DNA of 64,000 bases from Acidimicrobiia bacterium (GTDB lineage: Bacteria > Actinomycetota > Acidimicrobiia > Spongiisociales > Spongiisociaceae), in assembly GCA_009841105.1 (NCBI GenBank), contig VXMM01000036.1, positions 1-64,000 on the forward strand. The letters are read 5' to 3'. How positions within the stretch are numbered: the first letter of the stretch is position 1; every line of letters begins with the position of its first letter. The notes under the pieces were generated by a model. It searched no databases. It was not told where the DNA came from and worked only from the letters and a program-made list of their open reading frames with translations. A program made the position numbers and the translations under genes. This document shows positions 1 through 64,000 of this stretch, in pieces.

Positions 1-1
1 G

Positions 2-88
2 CAGCGGCACGTTGAGGAAGCGGAACGCAGCGACGGGACGCCGATGACCGCCAGAGCACGCCTGGTTGTTTCGCAGACAGACCACTAG
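2..88 (+). CDS. possible 3' end of an unidentified upstream gene
   Basis: One frame stays open from the left window edge to a TAG at 86-88, giving 28 residues of mixed composition (…TARARLVVSQTDH). I do not recognise the family. An open frame of this length is expected by chance at this GC content, so this is only a candidate for the end of a gene that starts outside the window. Bases 89-193 upstream of rplY show no gene. Confidence 0.2.
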   Translation, partial: QRHVEEAERSDGTPMTARARLVVSQTDH

Positions 89-193
89 CGCCGCTATCCT
101 TAGCCCGCCTGCCGCGCCCGTCTAGGGCGAACGCTTCCATGGCGGGTTCGGTCCGGCGGCCGCCCGCCCCATCCGTGTTCTCTAGGAGTTGTC

Positions 194-850
194 ATGTCGA
201 AGGTCACCCTGCGCGCCGAGACCGGTCGCGAAACCGGTACTAGAAGGTCGCGAAGGCTACGGCGCCACGGCATGGTGCCGGCCACGTTCTACGGCCAGGG
301 TTCGAACGCCCGCTCGGTCGCGGTCAACGCCCGAGATCTCCGCTCGGCACTGACCACCGAGGCTGGGCTCAACGCGGTAATCAACCTCCAGATCGGAGAC
401 GAGACCCACACCTCCCTGGCCCGCCAGCTCCAGCGCCACCCCACCCGGGGCGACATCATCCACCTGGACTTCCTCAAGATTTCCCTCACCGACGAGGTGG
501 AGGCCGTGGTGGCAATCGAGTTGGTAGGGGATCCGGCCGCGATCCGGGAGGGAGGAGGCATCCTCGAGACGATCGCCAATACGGTCACCGTCCGAGCGCT
601 GGTGACAGCGATCCCGGAGTCGATTCAGGCCGACATCACGCAGCTAGGGGTTGGCGACACGCTCCGCGTGTCGGACCTTCCCACCCTCAGCGAGGTCGAG
701 TACGTCGACGACCCGGACCGACCGATCCTGGTGGTAAGCCTCCCGGCCATCGCCCTGGCCGACGAAGAAGCTGAGGAGGAAGAAGAAGATCTGGCGCTGG
801 TTGGCGAGGATGGCGAGGCAACGGAGACTGGACCCGAACAGGACGCTTGA
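194..850 (+). CDS. rplY: 50S ribosomal protein L25/general stress protein Ctc
   Basis: This is the long (Ctc/TL5) form of ribosomal protein L25, which binds 5S rRNA in the large subunit. The 218-residue protein has the N-terminal L25 beta-barrel (about residues 1-95, with RRLRRHGMVPATFYG near the start, the family's usual opening) and a C-terminal TL5 beta domain (about 100-190). It ends in a strongly acidic tail rich in Glu/Asp (about 190-218), common in actinobacterial Ctc proteins. The ATG is preceded by TAGGAG with good spacing. Peptidyl-tRNA hydrolase follows 39 bp later, the classical actinobacterial rplY-pth pair. Confidence 0.95.
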   Translation: MSKVTLRAETGRETGTRRSRRLRRHGMVPATFYGQGSNARSVAVNARDLRSALTTEAGLNAVINLQIGDETHTSLARQLQRHPTRGDIIHLDFLKISLTDEVEAVVAIELVGDPAAIREGGGILETIANTVTVRALVTAIPESIQADITQLGVGDTLRVSDLPTLSEVEYVDDPDRPILVVSLPAIALADEEAEEEEEDLALVGEDGEATETGPEQDA

Positions 851-889
851 CCTTCCGGGCGGAGGCTCGCCCCAACCGTGAGGGTCAGC

Positions 890-1462
890 ATGCCGGTCAT
901 CGTGGGCCTTCATAACCCGGAACCTGCCTACTCCGGCACGCGCCACAATGTCGGGGCAGAGGTGATAGCCGTCCTGGGACAGCGCTCGGAGACCCGCCTG
1001 CGAAGGGGACCGCGCCGGGTCCGGTGCCAGGTAGCCCGGGTGCGCATCGGAACCAAGCCCGCGCTCGTGGCCGTCCCGTCCGTCTCGATGAACGTCTCCG
1101 GGCCAACCGTCCGGGCACTACTCAGCTACTACAAGTTGGCGCCGGAGGATCTGCTGGTGATTCATGACGACATCGATCTGCCGTTCGGCCGGCTCCGTCT
1201 CCGGTCGGGCCATGGCCACGGCGGCCACAATGGAGTGCGTTCGATAGTCGGATCGCTCGGAACCGCCGACTTCTGGCGGCTCAAGCTCGGCCTCGGGCGT
1301 CCTCCTAGACGAATGGATCCGGCTGACTACGTTCTGGGCCGGTTCTCTGCCGAGGAACGGGAGGAGATGGACCATCTGGTGGCTGATGCCGCGGATGTGG
1401 TGGAGAGATTCATGACCGATCCCGAGAGGGCGATGGAGCTCGCCGGCGGCAGGCGGCCTTGA
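890..1462 (+). CDS. pth: peptidyl-tRNA hydrolase
   Basis: The enzyme recycles peptidyl-tRNA dropped by stalled ribosomes by cleaving the ester bond between peptide and tRNA. The 190-residue product has the family core: GTRHNVGAEV with the catalytic His (about residue 19), the IHDDIDLPFGRLRL block with the conserved Asp (about 90), and GHGGHNGVRSI. The first motif is slightly unusual (GLHNPEP instead of the usual GLGNPGP). I prefer ATG 890 because GAGGG lies 6 bases upstream and the product then starts like the family (MPVIVGL). A GTG at 878 in the same frame would add four residues. It probably shares a transcript with rplY. Confidence 0.95.
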   Translation: MPVIVGLHNPEPAYSGTRHNVGAEVIAVLGQRSETRLRRGPRRVRCQVARVRIGTKPALVAVPSVSMNVSGPTVRALLSYYKLAPEDLLVIHDDIDLPFGRLRLRSGHGHGGHNGVRSIVGSLGTADFWRLKLGLGRPPRRMDPADYVLGRFSAEEREEMDHLVADAADVVERFMTDPERAMELAGGRRP

Positions 1463-1516
1463 CCCGGATGCTTGCATCGGCGGTTCCGACACTCTCCCGG
1501 ATGAGGAGGTAGTCAC

Positions 1517-3013
1517 ATGCCGCGATTGGTCGGGGCCATCGACCAGGGAACCACGAGCACCCGCTTCATGGTCTTCGATCACGACGGTTCGGTAGTGGCA
1601 TCCGCGCAGGAGGAGTTCGAGCAGATATACCCCCGGCCCGGCTGGGTCGAGCACGACCCGGCGGTGATCCTCGCCTCCGTGGAGAGCGTGGTCACCCGCG
1701 GCCTCTCACATGCAGGCGTGGCGACCCGGGATCTAGTAGCAGTCGGGATCACCAACCAGCGGGAGACCACGGTGGTGTGGGACCGCTCCACAGGCACGCC
1801 CCTCGCCAACGCCATCGTCTGGCAGGACACCAGAACGTCCCGGCTCTGCCAAGAGCTTGAGGGTGGTCACGGCATAGATCGCTTCCGGCCCGCGACAGGA
1901 CTCCCGCTCGCTACCTACTTCAGCGGCCCCAAGGCCACCTGGCTACTCGATAACGTGGACGGGCTGGCGGAAGAGGCCGCCGCCGGACGGGCGGTTATGG
2001 GAACCGTCGACTCCTGGCTGCTCTGGAACCTCACCGGTGGAACAGCGGGCGGTCGGCACGTGACCGACGTTTCCAACGCCTCCCGGACCATGCTGATGGA
2101 CCTCGCCACCCTGACCTGGAGCGACGAGCTGCTCGCCGCCATGAGGATCCCTCGCTCCATGATGGCCGAGATCGTTCCTTCCATCGGCAGGGTGGGGCTG
2201 GGAACCGGAGTCCTCGAGGGGGTCCCCATCTCGGCCATCCTGGGCGACCAGCACGCCGCCCTGTTCGGGCAGACGTGTTTTCTCCCGGGCGAGGCCAAGA
2301 ACACCTATGGAACCGGCTGCTTCCTACTGATGAACACCGGAGGCGTGATGGTCCCCTCGACCCACGGCCTTCTCACCACCATGGGGTACCAGATCGCCGG
2401 CGAACCACCTGTCTACGCGCTGGAGGGCTCTGTCGCGATCGCCGGAGCGGTGGTGCAATGGCTACGCGACAACCTCCGCATGATCTCCACCGCCGGCGAG
2501 ATCGAGGCCTTGGCCGCCGCGGTTGAGGACAACGGAGACGTGTACTTCGTACCCGCCTTCTCGGGCCTGTTCGCGCCGCACTGGCGCTCGGATGCCCGGG
2601 GGGTGATCACCGGCCTGACCCGCTTCTCCACCCGATCCCACATAGCCCGCGCCGCGCTCGAGGCGGTTGCCTACCAGACCCGGGAGGTGCTGGAGGCGAT
2701 GCAGACGGACTCGGGCGTGACGCTCAGGGAACTCCGGGTCGACGGGGGCATGGTGGCGAACAACCTGCTGATGCAGTTCCAAGCCGACATCCTCGACGTG
2801 CCGGTGGTACGAACCCGGACGGACGAGACCACTGCGCTCGGCGCCGCCTACGGTGCGGGGCTGGCCGAGGGTCTCTGGCACGACCTCGACGATCTGCGCG
2901 CCCGATGGCGCGAAGCCGACCGGTGGTCGCCCGGCATGGCCGTAGCGGAACGCGAGACGCTGTACGCCGGATGGCACAAGGCGCTGCAACGCTCGCTGGA
3001 TTGGGCGGGTTGA
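1517..3013 (+). CDS. glpK: glycerol kinase
   Basis: Phosphorylates glycerol to sn-glycerol 3-phosphate with ATP, feeding phospholipid synthesis and glycolysis. The 498-residue length is typical of the FGGY family. Visible signatures are [15 protein letters not shown] at the N terminus (phosphate-binding loop), [14 protein letters not shown], the substrate loop [26 protein letters not shown], and near the C terminus [19 protein letters not shown]. The ATG has a strong GGAGG upstream. The next gene (pgsA) uses glycerol 3-phosphate chemistry in phosphatidylglycerol synthesis, so the two may form a lipid-precursor unit. No facilitator glpF or dehydrogenase glpD is nearby. Confidence 0.95.
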
Positions 3014-3032
3014 GAGTCCGGCGCGCGGTGTA

Positions 3033-3623
3033 GTGTTGCCGCGGGGAGGTAGTCCTATTTCGATCCCTGACCTGCTCGCTCTCTTCCGGGTCCTGTGCGT
3101 TCCCGCCATCATCGGCCTGGTGCTGGCCACCGAGCACACGGACGGTCGGTACCTCTTCGGTGCCGCCACAGTGCTGGTCATCTGCGCCGGACTCAGCGAC
3201 GCCTTGGACGGATACATCGCCAGGCGTCAGGGCATCACCTCCACATTCGGCGCCTTCCTGGACACCACCGCCGACAAGATCCTGGTGAGTGGCGTGCTGA
3301 TCGCCCTGGTCTCGGTGGACCGGGCATCGGTATGGGTCACCGTCATCATCATGACCCGCGAGTTCGTGTTGATGGCGATCCGGAGCGTGGTCGCCATCGA
3401 CGGAACCCTGGTTCCGGCGTCGGTGGCCGGCAAGGCCAAGGCCGCTGTCCAGTTCTTCGCGCTCGGGTTCGCGATGATGCGATTCCCGGACCCGTGGGGG
3501 CCGCTCTACTTCGACGAGTACTGGATGTGGCTCGCCGGCGCGGTGACGATCGCGTCGGGCTGGGACTATGCCGTCAAGTTCTGGGAAGCGGTCCGCCACG
3601 CCGGCCGAACCAGGGGTCCGTGA
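3033..3623 (+). CDS. pgsA: CDP-diacylglycerol-glycerol-3-phosphate 3-phosphatidyltransferase
   Basis: Membrane enzyme that makes phosphatidylglycerophosphate from CDP-diacylglycerol and glycerol 3-phosphate. The CDP-alcohol phosphotransferase signature (D-G-x2-A-R-x8-G-x3-D-x3-D) is complete in DALDGYIARRQG followed by FGAFLDTTADK. Four or more hydrophobic segments surround it. The start is unclear. A GTG at 3033 opens the frame, but a perfect GGGGAGG (3043-3049) lies inside the resulting coding sequence, seven bases before an ATT codon at 3057. From that ATT the protein begins ISIPDLLALFRVL, matching where family members usually start (IPNLLTLFR-type). An ATT start is therefore likely. The stop overlaps the next start as GTGA. 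Confidence 0.9.
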   Translation: MLPRGGSPISIPDLLALFRVLCVPAIIGLVLATEHTDGRYLFGAATVLVICAGLSDALDGYIARRQGITSTFGAFLDTTADKILVSGVLIALVSVDRASVWVTVIIMTREFVLMAIRSVVAIDGTLVPASVAGKAKAAVQFFALGFAMMRFPDPWGPLYFDEYWMWLAGAVTIASGWDYAVKFWEAVRHAGRTRGP

Positions 3624-4591
3624 CCGTACTGGTCACCGGCGGCACCGGCGTGGTGGGACAGCCGGTGATTCGCCGGCTGGTGGCGTCGGGCCGGGAGGTA
3701 CGGGGCCTGGCCCGCTCGGAGAAAGCTGCATCGGTTCTGGCGGGCCTTGGAGCCGCACCGTCCGCCGGTGACATAGAGGATCCCGATTCCCTTGCCCGGG
3801 CCATGTCGGGTTGCGAGATGGTGTACGACATCGCCGGGCTGGTGTCCTTCTGCCCTGCTGATCCGGCCGCCCTCTACCGGACCAACGTCGAGGGCACCCG
3901 CAACGTGGTGAGGGCTGCCCGCCGGGCCGGGGTGAGGCGCCTGATCCACACCTCCTCGGTGGTAGCCCTGGGAGAGCGACCGGGAACGGTGGGGGACGAG
4001 TCCACCGCGCACTGCGGTCGCTACGCCAGCCATTATTCGCGGTCCAAGCACCAGGGTGAGTTGGTGGCGCTCGCCGAGGCGGGGGACATGGAAGTGGTGG
4101 TGGTCAACCCCGCCTCCGTCCAGGGCGCCGGCCGGACAACCGGAACCGGCGACCTCCTGCTCCAGGCGGTGAACGGGCAACTCAGGTTCCTGGTGGACAC
4201 CCCCATCTCGATCGTCGACACCGAGGATTGCGCCCAGGGCCACATCGCCGCCGAGCAGCTGGGAGTCGCGGGCCGGCGCTACGTATTGAGCGGATTTACC
4301 ATCACCCTCCGCCAGGCCTGGGAGCTGCTCGGCGAACTCACCGGTCGTCGCTACCCGGTCACGTTCCTGCCCAAGCCCCTGCTCGCTCCGCTGGGCCCCG
4401 TGGCCGACCTCATCGGGCGGCGGGTTCGATCGGTTCCCATCTGCCGGGAGACGGTGCACCTCATGCGCTACGGCGCCAGTTACGACGGTTCCCGGGCCGC
4501 CCGGGAACTGGGACTGGAGTATCGATCCGCCCGCGAGACCTTCGCCGGAGCGCTCGACTCCTTCCGGAAAGCCGGCCTCACCGACGTCTGA
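3620..4591 (+). CDS. NAD(P)-dependent extended short-chain dehydrogenase/epimerase
   Basis: A 323-residue extended SDR protein. It shows the Rossmann motif VTGGTGVVG at residues 4-12, the Asp-containing second strand region (GDIEDPDSL), the conserved NVEGTRNVV stretch, a catalytic Ser in HTSSVV and the YSRSK active-site motif (YxxxK). It resembles the dihydroflavonol-4-reductase-like or sterol-dehydrogenase-like epimerases. The substrate cannot be read from sequence. The start is GTG 3620, which overlaps the pgsA stop by four bases, so translation is probably coupled to pgsA. Reading further upstream in this frame only runs through pgsA out of frame. Confidence 0.85.
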   Translation: MTVLVTGGTGVVGQPVIRRLVASGREVRGLARSEKAASVLAGLGAAPSAGDIEDPDSLARAMSGCEMVYDIAGLVSFCPADPAALYRTNVEGTRNVVRAARRAGVRRLIHTSSVVALGERPGTVGDESTAHCGRYASHYSRSKHQGELVALAEAGDMEVVVVNPASVQGAGRTTGTGDLLLQAVNGQLRFLVDTPISIVDTEDCAQGHIAAEQLGVAGRRYVLSGFTITLRQAWELLGELTGRRYPVTFLPKPLLAPLGPVADLIGRRVRSVPICRETVHLMRYGASYDGSRAARELGLEYRSARETFAGALDSFRKAGLTDV

Positions 4592-4630
4592 GGCGACCGA
4601 GTTGCTAGTTGTCTTCACTGACCACTGACA

Positions 4631-4668
4631 CTGACCACTCATCGAGTGGCCGGGTACGATGGTCGGTC
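4631..4668 (+). promoter_or_regulatory. probable leaderless promoter of mfd with an embedded inverted repeat
   Basis: CTGACC at 4631-4636 and TACGAT at 4655-4660 are spaced 18 bases apart and resemble sigma-70 -35/-10 boxes. GTG 4669 lies exactly eight bases after the -10 hexamer, so the transcript would start at or next to the start codon, and no Shine-Dalgarno sequence is present. A perfect hairpin CCACTC-ATC-GAGTGG (4635-4649) sits between the two boxes and could be a repressor site. The same hexamer-plus-8-bases-plus-start pattern recurs at three other genes in the window. Confidence 0.5.
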
Positions 4669-7600
4669 GTGCGCGCACCCCTCTCCCCTTTCCTGGATCG
4701 CTGGCGCCACAACCGCCTACCTCGCCCTCCCGACAGGCTGGTGGTGCCGGTGGCAGCCCGGGCAGTCACCGTCGCCGGGCTGGCCGGATCGGCCCGGGGA
4801 CCGGTCGTGGTGGTGGTTCCGTCCGATCCCGAAGCCGAAGCCCTCGCCTCCGATCTCCGGCTGTTCACCGACGACGTGGCACTGTTCCCGTCCTGGGAGA
4901 CCCTGCCCTTCGAGCACGTCTCCCCCAACCTGTCCACCATGGCCGCGCGGTCGGAGGTCCGGGACCGTCTGGCCGGGGGTCCTCGTGGCCTGGTGGTCGT
5001 CGCCTCGGTGCGAGCCGTCATTCAGCGGGTCAGCCGGTGCTCCACCGACCCGGTTGTGGTGAGATCGGGGACCGAGGTGGCGTTCGAGCATCTGGTCGAA
5101 CGCCTCGACGCCTACGGCTACACCCGCACCGATCGGGTCGAGGCAAGAGGTGACCTCGCCGTACGAGGCGGCATCCTCGACGTCTTTCCGGCGCAGGCCG
5201 AATTCCCCGTCCGGCTCGACTTCTGGGGAGATCAGGTCGACGAAATCCGGGTGTTCTCGATCGGGTCCCAGCGCTCGACCGACTCCGTGGATGAGCTCCG
5301 GGCCTATCCGGCCCGCGAGCTACGCCCCGACCCCGAGGTTCGGGGGACCGCCCGGGATCTCTACGACCTCCTCCCGTGGGCGGCCTCGATATGGGATCGC
5401 TTCGCGCAGGGTGTCCGGTTCGCCGGGATGGAGTCCTGGCTCCCCTGGTTGGCCCCGCCCCGCTGCTTCCTGGATGAGATCCCGGCCCCGGCCACCACCG
5501 TCCTCCTGGACCCGGTGAGGATCAGGGCCCGGGCCACGGATCTGGCCGACGAGGAACAGGACCTGGCCGAGGCGCTCGCCGGGACCTGGGGAGAGAGCTA
5601 TCCGGTCGACGAGGACCGGCCCGCCCTGTTCCTCGACGTCGACGGCTCCCTCCCCGGGAACGTGCTGGAGTGCCCTCCCCTGGCCGCCTCCCCGGCCGAC
5701 CGGGGCATCACGGTAGGACCCTGGGAGGCTCGCCCGGGTGATCGAGAGTCGGTCACCTCCGGGCTACAACGCCTGCGGATCGCGGGCATGGATGTTGTCC
5801 TCGCCCTGGACGGCGCCCCGGCCGCCAACCGGGTAGCGGACGTGCTTCGGGAGAACGGCCTGGACCTGCCGGTCATAGAGCGCGTAGCCGGAAGGGTCCG
5901 GTCAGGAATCCTCGCCGAGGGCATCCACACCGGAGTCGTGCTTCCATCCCTCAAACTGGCCGTGCTGGGCGAGCGGGAGATACTGGGTCGCCGCCGAGCC
6001 CATCGCCGTCCCGTCACCCGCCGCCGGACGACTTCCGGATACGAAGACCTCGAGCCCGGCGACTACGTGGTCCATCGGCACCACGGGATCGGACGCTTCG
6101 ACGGGCTGATCAGCCGCACCATCGCCGGGGTGGAGCGGGACTACCTCCTGATCGTCTATGCCAAGGACGACCGTCTGTACGTGCCCACCGACCAGCTGAC
6201 CGCGGTTCGCAAGTACACCGGCGGCGAATCCCCCCGTCTCAGCAGGATGGGAGGTCGCGACTGGGCGGCCACCAGGAACAAGGTACGTCGTGAAGCCTCC
6301 GTCCTGGCCGAGCACGTAGTCGCGGTCCACCGGGCCCGCGCCGCGGCCAAGGGCCACGCCTTCGGCGCCGACACCCCCTGGCAGCGCGAGATCGAAGCCG
6401 CCTTCCCCTTCGAGGAGACCGCCGACCAACTGACCGCGATCGAGGACGTCAAGAGGGACATGGAGTCCGCTCTCCCCATGGACCGCCTCATCTTCGGCGA
6501 CGTCGGTTTCGGCAAGACCGAGGTCGCCCTGCGGGCCGCCTTCAAGGCGGTGGCCGACGGGTACCAGGTGGCCATGCTGTGTCCCACCACACTCCTCGTC
6601 CAGCAGCACTTCCAGACCTTCTCGGAGCGCTTCGCCGCCTACCCGCTCCGGGTCGAGATGCTGAGCCGATTCCTCACCCCCGCCCAGGCACGCAGGGTGG
6701 TGAACGACCTCGAGAGCGGCCGGGTGGACATCGTGATCGGAACCCATGGGCTGCTGTCAGACCGGGTGAGGTTCCGCAAGCTGGGCCTCCTGGTCGTGGA
6801 CGAGGAGCATCGCTTCGGCGTCAAGGCCAAGGACCGTATCAAGGCCATGAGAACGGACGTGGACGTGATCACGCTGACCGCCACGCCCATTCCGCGCACG
6901 TTGGAGATGGCCCTCACCGGGATCCGTGACGTGAGCCACATCCGCACCCCGCCCGAGGACCGGCACCCGATCCTCACCTTCGTGGGCCCCTACGACCGGA
7001 GGGTGGTTTCGGCGGCCATCCGGCGGGAGATGCTCCGTGACGGACAGGTCTTCTACGTCCACAACCGGGTCCGCTCGATCGACCACGCCGTGGCGCGGCT
7101 CCAGGAGTTGGTGCCGGACGCCCGCTACGGGGTGGCCCACGGCCGGATGAACGAAGGGAACCTCGAGCAGATGATGCTCGACTTCTGGGATCACCGCTAC
7201 GACGTGCTGGTCGCCACGACCATCATCGAGTCGGGGCTTGACCTGCCCCAGGTGAACACCCTCATCGTGGAGCGGGCCGACCAGTTGGGCCTAGCCCAGC
7301 TACATCAGCTTCGAGGCCGGGTGGGACGGTCGGGAAGGCGAGCCTACGCCTACCTGTTCCATCCCGAGACCACGCTCTCCGAAACCGCATACCGACGCCT
7401 GGAAGCCGTGGGCGAGTCCAGCGACCTCGGATCGGGGCTCCAACTGGCGCTGCGGGACCTCGAGATCCGTGGAGCAGGCTCGATTCTCGGAGAAGTCCAG
7501 TCGGGTCATATCGCGGCGGTGGGGTTCGACATGTACGTGGAACTGGTCTCTGAGGCGGTCGCCGAGAGGATGGGCACCGAACCCGACAGCGAGGCCATCA

Positions 7601-8043
7601 AGGAGGTCCGGATCGATCTCCCGGTGGACGCCCATCTGCCGGACGACTATGTGTCCGATCAGCATGCAAGGCTCGAGGCATATCGCACCCTGGCGATGGC
7701 CGTGTCCCAGGAGGACGTGGCCGACGTGGCGGTGGAGTGGCGGGACCGCTACGGCCCTCTCCCCGATGAGGCGAAGCGCCTCCTCGACATGGCCCGCCTA
7801 CGGGTGGAGGCCATCAGGGTGGAGATCGACGAGATCGTCCAACTCCGTACGGAGGTCCGGCTCGGGCCGGTTCGCCTCAGCCAATCACAGGAGATCCGGC
7901 TCGATCGCCTGGCACCGGGGGCCATACTCAACACCAACGATGGGAAGTTGTTCCTGCCCGTCCCCGGTTACGTGGATGCCCTGCCCTTCCTGCTGGCCTT
8001 TCTCGTGAAGATGTGGCCCCTGCCCGCCGACGCCGAGGATTGA
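4669..8043 (+). CDS. mfd: transcription-repair coupling factor
   Basis: Mfd removes RNA polymerase stalled at lesions and recruits UvrA for nucleotide excision repair. From GTG 4669 the product has 1124 residues. In order it has the UvrB-like N-terminal region (about 1-330), the RNA-polymerase-interaction domain (about 460-530, GDYVVHRHHGIGRFDGL), the translocase with Walker A FGDVGFGKTEVALR (about 610), DEEH (about 710) and the RGRVGRSGRRAYAYL block, then the C-terminal TRCF domain. A TTG at 4609 in frame would add 20 residues of low similarity (SSLTTDTDHSSS), so I take the GTG because of the leaderless promoter just upstream. MazG and a PpiC lipoprotein follow. Confidence 0.95.
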   Translation: MRAPLSPFLDRWRHNRLPRPPDRLVVPVAARAVTVAGLAGSARGPVVVVVPSDPEAEALASDLRLFTDDVALFPSWETLPFEHVSPNLSTMAARSEVRDRLAGGPRGLVVVASVRAVIQRVSRCSTDPVVVRSGTEVAFEHLVERLDAYGYTRTDRVEARGDLAVRGGILDVFPAQAEFPVRLDFWGDQVDEIRVFSIGSQRSTDSVDELRAYPARELRPDPEVRGTARDLYDLLPWAASIWDRFAQGVRFAGMESWLPWLAPPRCFLDEIPAPATTVLLDPVRIRARATDLADEEQDLAEALAGTWGESYPVDEDRPALFLDVDGSLPGNVLECPPLAASPADRGITVGPWEARPGDRESVTSGLQRLRIAGMDVVLALDGAPAANRVADVLRENGLDLPVIERVAGRVRSGILAEGIHTGVVLPSLKLAVLGEREILGRRRAHRRPVTRRRTTSGYEDLEPGDYVVHRHHGIGRFDGLISRTIAGVERDYLLIVYAKDDRLYVPTDQLTAVRKYTGGESPRLSRMGGRDWAATRNKVRREASVLAEHVVAVHRARAAAKGHAFGADTPWQREIEAAFPFEETADQLTAIEDVKRDMESALPMDRLIFGDVGFGKTEVALRAAFKAVADGYQVAMLCPTTLLVQQHFQTFSERFAAYPLRVEMLSRFLTPAQARRVVNDLESGRVDIVIGTHGLLSDRVRFRKLGLLVVDEEHRFGVKAKDRIKAMRTDVDVITLTATPIPRTLEMALTGIRDVSHIRTPPEDRHPILTFVGPYDRRVVSAAIRREMLRDGQVFYVHNRVRSIDHAVARLQELVPDARYGVAHGRMNEGNLEQMMLDFWDHRYDVLVATTIIESGLDLPQVNTLIVERADQLGLAQLHQLRGRVGRSGRRAYAYLFHPETTLSETAYRRLEAVGESSDLGSGLQLALRDLEIRGAGSILGEVQSGHIAAVGFDMYVELVSEAVAERMGTEPDSEAIKEVRIDLPVDAHLPDDYVSDQHARLEAYRTLAMAVSQEDVADVAVEWRDRYGPLPDEAKRLLDMARLRVEAIRVEIDEIVQLRTEVRLGPVRLSQSQEIRLDRLAPGAILNTNDGKLFLPVPGYVDALPFLLAFLVKMWPLPADAED

Positions 8044-8178
8044 CCCCGGAAGAAGTGTCAAGGCCTCAGAGGCCTGGTCGGGTGCAGCAGGTTTGTGTGC
8101 GGAGAATCAGGGCTACCATCGCTACCCCTACTCCATGGGCGCCCAGAACCAGATTGCGTCCGCAGGAAGGAGACAAGG

Positions 8179-9126
8179 TTGCGTAGCCTCATCACCGAAC
8201 GCCGGAAGAGCCGGGCCCGTCCGGCCTTCATCGCGCTCACCTCGTTGGCAACTGGCCTTCTCTTAGCGTGCGGGGGCGTCGGCGAAGTGGCCACGGTTGA
8301 CGGCGAGCCGATTGCCTTCGACGAGGTGGCGGCTTTGATCCCCGACGCGGGCGATACGGTTGACACCACCCGATTCGCCAACTCGCTGATGCTGGTGGTG
8401 GCCGACCGGGTGATGTCCGCGCAGGCCGAGGAAGAGTTCGGCGTGGTCAGGACCGAGCAGCTGATCGACGCCAAGCTCGGGGAACTGCTCATGCAGACCG
8501 GCCTGACCCCCGAGCAGATCTACGAGAACTACGGCCTCACCGAGACCTCTCTCCGCCTCATCGCAGCCCAGGAAGTCACCGCGGACCAGGTTTCAGCCGA
8601 ACTCCTGGCCGGCGGCGGGCCACCCGCCGAAGAGGAACTGATGGCGATCTACGAGGCATCGCTCCCAGAACTCAGCCAGGTCTGCGCGGCCCACATCCTC
8701 GTCGAGACCGAGGAGGAAGGAATCGCCACATACGACCGCGCCGTAGCCGGTGAGGACTTCGCGACGCTGGCGATGGAATTGTCAACCGGCCCGAGCGGTC
8801 CCAACGGGGGCGATCTGGGGTGCTCCTCCCCTGCTACCTACGTGCAGGAGTTCGCGGCTGCAACACTCGAGGCGGAGGTGGGCGTCCCGTTCGGACCGGT
8901 CCAGACCACCTTCGGTTGGCACGTGATCCTGGTGAACGAGCGGATCGTTCCCGCATTCGAGGATGTTCGGGACGGTCTGGCCGCGGACCTGCAGCAATCG
9001 GAAGGCAACCGGCAATGGGTGGATTGGCTGACTCGAGTCCTGGTCGAAGCGGAGGTCACCGTGGAGCCCGAGTACGGCACATGGACCACCGAGCCGAGCC
9101 CCAACATCATCCCGCCGGAATCCTGA
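8179..9126 (+). CDS. PpiC-type peptidyl-prolyl cis-trans isomerase lipoprotein (SurA/PrsA-like)
   Basis: A secreted, lipid-anchored folding catalyst. The product from TTG 8179 has 315 residues. A basic N terminus is followed by a hydrophobic stretch ending in the lipobox LLAC, so the mature protein begins at Cys and is anchored to the membrane. A SurA-N-like helical region precedes the rotamase (parvulin) domain: CAAHILVETEEE, LAMELSTGPSGPNGGDLG and FGPVQTTFGWHVILV. TTG 8179 is chosen because AGGAAGGAG precedes it at the right spacing and because it places the signal peptide correctly. Reading from further upstream adds 28 residues with no support. Confidence 0.85.
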   Translation: MRSLITERRKSRARPAFIALTSLATGLLLACGGVGEVATVDGEPIAFDEVAALIPDAGDTVDTTRFANSLMLVVADRVMSAQAEEEFGVVRTEQLIDAKLGELLMQTGLTPEQIYENYGLTETSLRLIAAQEVTADQVSAELLAGGGPPAEEELMAIYEASLPELSQVCAAHILVETEEEGIATYDRAVAGEDFATLAMELSTGPSGPNGGDLGCSSPATYVQEFAAATLEAEVGVPFGPVQTTFGWHVILVNERIVPAFEDVRDGLAADLQQSEGNRQWVDWLTRVLVEAEVTVEPEYGTWTTEPSPNIIPPES

Positions 9127-10586
9127 GCGAAGTCCTGATCATCGCCGGCCTGGGGCCCGGAGATCTCTCCCGGACTCCCGCCGGGGTTCGGGAGGCATTA
9201 CTCGATCCCGGTCGCCGCGTGATCCTGCGTACCGGACAGCATCCGGCCGCCGCCCAGCTGGCCGGGAGCCGACAGGTCACCACCTGTGACGACCTCTATG
9301 ACGCCGGCGAGACGTTCGACGAGGTGTACGAAGCCATCGTCTCGAGGGTGTTGGAGGCGGCGGAGACAAACCCCGTGGTCTACGCGACGCCGGGTAGCCC
9401 GCTCTACGGGGAGCGCACCGTCGCCGAACTGAGAGCGCGTTGCCGGGCCGCGGGCCGGCCGGTTGAATTGAGACACGCCACCTCATTCCTCGACGAGGTG
9501 TTCTCCGTCCTCGACGTGGACCCGACCGAACGGGGCTTTACGGTGCTGGACGGCCGGGACCTGCCGGATCCGCTGATGTTGCGCCTGCCGACGGTGGTGT
9601 TCCAGGTCGACACCGCGCCGGTGCTCGACAATGCGCTACGCCGGCTCGGACGCACTCTCCCCGACAGCACCCCCGTGACCGTGCTGTCCGACCTCGGCAC
9701 CGAGCAGCCTCTCATGCGCACCTACCCGATCGCGGAAGTCCCCGTCGAAGCGGCCGGTTCGCGCACCAGCCTGTTCATCGACCCTCCCGAGACCGGCCTG
9801 GTCGGGGCCATCCGGGCGATGCGCCGGCTGAGGAAAGAGTGTCCGTGGGACCAGCGGCAGACGCACGACTCCCTCACCCCATACGCCGTGGAGGAGACCT
9901 TCGAGCTGCTGGAGGCGATCGGTCGGCTCTCTCCGGGGGCCCCTGGCGGGGATGAAGTCGACTACGTGGCCTACCACGACGTGGAGGACGAGCTCGGCGA
10001 CGTCCTTCTCCAGGTGATCTTCCACTCCAACCTGGCCGCGGAGGCGGGAGCGTTCGATATCGAGGACGTGGCCGAGACCCTGCGACGCAAGCTGGTGCGC
10101 CGCCATCCTCACGTGTTCGACACCCTCGAGGTCCGGGACGCCGAGGAAGTAATCGCCAACTGGGTGGAGATCAAAGCGGGCGAGAAGCACCGTGAGTCGC
10201 TCATGGACGGCGTACCGACCGCCCTCCCCGGACTGGACCGCGCCGTCAAGCTCCAGAAGAGAGCCGCTCGGGTGGGGTTCGACTGGCCTGACGCCCGTTC
10301 AGTGGTCGCGGATGTCGAGGAGGAGATCGAAGAGCTGGTCGAGGTGATAGACCAAGGCGAGGAGGCCGACCCCGCGGATGCCGACCACGAGTTGGGCGAC
10401 GTGCTGTTCGCGGTTGCCAACCTGGCCCGCCACCTCAACGTGGCGCCCGAACTCGCCCTCCGCAAGGCCGTCAACCGGTTCGAGAGCCGTTTCCGCCGCA
10501 TGGAGGAACTCGACGATCTCGCCTCTGCCGACCTGGATCGCCTAGACGCTCTATGGGAACAAGCCAAACAAGAAGAACGCCACTAG
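9081..10586 (+). CDS. mazG: MazG-type nucleoside triphosphate pyrophosphohydrolase with N-terminal tetrapyrrole-methylase-like domain
   Basis: MazG hydrolyses (d)NTPs, including damaged ones, to NMPs and PPi. The N-terminal ~200 residues carry the SAM-methylase-like fold (IIAGLGPGDL, VVYATPGSPLYG) seen in YabN-type fusions. The C-terminal part has two MazG repeats with EExxE/ExxD metal-binding motifs (EETFELLEAI, DVEDELGDVLLQ, then EEEIEELVE and DHELGDVLFAV). The start is uncertain. ATG 9081 overlaps the upstream gene by 46 bases and adds 14 atypical residues. A CTG at 9123 overlaps the upstream TGA as CTGA and gives the family-like start SEVLIIAGLGPGD. Neither has a clear Shine-Dalgarno sequence. 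Confidence 0.9.
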   Translation: MDHRAEPQHHPAGILSEVLIIAGLGPGDLSRTPAGVREALLDPGRRVILRTGQHPAAAQLAGSRQVTTCDDLYDAGETFDEVYEAIVSRVLEAAETNPVVYATPGSPLYGERTVAELRARCRAAGRPVELRHATSFLDEVFSVLDVDPTERGFTVLDGRDLPDPLMLRLPTVVFQVDTAPVLDNALRRLGRTLPDSTPVTVLSDLGTEQPLMRTYPIAEVPVEAAGSRTSLFIDPPETGLVGAIRAMRRLRKECPWDQRQTHDSLTPYAVEETFELLEAIGRLSPGAPGGDEVDYVAYHDVEDELGDVLLQVIFHSNLAAEAGAFDIEDVAETLRRKLVRRHPHVFDTLEVRDAEEVIANWVEIKAGEKHRESLMDGVPTALPGLDRAVKLQKRAARVGFDWPDARSVVADVEEEIEELVEVIDQGEEADPADADHELGDVLFAVANLARHLNVAPELALRKAVNRFESRFRRMEELDDLASADLDRLDALWEQAKQEERH

Positions 10587-10609
10587 GAGTTCGGCTCGGG
10601 GGATGGGGG

Positions 10610-11971
10610 TCAGGGTGGAGCTCGGTTGATCTTGGCGAGGGCCCGGAGTGCGGCGAGGGTGTAGGGGTCCGGTAGCGGTGGCCGGTAGCCGCAGGTCCTG
10701 CGCTCGGGTAGCAGCCGCCTCCGGTGCGGCGGGGATTGGGGATCGATCCGCATGCCTCGACGGTGGACAGCCACGTGGTGGTGCCACCAGCAGAGGGTGG
10801 TGAGGTTCTCGGGAGAGTGATCACCGCCTCTGGATCGTTCGAGGATGTGGTGAACCTCCAGCCGGTAGGTGGAACTGCACCCGTCGATGGTGCATCCTTC
10901 GTCGCGGGCGAGGACAGCCCGCCGCAGACCGGGCCGGATGGCGGAAACGGATCCGTGATGGGTGATGTCCTGTCCCGTCACCGTGATGTTCTCGATGCGG
11001 CCCGAACATTGGATGAGGTCCACGGTGCCGGGACCGACCCGGCCTCCGGCCAGAACGGAGACGCCTCGCTCGAAGCCTGACGCTTCGGCGATAGGATTGT
11101 TGGCCACGACCATGAGCAGGGGTTCGCGCCGGTTGCGCGGCGACGGAGTGCCGGGCTCGGCCACCGGGGCGACCACGGGATGCTGGTCGAGTTCGTCCTG
11201 GCATAGGGTGGTGAGCGCCAGCGCTCTACGGTGCCCGGCGTTAGGCCGTTCCTCACCGGCCGGAACCAGTTTCTCGCCCCTGCGGTTGAGGGCCGCGCGG
11301 CAGATCTCCGCCTCGAAGGATCCAAGGCGGCCGTTCATCCGTACATGGGAACCGTCCAGGGAGGGCTGGAACGCCACATACTGACCCTCGAAGATCCGGC
11401 GCTCGTCGTCGCGGGTGACCTTGCGCATCTGCTGGACGACACGTCCGACCGAGTCGAGGTCCAGGTCTCGGGTCCGGGTTATCTCTTCAGCCGATGCACC
11501 GGCTTCCCGCAGGCGGGTCTCCTCCAGCACGCGGACGTAGGCGACCTCGCCCTCGCGTATCCGTTCGATATGGCTGTCGTCCAGCCGCTGGGCCAGGTAG
11601 ACCATGTCACGGGCGGTGGAGCGATGGACGTCCATGCGTGAGGCCACGAGATCGACCGGGTTGCCGTACCCGAGCCGCGCCGCGCTGTTGTGCCGCAGCA
11701 TGCTCTTGACCCACGCCACCTGGCCACCTCTGGCCCGGCTGACCGCGGCCTGCTCCCGGACCAGCGCCGCTTCGGCCTTGGCGTCCTCGACATCAGGACG
11801 CAGATGGCTGCGGCTCTCGACCATGTGGCGGGCCCGGTCATAAGCCGCCTGCCGCTCTCTCTGGTAGCGGGTCATGAACATGCCGGGATGCGATCCCCGG
11901 ACGTCGGCGGTGACTGCGGGGCTTGGTCGGGTCGAGCCGGCCTCCTGGTAGTCGAGCAGGTAATCGAACAT
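10610..11971 (-). CDS. DUF222/13E12-type HNH endonuclease
   Basis: A 453-residue protein with a long helical DUF222-like region and a C-terminal HNH nuclease motif: CTIDGC, LEVHHILERSRGGDHSPENLTTLCWWHH. The Cys pairs and His residues fit a zinc-stabilised HNH fold. The family (13E12 repeat family in mycobacteria) is abundant in actinobacteria, and its physiological role is poorly known. The ATG at 11971 lies inside a perfect SOS-box palindrome, and no Shine-Dalgarno sequence is present, so the gene is probably leaderless and LexA-repressed. It converges with mazG (23 bp gap). It may be a mobile or DNA-damage-induced nuclease. Confidence 0.85.
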   Translation of the reverse strand: MFDYLLDYQEAGSTRPSPAVTADVRGSHPGMFMTRYQRERQAAYDRARHMVESRSHLRPDVEDAKAEAALVREQAAVSRARGGQVAWVKSMLRHNSAARLGYGNPVDLVASRMDVHRSTARDMVYLAQRLDDSHIERIREGEVAYVRVLEETRLREAGASAEEITRTRDLDLDSVGRVVQQMRKVTRDDERRIFEGQYVAFQPSLDGSHVRMNGRLGSFEAEICRAALNRRGEKLVPAGEERPNAGHRRALALTTLCQDELDQHPVVAPVAEPGTPSPRNRREPLLMVVANNPIAEASGFERGVSVLAGGRVGPGTVDLIQCSGRIENITVTGQDITHHGSVSAIRPGLRRAVLARDEGCTIDGCSSTYRLEVHHILERSRGGDHSPENLTTLCWWHHHVAVHRRGMRIDPQSPPHRRRLLPERRTCGYRPPLPDPYTLAALRALAKINRAPP

Positions 11972-11985
11972 ATGTTCGTATCATA
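11965..11985 (-). promoter_or_regulatory. LexA (SOS) box overlapping the -10 region and start codon of the HNH gene
   Basis: CGAACATATGTTCG at 11965-11978 is a perfect 14-bp palindrome that fits the Gram-positive/mycobacterial SOS consensus CGAACRNRYGTTYG at every position. On the minus strand a TATGAT -10 hexamer (11980-11985) precedes it, and the HNH start codon (11971-11969) falls within it, eight bases after the hexamer. LexA bound here would cover the transcription start. Confidence 0.75.
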
Positions 11986-12100
11986 CACCATGGGTGTGAC
12001 ATAAACCAGCTGCAACCATGCTAAGAAGCATGTAGCAGTGGCTTCCTCCCGCGATTCCGTTGTAGAGGCGGCGCCAGCCATAGATGCACGGAGTTGGCGG

Positions 12101-12114
12101 CTTATCGTGATAAG
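12101..12114. promoter_or_regulatory. operator-like inverted repeat upstream of eno
   Basis: CTTATC-GT-GATAAG is a perfect 6-bp inverted repeat 29 bases before the eno start, in the 171-bp divergent region between the HNH gene and eno. It could be a transcription factor site or part of the eno promoter. No factor can be assigned. Confidence 0.35.
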
Positions 12115-12118
12115 TTAA

Positions 12119-13417
<1,299 letters not shown>

Positions 13418-13419
13418 CG

Positions 13420-13815
13420 GTGGAGGCCCGCCAGCGCCGTAGCGTCCTCCTTCCCCTGATAATGCTGGGAATAGTGCTGGTTGCAGCGGTCGATGTGTTC
13501 CCGATACGCCAGCTCATCGCGCTGAACGGCGAGGCCGAGGAACTCCGCTTGCATCTGGCCGAGATCCAGGAGGAAAACGCTCAGCTGGAGATCGAGATCG
13601 AGCTGGTGCAGTCCCCCGCCGAGATCGAGCGCATCGCCCGTGCCGACTTCGGCTACGTGAATCCCGGAGAGACCAGCTACGTGGTCATCATGACCCCCGA
13701 ACCTCATGACCACGAGCAGGCACCCGTTGGGTCGAACGAGGTGGTACCCGAGTCAGGCGGATTCTGGGAGGCGCTATGGGACTTCCTCACCGGCCGCGAC
13801 ATGAGCCATGGATGA
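13420..13815 (+). CDS. ftsB: septum formation initiator FtsB/DivIC family protein
   Basis: A small bitopic division protein of 131 residues. It has a short basic N terminus, one membrane segment (about residues 8-28, LLPLIMLGIVLVAAVDVF), then a coiled coil rich in Glu/Leu (about 35-65) and the typical ARADFGYVNPGE-type motif. It would act in the periplasm with FtsL/FtsQ at the divisome. GTG 13420 has GGAGG nine bases upstream. A TTG at 13414 overlaps the eno stop but lies only three bases from the same GGAGG. It overlaps the next gene by 8 bp. Confidence 0.85.
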   Translation: MEARQRRSVLLPLIMLGIVLVAAVDVFPIRQLIALNGEAEELRLHLAEIQEENAQLEIEIELVQSPAEIERIARADFGYVNPGETSYVVIMTPEPHDHEQAPVGSNEVVPESGGFWEALWDFLTGRDMSHG

Positions 13816-14329
13816 GCGTCGGGTCGTAGCGGCACAGATCGGCCGGCCCTCGAGAGCGGAGATCACAACCCTGTCCCGTTGCCACCTCGACCTTCCGGTC
13901 GTGGTCCGGGTGCCCCCGGTGCTGGAGGACGGCACGCCGTTTCCAACCCTGTACTGGTTGACGTGCCCCCTGGCCGTGAAGCGGATCAGCCGTCTCGAGA
14001 GTGGCGGCGGGGTCAAGGCACTGGACCGGCGGGCGGACCGGGTCTCTGCCTTCGGCGCCGCGCTGGAAGCGGCCCACGCCCGCTACGCCGCCCAGCGGGA
14101 CGCCTTGCTACCGGAAGGGGCGGAGCCGCGGCCCCGGGGAGGGGTGGCGGGCGCCACCAGCGGGGTCAAGTGCCTGCATGCCCACTACGCGGACACCCGA
14201 GCCGGTAACGCCAACCCGGTGGGTGAGCTGGTATCTCCCTGGGCAGAGCCGCTCGACTGTCCCGTTCCCTGCGTGATCGAAACCGACGGCAAAGCTGCCA
14301 AGAACTCCCTCTGGATCGAGCCCCGCTGA
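13808..14329 (+). CDS. DUF501 family protein
   Basis: A 173-residue protein of the DUF501 family, a conserved actinobacterial protein of unknown function found beside eno and ftsB. Typical features are the N-terminal QIGRPSRAEITTLSRCHLDLP, PTLYWLTCPLAVKRISRLES, and the Cys/His-containing VKCLHAHYADTRAGNANPVG followed by CPVPC. The His and Cys residues could bind metal. The ATG lies within the end of ftsB, so translation is likely coupled. Confidence 0.85.
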   Translation: MDERRVVAAQIGRPSRAEITTLSRCHLDLPVVVRVPPVLEDGTPFPTLYWLTCPLAVKRISRLESGGGVKALDRRADRVSAFGAALEAAHARYAAQRDALLPEGAEPRPRGGVAGATSGVKCLHAHYADTRAGNANPVGELVSPWAEPLDCPVPCVIETDGKAAKNSLWIEPR

Positions 14330-14469
14330 GCGATCAACCGGATGACCCCGCCGAGCCGCCGGATCGGTGCGAGAATGGGCGCCGGAAGTGTGCACGGATA
14401 GGCTGGAGCGGGGCGCTGGGCGACCAGGAACGGTCCAGCAGCAGCCTTCCTACCCGCGCACCCCTCCTG

Positions 14470-14554
14470 GCCCGGGTGACGGAATCGGTAGACGTGGCGG
14501 ACTTAAACTCCGCTGCCCCCATGGGGCGTGTGGGTTCGAATCCCACCCCGGGCA
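14470..14554 (+). tRNA. tRNA-Leu (anticodon UAA)
   Basis: The acceptor arms GCCCGGG and CCCGGGC pair perfectly. The anticodon loop CTTAAAC gives UAA, the variable arm is long (type II, GCCCCCATGGGGC) and the T-arm is GTGGGTTCGAATCCCAC. Discriminator A is present, and CCA is not encoded. It marks the left edge of the accessory island at 14.6-22.5 kb. I saw no second copy of its 3' end in the window. Confidence 0.95.
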
Positions 14555-14672
14555 CTGGTTGGCTTCTCGACCACGGATGTGCAGTTCGGGCGGCTAGCAG
14601 TTCTCTGTATTCACCCTGTGTCGACACGGCGGTGGGTTTGGGTGAAGGAAAGGACACGAATAGCGTGGCGAG

Positions 14673-15911
14673 GTGACGTCCTCCCTCACCTGGCTCGACT
14701 ACTCGGAGAGGGACCGGCGTCGTGCTCTTGACGTCATCGACCTGTTTCGGGAGACCAGCACGGTCGACGAGCTCGGGATGGCCACCGTCCGCAACAGCTT
14801 TTCGGATCTCTTTTTCCCCGGGACCAGCACGGTCCAGACCCGGGCGTGCTACTTCCTCCTCGTACCGTGGACGTTCCTTCGGCTCGAACGCCTGCGGACC
14901 TCATCAAGCAAAGTCGCAGCGAGGGCTCGGCGGGCGGAACTCAACCTGTCCAGACGAATGCTGGGCGGGGACGACACACTGGGTGTGTTCGGTTCCCAAG
15001 CAGGCGATGCGCTGAAGCGGCTTCCAAGCGAGGTCTACTGGGGCGGGCTCGGAAGTTGGGGAATCTGCACCTTCTCGGGTCATAAGTGGGCGTATTTCCG
15101 ATCGCTCGACGGCTTCTACAGGCGCGGCCACCGGTTCCGGAGCACGCCACATGATACGGAGGGCAGGAGCGCGGCTCCTGCGAACTGGCACCCTCACGTT
15201 CCAGACCCTCCGTCCGGGTTCCCATACGAGAACGTCTCGGTGGCTCTCCGCCACAAAGACGCCGACTACCTACGGGACCGAATCCAGGCCAGGCATCCCG
15301 AGAGCCTCTTGGCCGCGCTCGCAGGCCGGGCCGATCCAGCGGACCTCCAGGCCGATCGACCGTGGCAGCTCTCACAACTCAGCGAGGTGACGCCCGTGCT
15401 CCGGGAGCAGCTATACGACGCGGAGTTGTTCGCCGTCTGCATGCAAGGGGCGGCCCTTCTCTACAACCTCATGCTCTCCGAACTTCGGGAGCATGCCGAG
15501 TGGACGGAGGAATACAGGAACAGGCTCGAGGGCTGGGCCGACGACGTTGACGCACTCAAGCCGGCTGGATGGGATTGGAAACCGGACGGGGTGTGGCGGG
15601 TCGTGAGGTCCTCGGGCCGGTCCCTCGGTTTCCCGACCCAAGCCTTCGCCGAAAGTTGGATCGAAGAGTTGAAGCGGGTTGGACCCAGGGCCGTCGTAGC
15701 CGATGCCTCCAAGGCGCGAACCCTTGTGCGGGACCGCGAGGTTCAGCTCAAGCGGGCCCGTGCCCGGTTGACAAGTGCCCGACGGCTTGAACTGTGGGGC
15801 GGGGACTCAGGGACGGGCCGGATGGCCTACCGGTGGGGAGCAGCGAAGCGGATCCTCACGGACATCTTCGACGGGCTGGCACAGGGCGAGGGCGATGCTG
15901 GGAACGCGTGA
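14673..15911 (+). CDS. DUF6361-type protein, first gene of a putative defence operon
   Basis: A 412-residue soluble protein that I assign to the DUF6361 family from the opening TSSLTWLDYSERDRRRALDVIDLF and the TVRNSFSDLFFPGTSTVQTRACYFLLVPW block. Its biochemical function is unknown. It is followed by a PLD-like protein (17-bp overlap) and an SF2 helicase (4-bp overlap), an arrangement repeatedly found in bacterial defence islands. By analogy it may sense phage or partner with the helicase. The GTG start has no clear Shine-Dalgarno sequence; TAGCGT lies six bases upstream, so it could be leaderless. The 118 bases between the tRNA and this gene show no other feature. Confidence 0.7.
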   Translation: MTSSLTWLDYSERDRRRALDVIDLFRETSTVDELGMATVRNSFSDLFFPGTSTVQTRACYFLLVPWTFLRLERLRTSSSKVAARARRAELNLSRRMLGGDDTLGVFGSQAGDALKRLPSEVYWGGLGSWGICTFSGHKWAYFRSLDGFYRRGHRFRSTPHDTEGRSAAPANWHPHVPDPPSGFPYENVSVALRHKDADYLRDRIQARHPESLLAALAGRADPADLQADRPWQLSQLSEVTPVLREQLYDAELFAVCMQGAALLYNLMLSELREHAEWTEEYRNRLEGWADDVDALKPAGWDWKPDGVWRVVRSSGRSLGFPTQAFAESWIEELKRVGPRAVVADASKARTLVRDREVQLKRARARLTSARRLELWGGDSGTGRMAYRWGAAKRILTDIFDGLAQGEGDAGNA

Positions 15912-17706
15912 GCGAACGCTCTTACTGGATAACCTCCGCCCGCCCCCCGGCTATCGGTTGCGGCGCGCCGTGGGGACCAGCTTCACGCTCGACTTAATGG
16001 CGCTGCTGACGGCACCACTCGCCTTCACATTCTTCGACGCCCACGACGAGAATGGGGCACCCTTGGCTGACCCGGTGGCGCTGCTCGAGGCCCTCCGGCG
16101 GCATGCCGAAAACGTCACGCTCTTCTGCCAGGCCGGTGCGATCAGTGTGCCGAGCCCAGACCAGACCCTCCTGGCCTACCTCGAACGCTCGGTGATTGAG
16201 GTGAAGCCTGAGGCGGAAGGGGGGATCTTCCACCCTAAGGTCTGGGTACTCGACTTCGAGTCCGAGAAGCGGCCTGCCATCTACCGGGTGTTGTGTCTAT
16301 CCCGCAACCTGACATTCGCTCGGTCATGGGACACCTGCGTCAGTCTTGAGGGAGAGCTCAAGGAAGAGGGCGACTACCCGAGGAACGAGCCCTTCGCAGA
16401 CTTGCTCTTGCAGCTCCCACGGCTTGCTATCCGGGAGACCCGACCCGAGTTGCGCGAGGACCTCAAGCGAATGGCCGACGAGATCCGGCGGGTGGACTTC
16501 AAGACACCGCGACCCTTCGCCGACTTCAAGGTCCATAGCTTCGGCCTGAATGGAAGCCATTTGTGGCCCTTCCCGAAGGCCGGACGGAGCTTGGTGATCT
16601 CCCCATTCCTCTCCGGTTCGACTGTCCGAGGCCTCGTGCGTGAGCATGGGCTCGAAGTCCTCATCTCACGGCCGGAGGCCTTAGCGGATGTCGTCCGCCG
16701 GGTAGGGCGCGATGCCCTGCCTCGGACGTGCTACGTGCTCTCACCGGGAGCGGGCCTCGATGCCCGTGACGCAGAGGAGGGGGAGGAGCAGGCGGACGGC
16801 CCGCCGCGCGCCGCCTTCCACGGCAACGTTGAGGTGCTGGTCGAACTGGTCGGAAGGAGTAAGGACTGCGGCATCGACGCCCTCCTAGGCCTTGAGGAGG
16901 ATCCGAAGCTTGAGACCCTCCGATCTCTCCTGCACGAGTACCACCCCGAACCGCCTCCTGAATGCACCGAAACGGAGCCATGTAAGGAGTTGGAGAGGGA
17001 GGCCGACCAGCTAGCGCGGCTACTGGCGGCCGTGCCGTACACCGCGACGGCGCAGCACGTCGACTCTGAACAGCTGTGGGACATCACCTTGTCTGGAGAA
17101 CTCCCGGAGTTGCCCGACGGCCCGAAAGTCAAGGTATGGCCGGCGACACTCCCTTCGATGGCAGCTTTGCGAATCGATGGCATCGGGGAAGCGCTGCATG
17201 AGCCGGTCGATCCGGCCGAGCCAACCGACGCAATCGTGACCTTCAAACGGATGTCTTTCGAAGCGCTGACCGGTTTCTTCGCGTTCGAGGTGTCGCTACA
17301 GAAAGAACAGTGCGAGGTGCGGCACCGGTTCGCTGTCACGGCCGAGTTAGTCGGCGTACCCGAGAACCGCAAGGAGCGGTTGCTGCGCTCTCTCCTTCAG
17401 GATCGTCGCCGGGTGCTCCAACTCCTGTTCCTCATATTGATGGGTGAGGGCGCCGACGCATTGACATTCCTGCAGGCCGAGCGCCGCGACGGCATGACTG
17501 CGCAAGGACCGTTCGGGGGTTGGGGCCAAGGAACCTTGCTGGAGGCGCTCCTCAGGACTCTGAGCCGGAACCCGAGACAGATCGACGACGTTGCGCGGCT
17601 CATCTCCGACCTGGAGAGGACCCCGGAGGGTAAGGAGCTCCTGCCAAAGGGCCTTAGCGAGATATGGGAACCGGTGTGGGCGGCGCGGGAGGCGCTCAGG
17701 TCATGA
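15895..17706 (+). CDS. phospholipase D-like (HKD motif) protein of the putative defence operon
   Basis: A 603-residue protein. The N-terminal half has a PLD-family active-site motif H-x-K-x4-D (FHPKVWVLD, about residue 108) followed by LSRNLTFARSWD, the equivalent of the GSxNLT strand of PLD nucleases. The second half contains a related position FHGNVEVLVE in which the Lys is replaced by Asn, so the second HKD motif looks degenerate. PLD-fold proteins in defence systems usually act as nucleases. The remainder (about 330-600) is unassigned. ATG 15895 lies within the previous gene, and the stop overlaps the helicase start as ATGA, so the three genes are a translationally coupled operon. Confidence 0.7.
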   Translation: MLGTRERTLLLDNLRPPPGYRLRRAVGTSFTLDLMALLTAPLAFTFFDAHDENGAPLADPVALLEALRRHAENVTLFCQAGAISVPSPDQTLLAYLERSVIEVKPEAEGGIFHPKVWVLDFESEKRPAIYRVLCLSRNLTFARSWDTCVSLEGELKEEGDYPRNEPFADLLLQLPRLAIRETRPELREDLKRMADEIRRVDFKTPRPFADFKVHSFGLNGSHLWPFPKAGRSLVISPFLSGSTVRGLVREHGLEVLISRPEALADVVRRVGRDALPRTCYVLSPGAGLDARDAEEGEEQADGPPRAAFHGNVEVLVELVGRSKDCGIDALLGLEEDPKLETLRSLLHEYHPEPPPECTETEPCKELEREADQLARLLAAVPYTATAQHVDSEQLWDITLSGELPELPDGPKVKVWPATLPSMAALRIDGIGEALHEPVDPAEPTDAIVTFKRMSFEALTGFFAFEVSLQKEQCEVRHRFAVTAELVGVPENRKERLLRSLLQDRRRVLQLLFLILMGEGADALTFLQAERRDGMTAQGPFGGWGQGTLLEALLRTLSRNPRQIDDVARLISDLERTPEGKELLPKGLSEIWEPVWAAREALRS

Positions 17707-20700
17707 GCCCGCGAAGAGCGGGTGAGCGCCCTGACACCAACGCCGTACTCGACGGCCTCAAGGGATTCCAGCGTGACACCGTCGAGTACGCATTCGAGCG
17801 GCTATACCGGGCGGAGGATTCGACCCGCCGTTTCCTGGTAGCCGACGAAGTGGGTCTTGGGAAGACGCTCGTGGCGCGCGGGGTGATCGCGAAGGCGCTC
17901 GACCACCTTTGGGAGGGAGATCACAGGGTCGAGCAGATCGACATCGTCTACATCTGCTCCAACGCCCAGATCGCCCGGCAAAACGTCCGCCGGCTCCAGA
18001 TCGGCAGCGGCAGGTTCGTGAGGGCCGCTCGGTTGGGGCTGCTGCCACAGGAGATCCACGGCCTGAAGGAGAACAGGGTCAACTATCTCGCGCTCACACC
18101 CGGAACCTCGTTCGACCTGAGGAGCAGTATGGGTAGGCGGGAGGAACGGGTCCTCCTGTATCACCTCTTGCAGCGAGTGTGGCCGGATCGCCGTAAGGCC
18201 CCCATGAACCTCCTCCAAGGGTACGTGAAGAACACGGGCTACTTCCGTTGGGAACTGAGGGAGTTCAAGCGCCGACGGCGTATCGACGACGACCTCGCAG
18301 AGGCATTCAAACGTCGTCTTGTCGATGAGGGCGACGATCTCACAAGAGAGTACGAGGACCTGTGCAGGCGATTCCGGAACAGTCGAACAAGAATCCCGTG
18401 GCCCGATCGATCGCAGCAGATCTCGTTCATCGGCAAGGTACGCTCGATGCTGGCTGAAGTCTGCGTGACGGCGCTCGAGCCCGACCTCGTGATCCTCGAC
18501 GAATTCCAGCGCTTCAAGCATCTCCTGGACGGACAGGATGCGACCGCGAAGCTGGCCAAGCAGCTCTTCACCTATTCCGACGAGACTTCGGACGTTCGTC
18601 TCCTGCTCCTCTCGGCGACGCCCTACCGGATGTACACGCTGCACCACGAGAGCTCCGAGGACGACCACTACCGGGACTTCTTGCGAACTGTCGAGTTCCT
18701 CGACCCCGGCCTCCGGGAGAGCGGCGCACTCCGTGGCCTGCTGGACGACTACCGGCAGGCCATGTACCGGATCGAGTCCGGGACGGAGCCGCTCATGCGG
18801 ATCAAGGAAAACATCGAGTCGGAACTCCGGCGCGTCATGTCGCGTACCGAGCGGGTCCGGGCATCTGCGGAATCAGACGGGATGATGAGCGAAGTACCGA
18901 GCGCGGGATTACAACTCACTGCCGAAGATGTACAGGACTACCTCGCGCTCCAGAAGATAGGCCGCGAGGTGAGACAGCCGCAGGTCCTCGAATACTGGAA
19001 GTCGGCGCCTTACCTGCTGAGCTTCATGGACGACTACAAGCTCAAGACCGAGGTCGTCGCGAAGCTGGACCTGTCGCCGGAGAACGGTCTCGCCAAGCTC
19101 CTGACCGAAGGCGGGCGGGTGTCTCTTTCCTGGGAAGAGGTGGAGGCCTACGCACGACTCGACCCGGCCAACGCGCGCTTGCGAAGCCTTCTCGAGTGGA
19201 TGGAGCTTGCTGAGGCGTGGAAGCTCCTCTGGCTGCCCCCTTCGCTTCCGTACTATGCCGAGTCGGGTCCCTGGAAGGCGGCCCGCCGCCGACAATTCTC
19301 CAAGCGTCTGATCTTCTCGACCTGGCAGGTTGTTCCCAAAGCGGTCGCAAGCGTGGTGAGCTACGAGGTGGAGTGTCGCGTCTTCCGGCGTTTCGACGAT
19401 TCGATCCGCAACACGCCCGATGAACGCCGGAGGCGGCGACCGCTGCTGCGGTTCGCCTATTCGAACGAACGTCTCACGGGGATGCCGGTACTCGGGATGC
19501 TGTACCCGAGTCCCAGCCTCGTCGAGCTGGGCGATCCCGTCCCGGTGGCCGAGGGCGAGCCCACCCTGGAAGACACCGTTGCCCGAGCCAAGGCAAAACT
19601 CGAACCGCTCCTTGCCGGACTCACCAGGCCGTATCTCGACAACGCGCGGGAGGACGAGAGCTGGTACTGGGCAGCCCCGATCCTGCTCGATCTTGACCGC
19701 CATGGCACGTCGACCAGAGAGTGGTTCGGTCGTCGGGACCTTCCAAGCCAGTGGAACGGCGCGGCGGAGGACGATGATGAGGGCTCCCGGTGGGTGGACC
19801 ATGTCGGGGAGGCGAAGCGGCTCATGGATGAGGCTGCCACCGGATCGCCGGACCTCGGACGGCCACCCGCGGATCTGGCGGAGGTCCTCGCCACGCGATC
19901 CGTAGCGGGCCCCGCGACGAGCGCCCTTCGGGCCCTCACCCGTGCCTCGGGTCCGGGAACGGCGGCCGCGCTCGCGGCCCGCGACGCCGCCGCGCGGATC
20001 GCGTGGAGCTTCCGGACGCTGTTCAATCTGCCGGAGGCTACGTACCTCATCCGAGGCGAGCGGCCCGGGGACGACACGCCTTACTGGCGGCAGGTCGTGG
20101 ACTACTGCGCGGCCGGCAACCTCCAGGCCGTGCTGGATGAATACGTCCACACGCTGCGGGACCTCGAAGGGCTCTTCGCCGCCGACCAAGACGAGGCCTG
20201 GGGCACGCTGGCCGCGGTCGTATCAGCCGCGCTGTCGCTCCGCACAGGCGCTCCGCGCGTGGACGAAGTCAGACCCGGCGACGGTTCCGTCCAGATCGAT
20301 CACCACCGCATGCGCAACCACTTCGCCATGCGCTTCGGCGCCCAAGAGCGCGACGACGGCAAGGCCGGGGCACGCGAGGGACAGGTGCGGCAGGCTTTCA
20401 ACTCCCCCTTCTGGCCTTTCGTCCTCGCGTCCACCTCCGTCGGCCAGGAGGGCCTCGACTTCCATGCCTACTGCCATTCCGTCATGCACTGGAACCTTCC
20501 GTCGAACCCCGTCGATCTCGAGCAGCGCGAAGGGCGTGTCCACCGCTACAAGGGCCACGCCGTGCGCAAGAACGTCGCGGCGAAGCACGGGGTCGACGTC
20601 CTGGGTGGCCCCTCGACAGACATCTGGTCTGCCCTGTTCGATGTCGCTCTGGAACAGGCATCGAACGAGGGTGGACTCGTCCCCTACTGGCTCTTCCCGG

Positions 20701-20933
20701 TCCCGGGCGGCGCGCACATCGAGCGGCATGTCCCGGCGCTCCCTCTGAGCCAGGACGCGTCCCGGCTCCAAGCGCTCAAGCGGTCCCTTGCTGTCTACCG
20801 GATGGTCTTCGGGCAGCCGAGACAGGACGATCTGATGACGTTTCTGCTCGAGCAGTGCAGCCCCGAGATCCTGAACGAGATCGCGCCCCTATTGCGCATC
20901 GACTTGTCTCCCCGGCAAACAGGACCTTCGTAA
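17703..20933 (+). CDS. SF2 (SNF2/DEAD-like) helicase of the putative defence operon
   Basis: A 1076-residue helicase-like ATPase. Motif I is DEVGLGKT (residues 48-55), motif II is ILDEFQ (about 264), motif III is LLLSATPYRM (about 304), and the second lobe ends with STSVGQEGLDF and LEQREGRVHRYKG (about 900-945). The two lobes are separated by about 580 residues of unrecognised sequence, far more than in a minimal SF2 core. It would translocate on or remodel nucleic acid with the PLD-like nuclease. The ATG overlaps the upstream TGA (ATGA). A 239-bp broken copy of its 5' region lies at 22,294. The 190 bases after the stop hold nothing I can name. Confidence 0.8.
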   Translation: MSPRRAGERPDTNAVLDGLKGFQRDTVEYAFERLYRAEDSTRRFLVADEVGLGKTLVARGVIAKALDHLWEGDHRVEQIDIVYICSNAQIARQNVRRLQIGSGRFVRAARLGLLPQEIHGLKENRVNYLALTPGTSFDLRSSMGRREERVLLYHLLQRVWPDRRKAPMNLLQGYVKNTGYFRWELREFKRRRRIDDDLAEAFKRRLVDEGDDLTREYEDLCRRFRNSRTRIPWPDRSQQISFIGKVRSMLAEVCVTALEPDLVILDEFQRFKHLLDGQDATAKLAKQLFTYSDETSDVRLLLLSATPYRMYTLHHESSEDDHYRDFLRTVEFLDPGLRESGALRGLLDDYRQAMYRIESGTEPLMRIKENIESELRRVMSRTERVRASAESDGMMSEVPSAGLQLTAEDVQDYLALQKIGREVRQPQVLEYWKSAPYLLSFMDDYKLKTEVVAKLDLSPENGLAKLLTEGGRVSLSWEEVEAYARLDPANARLRSLLEWMELAEAWKLLWLPPSLPYYAESGPWKAARRRQFSKRLIFSTWQVVPKAVASVVSYEVECRVFRRFDDSIRNTPDERRRRRPLLRFAYSNERLTGMPVLGMLYPSPSLVELGDPVPVAEGEPTLEDTVARAKAKLEPLLAGLTRPYLDNAREDESWYWAAPILLDLDRHGTSTREWFGRRDLPSQWNGAAEDDDEGSRWVDHVGEAKRLMDEAATGSPDLGRPPADLAEVLATRSVAGPATSALRALTRASGPGTAAALAARDAAARIAWSFRTLFNLPEATYLIRGERPGDDTPYWRQVVDYCAAGNLQAVLDEYVHTLRDLEGLFAADQDEAWGTLAAVVSAALSLRTGAPRVDEVRPGDGSVQIDHHRMRNHFAMRFGAQERDDGKAGAREGQVRQAFNSPFWPFVLASTSVGQEGLDFHAYCHSVMHWNLPSNPVDLEQREGRVHRYKGHAVRKNVAAKHGVDVLGGPSTDIWSALFDVALEQASNEGGLVPYWLFPVPGGAHIERHVPALPLSQDASRLQALKRSLAVYRMVFGQPRQDDLMTFLLEQCSPEILNEIAPLLRIDLSPRQTGPS

Positions 20934-21126
20934 CGCGATCGCGGGATCCACGATCCGGGACATCGGCAGGCGCCGGTTCACCCGTGAACATGAAGGTCAT
21001 CGGTCCGCGTAGGGACGGGCTGGGCGAGGGGGTGATCGGCGTCCCGTGCAGCTCATCAGCACGCCCGCCGCCACATGCCGGGGTACGCCCGGCAATGTTT
21101 TCGCCGGGCCGCGCTGTCTCACTGAT

Positions 21127-21154
21127 AGGCAAGTCGTCACTTGCCTGTTAAGGT
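21127..21154 (+). promoter_or_regulatory. autoregulatory operator and -10 box of the ArsR-VOC fusion gene
   Basis: AGGCAAGT-CGTC-ACTTGCCT (21127-21146) is a perfect 8-bp inverted repeat immediately upstream of a -10-like TAAGGT (21149-21154). GTG 21163 follows the hexamer after exactly eight bases. The site lies in the -35/spacer region of its own gene, the usual place for ArsR-family autorepression. Confidence 0.65.
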
Positions 21155-21162
21155 ACGTGCCG

Positions 21163-22275
21163 GTGGCCGACATCTACAAGGCCCTCGCGGATCGGACGCG
21201 TCGGATCATCCTCGACGAGTTGGCCGAGCGCGATGGCCAAACACTGTTCGAGATTGGAGCACGGCTCGCTTCCAAGCATCAGCTGAGTTCGACCCGCCAG
21301 GCGATCTCTCAGCACCTCGGTGTCCTGGAGAAGGCCGGCCTCGTCAGATCCAGACGTGAAGGCCGCTACAAGTACCACTTTTTCAACCCGGCACCGCTGT
21401 CCGAGATCAACCGGCGATGGCCGAGAAAGGGCCCGAGAGTGAAGATTGCGTTTGCGAGTGTGTACGTCGATGACCAAGTCAAGGCCATGGATTTCTACAC
21501 CAACATCCTGGGGTTCCAAGAACACTCCAACATCCCCATCGGTGACGACTTCTGGATGACAGTCGTCTCGCCCGACGCCCCCGACGGGCCCCAACTCCAG
21601 CTCGACCCGGCCGGCCACGCCGCCGTCACGCCCTACCGCACGGCCTTGGCTGACGATGGAATCCCGCTGGCCCAGTTCGCCGTCGACGACGTCGAAGCCG
21701 AACACCGGCGGCTGACCGAGGCCGGCGTTGCCTTCACGGTGCCCCCGACCGATGTCGGCGAGGTCTGGATGGCCGTGTTGGACGACACCTGCGGCAACCT
21801 CATCCAGCTCGTCTCGCAGAAGCAGCACACCGACGTCTCGCCCACGACGGCGACACGTTATGGCAGGCCGCAGAGCACCCCGGCCATCAGGATCGAACTC
21901 ACCGGCGTATTCGTTCATGACCAGGCGGAAGCTCTGGCGTTCTACACCGACGTGCTCGGATTCCAGAAGCGCCACGACATTCCGCTTGGCCAAGACTCCT
22001 GGCTCACGGTGGTCTCACCCGATGACCCCGACGGGCCCGAGTTGTTGCTCGAGCCATCACATCACCCGGCGGTCAAGCCCTACCGCGACGCCCTGATGGC
22101 CGCCGGCATCCCGTTGGCCCAGTTCGCCGTCGACGACGTCGAGGCCGAACACCAGCGGCTGACCGAGGCCGGTGTCGCCTTCACGGTGCCCCCGACCGAT
22201 GTCGGAGAGGCCTGGATCGCCGTGTTCGACGACACCTGCGGCAACCTCATCCAGATCGTCTCAATCAAGCCCTGA
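21163..22275 (+). CDS. ArsR-family winged-helix regulator fused to two VOC (glyoxalase) domains
   Basis: A 370-residue three-domain protein. Residues 1-86 are an ArsR-type winged helix (ADIYKALADRTRRIILDEL, RQAISQHLGVLEKAGLV, RREGRYKYHF). Residues about 93-220 and 243-370 are two VOC/glyoxalase-bleomycin-resistance domains that are nearly identical in places, for example IPLAQFAVDDVEAEH and AGVAFTVPPTDVGE in both. The duplication is therefore recent. VOC domains bind metal and small ligands, so the protein may be a one-component sensor regulator. ArsR and VOC genes are commonly neighbours; a fusion with two VOC copies is unusual. GTG 21163 is favoured by the leaderless promoter; GTG 21157 is the alternative. 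Confidence 0.8.
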   Translation: MADIYKALADRTRRIILDELAERDGQTLFEIGARLASKHQLSSTRQAISQHLGVLEKAGLVRSRREGRYKYHFFNPAPLSEINRRWPRKGPRVKIAFASVYVDDQVKAMDFYTNILGFQEHSNIPIGDDFWMTVVSPDAPDGPQLQLDPAGHAAVTPYRTALADDGIPLAQFAVDDVEAEHRRLTEAGVAFTVPPTDVGEVWMAVLDDTCGNLIQLVSQKQHTDVSPTTATRYGRPQSTPAIRIELTGVFVHDQAEALAFYTDVLGFQKRHDIPLGQDSWLTVVSPDDPDGPELLLEPSHHPAVKPYRDALMAAGIPLAQFAVDDVEAEHQRLTEAGVAFTVPPTDVGEAWIAVFDDTCGNLIQIVSIKP

Positions 22276-22293
22276 GGACAACCTCCGGTCGCC

Positions 22294-22532
22294 CGCTGTC
22301 CTCGACGGTCTCAAGGGATTCCAGCGTGACACCGTCGGTACGCATTCGAGCGGCTCTACCAGGCGGAGGACTCGACCCGCCGTTTCCTGGTGGCCGACGA
22401 GGTGAACCTCGGAAAGACACTGGTGGCGCGCGGGGTGATAACTAAGGCGCTCGACCACCTGTGGGAGGAGCCCGGCAGTGTCGAGCAGATCGACATCGTC
22501 TATATCTGCTCCAACGCACAGATTGCCCGGCA
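22294..22532 (+). pseudogene. truncated, frameshifted copy of the defence helicase 5' region
   Basis: These 239 bases align without gaps, except for one missing base, to 17,741-17,980 of the intact helicase gene (Leu-Asp-Gly-Leu-Lys through Ala-Arg-Gln). A single-base deletion after GACACCGTCG shifts the frame, and the Walker A glycine codon is changed (VNLGKT instead of VGLGKT). The similarity stops abruptly where the ridA fragment begins. It is a decayed relic of a second copy of the operon or of a rearrangement. Confidence 0.85.
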
Positions 22533-22655
22533 GATATGCCCGTCCGGCCCGCTTGATGAGGTACCGGCCACCTCGATGATGCTCCCGACCCGTACCGCTC
22601 TCGAGTACCCCACCTTGGACCACTTCCTGTTGGACGGTACCGACGTTCTCTTCAT
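22533..22655 (-). pseudogene. 5' fragment of a RidA-family gene, cut by the island junction
   Basis: On the minus strand an ATG at 22655 with GAGGAAG six bases upstream opens about 41 codons. They read like the N terminus of a RidA (enamine/imine deaminase) protein: KWSKVGYSRAVRVG, then IIEVAGTSSSGPDGHI, the usual GYSRAVRVG…VSGTT…DGxI pattern. The frame then runs into the helicase relic. The gene lies downstream of the D-serine-dehydratase-like gene in the same direction. RidA proteins quench the 2-aminoacrylate made by such enzymes, so it was probably the last gene of that operon. Confidence 0.75.
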
Positions 22656-22754
22656 AGCAACTTCCTCAGACGGATGATTCCCGGAGTCTCGCAGTCCTCG
22701 CCCCCGTAGGGCACGTCGCCTCGATCAACCGCATAGTCGGCAACTGCTCCCGCT

Positions 22755-24032
22755 TCAGAACAGGGTCCGCGCCACCGAGACAACCCGGTAGTCACCCTCC
22801 ACGATCGGGATCGCCCTCCACTTGTCGAAGGTGGTGCATGGATGCGAGATACCGAGTCCCACCAGATCGCCCACGGCCAGCGGCGTCTCTTCTTCCACGT
22901 CTATGAAGGCGTGCTGGTCGTTGAGGGCCACCGTCCGCATCGGTGGCGCCGCCTCGACCGCCGACCCGTCCCTCCGGCGCACCTTCTTGACGACCGGCAA
23001 CATTGCGTCGAACGAGACGTCGCGCCGGCCTACGCCCACGATCGCCCTGGTCGGTTCCGGCCGCGACAGGACCGTCCCCCACACTTCGATGGCAGGGATC
23101 AGGTGCTCGGGATAACCCGTCCTGCCTGTCTCTCCCAAACGAGAAGTGCCATGCAGCCAGCCGTCGTCGTGGGTCAGGTAGCAGCCGCTGCGGATCACCA
23201 CCCGGTGGGGCCGGCCCAGGTCGGCACGGGAGAACCGTGCTACCACCCGGTCGAAGTAGGCGCTCCCGCCGGCGGTGAGGATCGGTTCGGCGGTGGGATC
23301 GAACCAGCCGCGCCCGGCAACCTCGCAGGCCAGATCCACGATCTGATCGAGGAACGCGTCGACCACCTTTATGGCGCTGCGGTCACCCCGGGCGCCCAGG
23401 AGGCCTTCGAACCCGGCGACTCCCGTCAGCGAGAGATGCGCGGAGGAGGCTGCGGCGCCGGCAACCGTCAAGCCCTCCTCAGTGGTTCTCACGCCCGCCC
23501 GTTTTCCGGGAATTCCAACCTCCACCAGGACCGGGAAGGGCCGGTCGGGTTGCAGCCGGCCCAGGACCTGGTCGAAGACGGCCACACCGTCGAGCGAGTC
23601 GACGTAGCACGTGACGTCGAAGCCGTCTCTCCGGGCTCCGGCCAGCCATTCGATCTCGCCGGGGGACACCACCTCATTGGCGATCAGCACCCTGGGAACG
23701 CCGCAATCGCGCATGACCATGGCCTGCCAGGTCGTGGCGGCGGTGATCGCCCAGACCCCGTCGTCCATCTGCATCCGGAACAGTTCGGGAGACATCGTGG
23801 TCTTGCCGTGGGGAGCATGGTCCACCCCGTTCCGCAGGCAAAACGCTCGCATAGTCGCACGGTTGTGGTCGAGCGCGGAGCGCAGGAGCACCGCTATCGG
23901 ATAGGCGACATCGTTGTCGAAGATCGACCATCCGGTCCTGCCCTCGGCTCGGAGCGGAAACCCCTTCGGGCGGGGAGCATCATCGTCGTGGACTGGCACC
24001 AACCCGGCGCCTTTCGCTGACCTAGAACACAT
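22755..24032 (-). CDS. PLP-dependent D-serine dehydratase/D-threonine aldolase-like enzyme
   Basis: A 425-residue alanine-racemase-fold enzyme of the DSD1/D-threonine aldolase group. The PLP Lys lies in DHAPHGKTTMSPE (about residue 76). The C-terminal metal site HxC is present in GISHPCTTFDKWR, as in zinc-dependent D-serine dehydratases. It may act on a D-hydroxy amino acid or a related amino compound; the exact substrate is not deducible. The ATG at 24032 overlaps the upstream gene's end by 11 bases. A TTG (24002) or GTG (23999) with GAAAGG upstream are alternative starts. A truncated ridA follows, consistent with a 2-aminoacrylate-type product. Confidence 0.8.
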   Translation of the reverse strand: MCSRSAKGAGLVPVHDDDAPRPKGFPLRAEGRTGWSIFDNDVAYPIAVLLRSALDHNRATMRAFCLRNGVDHAPHGKTTMSPELFRMQMDDGVWAITAATTWQAMVMRDCGVPRVLIANEVVSPGEIEWLAGARRDGFDVTCYVDSLDGVAVFDQVLGRLQPDRPFPVLVEVGIPGKRAGVRTTEEGLTVAGAAASSAHLSLTGVAGFEGLLGARGDRSAIKVVDAFLDQIVDLACEVAGRGWFDPTAEPILTAGGSAYFDRVVARFSRADLGRPHRVVIRSGCYLTHDDGWLHGTSRLGETGRTGYPEHLIPAIEVWGTVLSRPEPTRAIVGVGRRDVSFDAMLPVVKKVRRRDGSAVEAAPPMRTVALNDQHAFIDVEEETPLAVGDLVGLGISHPCTTFDKWRAIPIVEGDYRVVSVARTLF

Positions 24033-24984
24033 CGCCGTCGCGTGCCGAATGCACGGGTCCCGAATAGTGGCGCTTGAATTCCTTCATCAATGCGTCGGGT
24101 TCATACGGGTCTGTGTAGTTTCGCTCGTGCATCGTCACGAGCTGCTTGACGTTCATTTCGGTTGCAAACTCCGCCAGCTCCCTAGGACGAATGTGATACG
24201 ACCAGATCGTTCTTGCCTTTTCTTCGACAGTCGCGCCGCCCCAGTTAGCGTTCGCAATCATGTCCTCGGTGGATAGCTCGCAGAAGAATAGATCTGCATC
24301 CCGGGCTGCCTTGTCAAGCTGACCCTCTACTCGGCCATCTCCGGACCATGCAATCACTCGATCCCGGGATGTGAAGCGATAGGCAAAGTTCTGTTTGAAA
24401 CTGCCGTGCTTGTGGTGAAATGCTTCGATCTTCACATTTCCGTCTTCGTAGACTGTGCCCGAATCTTTGATCTCATGTGTAATCGTCCTGTGCGCATCCA
24501 CATTCCTTTGCGGTGCCCCAGGACCAAACCTCCGTTCCTGCAAGTCTCCCTGATAGGCCTCTTCCAAATGCTCCATCAAGTTCCGTGTGCCGACTGGCCC
24601 GTAGACCTCCAGCGGAACTTCTCGCCCATAGGCCCAGGGCATGAGCCACACAGCCGGTAGCCCGATGGTGTGGTCGGAATGCAGGTGGGTCAGGAAGAGC
24701 CGGGTAAGCCTGTATGGGGCAAGGTGTTCGGCGATCAGATCAGGATGGGAAGCCGCAGCCCAGGCAAGGCCGCGCCAGATCCCTTCACCGGCATCTATCA
24801 AGAAAGTCGAGTCGTTGACGATGACCGCCGCGCTAGGACCGTGCCGATGCGGGTTCGGTGTTACTCCTCCGGAACCCAGCACGACTGCAAGTGTCGTCGC
24901 CCCGTCAGGCGCCAGGTTGCGGGGTGCTCCGGGCGCAAAGCGAATCTCACTGAGCAGCCATGGAGTTCCTCGTGTCGGAGTCAT
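24022..24984 (-). CDS. metallo-beta-lactamase-fold hydrolase (RNase Z/arylsulfatase-like)
   Basis: A 320-residue MBL-fold protein with the dinuclear-metal motif LTHLHSDHTIGLPAVW (HxHxDH), an earlier GSGGVTPNPHRHGPSAAVIV strand, SGDGR and a C-terminal VTMHERNY region. It belongs to the RNase Z-like/ordinary hydrolase branch and is probably a small-molecule esterase, phosphodiesterase or sulfatase rather than a tRNA nuclease, given its catabolic neighbours. A 100-bp degenerate copy of part of this gene lies at 31,915-32,016, upstream of the operon's first gene. A different MBL pseudogene follows at 32.1 kb. Confidence 0.8.
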   Translation of the reverse strand: MTPTRGTPWLLSEIRFAPGAPRNLAPDGATTLAVVLGSGGVTPNPHRHGPSAAVIVNDSTFLIDAGEGIWRGLAWAAASHPDLIAEHLAPYRLTRLFLTHLHSDHTIGLPAVWLMPWAYGREVPLEVYGPVGTRNLMEHLEEAYQGDLQERRFGPGAPQRNVDAHRTITHEIKDSGTVYEDGNVKIEAFHHKHGSFKQNFAYRFTSRDRVIAWSGDGRVEGQLDKAARDADLFFCELSTEDMIANANWGGATVEEKARTIWSYHIRPRELAEFATEMNVKQLVTMHERNYTDPYEPDALMKEFKRHYSGPVHSARDGDVF

Positions 24985-25038
24985 GTCGGCCTCCCCGAGT
25001 CAACTCGTGACCGGCTTCGGACTCCCTTGTGCGAACGG

Positions 25039-26379
25039 TCATCCATTCGCTAGCTCGGCCCTCGCCAGAACCCGCTCCACAGAATCGTTCGCACGGGCGC
25101 GGATCTCCATCGGATCGAGCTCCGTGAACTCGCCCCCACGAACGAGGACCTTTCCGTCGATGATCACGCTATCGACATCAGACGCTCTGTGCTCGTACAC
25201 CACTTGCGCGATCGGGTCAACACCGGCATGGGGTTGGGCGTGGAGCCCATCGCGGCGGATCACGATCAAATCGGCCCGCTTTCCGGGCTCGAGCGAGCCG
25301 ATCTCGTCTTCCAATCCGAGCGCCCTCGCTCCCCCCAGAGTGGCCATCTCCAGCACGGACATCGCCGGCATACCACGAGGGCCGATCCGGGGCTTGTGCA
25401 TGAGCGAAGCCAGACGCATCTCCTGGAACATATCCAGGTTGTTGTTGCAGGGGGCACCATCCGCGCCGAGGCCCACGACGATGCCTCTCTCGAGGAACTC
25501 CGGCACCGGTGCGAACCCGGAGGCGAGCTTCATGTTGCAGGACGGACAATGGGCCACCTTGGTCCCGGTCTCCGCCAGGATCTCGATCTCGGGTTCGGTC
25601 ACCCAAATGCAGTGCGCGGCGACCAATCGCGGGCCCGTCGCACCCAGGCGATGCAGATACTCGATATCGGTCGTGCTATCGATCGCGAGTCGCTCGGTCT
25701 GCGTTTCGTTTTCGGCGGCGTGCGTGTGGATGACCGTATCGTGTTCGCCGGCCAGCGCGACTATGTCCGCCCATAGACCCTCGGTGCAATTGCGTGAACC
25801 ACGGGGGCAGAACGCGACCTGCAGCCGGCCGTCTCCCTTGCCATGAAACTCTTCTACAAGCTCGAGGCTCGCCTCGAGCGAGGCCTTGGTCTCCTCCCCG
25901 ACCATCTCGGTTCCAGGCTCCCAGCGGTCCATCATCGCTTTGCCGCTGACCGCCCGGAAGCCGGTTTCGAGCACAGCCCGGAACGCCTCTTCGGTGTGAC
26001 GGACGGTTTCCATCGTGAGGGCGCAGGTTGTCCCGCCGCGAATCAACTCGGCTATGCCCAGGCGCGCTGAGTCGTATATGGATTGCTCATCGTGGGCCTG
26101 CTCGAGCGGCCAGATACGCAGACGAAGCCAATCGATCACGTCCATATCGTCCGCCATCCCACGAAAGAGGGTCTGGCACAAATGGACGTGAGTTTGAACG
26201 AACCCGGGTACTACCAGGCAATCGGTCGCGTCGATCACCGTGTCGGCCCTCGTCCGGGCGGAAGGGATCTCGAGGATACGCCCATCCTCGATGTAGACGC
26301 TCCCACCCAGGATCTGGCGATCGGCGTTCATCGTGATGAGCACCCCGTTGCGGATTAGGACCGAAGAAGTGGTCTTCAT
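25039..26379 (-). CDS. Atz/Trz-type amidohydrolase (MTA/SAH or adenosine deaminase-like)
   Basis: A 446-residue cyclic amidohydrolase with all metal and catalytic positions of the MTA/SAH-deaminase/chlorohydrolase branch: HxH in FVQTHVHLCQT, HTHAAENE (ligand His and catalytic Glu), the ligand His in VAAHCIWV and the Asp in GLGADGAPCNNN. Likely reactions are deamination of adenosine, 5'-methylthioadenosine, S-adenosylhomocysteine or another N-heterocycle. Its start overlaps the stop of the nucleoside phosphorylase gene by 4 bp (ATGA), which fits a pathway of deamination plus phosphorolysis. Confidence 0.85.
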   Translation of the reverse strand: MKTTSSVLIRNGVLITMNADRQILGGSVYIEDGRILEIPSARTRADTVIDATDCLVVPGFVQTHVHLCQTLFRGMADDMDVIDWLRLRIWPLEQAHDEQSIYDSARLGIAELIRGGTTCALTMETVRHTEEAFRAVLETGFRAVSGKAMMDRWEPGTEMVGEETKASLEASLELVEEFHGKGDGRLQVAFCPRGSRNCTEGLWADIVALAGEHDTVIHTHAAENETQTERLAIDSTTDIEYLHRLGATGPRLVAAHCIWVTEPEIEILAETGTKVAHCPSCNMKLASGFAPVPEFLERGIVVGLGADGAPCNNNLDMFQEMRLASLMHKPRIGPRGMPAMSVLEMATLGGARALGLEDEIGSLEPGKRADLIVIRRDGLHAQPHAGVDPIAQVVYEHRASDVDSVIIDGKVLVRGGEFTELDPMEIRARANDSVERVLARAELANG

Positions 26380-27164
26380 CTCTGCTCGGAAGCGGCATGC
26401 AGGCGCTCGACAGCACCCAGGGCGGTAGCGATCGCCGCGTCGATCCCCGCCGTGTATTCCTCCAATTGCTGACCCTGGTAGGTGCTCTTCTGGCCTGTTA
26501 CCAGGTTGGAGCCGGGTACGAGAATGGAGCCACTGCGCACGCCGCGGACCATGGCCACGGTGAAGAGCGCCGAGCTCTCCATCTCAAAGACGAGAACGCG
26601 CAGGTCCCGCCATTGGTCGATGATCTCGACTTTGCGCTCCCCCTCGTAGAACGAATCGGTACTTCGCACCAGCCCCAGATGGTAAGGCGTACCTTCCGCC
26701 TCCGCGGTGGCCCGGAGGGCGGCGACCACGTCGGGATCAGCGATCGCGGGATAGATGGCGGGCGCGTAGGTGTGGCTCACGCCCTCATCTCGGACGCCGG
26801 CGGTGCCGATGACCACATCACCGATCGGAATGTCCTCTGCGATGCTCGCACAGCTGCCGACTCGGATGAAGACCCTCCCCCCGGCCAACGCCAACTCTTC
26901 GATGGCAATCGCGACGGAAGGGGCGCCGACTCCGCTCGATGCCAGCGTCACCGGCGTACCTCGATAGGAACCGGTGTAGGCGACGTAGCCGCGCTCCCTG
27001 CCAACCGCGTCCGCCCTGTCCAGCCAGGTCTTTATCTTCTCGACGCGACCGGGGTCGCCTGAGAGCAGGACATATGGAGCAACGTCCCCGCCGCCCTTCA
27101 CGCCCATGTGCGGCAGCGAACCGTCCGGCAGCCGCAAGAAACGCTCCGTCAGATAGTCTCCCAT
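26376..27164 (-). CDS. nucleoside phosphorylase (uridine/purine phosphorylase family)
   Basis: A 262-residue PNP/UDP-family phosphorylase that would cleave a nucleoside with phosphate to a base and (deoxy)ribose 1-phosphate. Motifs: LLSGDPGRVEKI (phosphate-binding Gly-Asp-Pro-Gly-Arg), IRVGSCASIAEDIPIGDVV, and FEMESSALFTVA with the ribose-binding Glu-Met-Glu. The sequence alone does not tell uridine from purine specificity. It sits between two amidohydrolases (10-bp gap and 4-bp overlap), strongly suggesting nucleoside catabolism as the operon's theme. Confidence 0.85.
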   Translation of the reverse strand: MGDYLTERFLRLPDGSLPHMGVKGGGDVAPYVLLSGDPGRVEKIKTWLDRADAVGRERGYVAYTGSYRGTPVTLASSGVGAPSVAIAIEELALAGGRVFIRVGSCASIAEDIPIGDVVIGTAGVRDEGVSHTYAPAIYPAIADPDVVAALRATAEAEGTPYHLGLVRSTDSFYEGERKVEIIDQWRDLRVLVFEMESSALFTVAMVRGVRSGSILVPGSNLVTGQKSTYQGQQLEEYTAGIDAAIATALGAVERLHAASEQR

Positions 27165-27174
27165 GTCTTCCTCC

Positions 27175-28599
27175 TCACTCCACGGGCCATGCCGGGGCCA
27201 CCTCGATCCCCGCCCTGTTCAACAACGCCGGACCCCGCTCCTGAGCCTCCTCCAGGATTGCCGCCTCGTCGGCCACGAGCACCTGCCGGCCCCGCATCAA
27301 CACCTGCCCCGCCACCATCACCGTGTCCACGTTGCCTCCATGCGCGGCATACACGAGGTTGGCGACCGGATCATGGACCGGCATCGTGTGCGGCCGCCGC
27401 AGGTCGACCAGGATCACGTCTGCTTGCTTCCCCACCTCCAGCGACCCCAACTGGTCACCGCGCCCTATGGCACGGGCCCCCTCGATCGTCGCCATCTCCA
27501 GGGCATCCTCGGCTGTCAGCGTGGTGGGGTCCATCATCCTCACGTTGTGCAGCAGCGAGGCCGCTTTCATCTCACGGATCATGTCATGGCAGTTGTTGTT
27601 GGCCCCGGCATCACAGCCCAGCGCCACCGTAACCCCGGCGTTACGCATCTGCGGTACCTTGGCGAAGCCCTCTCCCATCTTCATGTTGGCCGAGGGGCTG
27701 TGGACCAGCCGGGTGTCGGTTTCGGCAAGGATCGGGATCTCCTCCTCGGAGAACCAGGTGCCGTTGATGAGTAGCACGTTGGGCCCCAGGAGGTCGTAGC
27801 GACGGGCGAACTCGGCCGGAAGCATGCCGAATTCCCGCTGAAAGAAGGGCGGATCGTCGATAGTGCCGGCGAAATGGACGGTGATCCCCGTGCCATGTTT
27901 CGCAGCGAGCCGAGAGACCCTGCGGTAGAAGTCCGGCGAGGCGCTGGCAGGTGGCTCCTCCCGTGGCACCAGAGGCCCGAGCCACACCTGCAGCCGGCCA
28001 CCGGCCGCATCGTGCCAGGCGCCGATCCCCCTCTCGGCGTCGGCCAGGGACTCCTCCTCCCCGCTGAACCCGCCGGTATCCACAATGCTCTCGTCGCGCA
28101 CGAACAGAGCGTCCGGCAGGACGTACTTCGCCAGCACGGCACGCATCCCCATGTCCACCACCGCCTGCGCCAGCCCGTCGAAGTCATAGTGGCTCGGCAC
28201 TATCGAGTCGACGAAGCAGGTCGTGCCGGCCTTGATCATCTCCAGCATGCACAGTTTCAGACTGATCCGGGCATCCTCTTGGGTACGCTGATTCAGCAGC
28301 GGCCAGATGACCTGGCGGAGAAAGGGTTTCCAGGGCAGGTCGTCCGCGGCGCCCCGCAGCAGCGCCTGATCCGAGTGGGCGTGGGCATCGATCAGCCCGG
28401 GCAAGGCCAGCATTCCTTGGCCGTCGAGTTGCTCCGCATGCGGGTGGCGGAGGGTCAGATCGGATGCTTTACCGACATCGGCGATGCGGTCGCCCGCGAC
28501 GGCGATCGCGGCGTCGGTGATGATGCGCCGCCGCGCATCGACCGTCACCGCCGTCACGTTGTTGATCAGAAGCATGTTTGTGCCCTTCGGACTGGTCAT
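27175..28599 (-). CDS. amidohydrolase-family protein with altered metal site
   Basis: A 474-residue paralogue of the amidohydrolase at 25,039. The first HxH is intact (IDAHAHSDQ), and the Asp is kept in ALGCDAGANNN. Where the paralogue has HTHAAENE this protein has TVHFAGTI (ligand His kept, catalytic Glu changed to Gly). Where the paralogue has AAHCIWV it has LINGTWF, so the His is replaced by Asn. It may bind one metal differently, act on another substrate, or have lost deaminase activity. The full-length open frame and conserved surroundings argue against a pseudogene. It follows the ABC permeases by 19 bp. Confidence 0.8.
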   Translation of the reverse strand: MTSPKGTNMLLINNVTAVTVDARRRIITDAAIAVAGDRIADVGKASDLTLRHPHAEQLDGQGMLALPGLIDAHAHSDQALLRGAADDLPWKPFLRQVIWPLLNQRTQEDARISLKLCMLEMIKAGTTCFVDSIVPSHYDFDGLAQAVVDMGMRAVLAKYVLPDALFVRDESIVDTGGFSGEEESLADAERGIGAWHDAAGGRLQVWLGPLVPREEPPASASPDFYRRVSRLAAKHGTGITVHFAGTIDDPPFFQREFGMLPAEFARRYDLLGPNVLLINGTWFSEEEIPILAETDTRLVHSPSANMKMGEGFAKVPQMRNAGVTVALGCDAGANNNCHDMIREMKAASLLHNVRMMDPTTLTAEDALEMATIEGARAIGRGDQLGSLEVGKQADVILVDLRRPHTMPVHDPVANLVYAAHGGNVDTVMVAGQVLMRGRQVLVADEAAILEEAQERGPALLNRAGIEVAPAWPVE

Positions 28600-28618
28600 G
28601 GGCGCAAGCCCGCCTACC

Positions 28619-29530
28619 TCAATTGAATCCGCTGGTGACCACCCCTTCGACGTAGTAACGCTGTAAGAACAGGAAGAGAATGATGAGTGGCACAGTGCCT
28701 ATAAACGCGCCTGCGAAGATGAGCTCCCATAAGACGTTTTGGTCTGTAAAGAGCCGAGAGATCGCCAACTGCACCACCGTCAGATCCGGGTCACGTGTGA
28801 CGATAAGCGGCCAGAGGAAAGCGTCCCACGAAAACACGAACTTGACAAAGGCGGCGCTCACCAGCGCGGGCCGTATGTTTGGCAGCATCACGTTCCAGTA
28901 GACCCGGAATAGTGAGCAGCCATCTACGATGGCCGCGTCCTGAAGCTCATCAGGGATATCTCGAAAATGCTGCCTAAGCAGGAAGATGATAAAGGCATCC
29001 GTAACCCAGGGTAAGAATAGCGCCGCATAGGTATCGAACAGCCCCAGGCGCTGTATCGTCAAGAACACCGAGACCATGATCGTCTCGAAAGGAATCAGAA
29101 TCGTGGCGAGGATTAACACGAACACGACTTCGCGTCCGGGAAACTTAATCCGGGCAAGGGCGAATGCAATCATACTACCGATAAACAATGTAATGGCTAC
29201 TGTGACGAGTGCGATGAGCAGACTGTTAACTAGTGCCCTACCAAAGTTGCGCTCTAAGAACAAATGGCGAAAGTTGTCAAGCGTCGGGGCCAGTGGAATA
29301 AAGGTCCGCCACGAGATTGGATTTACGTAGCGGAAGATCTCTTCCCGGGGCCTGAAGGATGAGCCCATCAGCCAAAGGTACGGAAAGACAAAGAAGAAAG
29401 CGGCTCCGATCACTACCGGCAGCCGGAGCACGGCCCAGCTACGCTGGCGTGGGCCGGTCAGGCGATCAGGTCGGCGCCCGACTATTCTCGAGTACATGAG
29501 CGTCGGTAGGTTGGAGTCATTGTTCATCAC
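28619..29530 (-). CDS. ABC transporter permease, MalG-like
   Basis: A 303-residue inner-membrane permease of the carbohydrate uptake type (CUT1) with six predicted membrane segments and the EAA-loop DELQDAAIVDGCSLFRVYWN…LP, which docks to the ATPase. It overlaps the MalF-like gene by four bases. Together with the binding protein at 30.5 kb it forms an importer, but no ATP-binding subunit is encoded in the operon, so a shared (MsmK/MalK-like) ATPase elsewhere is expected. Confidence 0.85.
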   Translation of the reverse strand: MMNNDSNLPTLMYSRIVGRRPDRLTGPRQRSWAVLRLPVVIGAAFFFVFPYLWLMGSSFRPREEIFRYVNPISWRTFIPLAPTLDNFRHLFLERNFGRALVNSLLIALVTVAITLFIGSMIAFALARIKFPGREVVFVLILATILIPFETIMVSVFLTIQRLGLFDTYAALFLPWVTDAFIIFLLRQHFRDIPDELQDAAIVDGCSLFRVYWNVMLPNIRPALVSAAFVKFVFSWDAFLWPLIVTRDPDLTVVQLAISRLFTDQNVLWELIFAGAFIGTVPLIILFLFLQRYYVEGVVTSGFN

Positions 29531-30402
29531 CTCGCCCTGGACGCGCGAAGCGAGTAGACGCTTATGATCAGTAAGAACAGGGCAAGCAACACGGATATCG
29601 CTGCGGCATATCCCATCTTGTTGAACCGGAACGCATTCTCGAATATATAGAGCACAACAACCCGGGTAGCATTGATTGGCCCTCCTTCTGTGATCAAGAA
29701 GATGGGGGTGAACACCTTGAAGGCAGACACAGTGTTAGTGATGAGCAAGAACACCACAGTACCCCGCAGCAGCGGAAGGGTGACATAACGAAAGAGTTGA
29801 CGGCTGTTCGCCCCGTCCGTCGCGGCCGCCTCGTAGTAGTTCCGCGGGATGCTCACCAAGCCGGCCAGGAAGAACAGCATACTGAAGCCGACGTTCTTCC
29901 AGATCATGAGCAGTGCAATCGAAGGCATGGCCTGTTGCGAGCTGGTGAGGAACGGCTGAGGCGGCACACCGACACCGCCCAGCAGGCTGTTGATCAACCC
30001 GCTGTTCGGGTGATACATCAACCCCCATATGACACTCACGACAACCATTGAAGTCACAGTGGGGACCAGTATGACGGTGCGGAGCCAAGCCGGACCACGC
30101 CGTACAAGTAGTGCCAGGGCGAGGGCCAGAGCCATTTGGAGCGGAACCTCCATCAGAAAATAGATCACTGTGTTCAAGAAGGTAAGCCCGAGCAGTGGGT
30201 CGGTTGCTGCGGTTCGATAGTTGTCGAAACCGGTCCATGCTTGGCTGCCGGACATCAGGTTGTAGTCCTGAAAGCCTAGGACTACAGCTTGAATCGTTGG
30301 CCAGTACCAAAAGATGGCAAGGCCAACGAGCGCCGGTAAGCTTAAGAGAAGTGCGGAACGATAGCGCTCGATCGCATGCGCACTAGGTTTCCTTATGTCC
30401 AT
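29527..30402 (-). CDS. ABC transporter permease, MalF-like
   Basis: A 291-residue CUT1-type permease with six membrane segments. The EAA loop is NYYEAAATDGANSRQLFRYV…LP. It is the first of the two permease genes and follows the solute-binding-protein gene after a 133-bp gap that contains a strong hairpin. The hairpin probably sets the ratio between binding protein and permeases. Confidence 0.85.
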   Translation of the reverse strand: MDIRKPSAHAIERYRSALLLSLPALVGLAIFWYWPTIQAVVLGFQDYNLMSGSQAWTGFDNYRTAATDPLLGLTFLNTVIYFLMEVPLQMALALALALLVRRGPAWLRTVILVPTVTSMVVVSVIWGLMYHPNSGLINSLLGGVGVPPQPFLTSSQQAMPSIALLMIWKNVGFSMLFFLAGLVSIPRNYYEAAATDGANSRQLFRYVTLPLLRGTVVFLLITNTVSAFKVFTPIFLITEGGPINATRVVVLYIFENAFRFNKMGYAAAISVLLALFLLIISVYSLRASRAR

Positions 30403-30468
30403 ATTGTCGGTCCTTGGGCCACCCGAGGACGTTCCCGGGCCTGAATAGGGATCACGAAACGTGGATTA

Positions 30469-30512
30469 ACCAGATTGCCGCTCTCCAAGCGAATTGAGAG
30501 CGGCAATCTGGT
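30469..30512 (-). terminator. intra-operon hairpin (attenuator/mRNA-stabilising) between binding protein and permease genes
   Basis: A 17-bp perfect inverted repeat (arms 30469-30485 and 30496-30512, core GATTGCCGCTCTC / GAGAGCGGCAATC) with a 10-base loop lies 23 bases after the binding-protein stop. On the minus strand it is followed by TAATCCACG rather than a T-run, so it is more likely a leaky terminator or 3'-end stabiliser, as seen between malE-type and malF-type genes. Confidence 0.7.
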
Positions 30513-30535
30513 CGAGCGCGTACCGGGGACTAGGA

Positions 30536-31894
30536 CTATCCGAATTGAGCCAACTGGGCATCGAGTTCAGTTACAGCTGCGTCTACAGCTGCCTCAATGT
30601 CCGCTCCCTGTGCGATGTCCAGCATCAAGTCGCCGACGATCTCGGCGTATATCGCGCCGCCAGGACCACCAGGTGCTGCGTAGGCAACCGTGAGGAGCTC
30701 ATCTTTGAAGATGCTAAGCGGACGGACCTGAAACTGTTCGAGCTCGTTCAACAAGGAAACGCGTGCGGGCATATCACTCGTTACCTCATAGTAAGCCATA
30801 AAGCCGTCGATGCTTGAGAGGAACTGTACAAAGGCCTTGGCCTCATCCTGGTTGTCGCTCTTAGACGCCACCGTGGGCATGAAGTGGCTGGCGTGAACGA
30901 CGTGCGTCTCAAGATAGGGAATCGGCATTATATCCCAATTGAGGTCCGGGAACACGTTGTCGAGTACGCTGCCCCACGCTGAGAACGAGATCATCGTCGC
31001 GGCTTGTCCGTTACCGAACGCGTCCGGTACATCGCCTTGAGGCGCAAGACCATGTTCCACATACAGGTCCTGCCAGAATTGATAGGCTTCCATGGCCTCA
31101 GGGGTGTCAAGGTATCCCGACACTTCTGTACCATCAGGCGAGAGGGCCATGAACGTGTTCGAGCCGGGCTCGCCATTGCTGCGGATTACCGGCAGCGACC
31201 ATGAGATGCTTCCTGGAGGGTTCGACAGGAACACCAGCCCCCAGACGTCACCCGCATCGCTCTCTGCGCTCGCCGCTACCTTAGAGACATTCTCTACGAA
31301 TTCCGGCCAGGTCCAGGCGTCCTCCACAGTGGTCGGCGGCTCGACTCCTGCTGCCGCGAACATATCCACGTTGTAGAACACGCCCTGTGTGGAGATGAAG
31401 AACGGTCCGGCATACATGCTGCCTTCGTGAGTTGCTTGAGCTACCAGGCTGGGAAGGAAATCGTCCACATCGGATTGCTCAAAGATGTCATCCAAAGGAA
31501 CGATGGCTCCGTTATACGCGTAGGAGATCACCGCGGAGCTATCAACCAAGGCGACGTCAGCTGGGCTATCGCCAGCGAACTGGACGGGCAGCAGGCCGCC
31601 ATACTCCCGGAACGGAACTGATTCCATCTCGATCGTAATGTGAGGATTCATCTCCTCATAGGCAGCGATCGCCGATTCAAAGCCGGGTCCGCGACCAGCG
31701 CCTTCAGGGAACATGAAGCGGAGCGTGACCGGCTCCACCTCCTCGACCGGAGCAGCCTCCTCCACGGGAGCAGCCTCCTCGACGGGAGCAGCCTCCTCAG
31801 CCGGTGCTGGTTCTTCGTCAGCCGTCTGACAGGCAGCAAGGGCGAACGAAAATGCGAGGACGAAGACGAACAGATACCGTAGCTTGCTTCTCAT
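30536..31894 (-). CDS. extracellular solute-binding lipoprotein (family 1) of the CUT1-type importer
   Basis: A 452-residue lipoprotein. A basic N terminus and hydrophobic core end in the lipobox LAAC (Cys about 21). A linker follows with four near-perfect copies of EEAAPVEE-type repeats (about residues 27-50), then the family 1 binding-protein fold (VTLRFMFPEG onward, with the YQFWQDLYVEHG and NGQAATMISFSAWGS regions). The ATG at 31894 has GGGAGTGGAGC just upstream. An in-frame start at 31963 adds 23 residues with no signal sequence logic. It is the first gene of the catabolic operon running to 22.5 kb. The substrate is unknown; operon content suggests a nucleoside-like compound. Confidence 0.85.
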   Translation of the reverse strand: MRSKLRYLFVFVLAFSFALAACQTADEEPAPAEEAAPVEEAAPVEEAAPVEEVEPVTLRFMFPEGAGRGPGFESAIAAYEEMNPHITIEMESVPFREYGGLLPVQFAGDSPADVALVDSSAVISYAYNGAIVPLDDIFEQSDVDDFLPSLVAQATHEGSMYAGPFFISTQGVFYNVDMFAAAGVEPPTTVEDAWTWPEFVENVSKVAASAESDAGDVWGLVFLSNPPGSISWSLPVIRSNGEPGSNTFMALSPDGTEVSGYLDTPEAMEAYQFWQDLYVEHGLAPQGDVPDAFGNGQAATMISFSAWGSVLDNVFPDLNWDIMPIPYLETHVVHASHFMPTVASKSDNQDEAKAFVQFLSSIDGFMAYYEVTSDMPARVSLLNELEQFQVRPLSIFKDELLTVAYAAPGGPGGAIYAEIVGDLMLDIAQGADIEAAVDAAVTELDAQLAQFG

Positions 31895-31914
31895 GCTCCA
31901 CTCCCGAGTCTTCG

Positions 31915-32016
31915 ATAGACCTCTAGCGGAGCCTCTCGCCCATCGGCCCGGGGCAGGAGCCACACAGCCGGTGGTCCGATCGTATGGTCGAATGCATATG
32001 GGTCACAAAAAAGCCT
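31915..32016 (-). pseudogene. degenerate internal fragment of the MBL-fold hydrolase gene
   Basis: About 100 bases aligning (roughly four of five positions, with small deletions) to 24,601-24,713 inside the intact MBL gene, including the shared stretch GAGCCACACAGCCGGT. It lies just upstream of the operon's first gene in the same orientation as the intact copy, so the two copies bracket the operon. No coding capacity remains. Confidence 0.7.
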
Positions 32017-32101
32017 AACGAGCCCGGCGCGGACATGCGGGGTGGAGTGGCAAAAATCTCCTGAAAGGGCTGGGGCCTCCCGTCCGATGTTTGTGTTGCG
32101 G

Positions 32102-32979
32102 TCAGATGTCGATCACATCCAATTCATCGGCCAGGATTACCTCGCCGTCGTAGATACCCTCAACGTCGGATCTGGCCCGCGCCTCCGACTTCTCACCCTC
32201 CAGTCCGGGGCCCCTGTGGACCAGGATCAGCTTCCCGACCTCCGCCTCACGAGCCATCCGCGCCGCACCCTTCGTCCCGGTCTGGCCCGGAGCCTCACCG
32301 CACTCCTCCATCGCATCCTCGTGGTCCTATCACATGCTTACCAGGGCGGTCGCCCCCGTGGCGAGAGCGACTACGGAGTCGCAAGGCTGTGTGTCCCCGG
32401 TCACGACGATGCTGGCCGTCGGCGTCTCGATCCGGTATGCGAGAGAGTCGAGGAACCGCTGCACGTATACGGCTTCCGCGGACCGCACCAGCCAGTCGGT
32501 GCCCTCGACGACGGAACCGGGACCGATATCCGCGGCATCCACGACAGGAGCGGGGCGCGGTAGGACGCCTCCTCGGTTCACGAAAACCCGCTGGCTCACC
32601 GGCGTATGGACACGGGCCTTACAATCGTGGGCAAAGACCCCGTCCTCACCGATCAGGCCTCCGTGATGCTGGCCGTGAGCGTAGGTCCCCGTGCCTTGAG
32701 CATGCCCTCCCGGCCGATGCTCTGGTCCCACCTGCAAAGAAGGAAGCAGGGGTAGTCGGCGTCGTGATCGAAGTGATGGTGCGTGAAAAAGGGATGGTCG
32801 ATGCGGGTCGGCCACAGGCCGGCCTTCACCAGCTTGTGGGTGGCGGCCGGACCGCAATCGAACATGACCAGGTCAGATCCGGTATCAACCACGAAGGCCG
32901 TGCCGAACCGTTGCGGCGTCGGTGTCGGCGTCCCGGCACCGATGACATAGAGCCTGCTCACGCGGCTCCTTCCGACCAC
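32102..32979 (-). pseudogene. frameshifted metallo-beta-lactamase-fold hydrolase
   Basis: Three minus-strand frames together read as one RNase Z-like MBL protein. The N-terminal part (about 32,979-32,660) has GAGTPTPTPQRFGTAFVV and the metal motif THHHFDHDADY. The middle (about 32,660-32,335) has LIGEDGVFAHDCKARV, VFVNRGG and IVVTGDTQPCDSVV. The C-terminal part (32,311-32,102) has KLILVHRGPGL. At least two frameshifts separate them. It is a different family branch from the MBL gene at 24.0 kb. Confidence 0.75.
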
Positions 32980-33354
32980 CCTGAGCCTCGATCCTGGCCA
33001 GCCATTGCTCGCTTCCGCCGGGCGCGTACAGCCTTAGCACCACCATTCGGAACTTCGGGACCGGCGGTGGTGACAACCGTACTCGCCGCCGCCCCTGCGT
33101 GTCGTAACCGACGAGTACCGACCCACTTGCGAACATGAAGGGCATCGGACCTCGTATGCCGTGGTTGCGCGAGGCTGCGCCCTGGCACCGTGCCTGGTCG
33201 CGGACGCTTTCGCAGCGAAACCGTCGGCGCCGCGTTCGGCGTGGGTGGACGCCTGCCAAGCGAATTTAGTCGTCTAGCTACATTCACCGTCGGTCGGGAA
33301 TCGGCCGGCATCCTAGACTCGACCGGTGGCAGAGCAGGCTTCATTGCAGAACGG
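32980..33354 (+). other. non-coding stretch upstream of the sterol methyltransferase-like gene
   Basis: I see no convincing gene here. A sequence at 33,131-33,156 (GAACATGAAG then GCATCGG…CGTA) nearly repeats 20,986-21,011 downstream of the defence helicase. TAGACT at 33,314 could be a -10 element for the methyltransferase gene, but support is weak. Confidence 0.3.
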
Positions 33355-34401
33355 ATGGATTCCAATGACATCCCGACTAGTAAGGGACTCTTGAAACTTC
33401 TTCGGCTCTACAAGGGGCTGAGGTCCACGTATCGCGGCTCGGACATCACCCGTCGCATGCAAAGCTTCGATGGATGGACCGACCGAGCATCGGCGGACGA
33501 TGCGGATGCTAAGGGCTACGAGCATGCCAAAACCGTCCGGGAGTACTACGACCTTTGCAACGAGTTGATGGTCTTCGGCTGGGGCGAGTCGCTGCACTTC
33601 GCTCCGCTCTCGCCTCGGGAGAGCCTGGAGGACTCCAAGATCCGGCATCAGCGGCTAATGATCTCCAAGCTGGAGTTGCGCGAGGGCATGACGGTGGTCG
33701 ATGTCGGTTGCGGCATCGGCGGCCCGATGCGTCGTGTCGTCCGTGAGGCCGGTGTCAGGGTCTTAGGGGTCAACTACAGCGAAGTCCAGCTGGCCAAGGC
33801 GAGATCATTGAACGCCGAGGCGGGAATCGACCACATGGTTGACTACCTCGCTACCAGCTTCATGGACATGGGAGCCATCGCCGACGGTACGTACGACAGG
33901 GCCTACGCGATCGAGTCCACATGCCATGCGCCCGACAAGGCGGGCGCGTTCGCCGAGATCTACCGCGTGCTGAAACCCGGCTCGCTCTTCTGGGGCCAGG
34001 AAATGTGTCTGACAGACAGGTTCGATCCCGACGACAGCGAGCACCGGGCCATAAAGCAGGGCTTGATGCACGGCATCGCGCTCAAGGACATCGCGACGAC
34101 GGATGAGGTGGACCGTGCCCTCGAGACGGTAGGGTTCCAGGTTATCGAGGGGATGAACCGGGCCGTGGACCGGACCGGTCCTACGAAGCCTTGGTACCAA
34201 CCTATGGACACCCGTCGCGGATCGCTGAGCCGCAAGGCTTACATCGGGATGGCCGGCGTCGCCGAGGTGCTGCGGGTATTCCCGATGGGAACCAAGGAGG
34301 TCGTCAGGCTGCTGGATCAAACCGCCGACGCCTATGTCGCAGGCGGCAGGACCGGGATCTTCACACCGCTGTACTGTTTCCTGGCTCGCAAGCCCATCTA
34401 G
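33355..34401 (+). CDS. sterol C-24 methyltransferase-like SAM-dependent methyltransferase
   Basis: A 348-residue methyltransferase that matches eukaryotic Erg6/SMT proteins along its length. It has the aromatic region VFGWGESLHFAPL (SMT region I), the SAM motif VVDVGCGIGGPMRRV (about residue 115), YAIESTCHAPDKAGAFAEIYRVLKPG (about 180; the diagnostic YAIEATCHAP-type block) and a sterol-MT C-terminal domain ending TGIFTPLYCFLARKPI. The expected role is transfer of a methyl group from SAM to C-24 of a sterol side chain or a sterol-like lipid. No squalene epoxidase or oxidosqualene cyclase is in the window, so the substrate could be host-derived. ATG 33355 is chosen by similarity; upstream in-frame residues are unlike the family. 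Confidence 0.8.
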   Translation: MDSNDIPTSKGLLKLLRLYKGLRSTYRGSDITRRMQSFDGWTDRASADDADAKGYEHAKTVREYYDLCNELMVFGWGESLHFAPLSPRESLEDSKIRHQRLMISKLELREGMTVVDVGCGIGGPMRRVVREAGVRVLGVNYSEVQLAKARSLNAEAGIDHMVDYLATSFMDMGAIADGTYDRAYAIESTCHAPDKAGAFAEIYRVLKPGSLFWGQEMCLTDRFDPDDSEHRAIKQGLMHGIALKDIATTDEVDRALETVGFQVIEGMNRAVDRTGPTKPWYQPMDTRRGSLSRKAYIGMAGVAEVLRVFPMGTKEVVRLLDQTADAYVAGGRTGIFTPLYCFLARKPI

Positions 34402-34425
34402 GCAAAACAGCACCCGATCGTCTCC

Positions 34426-34644
34426 ATGTACGAGGACTGCACCCTGACCCTCGACAGGATCGGCGCAGAGTGGTCCGCTCGATTCCGAGCACAGGCACGC
34501 CGCTCGGGACAAGTCCTCGACCTTGGCGACGCACTCATCGCCGGCACGGCCCGTGCCCACAACCTGACGATCGCCACCCGGAACGTAGCCGACTTCCGAT
34601 ACGTGGCCATCGACGTCTTCGACCCTTGGGACTCAGGACCATGA
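34426..34644 (+). pseudogene. C-terminal remnant of a VapC-like PIN toxin
   Basis: A 72-codon frame whose last 40 residues (VLDLGDALIAGTARAHNLTIATRNVADF…FDPW) match the C-terminal half of VapC/FitB PIN-domain toxins, including the later acidic residues (GDALIA and NVADF). The N-terminal half with the first catalytic Asp is missing, and no antitoxin gene precedes it, so it is a relic. Confidence 0.6.
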
Positions 34645-35756
34645 ACGGTCCTCTCTCCGACATAACGGTCGTTGATCTGAGCCGGGTGCTGGCCGGCCCG
34701 TACGCCACCATGGTGCTGGCAGATCTCGGCGCGCGCGTCATCAAGGTCGAACCGCCGGGCAGCGGTGATGACGCTCGCGGGTTCGGGCCGTTCGTGGGTG
34801 GGCGGAGCGTCTATTACGAGTCCCTCAACCGGGGCAAGACAGGCATCACGCTCGACCTCAAGGACGAAGATGATCGGTCGCGTTTCGAGGCGTTGCTGGA
34901 CGAGGCCGATGTGCTGATCGAGAACTACCGGCCCGGCGCCATGGAACGGCTCGGATACGGATGGAATGAACTGTCGGCGCGCTGGCCCCGGTTGGTTTAT
35001 GCGGCCGTGAGCGGGTTCGGGCACCACGGACCCTACGCCGAACGGCCCGCCTACGACATGGTGGTCCAGGGTATGGGGGGCCTCATGAGCCTGACCGGCG
35101 TGGCCGGGGGTCCGCCCGTGCGGGTGGGAACGTCGGTGGGAGACATCACCGCCGGGTTGTTCGCCGTGGCCGGCATCCTCGGCGCCCTTCACGACCGGAA
35201 GCGGACGGGGCAGGGCCAGATGGTCGACATCTCCATGCTTGACTGCCAGGTGGCCATCCTGGAGAACGCCATCGCGCGGCACTCGGCAACCGGGGAGATA
35301 CCGGGTCCGCTGGGCGCCCGCCATCCGTCGATCACCCCCTTCGGCGCGTTCCGAGCCGCCGACCGCCCGATCGTGATCGCAGCCGGTAACGACAGCCTCT
35401 TCCGGAGCCTGTGCGCAACGCTGGGCCGCCCGGAGTGGGCCGACGATCCCCGGTTCCTCGACAACGACGCCCGGACCCGCCATGCCGGCGAGCTGGAACA
35501 GGAGATGGAATCCGTGCTGCGGGGCGAGCGGGCCTACGTCTGGCTGGAACGGCTGGAACAGGCAGGTGTCCCCTGTGGCCCGATCAACGACATCGCCGAT
35601 GTGATGGCCGACCCGGCCGTGCGGGCCCGGAACATGATCGTCGGAGTCGATCTCCCCGACGGGACGAGACTCGAGATCGCCGGGAACCCGATCAAGCTCT
35701 CCGCCCACGAGGATCCCCCGACCCGTCCCGCCGCGCCCGACCACGGTGGGCCGTGA
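34641..35756 (+). CDS. CaiB/BaiF-type (class III) CoA-transferase
   Basis: A 371-residue family III CoA-transferase: LSDITVVDLSRVLAGPYATMVLADLGARVIKVEPP at the N terminus (quoted in part; residues 5-38), DVLIENYRPGAMERLGYG, SGFGHHGPYAERPAYD with the conserved Asp expected to form the acyl-CoA anhydride (about residue 139), and QAGVPCGPINDIADV. It moves CoA between carboxylic acids. The actual pair (formyl, carnitine, succinyl or other) cannot be read. ATG 34641 is used because the family starts a few residues before LSDITVVDLS. An aminotransferase follows. Confidence 0.9.
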   Translation: MNGPLSDITVVDLSRVLAGPYATMVLADLGARVIKVEPPGSGDDARGFGPFVGGRSVYYESLNRGKTGITLDLKDEDDRSRFEALLDEADVLIENYRPGAMERLGYGWNELSARWPRLVYAAVSGFGHHGPYAERPAYDMVVQGMGGLMSLTGVAGGPPVRVGTSVGDITAGLFAVAGILGALHDRKRTGQGQMVDISMLDCQVAILENAIARHSATGEIPGPLGARHPSITPFGAFRAADRPIVIAAGNDSLFRSLCATLGRPEWADDPRFLDNDARTRHAGELEQEMESVLRGERAYVWLERLEQAGVPCGPINDIADVMADPAVRARNMIVGVDLPDGTRLEIAGNPIKLSAHEDPPTRPAAPDHGGP

Positions 35757-35844
35757 GCCTCCGGATGCCGGACGGGCGGCGAGTCGGCCGCGCCCGGGCC
35801 TATCGTTGGAGCCGAGGCTGAACAAACGACAGCAAGGACGCCGC

Positions 35845-37020
35845 ATGGACCGATCTCCGCCGAACCTCAACCGCCGGGTTAGGGCAACCGTGACATCCCC
35901 GGTGAGCGAGGTGCGGGCCTGGGTGGCGGATGGCGGCTATGACCACGGCTACCCATTGCTTGACGTATCGCAGGCCGTTCCCGGTTATCCACCTCCCACT
36001 CTCCTCACGGAGCACCTTTCCCGGCTGGATCCTGTCGCCGTCTCGAAATACGGACCTGTCCTGGGCGACCCGGAGCTGCGGAGTGCCCTGGCGTCCGACC
36101 TCTCGGCCACCTACCGGGGAACGGTGGGACCCGACCAGGTGGCCGTCACGGCCGGGGCCAACCAGGCCTTCTGCCTGGCGGTGGCGGTCCTGTGCGAGCC
36201 CGGCGACCGGGTAGTCCTGCCCGTTCCCCACTACTTCAACCACGACATGTGGCTGAGCATCAGCGGTGTCAAGCCCGACTACCTGACCTGCGGGGACGGG
36301 ATGCTTCCCTCGGTGGAGACGGCCGAGTCCTTGATCGACGACCGCACCCGGGCCATCGTCCTCGTCACCCCCAACAACCCGACCGGGGCGGTGTATCCCC
36401 CCGAGCTCATCTCCGACTTCGCCCGCCTGGCTGCCAAGCGGCGCCTGTACCTGATCCTTGACGAGACCTACCGGGACTTCCGGACCACCACCGAGCCCGC
36501 ACACCGCCTGTTCAAGGATCCCGGCTGGGACCGGACCGTCATCCACATCCAGAGCTTCTCGAAGGTGTACTCGATCCCAGGCTTCCGCGTGGGCGCGATG
36601 GCGGCCTCCGCCGGGATGCTCCACCAGGTGGACAAGGCGGCCGACTGCCTCACGATCTGCCCCAACCGGATCGGCCAGGAGGCCGCCCGGTACGGACTGG
36701 CGCACCTGGGCCCGTGGGTGGAGTCCAACCGCAACATGCTGAACCGGAGGGTCGAGAGCTTCGTGGCGGCCATGGAGGGCAGTCCCTACTCGGTGGCCTC
36801 GGCCGGCGGCTACTTCGCCTACGTCCGCCACCCGTTCGAAGGAATGGGAAGCAAGGAGGTGGCAAGACGGCTGTTCTACGGGCTCGGCATCGTGTCGCTG
36901 GCGGGCGAGATGTTCGGTCCCGGCCAGGACCGCTACCTGCGGCTGGCCTTCGCCAACCTGGAAGATGACCAGGTCACCGAGCTGGCCCGGAGGCTGATAA
37001 CCGGCGCCGAAGCCCGGTAG
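35845..37020 (+). CDS. PLP-dependent aminotransferase, class I/II
   Basis: A 391-residue fold-type I aminotransferase. The core shows VSKYGPVLGDPELRSAL, TAGANQAF, VTPNNPTGAVYPPE, the Asp-binding LILDETYRDF and the PLP Lys in IQSFSKVYSIPGFRVG. It resembles aspartate/alanine-type and kynurenine-type transaminases; substrate is not determined. ATG 35845 has AAGGA upstream and is preferred to an in-frame start at 35746 that overlaps the previous gene. Confidence 0.9.
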   Translation: MDRSPPNLNRRVRATVTSPVSEVRAWVADGGYDHGYPLLDVSQAVPGYPPPTLLTEHLSRLDPVAVSKYGPVLGDPELRSALASDLSATYRGTVGPDQVAVTAGANQAFCLAVAVLCEPGDRVVLPVPHYFNHDMWLSISGVKPDYLTCGDGMLPSVETAESLIDDRTRAIVLVTPNNPTGAVYPPELISDFARLAAKRRLYLILDETYRDFRTTTEPAHRLFKDPGWDRTVIHIQSFSKVYSIPGFRVGAMAASAGMLHQVDKAADCLTICPNRIGQEAARYGLAHLGPWVESNRNMLNRRVESFVAAMEGSPYSVASAGGYFAYVRHPFEGMGSKEVARRLFYGLGIVSLAGEMFGPGQDRYLRLAFANLEDDQVTELARRLITGAEAR

Positions 37021-37044
37021 GGCTACGGGCTCCGCCCGTCGGCC
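37021..37044. terminator. hairpin between convergent aminotransferase and acpS genes
   Basis: ACGGGC-TCC-GCCCGT (37025-37039), extended by GGC/GCC outside a small mismatch, lies in the 26-bp gap between two convergent genes. There is no T-run on either side, so it may be a weak bidirectional terminator. Confidence 0.4.
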
Positions 37045-37046
37045 TG

Positions 37047-37421
37047 CTAATGCTCCCCGAGCGCGATGGCGAACACGAGGGCCTGGCGATCGGTATGGGT
37101 GATCGTTATTTCCACCCGGGAGACGTCGAGCGAGGCGGCACGTGCGGCGCCGGTGCCGGTCAGGTTCACCGTCGGCTTGCCCCCGCCGGTGATCTCGACG
37201 TCGCGCCAGCGCACCTTCCGGTATCCCGTACCGAGCGCCTTCATCACCGCCTCCTTGCCGGCGAAGCGAGCGGCGTAGCGGCGGGCCGGATTGGAGAACC
37301 GCTCGGCATAGGCCTGCTCGTGAGGCGTGAAGCACCGTTGGGCGAACCGTGGATAGCGAGCGAGGAGCCGTTCGACCCGATCGATGTCCACGATGTCCGT
37401 GCCCAACCCGATGATCCGCAT
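37047..37421 (-). CDS. acpS: holo-[acyl-carrier-protein] synthase
   Basis: Transfers the 4'-phosphopantetheine arm from CoA to apo-ACP. The 124-residue protein has IGLGTDIVDIDRVERLL (Mg2+-binding Asp), the FTPHEQAY region, ARFAGKEAVMKALGTG (catalytic region) and VEITITHTDRQALVFA. ATG 37421 gives the normal start. A TTG at 37430 would add three residues. There is no Shine-Dalgarno sequence. It lies 21 bp downstream of glmS at the end of the truA-to-acpS block. Confidence 0.93.
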   Translation of the reverse strand: MRIIGLGTDIVDIDRVERLLARYPRFAQRCFTPHEQAYAERFSNPARRYAARFAGKEAVMKALGTGYRKVRWRDVEITGGGKPTVNLTGTGAARAASLDVSRVEITITHTDRQALVFAIALGEH

Positions 37422-37435
37422 GGACCGCAAGATTA
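37422..37435 (-). promoter_or_regulatory. candidate leaderless -10 element of acpS
   Basis: On the minus strand TAATCT (37430-37435) is followed by eight bases and then the ATG at 37421, the same geometry as at mfd, the HNH gene and the ArsR-VOC gene. It lies in the 21-bp gap after glmS. Confidence 0.4.
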
Positions 37436-37442
37436 GGAGGTG

Positions 37443-39281
<1,839 letters not shown>

Positions 39282-39719
39282 CTTCGCCTCCCAACATCCG
39301 GTCTGTTACGGACCGATACCGGACTCGCCAGGTTGCTGGGCGAAGTATCGGCTCGTGACCTCGGTCGGGACACGGCTCGGTACTCGCCGGGCGGCGTGTG
39401 CGGCTGGATGGGCCGGACGGCATGAGGTTCGCATCCACCCCCGGCCGGACCGGGGCAGGGGCGCGCCACATGCCAGTCACACGCTTCCACTCCGGCCCGG
39501 TCTCTGTCACCCCGGTTGCCCGGGGCTTTTCCTCCGAACCGTCACGGCCGTGGAAGGGCCGAGAGGGCATCCGCCGAGTACTCGATAACCCTCTTCCTCG
39601 TCACCCCGGTCGGCGACGCGATCTTCTCGAGTCGATGGCCGGGGCCAGGCGCTTGAAGAAACGGCTGTCCGTGATCGGTTGTCGGATCCAGGTTAGCCCC
39701 CGATTTCAGTGGCCAGTGA
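39282..39719 (-). other. 438-bp glmM-glmS intergenic region
   Basis: No convincing gene is present. Two compact GC-rich hairpins are visible: CCCCGG-CCGGA-CCGGGG (39439-39455) and CCCCGG-TTGC-CCGGGG (39510-39525), the latter followed on the plus strand by CTTTTCC. It could be a long glmS leader or promoter region. I do not recognise a glmS ribozyme core. Confidence 0.4.
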
Positions 39720-41063
39720 CTAACCGAGCTCCCGCCTGACCGCTCCTGCCAGCCGGTGGGCTATCGAGTCGGCAGTCTCCGCCCTGGTGGCCTCGACCAT
39801 CACCCGGACCACGGGCTCGGTGCCCGAAGCCCGGACCAGGACTCGTCCATCGTCCCCGAGCTCGGCTTCGGCCGCGGCGATCGCCTCCTTGACACCGGTC
39901 GCCCGGTCCAGGTCCCGGGACCGGACCGCCAGGTTGACCAGCACTTGGGGGAACTCGGTCATCGCGTCGCGCCGCAGGTCTGCGAGCCGGCATCGCTCCC
40001 GGACCACCACCTCCAGGAGCCGCAGGGCGGTAAGAAGGCCGTCGCCGGTCGTCCCCCGGTCGAGTTGGATGACGTGGCCGGACTGCTCCCCGCCCAGCAC
40101 CGCGGCGTGTTCGCGCATCGCCGCCAGGACGTAGCGATCACCGACCTGTGTTTCCACCAACTCGATCCCCGCCGCCCGCATGGACCTGCGGAACCCCAGG
40201 TTGGACATCACCGTGGTAACCAACTTGTCACCGACCAACTCTCCCCTGCTCTTGAGGTGGAGTGCGAGGATGGCCATGATCACGTCTCCGTTGATGACAC
40301 GGCCATCCTCATCGACGGCGATGAGGCGGTCGGCGTCGCCGTCGAAACACAACCCGATCCGTCCGCGGGCTCCGGGCTCCGAAGCCAGACGCTCGGGCGA
40401 GGTGGCACCGCAGCCGTCGTTGATGTTCATACCGTCGGGATCGGCGAAGAAGGACGCCACGTCGGCGCCGAGCGACCCGAACAGCTCGGGGGCAGCCCGA
40501 TGGGCGGCGCCGTTGGCGCAATCGAGGGCGAGGTGCAAACCCTCCAGCGAGTGAGAGGCATGGGCACGGATGGCGGCCAGGTACCGGTCTGTTGCGTCCG
40601 GCAGGGCACGGCCGGCGCCGACCCCCGCTCCGGTGGGGCTGCGCCACGGCGCTCCCCGGGACAGCCGGGCCTCGATGTCCGCTTCACGCTCATCGTCGAG
40701 CTTGAAGCCATCGGCGTCGAGAAACTTGATCCCGTTGTCACGCGCCGGATTGTGCGAGGCCGAGACCATCACACCCAGATCGGCGCCGAGTTCGGTCACG
40801 AGAGCGGACACGCCTCCTACCGGGATCACACCCGCGTCGAGAGTGTCGACGCCGACCGATTGGAATCCGGCCTGGAGAGCGGCGACCAGCATGGGACCGG
40901 AGCGGCGGGTGTCACGGCCAACCACCACTGTGCCTCCTCCCGCCAGATCGCCGGTAGCGCGGGCCAGGCCCATCACGAGGTCAACATCCAGATCCGAGTT
41001 GGCTTCGCCCCGCACGCCGTCGGTACCGAAGAGACGGCGGGTAGGTGAGGGACTAGCGGGCAA
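39720..41063 (-). CDS. glmM: phosphoglucosamine mutase
   Basis: Interconverts glucosamine 6- and 1-phosphate. The 447-residue protein has RLFGTDGVRGEAN at the start, the catalytic phosphoserine loop VMVSASHNPARDNGIKF, the metal loop DGDADR and the C-terminal RASGTEPVVRVMVE phosphate-binding motif. The apparent start is a TTG at 41063. The gene sits between rpsI and glmS in the conserved actinobacterial order. Confidence 0.96.
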   Translation of the reverse strand: MPASPSPTRRLFGTDGVRGEANSDLDVDLVMGLARATGDLAGGGTVVVGRDTRRSGPMLVAALQAGFQSVGVDTLDAGVIPVGGVSALVTELGADLGVMVSASHNPARDNGIKFLDADGFKLDDEREADIEARLSRGAPWRSPTGAGVGAGRALPDATDRYLAAIRAHASHSLEGLHLALDCANGAAHRAAPELFGSLGADVASFFADPDGMNINDGCGATSPERLASEPGARGRIGLCFDGDADRLIAVDEDGRVINGDVIMAILALHLKSRGELVGDKLVTTVMSNLGFRRSMRAAGIELVETQVGDRYVLAAMREHAAVLGGEQSGHVIQLDRGTTGDGLLTALRLLEVVVRERCRLADLRRDAMTEFPQVLVNLAVRSRDLDRATGVKEAIAAAEAELGDDGRVLVRASGTEPVVRVMVEATRAETADSIAHRLAGAVRRELG

Positions 41064-41161
41064 GATCGAGGGCGGCGGCCGGTGCGGCGTGGATAACTCG
41101 GAGAGCTACCAACAGGTCGCTAGCCGGTGGGCGAACCCCGCAGGATCCGTATAGCGGCACC

Positions 41162-41566
41162 CTACCGCTTGGTGTACTGAGGCGCCCGCCGAGCCTTGCG
41201 GAGACCGTACTTCTTTCGTTCCACGACCCGTGCGTCCCTGGTAAGCAACCCGGCGCGCTTGAGGTCGTGGCGGAGGCTCGGATCCATGCCGGCCAGGCTG
41301 CGGGCGATGCCCAGGCGGAGCGCATCGGCCTGACCGTTCACACCGCCTCCGTGTAGCTTGGCCACGACGTCGTAGCGGCCCTCCAAGTTGGCGACCCGGA
41401 GCGGTTCCAGCACCCGCATCCGGCGTGCCATGGTGGGAAAGTATCGCTCCAGAGACCGCCCGTTGAGGGTGAACACGCCGGTACCGTTGTAAAGGCGCAC
41501 CTGGGCAACCGCTTCCTTGCGGCGCCCGGTGGCTTGGGCCACGACTTGAGCCACGGCTCGGGCCAT
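41162..41566 (-). CDS. rpsI: 30S ribosomal protein S9
   Basis: A 134-residue protein with ATGRRKEAVAQVRL at the N terminus, GGGVNGQADALRLGIARSL in the middle and the basic tail KKYGLRKARRAPQYTKR that reaches the ribosomal P site. The ATG overlaps the rplM stop as TGATG, so translation is coupled. Confidence 0.97.
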   Translation of the reverse strand: MARAVAQVVAQATGRRKEAVAQVRLYNGTGVFTLNGRSLERYFPTMARRMRVLEPLRVANLEGRYDVVAKLHGGGVNGQADALRLGIARSLAGMDPSLRHDLKRAGLLTRDARVVERKKYGLRKARRAPQYTKR

Positions 41567-42027
41567 CAGAAACTCACCTTCCTTATGGCGAGGTCAAGAA
41601 CCTCCGGAGACTGGGCGTGATGAGGATGGTCCGGACCCACATAAACCTTGAGCTTGCGGATCATCCGGCGGCCCAGCTTGGTCTTAGGGAGCATACCTCG
41701 GACTGCCCGTTCGATGACCGCCTCGGGTCTACGCTCGATCAGGCTCTCGAACGACTCCTCCTTCAGGCCGCCCGGGTAACCGGAGTGCCGGTAATAGATC
41801 TTGTTCTGGCTGTTGGTGGACGTGACCGCCACCTTCTCCGCATTCACGACCACCACAAAGTCGCCGCCATCCATATGGGGGGCATAGGTGGGCTTGTGCT
41901 TGCCGGCCAGTATCGGCGCGAGGCGCGAAGCGAGGCGCCCGAGCGGCAGGTCGGCCGCGTCGACCACGTACCAGCGCCGGCTGATGTGGTCGGGCTTGGG
42001 CGTGTAGGTGGTTTGTCGCTTCACCAT
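41566..42027 (-). CDS. rplM: 50S ribosomal protein L13
   Basis: A 153-residue ribosomal protein: [52 protein letters not shown] and [14 protein letters not shown] are all standard L13 motifs. The ATG at 42027 ([12 protein letters not shown]) is the usual start for actinobacteria; an upstream in-frame start at 42093 would add 22 unrelated residues. The 138 bp between truA and this gene show no gene. Confidence 0.97.
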
Positions 42028-42165
42028 CGTCGCTCGATTGCGGATCGGGATGCTGGAAGGGGACCGGGGAGCCACGGCGCTGCCTGTGCTCACCGGCGGG
42101 CTGGCGGATTGTAGCGAGACCGGCAGCCGGTTGCCAGCCGCCGCATCGTAGGGAACACAGACCTC

Positions 42166-42894
42166 TCAATAGTCGACGTGCCACAGCACGAGGCCATGGG
42201 GTGGAGCGGCGCCCCTGGCCCTGTTCCTGTCCCTGGCACGGAGGACCTGGGGGGTGGAGTCGGGTTCGATCCGTCCCCTACCCACCTCCACCGAGAAGGC
42301 GACTACGGACCGGACCATCTGATGGCAGAACGCCGTTCCTGCGATCTCCAGTTCGAGGATGCCGGATCGGTCGGACCAGCTGGCAGAGAGAACGGTCCGA
42401 ACGGTCGAGGCGCCCTCCCGGCGGCGGCAGAAGGAAGCGAAGTCATGCTCGCCCACTAGGTGACCCACCGCCCGGTTCATCGCCACCAGATCGAGCGGAG
42501 CCCTCACATGCCACGTGGTCGCCCGGCGGAGCGGGTCGGGATGCGGGCTGTTGAGGACCCGGTAGCGGTACGTGCGGCGGGTGGCGGAGAAGCGGGCCGA
42601 GAAGTCCTCGGGCGCTCGCTCCGCGGCATAGACCACGATCTCGGGCGCCAAGAGCTTGGTGAGCGAGCGAGCAAGCCGGTCGGGATCTACCGGCTTCCCG
42701 GTGGAGAAGGACACGACCTGTTGGCGGGCGTGGACCCCGGCATCGGTACGCCCAGCCACCACCGTGTCGACCGGCTCGAGAACGCGGGCCAGGGCGGCCT
42801 CCAATTCACCCTGGACGGTGCGCACTGTGGGTTGCCGGGCATAGCCGTGGAATCCTGATCCGTCATAGGACAGATCGAGACGGTATGTCGGCAT
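42166..42894 (-). CDS. truA: tRNA pseudouridine(38-40) synthase
   Basis: Isomerises uridines 38-40 in tRNA anticodon arms. The 242-residue protein begins PTYRLDLSYDGSGFHGYARQ and carries the catalytic Asp in VVAGRTDAGVHARQQV. Later motifs are FSARFSATRRTYRYRV, HDFASFC and GTAFCHQMVRSVV. The ATG at 42894 is chosen by similarity; an in-frame start at 43101 would add 69 residues overlapping the next gene. Confidence 0.95.
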   Translation of the reverse strand: MPTYRLDLSYDGSGFHGYARQPTVRTVQGELEAALARVLEPVDTVVAGRTDAGVHARQQVVSFSTGKPVDPDRLARSLTKLLAPEIVVYAAERAPEDFSARFSATRRTYRYRVLNSPHPDPLRRATTWHVRAPLDLVAMNRAVGHLVGEHDFASFCRRREGASTVRTVLSASWSDRSGILELEIAGTAFCHQMVRSVVAFSVEVGRGRIEPDSTPQVLRARDRNRARGAAPPHGLVLWHVDY

Positions 42895-42904
42895 CCGGGC
42901 AGAG

Positions 42905-43378
42905 CTAGAAAAGAATGATCGACAGGTACCAGCCGAGCAGGCCGGTTGCGGCGACGAAGCTGTTCTCCGGGTGATCAAGATCGAACTGGGCACGGACCAC
43001 GGTCCGGAGCGCGAGGAAGAACCAAATGGCACTGATGAGAAGTGCCACCAACCCAAGCAGTCCTGGCCGGCCGGCCAGGACCAGCGGGAAGAAAGCCACA
43101 TTGGCGAAGCCGACCATCCTGAAGGTGGCTCGGTGGTTCCCGTGCCGCTTGAAGATATATGTGGCGGCCGCCCACACCGCAGCGGTCACCAGGAGGGCCC
43201 GGAGGATGCTGGTGAGGATGGCGAAAGCAGCACCGACTGGAGAGAACGGCCAGAGCTGCGGAAGGATCCCGGCGATGATGATCATCACTACCGCGTTGCC
43301 TGTTGCGTATTGGTCGAAGAGCAACGACTCGTAGAACGGCCGATCGAGGCGGCCGGCACGAATCATCTGGGCAAGCAT
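42905..43378 (-). CDS. Yip1-like multi-pass membrane protein
   Basis: A 157-residue protein with four to five hydrophobic segments (VVMIIIAGILPQLWPF, ILTSILRALLVTAAVWAAATYIF, VAFFPLVLAGRPGLLGLVAL, ISAIWFFLALRTVV and a C-terminal one). The pattern of a short cytosolic N terminus plus compact TM bundle resembles Yip1-domain proteins. Function unknown. It lies directly upstream of truA in the same direction. Confidence 0.6.
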   Translation of the reverse strand: MLAQMIRAGRLDRPFYESLLFDQYATGNAVVMIIIAGILPQLWPFSPVGAAFAILTSILRALLVTAAVWAAATYIFKRHGNHRATFRMVGFANVAFFPLVLAGRPGLLGLVALLISAIWFFLALRTVVRAQFDLDHPENSFVAATGLLGWYLSIILF

Positions 43379-43476
43379 GTCGTCCTTGAGGTTACGGCGT
43401 CCGCCGCGAAGAAGGCTAGTGGTCGGGGCGCCCTACCACCCGGAGGCACGGCCCGGGGCGGTCAGGTCACACCTCC

Positions 43477-43496
43477 GAAGTGCCGATCAGCACTTC
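43477..43496 (-). terminator. hairpin after the C1 operon
   Basis: GAAGTGC-CGATCA-GCACTTC is a perfect 7-bp inverted repeat 31 bases beyond the stop of the DmdA-like gene. It lacks a T-run on the minus strand, so it may stabilise the 3' end rather than terminate fully. Confidence 0.4.
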
Positions 43497-43527
43497 TCAG
43501 CAGCAAACTAGCACTTGGTCCGGACTC

Positions 43528-44664
43528 TCAGGAGCCCGGTTCGGTGATCCGCTCGACGAACGGGAACGGCTCGGTGACGGCCGGAAACCGGTCGCCATCG
43601 ATCACCACCTCCAACTCGGTTCCCGTCCCCGCGTACGCCACCTCCACCAGCACGAAGCCGAGGTTGGCGCCGAACCGGGGGGAATAGGCCACCGAGGTCA
43701 GCCTCCCCACCCGGGCGTCGCCGTCGTACACGGGATAGTGAGTGGGATTGCCGAGCCGTGGCGGTCCACCGATCCGGACGCCGGTCATCAGCCGCTCCGG
43801 ACGGCGCTCGGCCACCGCGGCGAGCGCGGCTCGCCCCACGAAGTCCCCCTCGGCGTCCAGGTCGACGATACGACCGAAGCCCAGTTCGTAGGGGTTGACC
43901 GAATCGTCCATGTCGGTGCCGTACGAGAGGATGCCACCTTCGATCCGGCGTACCTGGTTGGGAGCGGCCGGCTTGATGTTGTAGGGCCGGCCCGCTTCGA
44001 GCAACCGGTTCCACAGCCACGATGCTCGGGTCGCGTCGGTGAGGAACACCTCGTAACCGAACTCCCCCGACCAGCCGGTCCGGGAGACCAGCAGTTCCAG
44101 TTCGTCGAGGACCGTCCAGGCGCACCGGTAATAGGGCAGGCCCGCGATCGCTTCTCCGAACACGTCGGCGATCAGCGGCTTCGACCTGGGTCCCTGGACC
44201 TGGATGGGTGACACGTCGGGCTCCCGGACCACCGCGTCCAGAGCCCGCTCGGCCGCGATGGCCTGCGCCCAGAGCAGGATGTCCCGGTCGGCCAGTGAGA
44301 GCCAGTAACGATCCCCGTCGGGCCTCAGCAACACCGGATCGTTGAGGATCCCACCCTCGTAGTTGCAGACGAACGTGTAGCGGCACTGGCCCACCGCCAC
44401 CCGGGATACGTCGCGGGTGCACAGGTACTGGGTCAGCGCGAAGGCATCGCGGCCCCGGATCTCGACCTGCCGCTGGACCGCCACGTCCCACAGTGTCACG
44501 TCCTCCACGAGAGCCCGGTACTCCTCCAGCATCCCCTCGTAGATCCCCGGCATCACCATGCGGTTGTAGACCGTGACGCCGGACATCCCGGACCTCCGGG
44601 CGGAGTCGAGGTACGGTGATGGACGGTTCCTGGGCGATGGAACGAAGGGAAGTTGCTCGGTCAT
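43528..44664 (-). CDS. DmdA/GcvT-like tetrahydrofolate-dependent aminomethyltransferase
   Basis: A 378-residue GcvT-fold protein that reads very like the DMSP demethylase DmdA: LWDVAVQRQVEIRGRDA, GGILNDPVLLR, RYWLSLADRDILLWA, VSPIQVQGPRSKPL, YNIKPAAPNQVRRIEGGILSYG and NPYELGFGRIVDLD. The family takes a methyl group from DMSP or from N-methyl compounds such as dimethylglycine and gives 5-methyl- or 5,10-methylene-THF. Close DmdA-like proteins with other substrates exist, so DMSP is only one option. The start overlaps the MFS gene's stop by 4 bp. It is the last gene of the fhs-fdh operon. Confidence 0.75.
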   Translation of the reverse strand: MTEQLPFVPSPRNRPSPYLDSARRSGMSGVTVYNRMVMPGIYEGMLEEYRALVEDVTLWDVAVQRQVEIRGRDAFALTQYLCTRDVSRVAVGQCRYTFVCNYEGGILNDPVLLRPDGDRYWLSLADRDILLWAQAIAAERALDAVVREPDVSPIQVQGPRSKPLIADVFGEAIAGLPYYRCAWTVLDELELLVSRTGWSGEFGYEVFLTDATRASWLWNRLLEAGRPYNIKPAAPNQVRRIEGGILSYGTDMDDSVNPYELGFGRIVDLDAEGDFVGRAALAAVAERRPERLMTGVRIGGPPRLGNPTHYPVYDGDARVGRLTSVAYSPRFGANLGFVLVEVAYAGTGTELEVVIDGDRFPAVTEPFPFVERITEPGS

Positions 44665-45965
44665 CGGATGTTCTCGGTCCCTGCTCCGGGGGCCCGCTCC
44701 GTACGCTCCATGCCGATGGTAGGGGGATGCGGGGGGACCTCTTTGACTCTCCAGCGGAGGTATTCGGTCGCCAGCCAACCGGTGACGAGACAGCTCAGAA
44801 CAGCCAGAGCGATGACGGGGATGCGAAAGCTACCCGTCCGGTCGATCCACCAGCCGGCCAGGGCGATTCCCGACGTGGCGCACCAGGCCGCCGCCGTCAG
44901 ACCTCCCGAGAAGGCCCGCACCGCCAGCCGAGGTTCCATACCCTGCCCCGCCAGGTGGCCGAGCAACCCCCAGATCGGGTAGTTGATGAACCCGAAGCCC
45001 AGGGCCGCCACCATCAGGCCCGTGTACGACCAGGTCGAAACGAGAACGAGGAGGCCGGTGGCGTAAACAAGGGAGATCACCCCTATTACCAGCACCGGCG
45101 TCACGCGATCCGACCAGGCGCCCATGACCACGGCCGCGGTCAGCCCGACCGAAGATGCGATCCACCACAGCGCAGCCGCCCCTGCCGGTGACACTCCGAA
45201 CTCGTCCACGGCAGTGGCGGACATGTAGCTGACGAACGTGAAACCGCCCACGCCGGCAGCGACGCTGAGCAGGATCACCATCCGGCCGGTCCGGACCGCC
45301 CACGTATCCCGCCAGTCCGTTCGCCGCACGGTCGTCCTGGCCAGGCGGGGCCCGGAGGCGGGAGTACGGGGCAGCAGCACCAGGATGGCCAGCGCGGTTG
45401 CCACGGAGGCGGCGGTTGAGATCCCGAAGGCCAGCCTCCATTCGTCCGGCCCGGCGAGGAAGAGCGCGTACACACCGTTGATGCCGCCCCCCACCCCGGC
45501 GCCCGAACTCGCCACGACGGTGACCCGCCCGAGGGAGGAGGGCTTCACCACCCGGGCGATAAGGCGTACCGATGCCGACCAGCTGATCGGCGCCAGCAGG
45601 CTTATCAGCACCACCGACCCGGCGAGGACGGCGGGCGATGTGGCCCACACTGCCACCAGGAACCCGACCACGCAGACCGACAGCGCGGCCAGGATGAGTC
45701 CCCGGAGCGGGAACAGGTCCACCACCCTGACTCCGATTGCGGCGCCCAGCCCGTAGGCCAGGAGTCCTGATGACACGGCGAGGCCCAGGGCGCCGTAGCC
45801 GGACCCGAAGCTCTCGCCGATGCGTGGCAGGAGGGCGGGAACCAGACCGTTGCCGAAACCGTGCGTGACCATGATCACTGCACAGAAGAGGGCCGCCGCC
45901 CGGCCCGTTCCTATGAACTCCTCAGGCGCGGGAATCGGGGCGCGGGTACCGCCCTCGGTCGTCAA
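44661..45965 (-). CDS. major facilitator superfamily transporter
   Basis: A 434-residue MFS protein with 12 predicted membrane segments (first near AAALFCAVIMVTHGFGNGLV) and a central cytosolic loop (about residues 205-225). The fold is in the OFA/monocarboxylate-like style, but the substrate is not clear. The gene overlaps the preceding Fe-S subunit gene by 44 bases, so the true start may be somewhat downstream. Its position between formate dehydrogenase and the DmdA-like gene suggests transport of a C1 substrate or product. Confidence 0.75.
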   Translation of the reverse strand: MTTEGGTRAPIPAPEEFIGTGRAAALFCAVIMVTHGFGNGLVPALLPRIGESFGSGYGALGLAVSSGLLAYGLGAAIGVRVVDLFPLRGLILAALSVCVVGFLVAVWATSPAVLAGSVVLISLLAPISWSASVRLIARVVKPSSLGRVTVVASSGAGVGGGINGVYALFLAGPDEWRLAFGISTAASVATALAILVLLPRTPASGPRLARTTVRRTDWRDTWAVRTGRMVILLSVAAGVGGFTFVSYMSATAVDEFGVSPAGAAALWWIASSVGLTAAVVMGAWSDRVTPVLVIGVISLVYATGLLVLVSTWSYTGLMVAALGFGFINYPIWGLLGHLAGQGMEPRLAVRAFSGGLTAAAWCATSGIALAGWWIDRTGSFRIPVIALAVLSCLVTGWLATEYLRWRVKEVPPHPPTIGMERTERAPGAGTENIR

Positions 45966-46911
45966 TCCTGGCTCTCCGGAGAATGTCGTCGATCGGCGTG
46001 ACGGCGAGGTCGCCGACCTCTTGGACGTACTCGTATCCGAACCTTCCCTTGATACAGAGGTGTCCGGAGGTGACCGAGTGGTCCATCGGCGAGGTGACCT
46101 TCACGATCCGGTTGTCCTGGACGTGGAGATCCAGGTTGCAACCGACCCCGCAGTACGAGCAGACGGTACGGGTGACGGTCTGGTCATCCTCCTCCCACAT
46201 GCCTGCCAGGCGCAGTTCGTGCTCGCTTCGGAACATGAGCGCGCCGGTGGGACACACGCCTATGCAGTTGCCGCAGAAGACGCACGCCGAATCGGTCAGC
46301 CCGGTGTCGAACTCGGTTGAGATGCGGGCGTCGAAGCCCCGGCCGGCCACTGCTATGGCGAACGTGTTCTGGGCGTCCTCTCCGCAGGCCTCCACGCACT
46401 TGTAACACAGGATGCACCGGGAGTAATCCCGCACGTAGAGTTCGTTGTCCACCTTGACGGGCTGGTGGACGGTCTCGGCTTCGGTCCCGGGCCCGATCTG
46501 GTGATGGCCCGCCTTGCGCCGGTCGCGGTCGTGAGCCGGATCCGCCGGCGGGCCGTAGCGATCGGGATCGCAGCCGTAATGGTCCATCCATGCCACGGTC
46601 TCCTCGTCGACCAGGTCCAGGTCGACCGAGGAGGCCAGGAACTCGTAGACCATCTTGCGGGAGTGGCGCACGCGGTCGCTGTCGGTGGCAACCTCCATCC
46701 CCTCCTCGACCGGGCGGCTACAGGAGGGCACCAGCGTGCGGTTGCCCTCCACCTCCACCACGCAAACCCGGCAGACGTTGACCGGTGTCAGGTTGTCCAG
46801 GTAGCAGAGGGTGGGCTGATTGTTGTCCAGGGCCCGGCACGCGTCGAGGATGGTCGATCCGTCGGGCATCGTGACAGTGGTCCCGTCGACGACCAGCGTG
46901 ACTTCAGCCAC
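45922..46911 (-). CDS. formate dehydrogenase iron-sulfur subunit (N-terminal part of the alpha chain, encoded separately)
   Basis: A 329-residue electron-transfer protein. Cys36, 47, 50 and 64 form a plant-type [2Fe-2S] site (LCYLDN, NVCRVC, PSCSRP). Two ferredoxin [4Fe-4S] motifs follow (CILCYKCVEACGEDA and CVFCGNCIGVCPTGAL). The end is the Fe4S4 domain that normally starts the molybdopterin part of FdhA (CSYCGVGCNLDL… HLCIKGRFGYEYV). In usual NAD-dependent FDHs all this is one chain with the catalytic domain. Here it stops right after that domain, and the catalytic part is a different gene two positions upstream. It overlaps the NuoEF gene by 8 bp. Confidence 0.85.
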   Translation of the reverse strand: MAEVTLVVDGTTVTMPDGSTILDACRALDNNQPTLCYLDNLTPVNVCRVCVVEVEGNRTLVPSCSRPVEEGMEVATDSDRVRHSRKMVYEFLASSVDLDLVDEETVAWMDHYGCDPDRYGPPADPAHDRDRRKAGHHQIGPGTEAETVHQPVKVDNELYVRDYSRCILCYKCVEACGEDAQNTFAIAVAGRGFDARISTEFDTGLTDSACVFCGNCIGVCPTGALMFRSEHELRLAGMWEEDDQTVTRTVCSYCGVGCNLDLHVQDNRIVKVTSPMDHSVTSGHLCIKGRFGYEYVQEVGDLAVTPIDDILRRARIDDRGRYPRPDSRA

Positions 46912-48685
46912 GAGATCTCTCCAGCAGGCCCAGATCGATGACCGACCGGATCGCGGTAGACGCAGTGTGCCCCAGCCCGCAGATCGAAGCGTCCACCATC
47001 ACCCGCGCCACCTCCTCGAACAAGTCGCGATCCAGCGGTTCGCCGCCAAGGTGGCGAGCCAGCAACTCCTCCTGGCGGACGGTACCGACGCGGCAGGGTA
47101 CACACTGGCCGCAGGACTCGTCCCGGAAGAATTGGGCGATCCGCCTGCTTGTGTCCCGGAAGTCGGTCCGGTCGTCGAACACCAGGACCACACCGGAGCC
47201 GAGGGTGGCATTGCGGGCCCGGGCGTCCTCGAAGGTCAGCGGCATGTCCAGATGGTCCTCGCCCACGAACAAGCCAGCGGCGCCTCCGAGCATCACCGCC
47301 CCTATCCGGCCGCTTCCGGTCACGCCCCCGGCCAAGTCGATCAACTCTCCCAACGTCCTGCCGAACTCCACCTCGTAGACGCCAGGCCGAGCTACGGCTC
47401 CCGCCAGGCAGAACAGCTTCGGTCCGGTCGATGCCCCGGTTCCGATCTCCGCGAATGCGGCTCCGCCCTCGAGCACTATGTCGAGTACGTTGATCAGGGT
47501 CTCCACGTTGTTGATCACCGTGGGGCGCCCGAACAGACCCACCTGGGTCGGGAACGGAGGTTTGTTGCGCGGCTCCCCCCGCTTGCCCTCGATCGAGTTC
47601 ATCAGAGCGGTCTCCTCACCGCAGATGTAGGCGCCTCCACCCCGCCGGATCTCGATCTCGAACGAGCAGCCCGAACCGGCCACGTCCTCGCCGAGCAGGC
47701 CCGCCGCCCGGGCAAGGTCGATGGCGTTCTGGAGACGGGACTGGGCCAGGGGATACTCCGCGCGTATGTACAGATATCCGCGCTCGGCCCCGACCGCCAG
47801 GCCGGCGATGGTCATCGACTCGATCACCGCGAAGGGGTCGTCCTCCATGATCACCCGGTCCTTGAAAGTGCCCGGTTCCGACTCGTCCGCGTTACAGATC
47901 AGGTAGTGCGGCATGTCGGGTGACCTGGCCACGGCCTCCCACTTGATCCCCATCGGGAAGGCGGCGCCCCCCCGTCCCCGAAGGTCGGACATCTTGACCT
48001 CGGCAATGACCTGCTCCGGCCCCATCGCCACGGCCCGGGCCAGTGGCTGGTAACCGCCGGTGTCCCGGTAGCCCGCCAGGGAGGTCGGATCGACCAGGCC
48101 GATGCGCTTCAGCAGGCGCAACGAAGGATCGCCTGCCTGCGGCGCGATGGGGGGAACCTCCCGAACGGACCCGCCTTCCAGCACTTCCACGACCCGGTCG
48201 TAGGTAGCACCGACCTCCACCGTGTCCTCCTCGCCGGCTCGCTGGAAGAAGACGGCCGGCGCCTGGTCGCACTGCCCCAGGCATGGGCTGGGATGCACGT
48301 CAGGCCGCCCTTCCAGGCCTTCCAGGAGCTCAGCGCCGCCCATGGTGCGGCATGCCACGTCGTCACACACATGAGCCACCCGCGCGGGTCGTTCTTCCAA
48401 TGACAGCAGGGCATAGAAGCCGGCTACGCCGTATGCCTCCGCGGGCGGGACCTGAAGCCGCTCGCAGATGTAGTTGAGCGCACCCGCGCTGACCCATCCG
48501 ACCGCGTCGTTCACCGCGTGGAGCGCCGGTAGCAACATGTGACGGCTCTCCATCGAACGGCGATAGCCGCCGAACGCCACGCGCCGGTCGCCGGAGTGCG
48601 CCGGTTCCCCGTCCTCGGATGGAGTAGGAGGTCCTAAGAAAGCGTCCACGGCCGACCGCTCCGCGGTGGTCGGCTCGGCGGACAT
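46904..48685 (-). CDS. NuoE-NuoF fusion, NAD(+)-reducing subunit of formate dehydrogenase
   Basis: A 593-residue diaphorase subunit. The N-terminal ~180 residues are a NuoE/FdsG thioredoxin-like [2Fe-2S] domain with CDDVAC and CLGQCDQAP. The rest is NuoF/FdsB: FMN loop LRGRGGAAFPMGIKW, NADH site ADESEPGTFKDR, GGGAYICGEETALMNS, and the [4Fe-4S] cluster SCGQCVPCRVG plus a later CGLG. It takes electrons from the Fe-S subunit to NAD+. Fusions of these two subunits occur in some bidirectional hydrogenases and FDHs. Confidence 0.9.
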   Translation of the reverse strand: MSAEPTTAERSAVDAFLGPPTPSEDGEPAHSGDRRVAFGGYRRSMESRHMLLPALHAVNDAVGWVSAGALNYICERLQVPPAEAYGVAGFYALLSLEERPARVAHVCDDVACRTMGGAELLEGLEGRPDVHPSPCLGQCDQAPAVFFQRAGEEDTVEVGATYDRVVEVLEGGSVREVPPIAPQAGDPSLRLLKRIGLVDPTSLAGYRDTGGYQPLARAVAMGPEQVIAEVKMSDLRGRGGAAFPMGIKWEAVARSPDMPHYLICNADESEPGTFKDRVIMEDDPFAVIESMTIAGLAVGAERGYLYIRAEYPLAQSRLQNAIDLARAAGLLGEDVAGSGCSFEIEIRRGGGAYICGEETALMNSIEGKRGEPRNKPPFPTQVGLFGRPTVINNVETLINVLDIVLEGGAAFAEIGTGASTGPKLFCLAGAVARPGVYEVEFGRTLGELIDLAGGVTGSGRIGAVMLGGAAGLFVGEDHLDMPLTFEDARARNATLGSGVVLVFDDRTDFRDTSRRIAQFFRDESCGQCVPCRVGTVRQEELLARHLGGEPLDRDLFEEVARVMVDASICGLGHTASTAIRSVIDLGLLERSRG

Positions 48686-48751
48686 GAGTCGGAGGTCGAT
48701 GGGAGTTCTCCTAGGTTGCCGGGATACCCCTTACAGGGGCGATGGCGTGGC

Positions 48752-48784
48752 GGTGGCCGACACCTCGGTGGTGGCCGACACCTC
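48752..48784. repeat. two 15-bp direct repeats in the fdhA-nuoEF gap
   Basis: GGTGGCCGACACCTC occurs at 48752-48766 and 48770-48784 (period 18), immediately after the fdhA stop. The 99-bp gap holds no gene. It could be a remnant of slippage or a protein site. Confidence 0.6.
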
Positions 48785-50719
48785 TCATACCGGATAGTCT
48801 GCCACGGAACGAACCCCGGATCGTCGTTCAGCACCGTCGGCCAAGGGCTCGATCCGGACCGCCGTGGCCTTGAACTCGGCGGTCCCCGACTTGGGATCCC
48901 AAGCGTCGATGGTGAGTAGGTTCACATCCACCACGTCGGGATCGTGGACGGCCATGAAGGCCAGTCCGGGACGGAGCGACCGATCGACCAGCACCGGCGC
49001 CTCGACGGACCCCCGGCGCGAGACCACACGGACCAAGTCGCCCTCGGCCACGCCGAGAGCGGCTCTGTCCGCAGGCGCCACCTCAATGGCTACCGCGGTC
49101 CTCAGCGGGGAGGAGTAGCCCCCGGACTGGACCCCGGTGTTGTAGGAGTCGAGCCGACGTCCCGTGGTGAGCCGGATCGGGTACTCCTCGCTCAACTCGT
49201 CCACCGGCGGCGCCCAAGGGGTCGGGAAGAATGGGGCCGGATCACGCGGCAGCGGATCGTCCCAGAGATCGCCGTGTAGGAACAGGGTGCCGGGATGGTC
49301 CTCGCCGGGACACGGCCACTGCAGGCCGCCTGCCTCGGCGAGCCGCCGGTACGACATCCCGGCGTGGTTAGGCGACAGGCTGCGCAGCTCGTCCCATACC
49401 TCCTCGGCGGTGGGATATCCCCAACCCCGGCCCATCCGTTCGGCGAGGGCCGAGATGATGTGCAGATCATCTCGAGCCTCCCCCGGAGGGTCGAGAGCCT
49501 TGCGGACTCGCTGCACCCGGCGCTCGGAGGAGGTCACCGTACCGTCCGTCTCGGCCCATCCGGCCGCCGCCGGAAGCACCACGTCGGCCAGCTCGGCGGT
49601 CCTGGTCATAAAGAGGTCCTGCACCACCATGAACTCCAGCCCGCGCAGGAGATGGCGGGCATGGTCGGACCGGGCCTCCGACTGCGCCGGGTTCTCGCCG
49701 ATCACGTAGAGGCCGGTTATCTCCCCGAGCTCCATCGCCTCCAGCATCAGCGACAGATGCTTGCCGGCCTGGTTGGGCACGGGGCGGCCCCAGACGGCCT
49801 CGAACTTGCCGCGTGAGACCGGGTCCTCGATCTCCTGGAAACCGGGCAGCCGGTTGGGCAGCGCGCCCATGTCGCCGCCCCCCTGCACGTTGTTCTGGCC
49901 GCGGATTGGAACCAATCCCGATCCGTAACGACCCACATGGCCGGTCAGTAGGGCCAAGTTGATGAGGGCCAGGACGTTGTCGGTGGCGTTGTGATGCTCG
50001 GTGATACCCAGCGTCCAGCAGATCTGGGCCTGGTCCGCAGTGGCGTAGTCATGGGCCATGCGGCGGATCACTTCCGGGGGTAGACCGGTGATCTCGGCGC
50101 CACGCTGCAACGTCCAGGGCTCCACCGACTCGGCATAGGCCTCGAAACCCACCGTAGCGTGCCGGATGAACTCCTCGTGGTGCAGTCCGGCCGTGATTAT
50201 CTCCCGCGCGACCGCGTTGGCCAGCGCGATGTCCGATCCCACCTCCAGCCCCAGCCACACGTCCGCCCACATGGCCGACGTAGTATGGCGCGGGTCCACC
50301 GCGTACAGCCTGGCACCGTTGCGGACCCCCTTCATCAGGTGATGGAAGAAGATCGGATGGGCCTCCCGCGCATTGGAACCCCAGAGCAGGATCACGTCCG
50401 TGGTCTCGATCTCCTCGTAGGAACAGGTCCCGCCTCCTACTCCGAACACTGCCGCCAGACCGGCGACGGAGGGAGCGTGTCAGGTGCGGTTACACGAATC
50501 GATGTTGTTCGACCCCATGACCAGCCTGGCGAACTTCTGGGCCAGAAAGTTCATCTCGTTGGTCGCCTTGGAGCACGAGAACATGGCATAAGCGTCACCC
50601 GTGTGGCGGCTCAGTCCAGCAGCCGCCCGGTCGAGCGCCTCGTCCCATGTCGCCGGCACCAACTCCCCGCCGCGTCGCACGTACGGGGTGGTCAATCGGG
50701 GAAGGGTTTCCCGTGGCAT
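48785..50719 (-). CDS. fdhA: formate dehydrogenase catalytic (molybdopterin) subunit, selenoprotein with in-frame UGA
   Basis: Oxidises formate to CO2 at a Mo- or W-bis-MGD centre. The frame is 644 residues when the TGA at 50482-50480 is read as selenocysteine (residue 80). The motif around it is NNIDSCNRT-U-HAPSVAGL, exactly where FDHs carry Cys or Sec before the conserved His. Downstream are LWGSNAREAHPIFFHH, PIRGQNNVQGGGDMG, GENPAQSEA and the C-terminal molydopterin-dinucleotide-binding domain. The ATG has a near-complete anti-Shine-Dalgarno match (AAAGGAGGTGAT). The usual N-terminal [4Fe-4S] domain is missing and sits on a separate gene. It follows the VOC gene by 38 bp. Confidence 0.92.
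50451..50482 (-). promoter_or_regulatory. UGA selenocysteine codon and bacterial SECIS hairpin in fdhA
   Basis: On the minus strand the UGA (50482-50480) is followed after 18 bases by the loop GGTCT (50461-50457). The loop is closed by CGCC/GGCG, extended by a G-U and a G-C pair. The E. coli fdhF SECIS has the same GGUCU loop at the same 18-base distance. This supports real recoding by SelB rather than a stop codon. Confidence 0.88.
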
Positions 50720-50722
50720 TCC

Positions 50723-50734
50723 ATCACCTCCTTT
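50723..50734 (-). promoter_or_regulatory. very strong Shine-Dalgarno sequence of fdhA
   Basis: AAAGGAGGTGAT on the minus strand complements almost the whole 16S rRNA 3' end, with three bases between it and the ATG at 50719. It shows that the catalytic part of the split formate dehydrogenase is translated independently. Confidence 0.8.
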
Positions 50735-50757
50735 CCTCGCTCTCCACCAACGGCCGT

Positions 50758-51207
50758 CTACGCACTGAGGACGGTCGGCCGGAACGGGACCCTGTTCACG
50801 CAGAACTCGTTGCCGTCCGGATCGGCCATGACCGTCAACTCGTACTCGGCCTCCGTGACCGTCTCCACGATTCTGCCACCAAGTCGCACCAAACGGGCGA
50901 GGATGGTGTCGAAGTCCTCCCCATTCGAAACCCCGATGTCGAAGTGGACCGGGCTCTTGTCGGCGGTGACCCGGTCCACTTGCTGGAGGACCAGTTCACA
51001 ACCGGGCAGCACCCGCCCCATGAACAGGTAGTTGTCGAGCCGCTGCCCTGGCGTCAGGCCTAGAACAGGACCCCAGAAGGCGGCTGATCGTGCCAGGTCG
51101 AGGCAGTCTATGACCAGGTACCGGATCGAGCCGATCGACGCTTGGAGATGCTCGTCCGTTGCCGTAGCCGAGGAGTCAGAACAGGCCGACGATCTTGCCG
51201 TCTTCAT
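50758..51207 (-). CDS. VOC (glyoxalase/bleomycin resistance) family protein
   Basis: A 149-residue single-domain VOC protein: SIRYLVIDCLDLARSAAFWGPVLGL opens the fold (quoted in two parts by function: strand and helix), SPVHFDIGV carries a metal-ligand-type His, and MADPDGNEFCVN ends it. VOC proteins include glyoxalases, epimerases and dioxygenases; the role here is unknown. The start is uncertain: the ATG at 51207 overlaps the fhs stop by 32 bases and the first ~25 residues are low-complexity. It lies between fhs and fdhA. Confidence 0.7.
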   Translation of the reverse strand: MKTARSSACSDSSATATDEHLQASIGSIRYLVIDCLDLARSAAFWGPVLGLTPGQRLDNYLFMGRVLPGCELVLQQVDRVTADKSPVHFDIGVSNGEDFDTILARLVRLGGRIVETVTEAEYELTVMADPDGNEFCVNRVPFRPTVLSA

Positions 51208-52945
51208 CGATGTCTACATTCATGTACGCCGGCCGCGCCCCCAGTCCCGGCATCGTGCGGATCTCACCCAGGAGCACCACCAGGAAGCCGGCGCCGACCG
51301 ACGCCCTAACCTCGCGAACCGGCACGGTGAACCCGCTCGGCCGCCCCTTCATGGAGGAGTCGTGCGAGATCGAGAGCGGGGTCTTGGCCATGCAGATCGG
51401 CAGGTTCCCCATCCCTGCCTTCTCGAAGTCGGCGATCTGGCGCGCCGCGGCGGCGGAATAGTCGACTCCGCCGGCGCCGTAGATCTCCCGGCAGACGGTC
51501 TCGATCTTCTCCTTAATCGAGCGGTCCGACGGGTAAAGGAAGCGAAAGTCCGAAGGCCGTTCGCAGGCGTCCACCACGGCCTCGGCCAGATCCAGGGCTC
51601 CGCGCCCGCCATCCGCCCAGTGGCTGGACGTGACCGCCGCCAGCGCCCCCGCCTCCCGGGCGGCCCGTTTGATTACCTGGCGCTCGTTCTCCGTATCGGT
51701 CGGGAAGGTATTGACCGCCACGACCACCTCGATCCCGAAGCGGCGGGCGTTCTCGATGTGCGCCATCAGGTTGACGAGCCCGGCCTCCAGCAGGGGCAGA
51801 TTCTCCTCCGTGTACGCCGGGGCGAGCGGGCGGCCCGCCACCACTCGAGGACCGCCGCCGTGGGTCTTGAGGGCCCGAACCGTGGCCACCAGGACGACCG
51901 CATCGGGTTTCAATCCGGAGGCCCGGCACTTGATGTTGAAGAACTTCTCCATGCCCATGTCGGCCCCGAATCCCGATTCGGTGACCACGTACTCTCCGAG
52001 TTGGAGCGCCACCCGGTCGGCCAGGATCGACGAGTTGCCATGGGCGATGTTGGCAAACGGACCGGCGTGGACGAAGGCGGCCTGACCTTCGAGGGTCTGC
52101 ATGAGCGTGGGATGTAGCGTGTCCTTCATCAGGACGGTCACCGCGCCGCCCACGCCGAGATCGTCGAGGGAGAGCGTGTTGCCGACCTTGTCCGCTCCGA
52201 CCACGATCCGTCCGCAGCGGGCCCGGAGGTCGCGGAGCGCCGAGGCGTAGTCGTGGCCGTCGGTGAGCGCCAGGATCGCCATCAACTCGGAAGCCACGGT
52301 GATGTCGTAACCGGTCTCGCGGGGCCGGCCGTCGATCCGGCCGCCCAGGCCAACCACCACGTTGCGCAGTGCTCGATCGTTGACGTCGACCACCCGGCGC
52401 CATTGGGCCCGGAACATGTCGATGTCGAGCCGCTCCAGTCCTATCGCCTCGAGCTGGGCGTCGCTCATCCGCCCCTCGTGGTACCAGCGGGCGTCCATAG
52501 CCGCGGCCGCCAGGTTGTGGGCCACGCTGATGGCATGCATGTCGCCGGTCAGGTGCAGGTTGAACTCGTCCATTGGGATGACCTGGCTGTAGCCGCCCCC
52601 TGCCGCCCCGCCCTTGATCCCGAAAGTAGGTCCCATCGAGGGCTGGCGGATGGCAGCGACAGCCTTCTTCCCGAGGAGGCCCAGGCCTTGAACCAGACCG
52701 ATCGTGGTGGTGGTCTTGCCTTCCCCGAGAGGGGTGGGTGTGACCGCGGTGACGTCGATGTACTTGCCGGGTGAACGGGCGCCGACCCGCTTCAGTATGT
52801 CGAGGTGGACCTTGGCCTTGGTGGAGCCGTACGGAATCAACTCGTCGGCACGGACCCCGATCGACTCGGCTATCTCGGCTATAGGTGTGACCGGAGCGGC
52901 CTGAGCGATCTCTAGATCAGAGGGAAACCTACCGGAAGCAGTCAT
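51176..52945 (-). CDS. fhs: formate-tetrahydrofolate ligase
   Basis: Interconverts formate + THF + ATP and 10-formyl-THF + ADP + Pi. The 589-residue protein has the P-loop-like TPTPLGEGKTTTTIGL, GIKGGAAGGGYSQVIPM, NLHLTGDMHAI and later FVHAGPFANIAHGNSS, all diagnostic. The ATG at 52945 has ACGGAG at good spacing; an in-frame start at 53092 would read through the promoter region. It is the first gene of the minus-strand C1 operon. With formate dehydrogenase downstream it probably runs in the formate-releasing, ATP-yielding direction. Confidence 0.95.
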   Translation of the reverse strand: MTASGRFPSDLEIAQAAPVTPIAEIAESIGVRADELIPYGSTKAKVHLDILKRVGARSPGKYIDVTAVTPTPLGEGKTTTTIGLVQGLGLLGKKAVAAIRQPSMGPTFGIKGGAAGGGYSQVIPMDEFNLHLTGDMHAISVAHNLAAAAMDARWYHEGRMSDAQLEAIGLERLDIDMFRAQWRRVVDVNDRALRNVVVGLGGRIDGRPRETGYDITVASELMAILALTDGHDYASALRDLRARCGRIVVGADKVGNTLSLDDLGVGGAVTVLMKDTLHPTLMQTLEGQAAFVHAGPFANIAHGNSSILADRVALQLGEYVVTESGFGADMGMEKFFNIKCRASGLKPDAVVLVATVRALKTHGGGPRVVAGRPLAPAYTEENLPLLEAGLVNLMAHIENARRFGIEVVVAVNTFPTDTENERQVIKRAAREAGALAAVTSSHWADGGRGALDLAEAVVDACERPSDFRFLYPSDRSIKEKIETVCREIYGAGGVDYSAAAARQIADFEKAGMGNLPICMAKTPLSISHDSSMKGRPSGFTVPVREVRASVGAGFLVVLLGEIRTMPGLGARPAYMNVDIDEDGKIVGLF

Positions 52946-52976
52946 GCAATCTCCGTCAAAGGTGAACTGCCGAACG

Positions 52977-53004
52977 GGAATCCTACCCGGAGGAATCCTA
53001 CCCG
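52977..53004. repeat. two 13-bp direct repeats upstream of fhs
   Basis: GGAATCCTACCCG occurs at 52977-52989 and 52992-53004 (period 15), 32 to 59 bases upstream of the fhs start on the minus strand. The placement suggests a control site or slippage product. Confidence 0.6.
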
Positions 53005-53014
53005 CCCGTGTGCT

Positions 53015-53039
53015 ACGATGCGGAACCGTTCCGCATCGT
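53015..53039. promoter_or_regulatory. 25-bp palindromic operator in the fhs/proV divergent region
   Basis: Arms ACGATGCGGAAC (53015-53026) and GTTCCGCATCGT (53028-53039) pair perfectly around one central C. The left arm overlaps a TACGAT -10-like hexamer (53014-53019) reading toward proV. The GCGGAAC/GTTCCGC core is similar in style to IclR-family operators, but the regulator is not in the window. Confidence 0.75.
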
Positions 53040-53115
53040 GAGAAACATGGGTGGTTCGTCAGGCAAAACGGCCGGTCCCACACTAGGGTCATAGCAAGGC
53101 GTTGAGGCCGAGCGA

Positions 53116-53153
53116 GTCATCAAGTGCAAGGCACGTCATCAAGTGCAAGGCAC
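53116..53153 (+). repeat. exact tandem 19-bp repeat upstream of proV
   Basis: GTCATCAAGTGCAAGGCAC occurs twice head to tail (53116-53134 and 53135-53153), 29 bases before the proV start. Both copies are identical. Confidence 0.85.
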
Positions 53154-53181
53154 GCGGTGACGAGTGAGGAAGGGAGCGGTC

Positions 53182-54399
53182 ATGGCCGGCAACGGGCTGA
53201 TTCGCCTCGAGGGTATTTACAAGATTTTCGGTCCCCAACCTCACGGTAGGGCCTTTGACCTCGCCCAGGCCGGGGTAGGCAAGGATGAGGTGCTTCGCCA
53301 GTCCGGCCACGTGATTGGCATCCGCGATGTCAACTTCTCGGTTTCCCAGGGCGAGATATTCGTGGTCATGGGTCTCTCCGGATCAGGCAAGTCCACGGCT
53401 CTGCGGACCGTCAACAAGCTCTTCGACGCGACCGCCGGCCAGGTTTGGGTCGACGGGACCGATGTCCAGACCCTGGACGGCGCCCAACTCCAGGCCTTCC
53501 GACGCGAGAAGATGGGCATGGTGTTCCAGCACTTCGCGCTGTTCCCCCATCGGAACGTGATCGACAACGTGGGCTACGGCCTCAAGGTTCAGGGGGTCGA
53601 CAAGACAGAACGGGACGCAGCCGCCATGAAGGCCCTGTCGTTGGTGGGCCTCGAACCCTACGCCCGCAATCTGCCCCGCGAGCTATCCGGCGGTATGCAG
53701 CAGCGGGTCGGGCTGGCTCGGGCTCTGGCATCCGATCCCGACATCCTGCTGATGGACGAAGCGTTCTCGGCCCTCGACCCGCTCATCCGGCGCCAGATGC
53801 AGGACGAGATGATGGAGATCCAGGAGGAGCTCCAAAAAACCATCTTGTTCATCACCCACGACCTTAACGAGGCGCTCCGGATCGGCGACCGGGTGTGCAT
53901 CATGAGGGACGGCGCGGTGGTCCAGATCGGAACGCCCGAAGAGATCCTCACGGAGCCCGCCACCGCCTATGTAGCAGAGTTCGTCCAGGACGTCGATCAG
54001 GGCCGCGTGATCGAGTGCCGGGAAGTCATGCTGGATCCCAAACCCATCAATCCCGATCTGTCCCTCGCTGATGCCTTGGACCACATAGGCGAACGGAGCG
54101 GCGCCTTCGCGTGCGACAGCCAGGGACGACCCACGGGACTTCTGACCCTAGGTGACTGCGTCAGGGTTGCGAGCATGGGTTCCATAAACATGTCGGTAGC
54201 CCTCAGGGATGACTTCGACACGACCGCTCCCGAAGCGACGCTCAACGACGTGTACGCCTCGGCCGGCAGGGGTTTACCCATCGCGGTCATAGACGATGAC
54301 GGTCGTCTGATCGGAAACCTCGACCCCCGCCACATCATGGAAGAAATGGGGCGGGTCGAACAGCTCATCGACGGGTTCGAGAGGGAGACATACCTTTGA
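53182..54399 (+). CDS. proV: glycine betaine/proline-type ABC transporter ATP-binding protein
   Basis: A 405-residue ATPase of the ProV/OpuAA group, which energises uptake of betaines. It has Walker A GLSGSGKST (about residue 63), Q-loop FQHFALFPH, signature LSGGMQQRVGLARAL (about 170), Walker B ILLMDEAFSALD and ITHDLNEAL. A C-terminal CBS-type tandem (about 280-400, QGRPTGLLTLGD and GLPIAVIDDDGRLIG) is the usual osmosensory module of the family. ATG 53182 has AGGAAGGGAG upstream. It overlaps proW by four bases. Confidence 0.93.
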   Translation: MAGNGLIRLEGIYKIFGPQPHGRAFDLAQAGVGKDEVLRQSGHVIGIRDVNFSVSQGEIFVVMGLSGSGKSTALRTVNKLFDATAGQVWVDGTDVQTLDGAQLQAFRREKMGMVFQHFALFPHRNVIDNVGYGLKVQGVDKTERDAAAMKALSLVGLEPYARNLPRELSGGMQQRVGLARALASDPDILLMDEAFSALDPLIRRQMQDEMMEIQEELQKTILFITHDLNEALRIGDRVCIMRDGAVVQIGTPEEILTEPATAYVAEFVQDVDQGRVIECREVMLDPKPINPDLSLADALDHIGERSGAFACDSQGRPTGLLTLGDCVRVASMGSINMSVALRDDFDTTAPEATLNDVYASAGRGLPIAVIDDDGRLIGNLDPRHIMEEMGRVEQLIDGFERETYL

Positions 54400-56573
54400 A
54401 TGCCCTGGCCCAGGCTCCTGCGATCCTCGCCCAGCAGGACGAGCCATCAGCTCGGATAAGGCTCTGGGACAACGCCATTCTCGACGAATGGCGGATCCCG
54501 TTCGGGGACTGGATCGAACAAGGCATCGACTGGGTCGCGGTCAACCTACCCACGCTCCTCGACATCATCCGCTGGCCCTTCGACACGATGATCCGGAACC
54601 TCGTCCGGGATTTCCTCGTCGAGATCTCTTGGGTATGGATCGTGGTGGCGATGGCATTGTTGGCCTGGATCACGAGGAACGCGAAGGTTGCCGCCTTCGT
54701 GGCCGTAGCCCTCACGATCTGCGGACTTCTGGGCGATGGATACTGGAAGGAGACGGCCGCCACCATCGGCTTCATCGGAGTCGCGGTGATCCTGTGCGTA
54801 GTGATCGGGATCCCGGTTGGCATCGCCTGCGGACGGGTAGACAGCATCTGGCAGGTCACGCGACCGATCCTCGACGCCATGCAAGTGGTGCACTCGTTCG
54901 TCTACATGCTGCCGTTCATCTGGTTCTTCGATCTCGGAGAAGTGTCGGCCACGATGGTGACCATGGTGTTCGCGCTTCCCCCGCTGATCCGTCTCACCAA
55001 CCTCGGCATCCGCCAGGTACCCTCCGACGTGGTCGAGGCCTCGAGGGCGTACGGCGCCTCGGAACTCCGGGTCCTTTTCGACGTACAGATCCCCCTGGCC
55101 CGTCCGGCCATCATGACCGGCATTAACCAGACATTGCTGCTGGCAATCTCCATGCTCGGCATCGCCGCCATCATGGGCGCGGCAGGTCTGGGACGACTCC
55201 TGTTCCGGGCGATCAACAACCAGAACGCCGCCTTGGCCGCGTCGGCAGGCTTGGCCTTCTTCCTGGTTGCTGTGGTCCTGGACCGGATGTCACAGCGAGA
55301 AGGTACCGAGTCAACCCACTTGCTGAAGCGGATCTACCTGGCCTGGAAACACCGGCGCGATCCCGAAGTTCTCATCCCTGACACCGAAGATTCGGCCGTG
55401 GTGAAACACGATGAAGTCGAAGTGTTCGCGCGGATAGGATTGAGAGAGCGCGCCGCTATGGCGGTGTCGCTGATCGGTGCGACGGTGGCCGCCCTGAGCA
55501 CCCTTCTTCCCTGGTCCATCGACGCGGGCAAGATGAGTGCTTTCGGCCGATGGGCGGACGCGTCTCTCGAAGGCCAGTTGGCAGGTCAAGCCTTCAGCGG
55601 CCTGCACTCAACCGGTGGGTCGTGGTTCGGCATAGCGGTACTTGCCTTGGGTTCGTTCGTCATACTTGCCGTAATCGGAGCTTGGGCGCGACCCGGACGC
55701 GCTCCCCGCTGGCTCGCGGCGGACGGCGCTGCCATAGCGGGTATCTGCCTTCTGATCGTCGCTTGGGCGCATTTCTGGGGGCAGTCGGTGAGGGACGCAA
55801 GGGTCGCCCCGGATGCGGTCGACCCCGCCCACGGAGTGGGCGCCTACCTGGCGGTCGTCGGAGGGCTGATCGCGGTGATCGGTACAGTGCTCTGGATCAG
55901 GTTCGCCGAACACACACCCTTGCACCCTCTGCGCACACGAATCGCTTGGGGAAGCCTCGTCGGTCTTGGGGTCGCCGTTCTCGTAGTGGTCCTCGGCATG
56001 TTCTCCGCTTGGAGCGCCGACAGCCGCCCGGACCGGGCACTCACCCCGGAGGCTCTCGCGGAAGCAGAGGCCAGAGCCGAAAGAATCGAGGAACTGAAAC
56101 GCTTGTCGGAGGAGGACCCGGACAACAACGCTGTCTATGCGGCCGATCTCCTGGTCGAGACGGCAATAGCCCGTAAACCCAGCACCACGGACGGTATAAC
56201 GAGTGGCGGTTCCCGGCTTGGCCTCTGGGCTCTGGTAGCGGGCGTGCTGGCTGTTCTGACCGGACTTCCCGCTGCCGGTGTCTTCGGAAGCAACGAGCAA
56301 CGCAGGTGGAGGTGGAGCGCCGTAACGGCCGGGCTCGGGTTAGGCATCGCATCCATCGCTTTCGCGTGGATCTTCACCCACGTAAGATCCGGCGACCCCC
56401 AGTTCTTGACAGGAATTGGCGCGTTTCTCACCATGCTAGGTGGGCTGATGGTCCTAGCATCGACCATGGTCGTCTTGAAGGAGTTCCGACGCGCCAAGGT
56501 CTACGGAGATCCGCTGGACTCGACCTCCGAGGCCGCTGCCACGGCCGAGGCCTCGGTCGGAGCCTCTATGTGA
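54396..56573 (+). CDS. proW: glycine betaine/proline-type ABC permease with a C-terminal 8-TM extension
   Basis: A 725-residue protein. The first ~310 residues are a ProW/OpuAB permease (TLLDIIRWPFDTMIRNLV, GIPVGIACGRVDSIW, the EAA loop VVEASRAYGASELRVLFDVQIPLARP and LGRLLFRAINNQN). The remaining ~400 residues add eight hydrophobic segments and a charged coiled-coil stretch (about 550-580, LAEAEARAERIEELKRL). The segments look like two 4-TM units, each ending with a G-rich helix (GVGAYLAVVGGLIAVIG and GIGAFLTMLGGLMVLAS). Normal ProW proteins end near residue 350. The start is TTG 54396 overlapping the proV stop (TTGA). Confidence 0.9.
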   Translation: MNALAQAPAILAQQDEPSARIRLWDNAILDEWRIPFGDWIEQGIDWVAVNLPTLLDIIRWPFDTMIRNLVRDFLVEISWVWIVVAMALLAWITRNAKVAAFVAVALTICGLLGDGYWKETAATIGFIGVAVILCVVIGIPVGIACGRVDSIWQVTRPILDAMQVVHSFVYMLPFIWFFDLGEVSATMVTMVFALPPLIRLTNLGIRQVPSDVVEASRAYGASELRVLFDVQIPLARPAIMTGINQTLLLAISMLGIAAIMGAAGLGRLLFRAINNQNAALAASAGLAFFLVAVVLDRMSQREGTESTHLLKRIYLAWKHRRDPEVLIPDTEDSAVVKHDEVEVFARIGLRERAAMAVSLIGATVAALSTLLPWSIDAGKMSAFGRWADASLEGQLAGQAFSGLHSTGGSWFGIAVLALGSFVILAVIGAWARPGRAPRWLAADGAAIAGICLLIVAWAHFWGQSVRDARVAPDAVDPAHGVGAYLAVVGGLIAVIGTVLWIRFAEHTPLHPLRTRIAWGSLVGLGVAVLVVVLGMFSAWSADSRPDRALTPEALAEAEARAERIEELKRLSEEDPDNNAVYAADLLVETAIARKPSTTDGITSGGSRLGLWALVAGVLAVLTGLPAAGVFGSNEQRRWRWSAVTAGLGLGIASIAFAWIFTHVRSGDPQFLTGIGAFLTMLGGLMVLASTMVVLKEFRRAKVYGDPLDSTSEAAATAEASVGASM

Positions 56574-56643
56574 ACCTTCCACTCATGCGGGAGCAGGTAC
56601 CCCGCCTAACCGATACGAAAGACCAAGACAAGAAAGGAGCACG

Positions 56644-58065
56644 ATGAAACACAGTATCAGAGTCACCGCAGTCTTGGCTGTTCTCGCTCTTGTGGCAGCA
56701 GCCTGTGGAGATGACACCGCTGACGAACCAGCTACGACGGCACCCCCGGCAACGGTGACGGTGACAGAGGTTGTGGTAGACGAGGCCGCCCTGGCAGAGG
56801 CCCAGGCCATGATGGACGACGCCGAGGCCATGATGGCCGAGGCGGAAGCCGCTGCGGAGGAAGCAGCGTCGATGGCCATGGAGGCAGAGGCCATGTCGGA
56901 AGAGGAGCAGGCCGCAGCTGCGCAGGCACAGGCCGATGCCGAAGCCATGATGGAAGACGCCCAAGCCGCGCTGGATGAGGCCGAGGCCATGGAGGCCGAG
57001 GCCGAGGCGAGGGCTGCCGCGGAGCAGGCCGCCATGGAGGCGGAAGCCGCGCGGCTGCCCGGTGAAGGTGTCAGCCTGACCATGGCCCGCGCCAACTGGT
57101 CGACCGGCTACTTCCAGGCCGAGCTGATGCGCCAGATGATGCAGATGCTGGGCTACGAGGTAAGCGATCCGGCCGATCTCGAGCTAGGCCCGTCGCTTGC
57201 CTACCTGGCGATGGCGCAGGGCGAGGCCGACTTCTGGGTCAACAGCTGGTACCCGGGCCACAACAGCTGGCTCGCGGCCGAGTTGCCGGATGGCTCCCTG
57301 GTCGGTGAGCACGTGAGGCGGGTCGGCGAGTTGATGATCGCCGGTGGCCTCCAGGGCTACCTGATCACCAAGTCGTTCGCCGAGGAGTACGGGATCAACA
57401 CCCTCGACGATCTGAACAACAACCCCGACGCCATCGCGGCCTACGATGCGCAGGACGTCAACCCGGGCAACGGCATTGCCGAGATCTACGGATGCCCGGA
57501 GAGCTGGACCTGTGACGACATCATCCAGAGCCAGATCGCCCACTCCGGATGGGCGAACATCGACCAGGTTCTGGCGGGCTACGACGCCATGTTCGCCGAG
57601 GCTACGGCCAAGGCCGACGCCGGCGAGCCGATGGTGGCCTACACATGGACCCCGAGCTCGTACATCACGGCTCTGCGTCCCGGCGACAATGTCGTCTGGG
57701 TCGGAGTCGAGAGCCCGATCGACGACTCGAACCCCCTCGGCCGTCCCGGCGGCGAGGAGTGGGACCAGAGGCCCGGCACCGCCGCCATCGGCGCCGACTC
57801 CTGTCCCAGCGCAGCGGACGACGGCGTCTGCGAGATCGGTTGGGTAGCTGCTGACGTCATCGCCTCGGCACGCCACGACATGCTGGCCAACCACCCGGCC
57901 GCCGCCAAGCTGCTTGAGATCGTAAAGCTCAACGTCGTTGACGTTTCGCTGCAGATCGTCAGGCAGGACGCCGGGGAAGATGTCGGAGCATTGGTTACCG
58001 AGTGGATCGCCAACAACCAGGCCCAAGTGGACGCCTGGATCGCGGAGGCGCTGGCCGCCGGCTAG
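56644..58065 (+). CDS. proX: glycine betaine/proline-type ABC substrate-binding lipoprotein with coiled-coil stalk
   Basis: A 473-residue lipoprotein with lipobox AAAC (Cys about 21). A Thr/Pro linker is followed by an Ala/Glu/Met-rich helical stretch of about 90 residues (about 48-140), predicted to be a coiled coil, and then the ProX/OpuAC ligand-binding domain (VSLTMARANWSTGYFQAELM onward, with WVNSWYPGHNSWLA and YTWTPSSYI supplying the aromatic cage that binds quaternary amines). The stalk is not part of ordinary ProX proteins. AAGAAAGGAGC precedes the ATG. It is the last gene of the proVWX operon. Confidence 0.92.
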   Translation: MKHSIRVTAVLAVLALVAAACGDDTADEPATTAPPATVTVTEVVVDEAALAEAQAMMDDAEAMMAEAEAAAEEAASMAMEAEAMSEEEQAAAAQAQADAEAMMEDAQAALDEAEAMEAEAEARAAAEQAAMEAEAARLPGEGVSLTMARANWSTGYFQAELMRQMMQMLGYEVSDPADLELGPSLAYLAMAQGEADFWVNSWYPGHNSWLAAELPDGSLVGEHVRRVGELMIAGGLQGYLITKSFAEEYGINTLDDLNNNPDAIAAYDAQDVNPGNGIAEIYGCPESWTCDDIIQSQIAHSGWANIDQVLAGYDAMFAEATAKADAGEPMVAYTWTPSSYITALRPGDNVVWVGVESPIDDSNPLGRPGGEEWDQRPGTAAIGADSCPSAADDGVCEIGWVAADVIASARHDMLANHPAAAKLLEIVKLNVVDVSLQIVRQDAGEDVGALVTEWIANNQAQVDAWIAEALAAG

Positions 58066-58096
58066 TCCGATCCCACCGACAACCAAGCACGAACCT

Positions 58097-58130
58097 GGAG
58101 GGCGCCGGTTACCCGGCGCCCTCCATTTTC
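58097..58130 (+). terminator. Rho-independent terminator of the proVWX operon
   Basis: A 12-bp perfect GC-rich stem (GGAGGGCGCCGG / CCGGCGCCCTCC) with a 4-base loop is followed by ATTTTC, 31 bases after the proX stop. Confidence 0.9.
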
Positions 58131-58211
58131 TCGGCCCAGAGATGAGACGAACGTGTCGGCGTCCTGTACTGCGAGAATGGCAATCGGACCCGCTGTGACG
58201 AGCCGCTGCGC

Positions 58212-60950
58212 ATGAAACCGAAATCAAGACCCGCCGCGGACACACCTGAGCCGTCTCGCGGCGCGGCCTCCACCGAGCTGGCCGACGCCGATCTGCGGGC
58301 CGATATCAGGCGCCTCGGCCGCCAGTTGGGCGACACACTGGTCCGGCAGCACGGCCAGGAATTACTCCACTCTGTCGAACGGGTCCGGACCCTGTCCCGC
58401 CGGCTTCGGTCCGCACATGTCGAGGCCTCCCATGAGCTCGCCGAGTTGCTTCGAGAGGTGGACCTCGAACACGCCCTACAGCTGGCGAAGGCCTTCACCG
58501 TCTACTTCCATCTCGCCAACGTGACCGAGCAGGTCCACCGTGTGGAGGATCTGAACGCCGAGGGGGACACGCTCGAACGGGGATTCGAGGAGAGCCTCGT
58601 CGCGCTGGTCGAGTCGGGAATCCCGCCTACCGAAGCCGTAGCGCTGATCCACCGCACGACGTTGAAGCCGGTCTTCACCGCCCATCCGACCGAGGCCACC
58701 CGCCGCACGGTCCTCGAGAAGCTGAGCGAGATCGCCGACGCCACCGCAACCAGGAGCAACCCGAGAACCTCCGAGGCGGATAGGGGGCGTGTCGACCGGC
58801 GGGTGGAGGAACTCATCGAGGCGATCTGGCAGACCGACGAGCTCCGCGACCAGCGGCCGAACCCGATCGACGAGGCCCGCTTCGTCCGCCACTACCTCGA
58901 ACAGACCATCCGGGATGCCATACCTGGCCTGCTGGACAACATCGCCGCGGCCGTGCAGCGGATCGGGGGCGAGCTGAGCACCGACAGCAGCCCGATCCGG
59001 TTCGGCTCATGGGTGGGCGGCGACCGAGACGGGAACCCCAACGTCACGCTCGAGATGACGCGGACCGTCGTGGAGCAGCAGAGGCAGACCGCCCTCGAGA
59101 TTCTCATCTCCGAGGTGGCCCGTCTGGCCGGCGAGTTGAGCGCGAACACCCGTATCACGGAGATATCGGACGGGCTGGCGGCATTCATCGACCGGCACCG
59201 GCAGTCCTATCGGGACGTGCTGGAAGCTACCAAGGACCATGAGCCCTACCGCCAGGGTCTGGCGATTGTCCACCAGCGCCTCGTCGAGACACGCGACAGC
59301 GGACCCCGTTCCTACCGCTATCCACGGGAGCTCCTCGACGATCTCGCTGTGTTCGAGACCTCCCTGCGCCAGAATCGAGGCACCCTCCAGGCCGGCGGAA
59401 GGCTGGCGCGGACCCGGCTGCTGGCGGCCACGATCGGTTTCCATCTGGCCGCGCTCGACATCCGCCAGCACACCGATCACCACCACCGGGCGATCGCCTC
59501 CCTCACTTCCTACCTCGGAACCGGTTACGGCGACCTGGACCGGACCGGCAGGACCGGGTTCTTGGTCCGCGAGCTCTCCGGCACCCGCCCGGTGGCGCCG
59601 CCGGGGACCGGCACCGGGGATGATGAGACACTGGATCTCTTCGCCCTGCTCAGAGACCTGCTGGACGAGCACGGCGACCCGGTCGTCGACTCCTACATCA
59701 TTTCGATGGCACGGGGCGTGGACGACGTGCTGGCACCGATGATGCTGGCCCGCGAGGTGGGCCTGGTCGATCCGGTCCGGGGCGTGGCGCGCCTTGGCTT
59801 CGTCCCGCTGTTCGAGACCATCGACGACCTGCGACTGATCGGTCCCACCCTGGAGGAGTTGCTGGCGGTACCCGCCTACCGCCAGCTCCTCGAGTTGCGC
59901 GGCGGGATTCAGGAAGTCATGGTTGGGTACTCCGACTCGAACAAGGACGGGGGGATCACCACTTCGCAGTGGGAGATCCACAAGGCCTTGCTGGTGATCC
60001 GCGACATCTCTCGCCGCTCCGGGGTACGAATCGACGTCTTCCACGGACGGGGAGGATCCGTCGGACGGGGAGGCGGCCCCACCCATGCCGCCATCCTCAG
60101 CCAGCCGTACGGAACGTTGGACGGTGTCATCAAGCTCACCGAGCAGGGCGAGGTGATCGCCGACAAGTACGGTCTGGCCGAACTCGCCCACCGGAACCTC
60201 GAACTGGCGCTGTCGGCCCTGGTGGAGGCATCCCTGGCCCACCGCGCCCCTGACCACGCCGTCGAGGACGTGCGGCGATGGCACGAGACAATGAACCTCG
60301 TTTCCTCCGCGGCGTACCAGACCTACCGCGAGTTCATCGACGATCCGGGCCTGGTCGAGTACTTCACCACCTCGACGCCGGTGGAGGAACTCGGCCTGCT
60401 CAATATCGGATCCCGCCCCGCGAAGCGACACCAGACGGCGGGTGTCACCCACCTCCGGGCCATTCCCTGGGTGTTCGGCTGGACCCAGTCACGCCAGATC
60501 GTCCCCGGTTGGTACGGGGTGGGAAGCGGTTTCGCGGCGGCCGCCGAGGCGGGATTGGAAGCCGACCTGGCCCGGATGTACCGGGAGTGGCCCTTCTTCC
60601 GCACCTTCATCTCCAATGTCGAGATGACCGTGGCCAAGACCGATCTCTCCATCGCCCGCCAGTACGTGGACAACCTGGTACCAGTCGGACGCCGGCCCAT
60701 GTTCGAGATGATCACCGCCGAGTACGCCCTCACCGTTGCCTCGCTCCGGCGGGTGACCGGCGCCGACCTGCTGGCCGATCGACCGCTGCTGCGGCGTACC
60801 CTGAACGTGCGAGACCCCTACCTGGACCCGCTGAACGTGTTGCAGGTGGAACTGCTGAAACGATCCCGTTCCGGCGACCCCGAGAGATACCGGCGCGGAC
60901 TCCTACTGACCATCAACGGGATCGCAGCGGGCATGCGCAACACCGGTTGA
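58212..60950 (+). CDS. ppc: phosphoenolpyruvate carboxylase
   Basis: Carboxylates PEP to oxaloacetate, refilling the TCA cycle. The 912-residue length is normal. Catalytic motifs are VFTAHPTEATRRTVLEK (His), GSWVGGDRDGNPNV, GYSDSNKDGGITTSQW and FHGRGGSVGRGGGPTH; the protein ends MRNTG as family members do. There is no obvious operon partner; the gene stands between the proX terminator and an MMPL gene. Confidence 0.97.
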   Translation: MKPKSRPAADTPEPSRGAASTELADADLRADIRRLGRQLGDTLVRQHGQELLHSVERVRTLSRRLRSAHVEASHELAELLREVDLEHALQLAKAFTVYFHLANVTEQVHRVEDLNAEGDTLERGFEESLVALVESGIPPTEAVALIHRTTLKPVFTAHPTEATRRTVLEKLSEIADATATRSNPRTSEADRGRVDRRVEELIEAIWQTDELRDQRPNPIDEARFVRHYLEQTIRDAIPGLLDNIAAAVQRIGGELSTDSSPIRFGSWVGGDRDGNPNVTLEMTRTVVEQQRQTALEILISEVARLAGELSANTRITEISDGLAAFIDRHRQSYRDVLEATKDHEPYRQGLAIVHQRLVETRDSGPRSYRYPRELLDDLAVFETSLRQNRGTLQAGGRLARTRLLAATIGFHLAALDIRQHTDHHHRAIASLTSYLGTGYGDLDRTGRTGFLVRELSGTRPVAPPGTGTGDDETLDLFALLRDLLDEHGDPVVDSYIISMARGVDDVLAPMMLAREVGLVDPVRGVARLGFVPLFETIDDLRLIGPTLEELLAVPAYRQLLELRGGIQEVMVGYSDSNKDGGITTSQWEIHKALLVIRDISRRSGVRIDVFHGRGGSVGRGGGPTHAAILSQPYGTLDGVIKLTEQGEVIADKYGLAELAHRNLELALSALVEASLAHRAPDHAVEDVRRWHETMNLVSSAAYQTYREFIDDPGLVEYFTTSTPVEELGLLNIGSRPAKRHQTAGVTHLRAIPWVFGWTQSRQIVPGWYGVGSGFAAAAEAGLEADLARMYREWPFFRTFISNVEMTVAKTDLSIARQYVDNLVPVGRRPMFEMITAEYALTVASLRRVTGADLLADRPLLRRTLNVRDPYLDPLNVLQVELLKRSRSGDPERYRRGLLLTINGIAAGMRNTG

Positions 60951-61133
60951 TGAACACACCCCTACCGGGTACGCCTCCGCGGTGGCGCCGACCCGTACCC
61001 GATAGTTCACGAGAGTCTCGCTAGGATGCTAGGAAGGGGCGTTTCTCATACATCCCTGTTCGGCTCCGGGGGCCATCGGTCATCGTGCCGGGGATGTCTC
61101 CCGTGACCGACGGTACAAGAAGGAGATGACCTG

Positions 61134-63371
61134 ATGCTCGGACCCCTCGCCCGCTTCGCGACGCGCCGGCCGGTGGTCACCATCGGTATCTGGGCGGTTC
61201 TGCTGCTGGTATCGCTCGGGCTGGTCGACCGGCTGCTGGACAGCGCCACCACCACCGAGTTCCGGCTGTCCGCCCGGTACGAATCGGAACAGGCCGCCAC
61301 CCTTCTCGAGGACAGGTTGCGGGGCCCCAGACAGCTGGCCGAGCTGGTCGTGGTCGAGCACTCCTCCGTGACGGTGGATGACCCCGCCTACCGCACAAGG
61401 GTCGAGTCCCTCGCCGCCGAGATCACCGCCCTGGGACCGGACGTGGTGGCCCTACAGGACCACTTCTACGTTTCCAACAATCCGGTTCTGGTCTCCCGTG
61501 ACCGCCAGACCACCATCATGGCCTTCGTCATGACCGGGACCGCGCAGGACGCCACCGTTGACGTCGGTGACATCATCCACATCGTCGAAGAGGCCAACGG
61601 AGTGGATGGCTTCCGGGTGCTGATCGGGGGCGACGCCAGCGTCGCCTTCGAGTCCAACGAGCTGGCGCTTCACGACTTGGAGAGGGGCGAACGGTTCGGA
61701 GTCCCGGTAGCGCTCGTCATCCTGCTGGTGCTCCTCGGCGCGGTGGTGGCCACGCTGCTCCCGCTGGGCCTGGCCGTGGTGGCGATTGTCTTCGCTCTGG
61801 CAGCCGTCGCTGTCATAGGCCAGCAGTTCCAGCTGGTCTTCTTCGTCACGCTGATGGTGGTGATGATCGGCCTGGCGGTCGGCATCGACTACTCGCTCCT
61901 GGTCGTCTCCCGCTTCAAGGAGGAGATGGCGCGCGGGCTACCGACGCGTGAGGCGGTAGGACGTGCCACCGCGACAGCGGGCCGGACGGTGATCTTCAGC
62001 GGCGCCACCGTCGTGTTGGCCCTGGTCGGTCTGCTGATCACGCCCGCCTCCTTCTACCAATCCCTGGCGCTGGGAGCGATCCTGGTGGTGATCTTCGCCA
62101 TGCTGGCGACGTTGACCCTGCTGCCGGCCGTGCTGGCGTTGCTCGGTCCGAGAGTGGACCTTCTCCCGATTCGGTTCCTCGCCAGGTTCTCGCTCAAGAG
62201 CCCCGACACCTCCAAGGAGGGCTTCTGGGAGAACGTAACCAGGCTCGTGATGCGCCGCCCCGTGATCAGCATCCTCCTTGTCGCGATCCCGATGCTCGTC
62301 CTGTCCTACTTCTACCTGGACATGCGGACGGGACTCAACGACGTCAACACCTTCCCTGACGGAGCGCAGACCAAGGAAGCCTTCCTCCTGCTCGAGGAGA
62401 AGTTCTCCGTGGGCAGTGTCACTCCCGCCGGGATACTCAGCCCTGCCGAGATAGTCGTGGACGGGGACACCAACGACCCCTCCGTAGCGGCCGCGATCGG
62501 GAAGTTGCAGGGCGCCCTGATCGCCGATCCGCGCTTCCCCGTACCTCCCGCCCGGGAGGCGAACGCGGCCGGGGACCTGACGCTCCTGTCCCTCCCCTAC
62601 CCGGGTCACCCGAGCAGCCCGGAGGCCGCCGATCTGATGTCGGTCCTCCGCGAAGAGATCGTCCCCACCGCCTTCGAAGGGACGCCCGCCCAGGTCTACG
62701 TGGGCGGCCTGACCGCGGAGGTGGCCGACTTCTTCGGGATAGTCAGGGTCTACACGCCGATCGTCTTCGCCCTGGTGCTCGGCCTCAGCTTCGTCATCCT
62801 GATGATGGTCTTCCGGTCGCTGGTGATCCCGCTGAAGGCCATCATCATGAACCTGCTCTCCGTGGGTGCCACCTACGGGCTGCTGGTGCTGGTATTCCAG
62901 AAGGGCGTCGCGATCGACCTGTTCGGATTCCAACGGGCCGACGTGATCGACGCCTGGATACCGCTGTTCCTGTTCGCCGTCCTGTTCGGGCTGTCCATGG
63001 ACTACCACGTCTTCCTGCTCAGCCGGATACGCGAACGCTACGACGAGACGGGTGATAACACCGAGGCCGTGGCCTACGGACTCCGTTCCACCGCCGGGAT
63101 CATCACCGGCGCCGCCCTCATCATGGTGGTTGTGTTCGGCGCATTCGCCACGGGACGGACCATCATCAACCAACTCATGGGCTTCGGTCTGGCGGTGGCC
63201 GTCCTACTGGACGCCACGCTGGTCCGCTCCGTCCTGGTGCCGGCCAGCATGGAAGTGCTGGGTAAGCGCAACTGGTACATGCCGCCCTGGCTGAACTGGC
63301 TGCCCGACCTTCGTGTCGAGGCAGAGGACGAGCACCCGGCAAGTGGCCCTGGGGAGGATCGCAACCGGTGA
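61134..63371 (+). CDS. MMPL/RND-family transporter
   Basis: A 745-residue membrane exporter with a single TM near residues 15-32, a first periplasmic loop (about 35-195), a 5-6 TM bundle, a second loop and a second TM bundle, the two-fold RND layout of MmpL proteins. The first bundle has MIGLAVGIDYSLLVVSRFKEE and the second LFGLSMDYHVFLLSRIRERY, the paired Asp-Tyr (GxxxDY) motifs that carry protons. Substrates in the family are lipids or hydrophobic molecules; the one here is unknown. AAGGAG precedes the ATG. It overlaps the next gene by four bases (GTGA). Confidence 0.88.
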   Translation: MLGPLARFATRRPVVTIGIWAVLLLVSLGLVDRLLDSATTTEFRLSARYESEQAATLLEDRLRGPRQLAELVVVEHSSVTVDDPAYRTRVESLAAEITALGPDVVALQDHFYVSNNPVLVSRDRQTTIMAFVMTGTAQDATVDVGDIIHIVEEANGVDGFRVLIGGDASVAFESNELALHDLERGERFGVPVALVILLVLLGAVVATLLPLGLAVVAIVFALAAVAVIGQQFQLVFFVTLMVVMIGLAVGIDYSLLVVSRFKEEMARGLPTREAVGRATATAGRTVIFSGATVVLALVGLLITPASFYQSLALGAILVVIFAMLATLTLLPAVLALLGPRVDLLPIRFLARFSLKSPDTSKEGFWENVTRLVMRRPVISILLVAIPMLVLSYFYLDMRTGLNDVNTFPDGAQTKEAFLLLEEKFSVGSVTPAGILSPAEIVVDGDTNDPSVAAAIGKLQGALIADPRFPVPPAREANAAGDLTLLSLPYPGHPSSPEAADLMSVLREEIVPTAFEGTPAQVYVGGLTAEVADFFGIVRVYTPIVFALVLGLSFVILMMVFRSLVIPLKAIIMNLLSVGATYGLLVLVFQKGVAIDLFGFQRADVIDAWIPLFLFAVLFGLSMDYHVFLLSRIRERYDETGDNTEAVAYGLRSTAGIITGAALIMVVVFGAFATGRTIINQLMGFGLAVAVLLDATLVRSVLVPASMEVLGKRNWYMPPWLNWLPDLRVEAEDEHPASGPGEDRNR

Positions 63372-64000
63372 GAATTCCGACCGACTACGCGGCCGGCTAC
63401 GCCGAGGCCCGCCTTGTCGATGCGGAACTGGCGCGCAACTACATCGCCCATACCGTGGTGGGGGACCCGGTGGCCGATGCCTTTATCGCTGAAATCGACA
63501 AGTTGCCTGTCGAGGAGGCGAACCGGCTCATCACGGCCGGCATGCGCCGCAATGAGGAGATCTTGAGCCGAGGGCCCTCTTTCGTGCGGGAGTTCTTCGA
63601 TCCGATGAACACGCCTCCCGACTGGGTGGACCAATCGGACTTTCGGCCCGGCGTCCGCATGTTCCACCGGAACTCGCCGGTGGTGCTCGCGTCGATGCTG
63701 GCCGGCACGCTTGTCGAGGGGTTCTCGACCAACATCAGCAAGGCCTTCTTCATAACCGGACGCCTCCGGGATCAGGGGGTACGCCGCTTGAAGCAGAACA
63801 ACCGCCACATGGTCGAGATCTTCATGCCCGGCGGTCTGGAGCGGGCAGGTGACGGTTGGAAGCTGTCCGTTCGGATCCGGATCGTGCATGCACGGATCAG
63901 GCGCCTGTTGGCGGAATCGGATGAATGGGACGAGGAGGCCTGGGGCACGCCGATCAGCGCCGCCCACACCGGCTTTGCCATCGTGGCCTTCTCGGCCCGA
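63368..64000 (+). CDS. oxygenase MpaB-family (DUF2236) protein, 3' end outside the window
   Basis: The first 211 residues of a protein resembling MpaB/latex-clearing-type heme oxygenases. These helical proteins have a GxLVEGFS-type helix (AGTLVEGFSTNI), RHM-type FMPGGLE and KLSVRIRIVHARIRRLL, matching the conserved R…RxxHA…R pattern of the family. The frame is open to the window end. GTG 63368 overlaps the MMPL stop (GTGA), so the two are co-translated. Confidence 0.7.
   Translation, partial: MRIPTDYAAGYAEARLVDAELARNYIAHTVVGDPVADAFIAEIDKLPVEEANRLITAGMRRNEEILSRGPSFVREFFDPMNTPPDWVDQSDFRPGVRMFHRNSPVVLASMLAGTLVEGFSTNISKAFFITGRLRDQGVRRLKQNNRHMVEIFMPGGLERAGDGWKLSVRIRIVHARIRRLLAESDEWDEEAWGTPISAAHTGFAIVAFSAR

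Follow-up and report, generated by a model that had tools for sequence, protein, structure and literature searches.

A subfamily of sterol methyltransferase homologues with an altered active site in sponge-associated bacteria, with a probable role in the tailoring of imported sterols

Side-chain-alkylated steranes are read as traces of early animals, and it is already known that bacterial symbionts can produce some of them. In one study (Brown et al. 2023, PMC10070321), eight out of ten tested sterol methyltransferases (SMTs) of sponge symbionts methylated desmosterol, and a Chlamydiae SMT whose genome of origin carries no other sterol genes was active too. Furthermore, Kelly et al. 2022 (PMC9531527) described horizontally transferred ERG24-CYP51-ERG7 clusters with an SMT nearby from ten phyla of Ircinia symbionts, and a related cluster, msb, is published for Melophlus (PMC7074536). 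Concerning the reaction itself, aromatic residues of Region I are described as required for cationic C-24 methylation, and a nematode relative that methylates C-4 is without them (PMC6997595; on Region I aromatics in the C-24 reaction, see also PMC5711494).

The gene reported here is located at positions 33355..34401 (+ strand) of the window, i.e., the whole stretch of 64,000 nucleotides that was analysed, which makes up the start of contig C21 (64 kb out of 110 kb). The host is a sponge-associated member of the Acidimicrobiia (Actinomycetota), with a genome of 3.05 Mb that is 97.5% complete. The gene consists of an intact open reading frame (ORF) of 348 amino acids (ATG at 33355, TAG at 34399 - 34401), of which the start codon is uncertain, as the alignment of relatives begins at residues 2 - 13. 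Its product, SMT_W, is a predicted SAM-dependent methyltransferase of the SMT family. All blocks that the initial annotation had named as diagnostic were retrieved, namely GWGESLHF (residues 75 - 82), the SAM-binding motif VDVGCGIGGP (33697..33726, + strand; residues 115 - 124), the SMT motif YAIESTCHAP (33904..33933, + strand; residues 184 - 193), and the C-terminal domain Sterol_MT_C (PF08498; 34219..34395, + strand; residues 289 - 347), the latter at 58 bits (cut-off 21.7; E 1e-15). Asp116 and Cys119 of the SAM-binding motif are invariant in 87 out of 87 sequences of the same type as SMT_W (window type), as in canonical SMTs, and residue 188 is Ser in all 87, compared with Ala in 16 of the 19 others. 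Two further Pfam models, Methyltransf_11 (63 bits) and Methyltransf_25, matched SMT_W, and zero NCBIfam models scored above cut-off.

SMT_W scored 243 bits against Arabidopsis SMT1, 203 bits against SMT2, and 198 bits against yeast Erg6, these three scores being a lead and not a database result; among the solved methyltransferases that do not act on sterols, RebM and MitM came nearest, with about 80 bits. Models of UbiE, sarcosine-dimethylglycine, and cyclopropane-synthase enzymes scored far under SMTs, and these readings were rejected. A gamma-tocopherol methyltransferase was set aside as well, the models compared being those of these three other families. SMT_W has a class I SAM methyltransferase domain in which the SAM motif is intact; the predicted structure is of the Rossmann type (pLDDT 79.5), and a structure search with this model returned class I methyltransferases only and no useful sterol enzyme. 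Contamination with eukaryotic DNA was rejected, because the contig is bacterial and the relatives of SMT_W belong to bacterial metagenome-assembled genomes (MAGs) with conserved bacterial neighbours, several of them single-record chromosomes. The earlier claim of an SMT gene in a bacterium of a sponge-associated lineage is hence upheld. Against its relatives, SMT_W displays dN/dS values of 0.18 - 0.30, indicating purifying selection.

A scan of GTDB genomes yielded 413 relatives of SMT_W, the best 80 of which are 64 - 89% identical to it and stem mostly from sponge-associated MAGs. According to their record titles, these best 80 belong to at least eight phyla, including Actinomycetota, Chloroflexota, Pseudomonadota, Gemmatimonadota, Nitrospirota, Nitrospinota, Myxococcota, and Dadabacteria. 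The top relative (89%) is that of Acidimicrobiia bacterium CO36387bin_10, and MAGs named RHO1 and SB0664 are close as well. Numbered 'bin' MAGs resemble the published Aplysina aerophoba set, and the name 'Plut' presumably refers to the coral Porites lutea. The elements RHO, COS, and IRC in MAG names agree with three of the sponges sampled in PMC8163846 (Rhopaloeides, Coscinoderma, and Ircinia), and the jk18x bins originate from Ircinia (PMC9531527). Within the order of the host, 16 of 138 genomes, distributed over three genera, contained matches to SMT_W, one of these 16 (G427) possessing the canonical type only. In the sampled phylum, Sterol_MT_C was found in one of the 397 genomes drawn, which was the genome of the window.

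The phylogeny with eukaryotic and bacterial SMTs that had been proposed as a check was carried out on 108 sequences. In this tree, a branch with a length of 1.65 changes per site (SH-aLRT 100) sets the window type apart from 16 canonical bacterial and three eukaryotic SMTs; as the outgroups are incomplete and sit on long branches, the tree was left unrooted and used for this split only. The phylum label changes at least 14 times on the tree, whereas seven changes would suffice. In addition, protein identity between phyla within the window type amounts to 66 - 75%, and dS from SMT_W to the copies of Chloroflexota and Nitrospirota is only 0.8 - 0.94. The many phylum changes and the low dS clearly point to transfer of window-type SMT genes across bacterial phyla.

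Region I of SMT_W reads MVFGWGESLHF (33568..33600, + strand; residues 72 - 82, equivalent to Erg6 Y81 - F91), so that the signature of 24-SMTs in this region (Erg6 Y81EYGWG86, with Tyr or Phe at 81 and Glu at 82) is replaced by MVFGWG. The equivalents of Erg6 Tyr81 and Phe89 are Met and Leu, respectively, in 87 out of 87 window-type sequences, and the Glu82 position is occupied by Val or Ile in 83 of them; Tyr/Phe81, Glu82, and Phe89 are retained in all 16 canonical bacterial SMTs and in the three eukaryotic ones. A further subfamily-specific change, present in all 87 sequences, concerns the residues W-G-Q (33991..33999, + strand; residues 213 - 215), involving A221 to W and Y223 to Q (Erg6 numbering); Tyr is found at position 223 in 18 of the 19 SMTs not of the window type. 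His90, Glu98, Phe83, Trp85, and the residues of the SAM site are retained. Fixed residue changes together with a preserved SAM site suggest a conserved shift of substrate or of the position methylated rather than decay. Since the residues that steer C-24 chemistry are replaced throughout the subfamily, the reaction that Erg6 performs on desmosterol is probably not the one catalysed by SMT_W. The name sterol C-24 methyltransferase given by the initial annotation can therefore be kept as far as the SMT family is concerned; its C-24 part is unsupported, in view of Met81, Leu89, the loss of Glu82 in most members, and the long branch to canonical SMTs.

SMT_W may alternatively be an ordinary sterol C-24 methyltransferase despite Y81M, E82V, and F89L, acting at C-24 (or C-28) of sterols from the host or its neighbours, which is considered unlikely. 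According to Nes and co-workers, changes of Tyr81 in yeast Erg6 reportedly alter its products, so that loss of this residue need not abolish C-24 methylation. Homology to SMTs over the whole length, including Sterol_MT_C, and the retention of His90, Glu98, Trp85, and the SAM residues would be in keeping with such an activity, as would the activity of the published sponge-symbiont and Chlamydiae SMTs (PMC10070321). However, the Tyr and Glu of Region I are lost in nearly all members, the window type constitutes a separate subfamily, and an ordinary C-24 enzyme would be redundant in the several carrier genomes that contain a canonical SMT alongside the window type. The host is one case of such co-occurrence, as a second SMT gene (C44:7644-8741; Sterol_MT_C 83 bits; 41% identical to SMT_W) is of the canonical type with an intact Region I (DFYEFGWGRSFHF) and adjoins a rhodanese-like gene. 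Judged by its sequence, this paralogue is likelier to be the ordinary C-24 enzyme than SMT_W.

The statement that the window holds no sterol synthesis gene proved correct, and it extends to the host genome, in which the suggested search for squalene epoxidase and oxidosqualene cyclase (OSC) was performed. No match to SQHop_cyclase or PF13249, covering squalene, oxidosqualene, and hopene cyclases, was found in this 97.5% complete genome, the Bacillus subtilis control being positive, and a search with PF08491 for squalene epoxidase gave no match either. Both genes that mark de novo sterol synthesis are hence undetected in the host genome. A sterol context does exist outside the window, as a tailoring cassette is encoded elsewhere in the genome in addition to the canonical SMT on C44. 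Genes for squalene formation are located on the contig of the window, at 69 - 71 kb (within 67.0 - 71.1 kb; L117:2973-7073), approximately 5 kb past the window end, and comprise hpnE (394 bits, above cut-off), an hpnD-like gene just below cut-off, and a second SQS/PSY gene. With HpnD/HpnE-type genes and no detectable cyclase, the end product may be squalene or an unknown triterpenoid. Separately, a strong glmS ribozyme (39484 - 39664, - strand; RF00234, 101.8 bits) precedes glmS (37443 - 39281, - strand) in the window. This ribozyme family is known mostly in Bacillota.

Such squalene genes bring in a triterpenoid or isoprenoid C-methyltransferase as another reading of SMT_W, with squalene, a prenyl diphosphate, or a carotenoid as its substrate in place of a sterol. 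The squalene methyltransferases of Botryococcus are SMT homologues, the host makes squalene (HpnE, HpnD-like protein, and the second SQS/PSY) and has no cyclase, and C-methyltransferases of GPP and FPP appeared among the fold neighbours of the predicted model, ranked under small-molecule methyltransferases. This reading is nevertheless quite improbable, as window-type genes are recurrently linked to genes for a KshA-like Rieske oxygenase, a P450 nearest to CYP51, and a transporter with a sterol-sensing domain, and in some genomes also to an OSC gene and further genes of sterol synthesis, whereas SQS/PSY genes were not seen as recurrent neighbours.

Among 49 carrier genomes, an OSC-type match was found in ten (142 - 159 bits, the level of a confirmed OSC fusion) and a hopene-cyclase-type match in 24 (> 350 bits), this sorting relying on score classes and on checks of individual members. 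No recognisable OSC match was retrieved from the other 39 of the 49, among them four single-record Dehalococcoidia chromosomes and one Nitrospirales chromosome, the carrier MAGs being incomplete, which qualifies these absences. Hopanoid methylation as a general role was rejected, because a hopene cyclase is absent from the host and from about half of the tested carriers. At Nitrospira loci, a squalene epoxidase-OSC fusion and a canonical SMT accompany the window-type SMT. Similarly, in a gammaproteobacterium (L152:528-18384; G544, contig C176), the cassette is separated by approximately 10 kb from a sterol cluster that looks complete, which encodes an OSC fusion, a P450, an ERG4/ERG24 reductase, SdmA, and SdmB, near a canonical SMT. 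The co-occurrence with sterol genes in Nitrospira and in this gammaproteobacterium ties the subfamily to sterols. As the genome of the window and most carriers have no OSC match, their substrate is most likely supplied by the sponge or by neighbours that produce sterols. The simplest account is that a minority of the carriers apply the cassette to sterol of their own making, and the rest to sterol of the sponge or of neighbours. No dedicated sterol importer was identified, which counts against import.

The cassette was delineated at loci with at least 12 kb of sequence, to which 61 loci conform. In 47 of these 61, at least one of three genes lies within 6 kb of the SMT gene, encoding either a GPP34-cytochrome P450 fusion, or a Rieske oxygenase similar to KshA, or a flavin oxidase, and linked cassette genes were seen in named members of six phyla. 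Across all 80 loci, the P450 fusion was found at 54, the Rieske gene at 41, the flavin gene at 29, and MMPL-family matches of two types at 40. The MMPL transporters, often present at SMT loci, match the sterol-sensing domain PF12349. The Rieske oxygenase has a KshA-type C-terminus, with KshA as best solved match, and the flavin amine-oxidase-type protein is best matched by LkcE, a polyketide amine oxidase. CYP51 is the best solved match of the GPP34-P450 fusion; identity with CYP51 was not accepted, because a separate P450 is present in the ERG24/OSC cluster of the gammaproteobacterium. This fusion with GPP34 (Golgi phosphoprotein 3) is conserved across sponge-symbiont phyla, and no published description of it was found.

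The host genome contains all cassette genes, in dispersed locations. Its GPP34-P450 fusion (64% identity) is encoded at C3:31014-33320 (L115:9015-11321) with the Rieske gene (71%) adjacent, and on contig C54 a flavin oxidase gene (80 - 81%) adjoins an MMPL gene (67%). Of these four genes, only the Rieske gene is interrupted, by a single in-frame TAG at C3:33983 (L115:11984), at which seven relatives of the genus are uninterrupted; it may be a pseudogene or reflect an assembly error. The dispersed cassette and this TAG raise the possibility that the pathway is decaying, unless the assembly is wrong there. Accordingly, SMT_W might be a decaying remnant without a current role in a host species that lost the pathway, and two members of the genus do lack a window-type SMT. 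This is very improbable, given the intact ORF with its dN/dS of 0.18 - 0.30, the intact P450, flavin, and MMPL genes, and the retention of both SMT and Rieske genes in eight of the ten genus genomes, with the Rieske frame intact in seven; in the remaining two genomes both genes are absent, although the two genes are unlinked.

The preferred reading, with a probability of about 0.6, is that SMT_W is a sterol- or steroid-tailoring methyltransferase that acts on imported sterol with a changed substrate or regiochemistry, as part of a cassette shared across phyla. The steroid nature of the substrate is suggested by enzyme families that act on other compounds as well, and we likewise infer the import, the order of the steps, and the position methylated. 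The cassette would consist of the SMT, the GPP34-cytochrome P450 fusion, the KshA-like Rieske oxygenase, the flavin oxidase, and the MMPL transporter with its sterol-sensing domain, and would have moved across phyla inside sponge microbiomes. The carriers would acquire sterol from their sponge or from neighbours that make it, alter it by oxidation and methylation, and then keep or export it, the window-type SMT probably taking an already modified substrate or methylating another position. The host may thus be altering sponge sterols while being unable to make sterols from scratch. If a second SMT subfamily with an altered active site, distributed over many phyla of sponge symbionts, indeed acts on sponge sterols without de novo synthesis, genome screens based on OSC will miss such bacteria as sterol modifiers, and some unassigned sterol modifications of sponges may have a bacterial source. 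A more specific proposal, that the subfamily is a new kind of SMT with another regiochemistry (e.g., at C-26, as in 26-methyl sterols, or on the steroid nucleus) within a horizontally spread cassette that remodels sponge sterols, is unlikely; if true, symbionts would be a source of sterols read as sponge biomarkers.

In the literature searched, neither the cassette of GPP34-P450, Rieske, flavin, and MMPL genes nor the Met81 subfamily was found described, the comparison with PMC10070321 covering its text; bacterial SMTs as such are already published. SMT_W shares with Erg6, SMT1, and SMT2 (EC 2.1.1.41 and 2.1.1.143) full-length homology at 31 - 40% identity, the SAM motif, [YS]AIE[AS]TCHAP, and Sterol_MT_C; the window type differs by Y81 to M, E82 to V, F89 to L, A221W, and Y223Q, and by its separate branch. 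The SMTs of Brown et al. 2023 (PMC10070321) are, like the window type, bacterial and sponge-associated, some of them in genomes without other sterol genes, whereas the text of that paper mentions no Rieske KshA/GPP34-P450/MMPL cassette as found at window-type loci. The nematode 4-SMT STRM-1 (PMC6997595) is an SMT relative that is without the Region I aromatics, of which SMT_W has lost Tyr81 and keeps Phe83 and Trp85, and its pathway includes a Rieske oxygenase, DAF-36, a likeness to be read as analogy only; 4-SMT has low identity to 24-SMTs, whereas SMT_W keeps Sterol_MT_C, Trp85, and most SMT motifs. Finally, the Ircinia and Melophlus clusters (PMC9531527, PMC7074536) resemble the window-type cassette in their occurrence in many sponge-symbiont phyla, their horizontal transfer, and the SMT nearby. 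These clusters serve de novo synthesis, whereas the window-type cassette is a different gene set, usually without a cyclase, and the gammaproteobacterium carries both a de novo-type cluster and a window-type cassette side by side.
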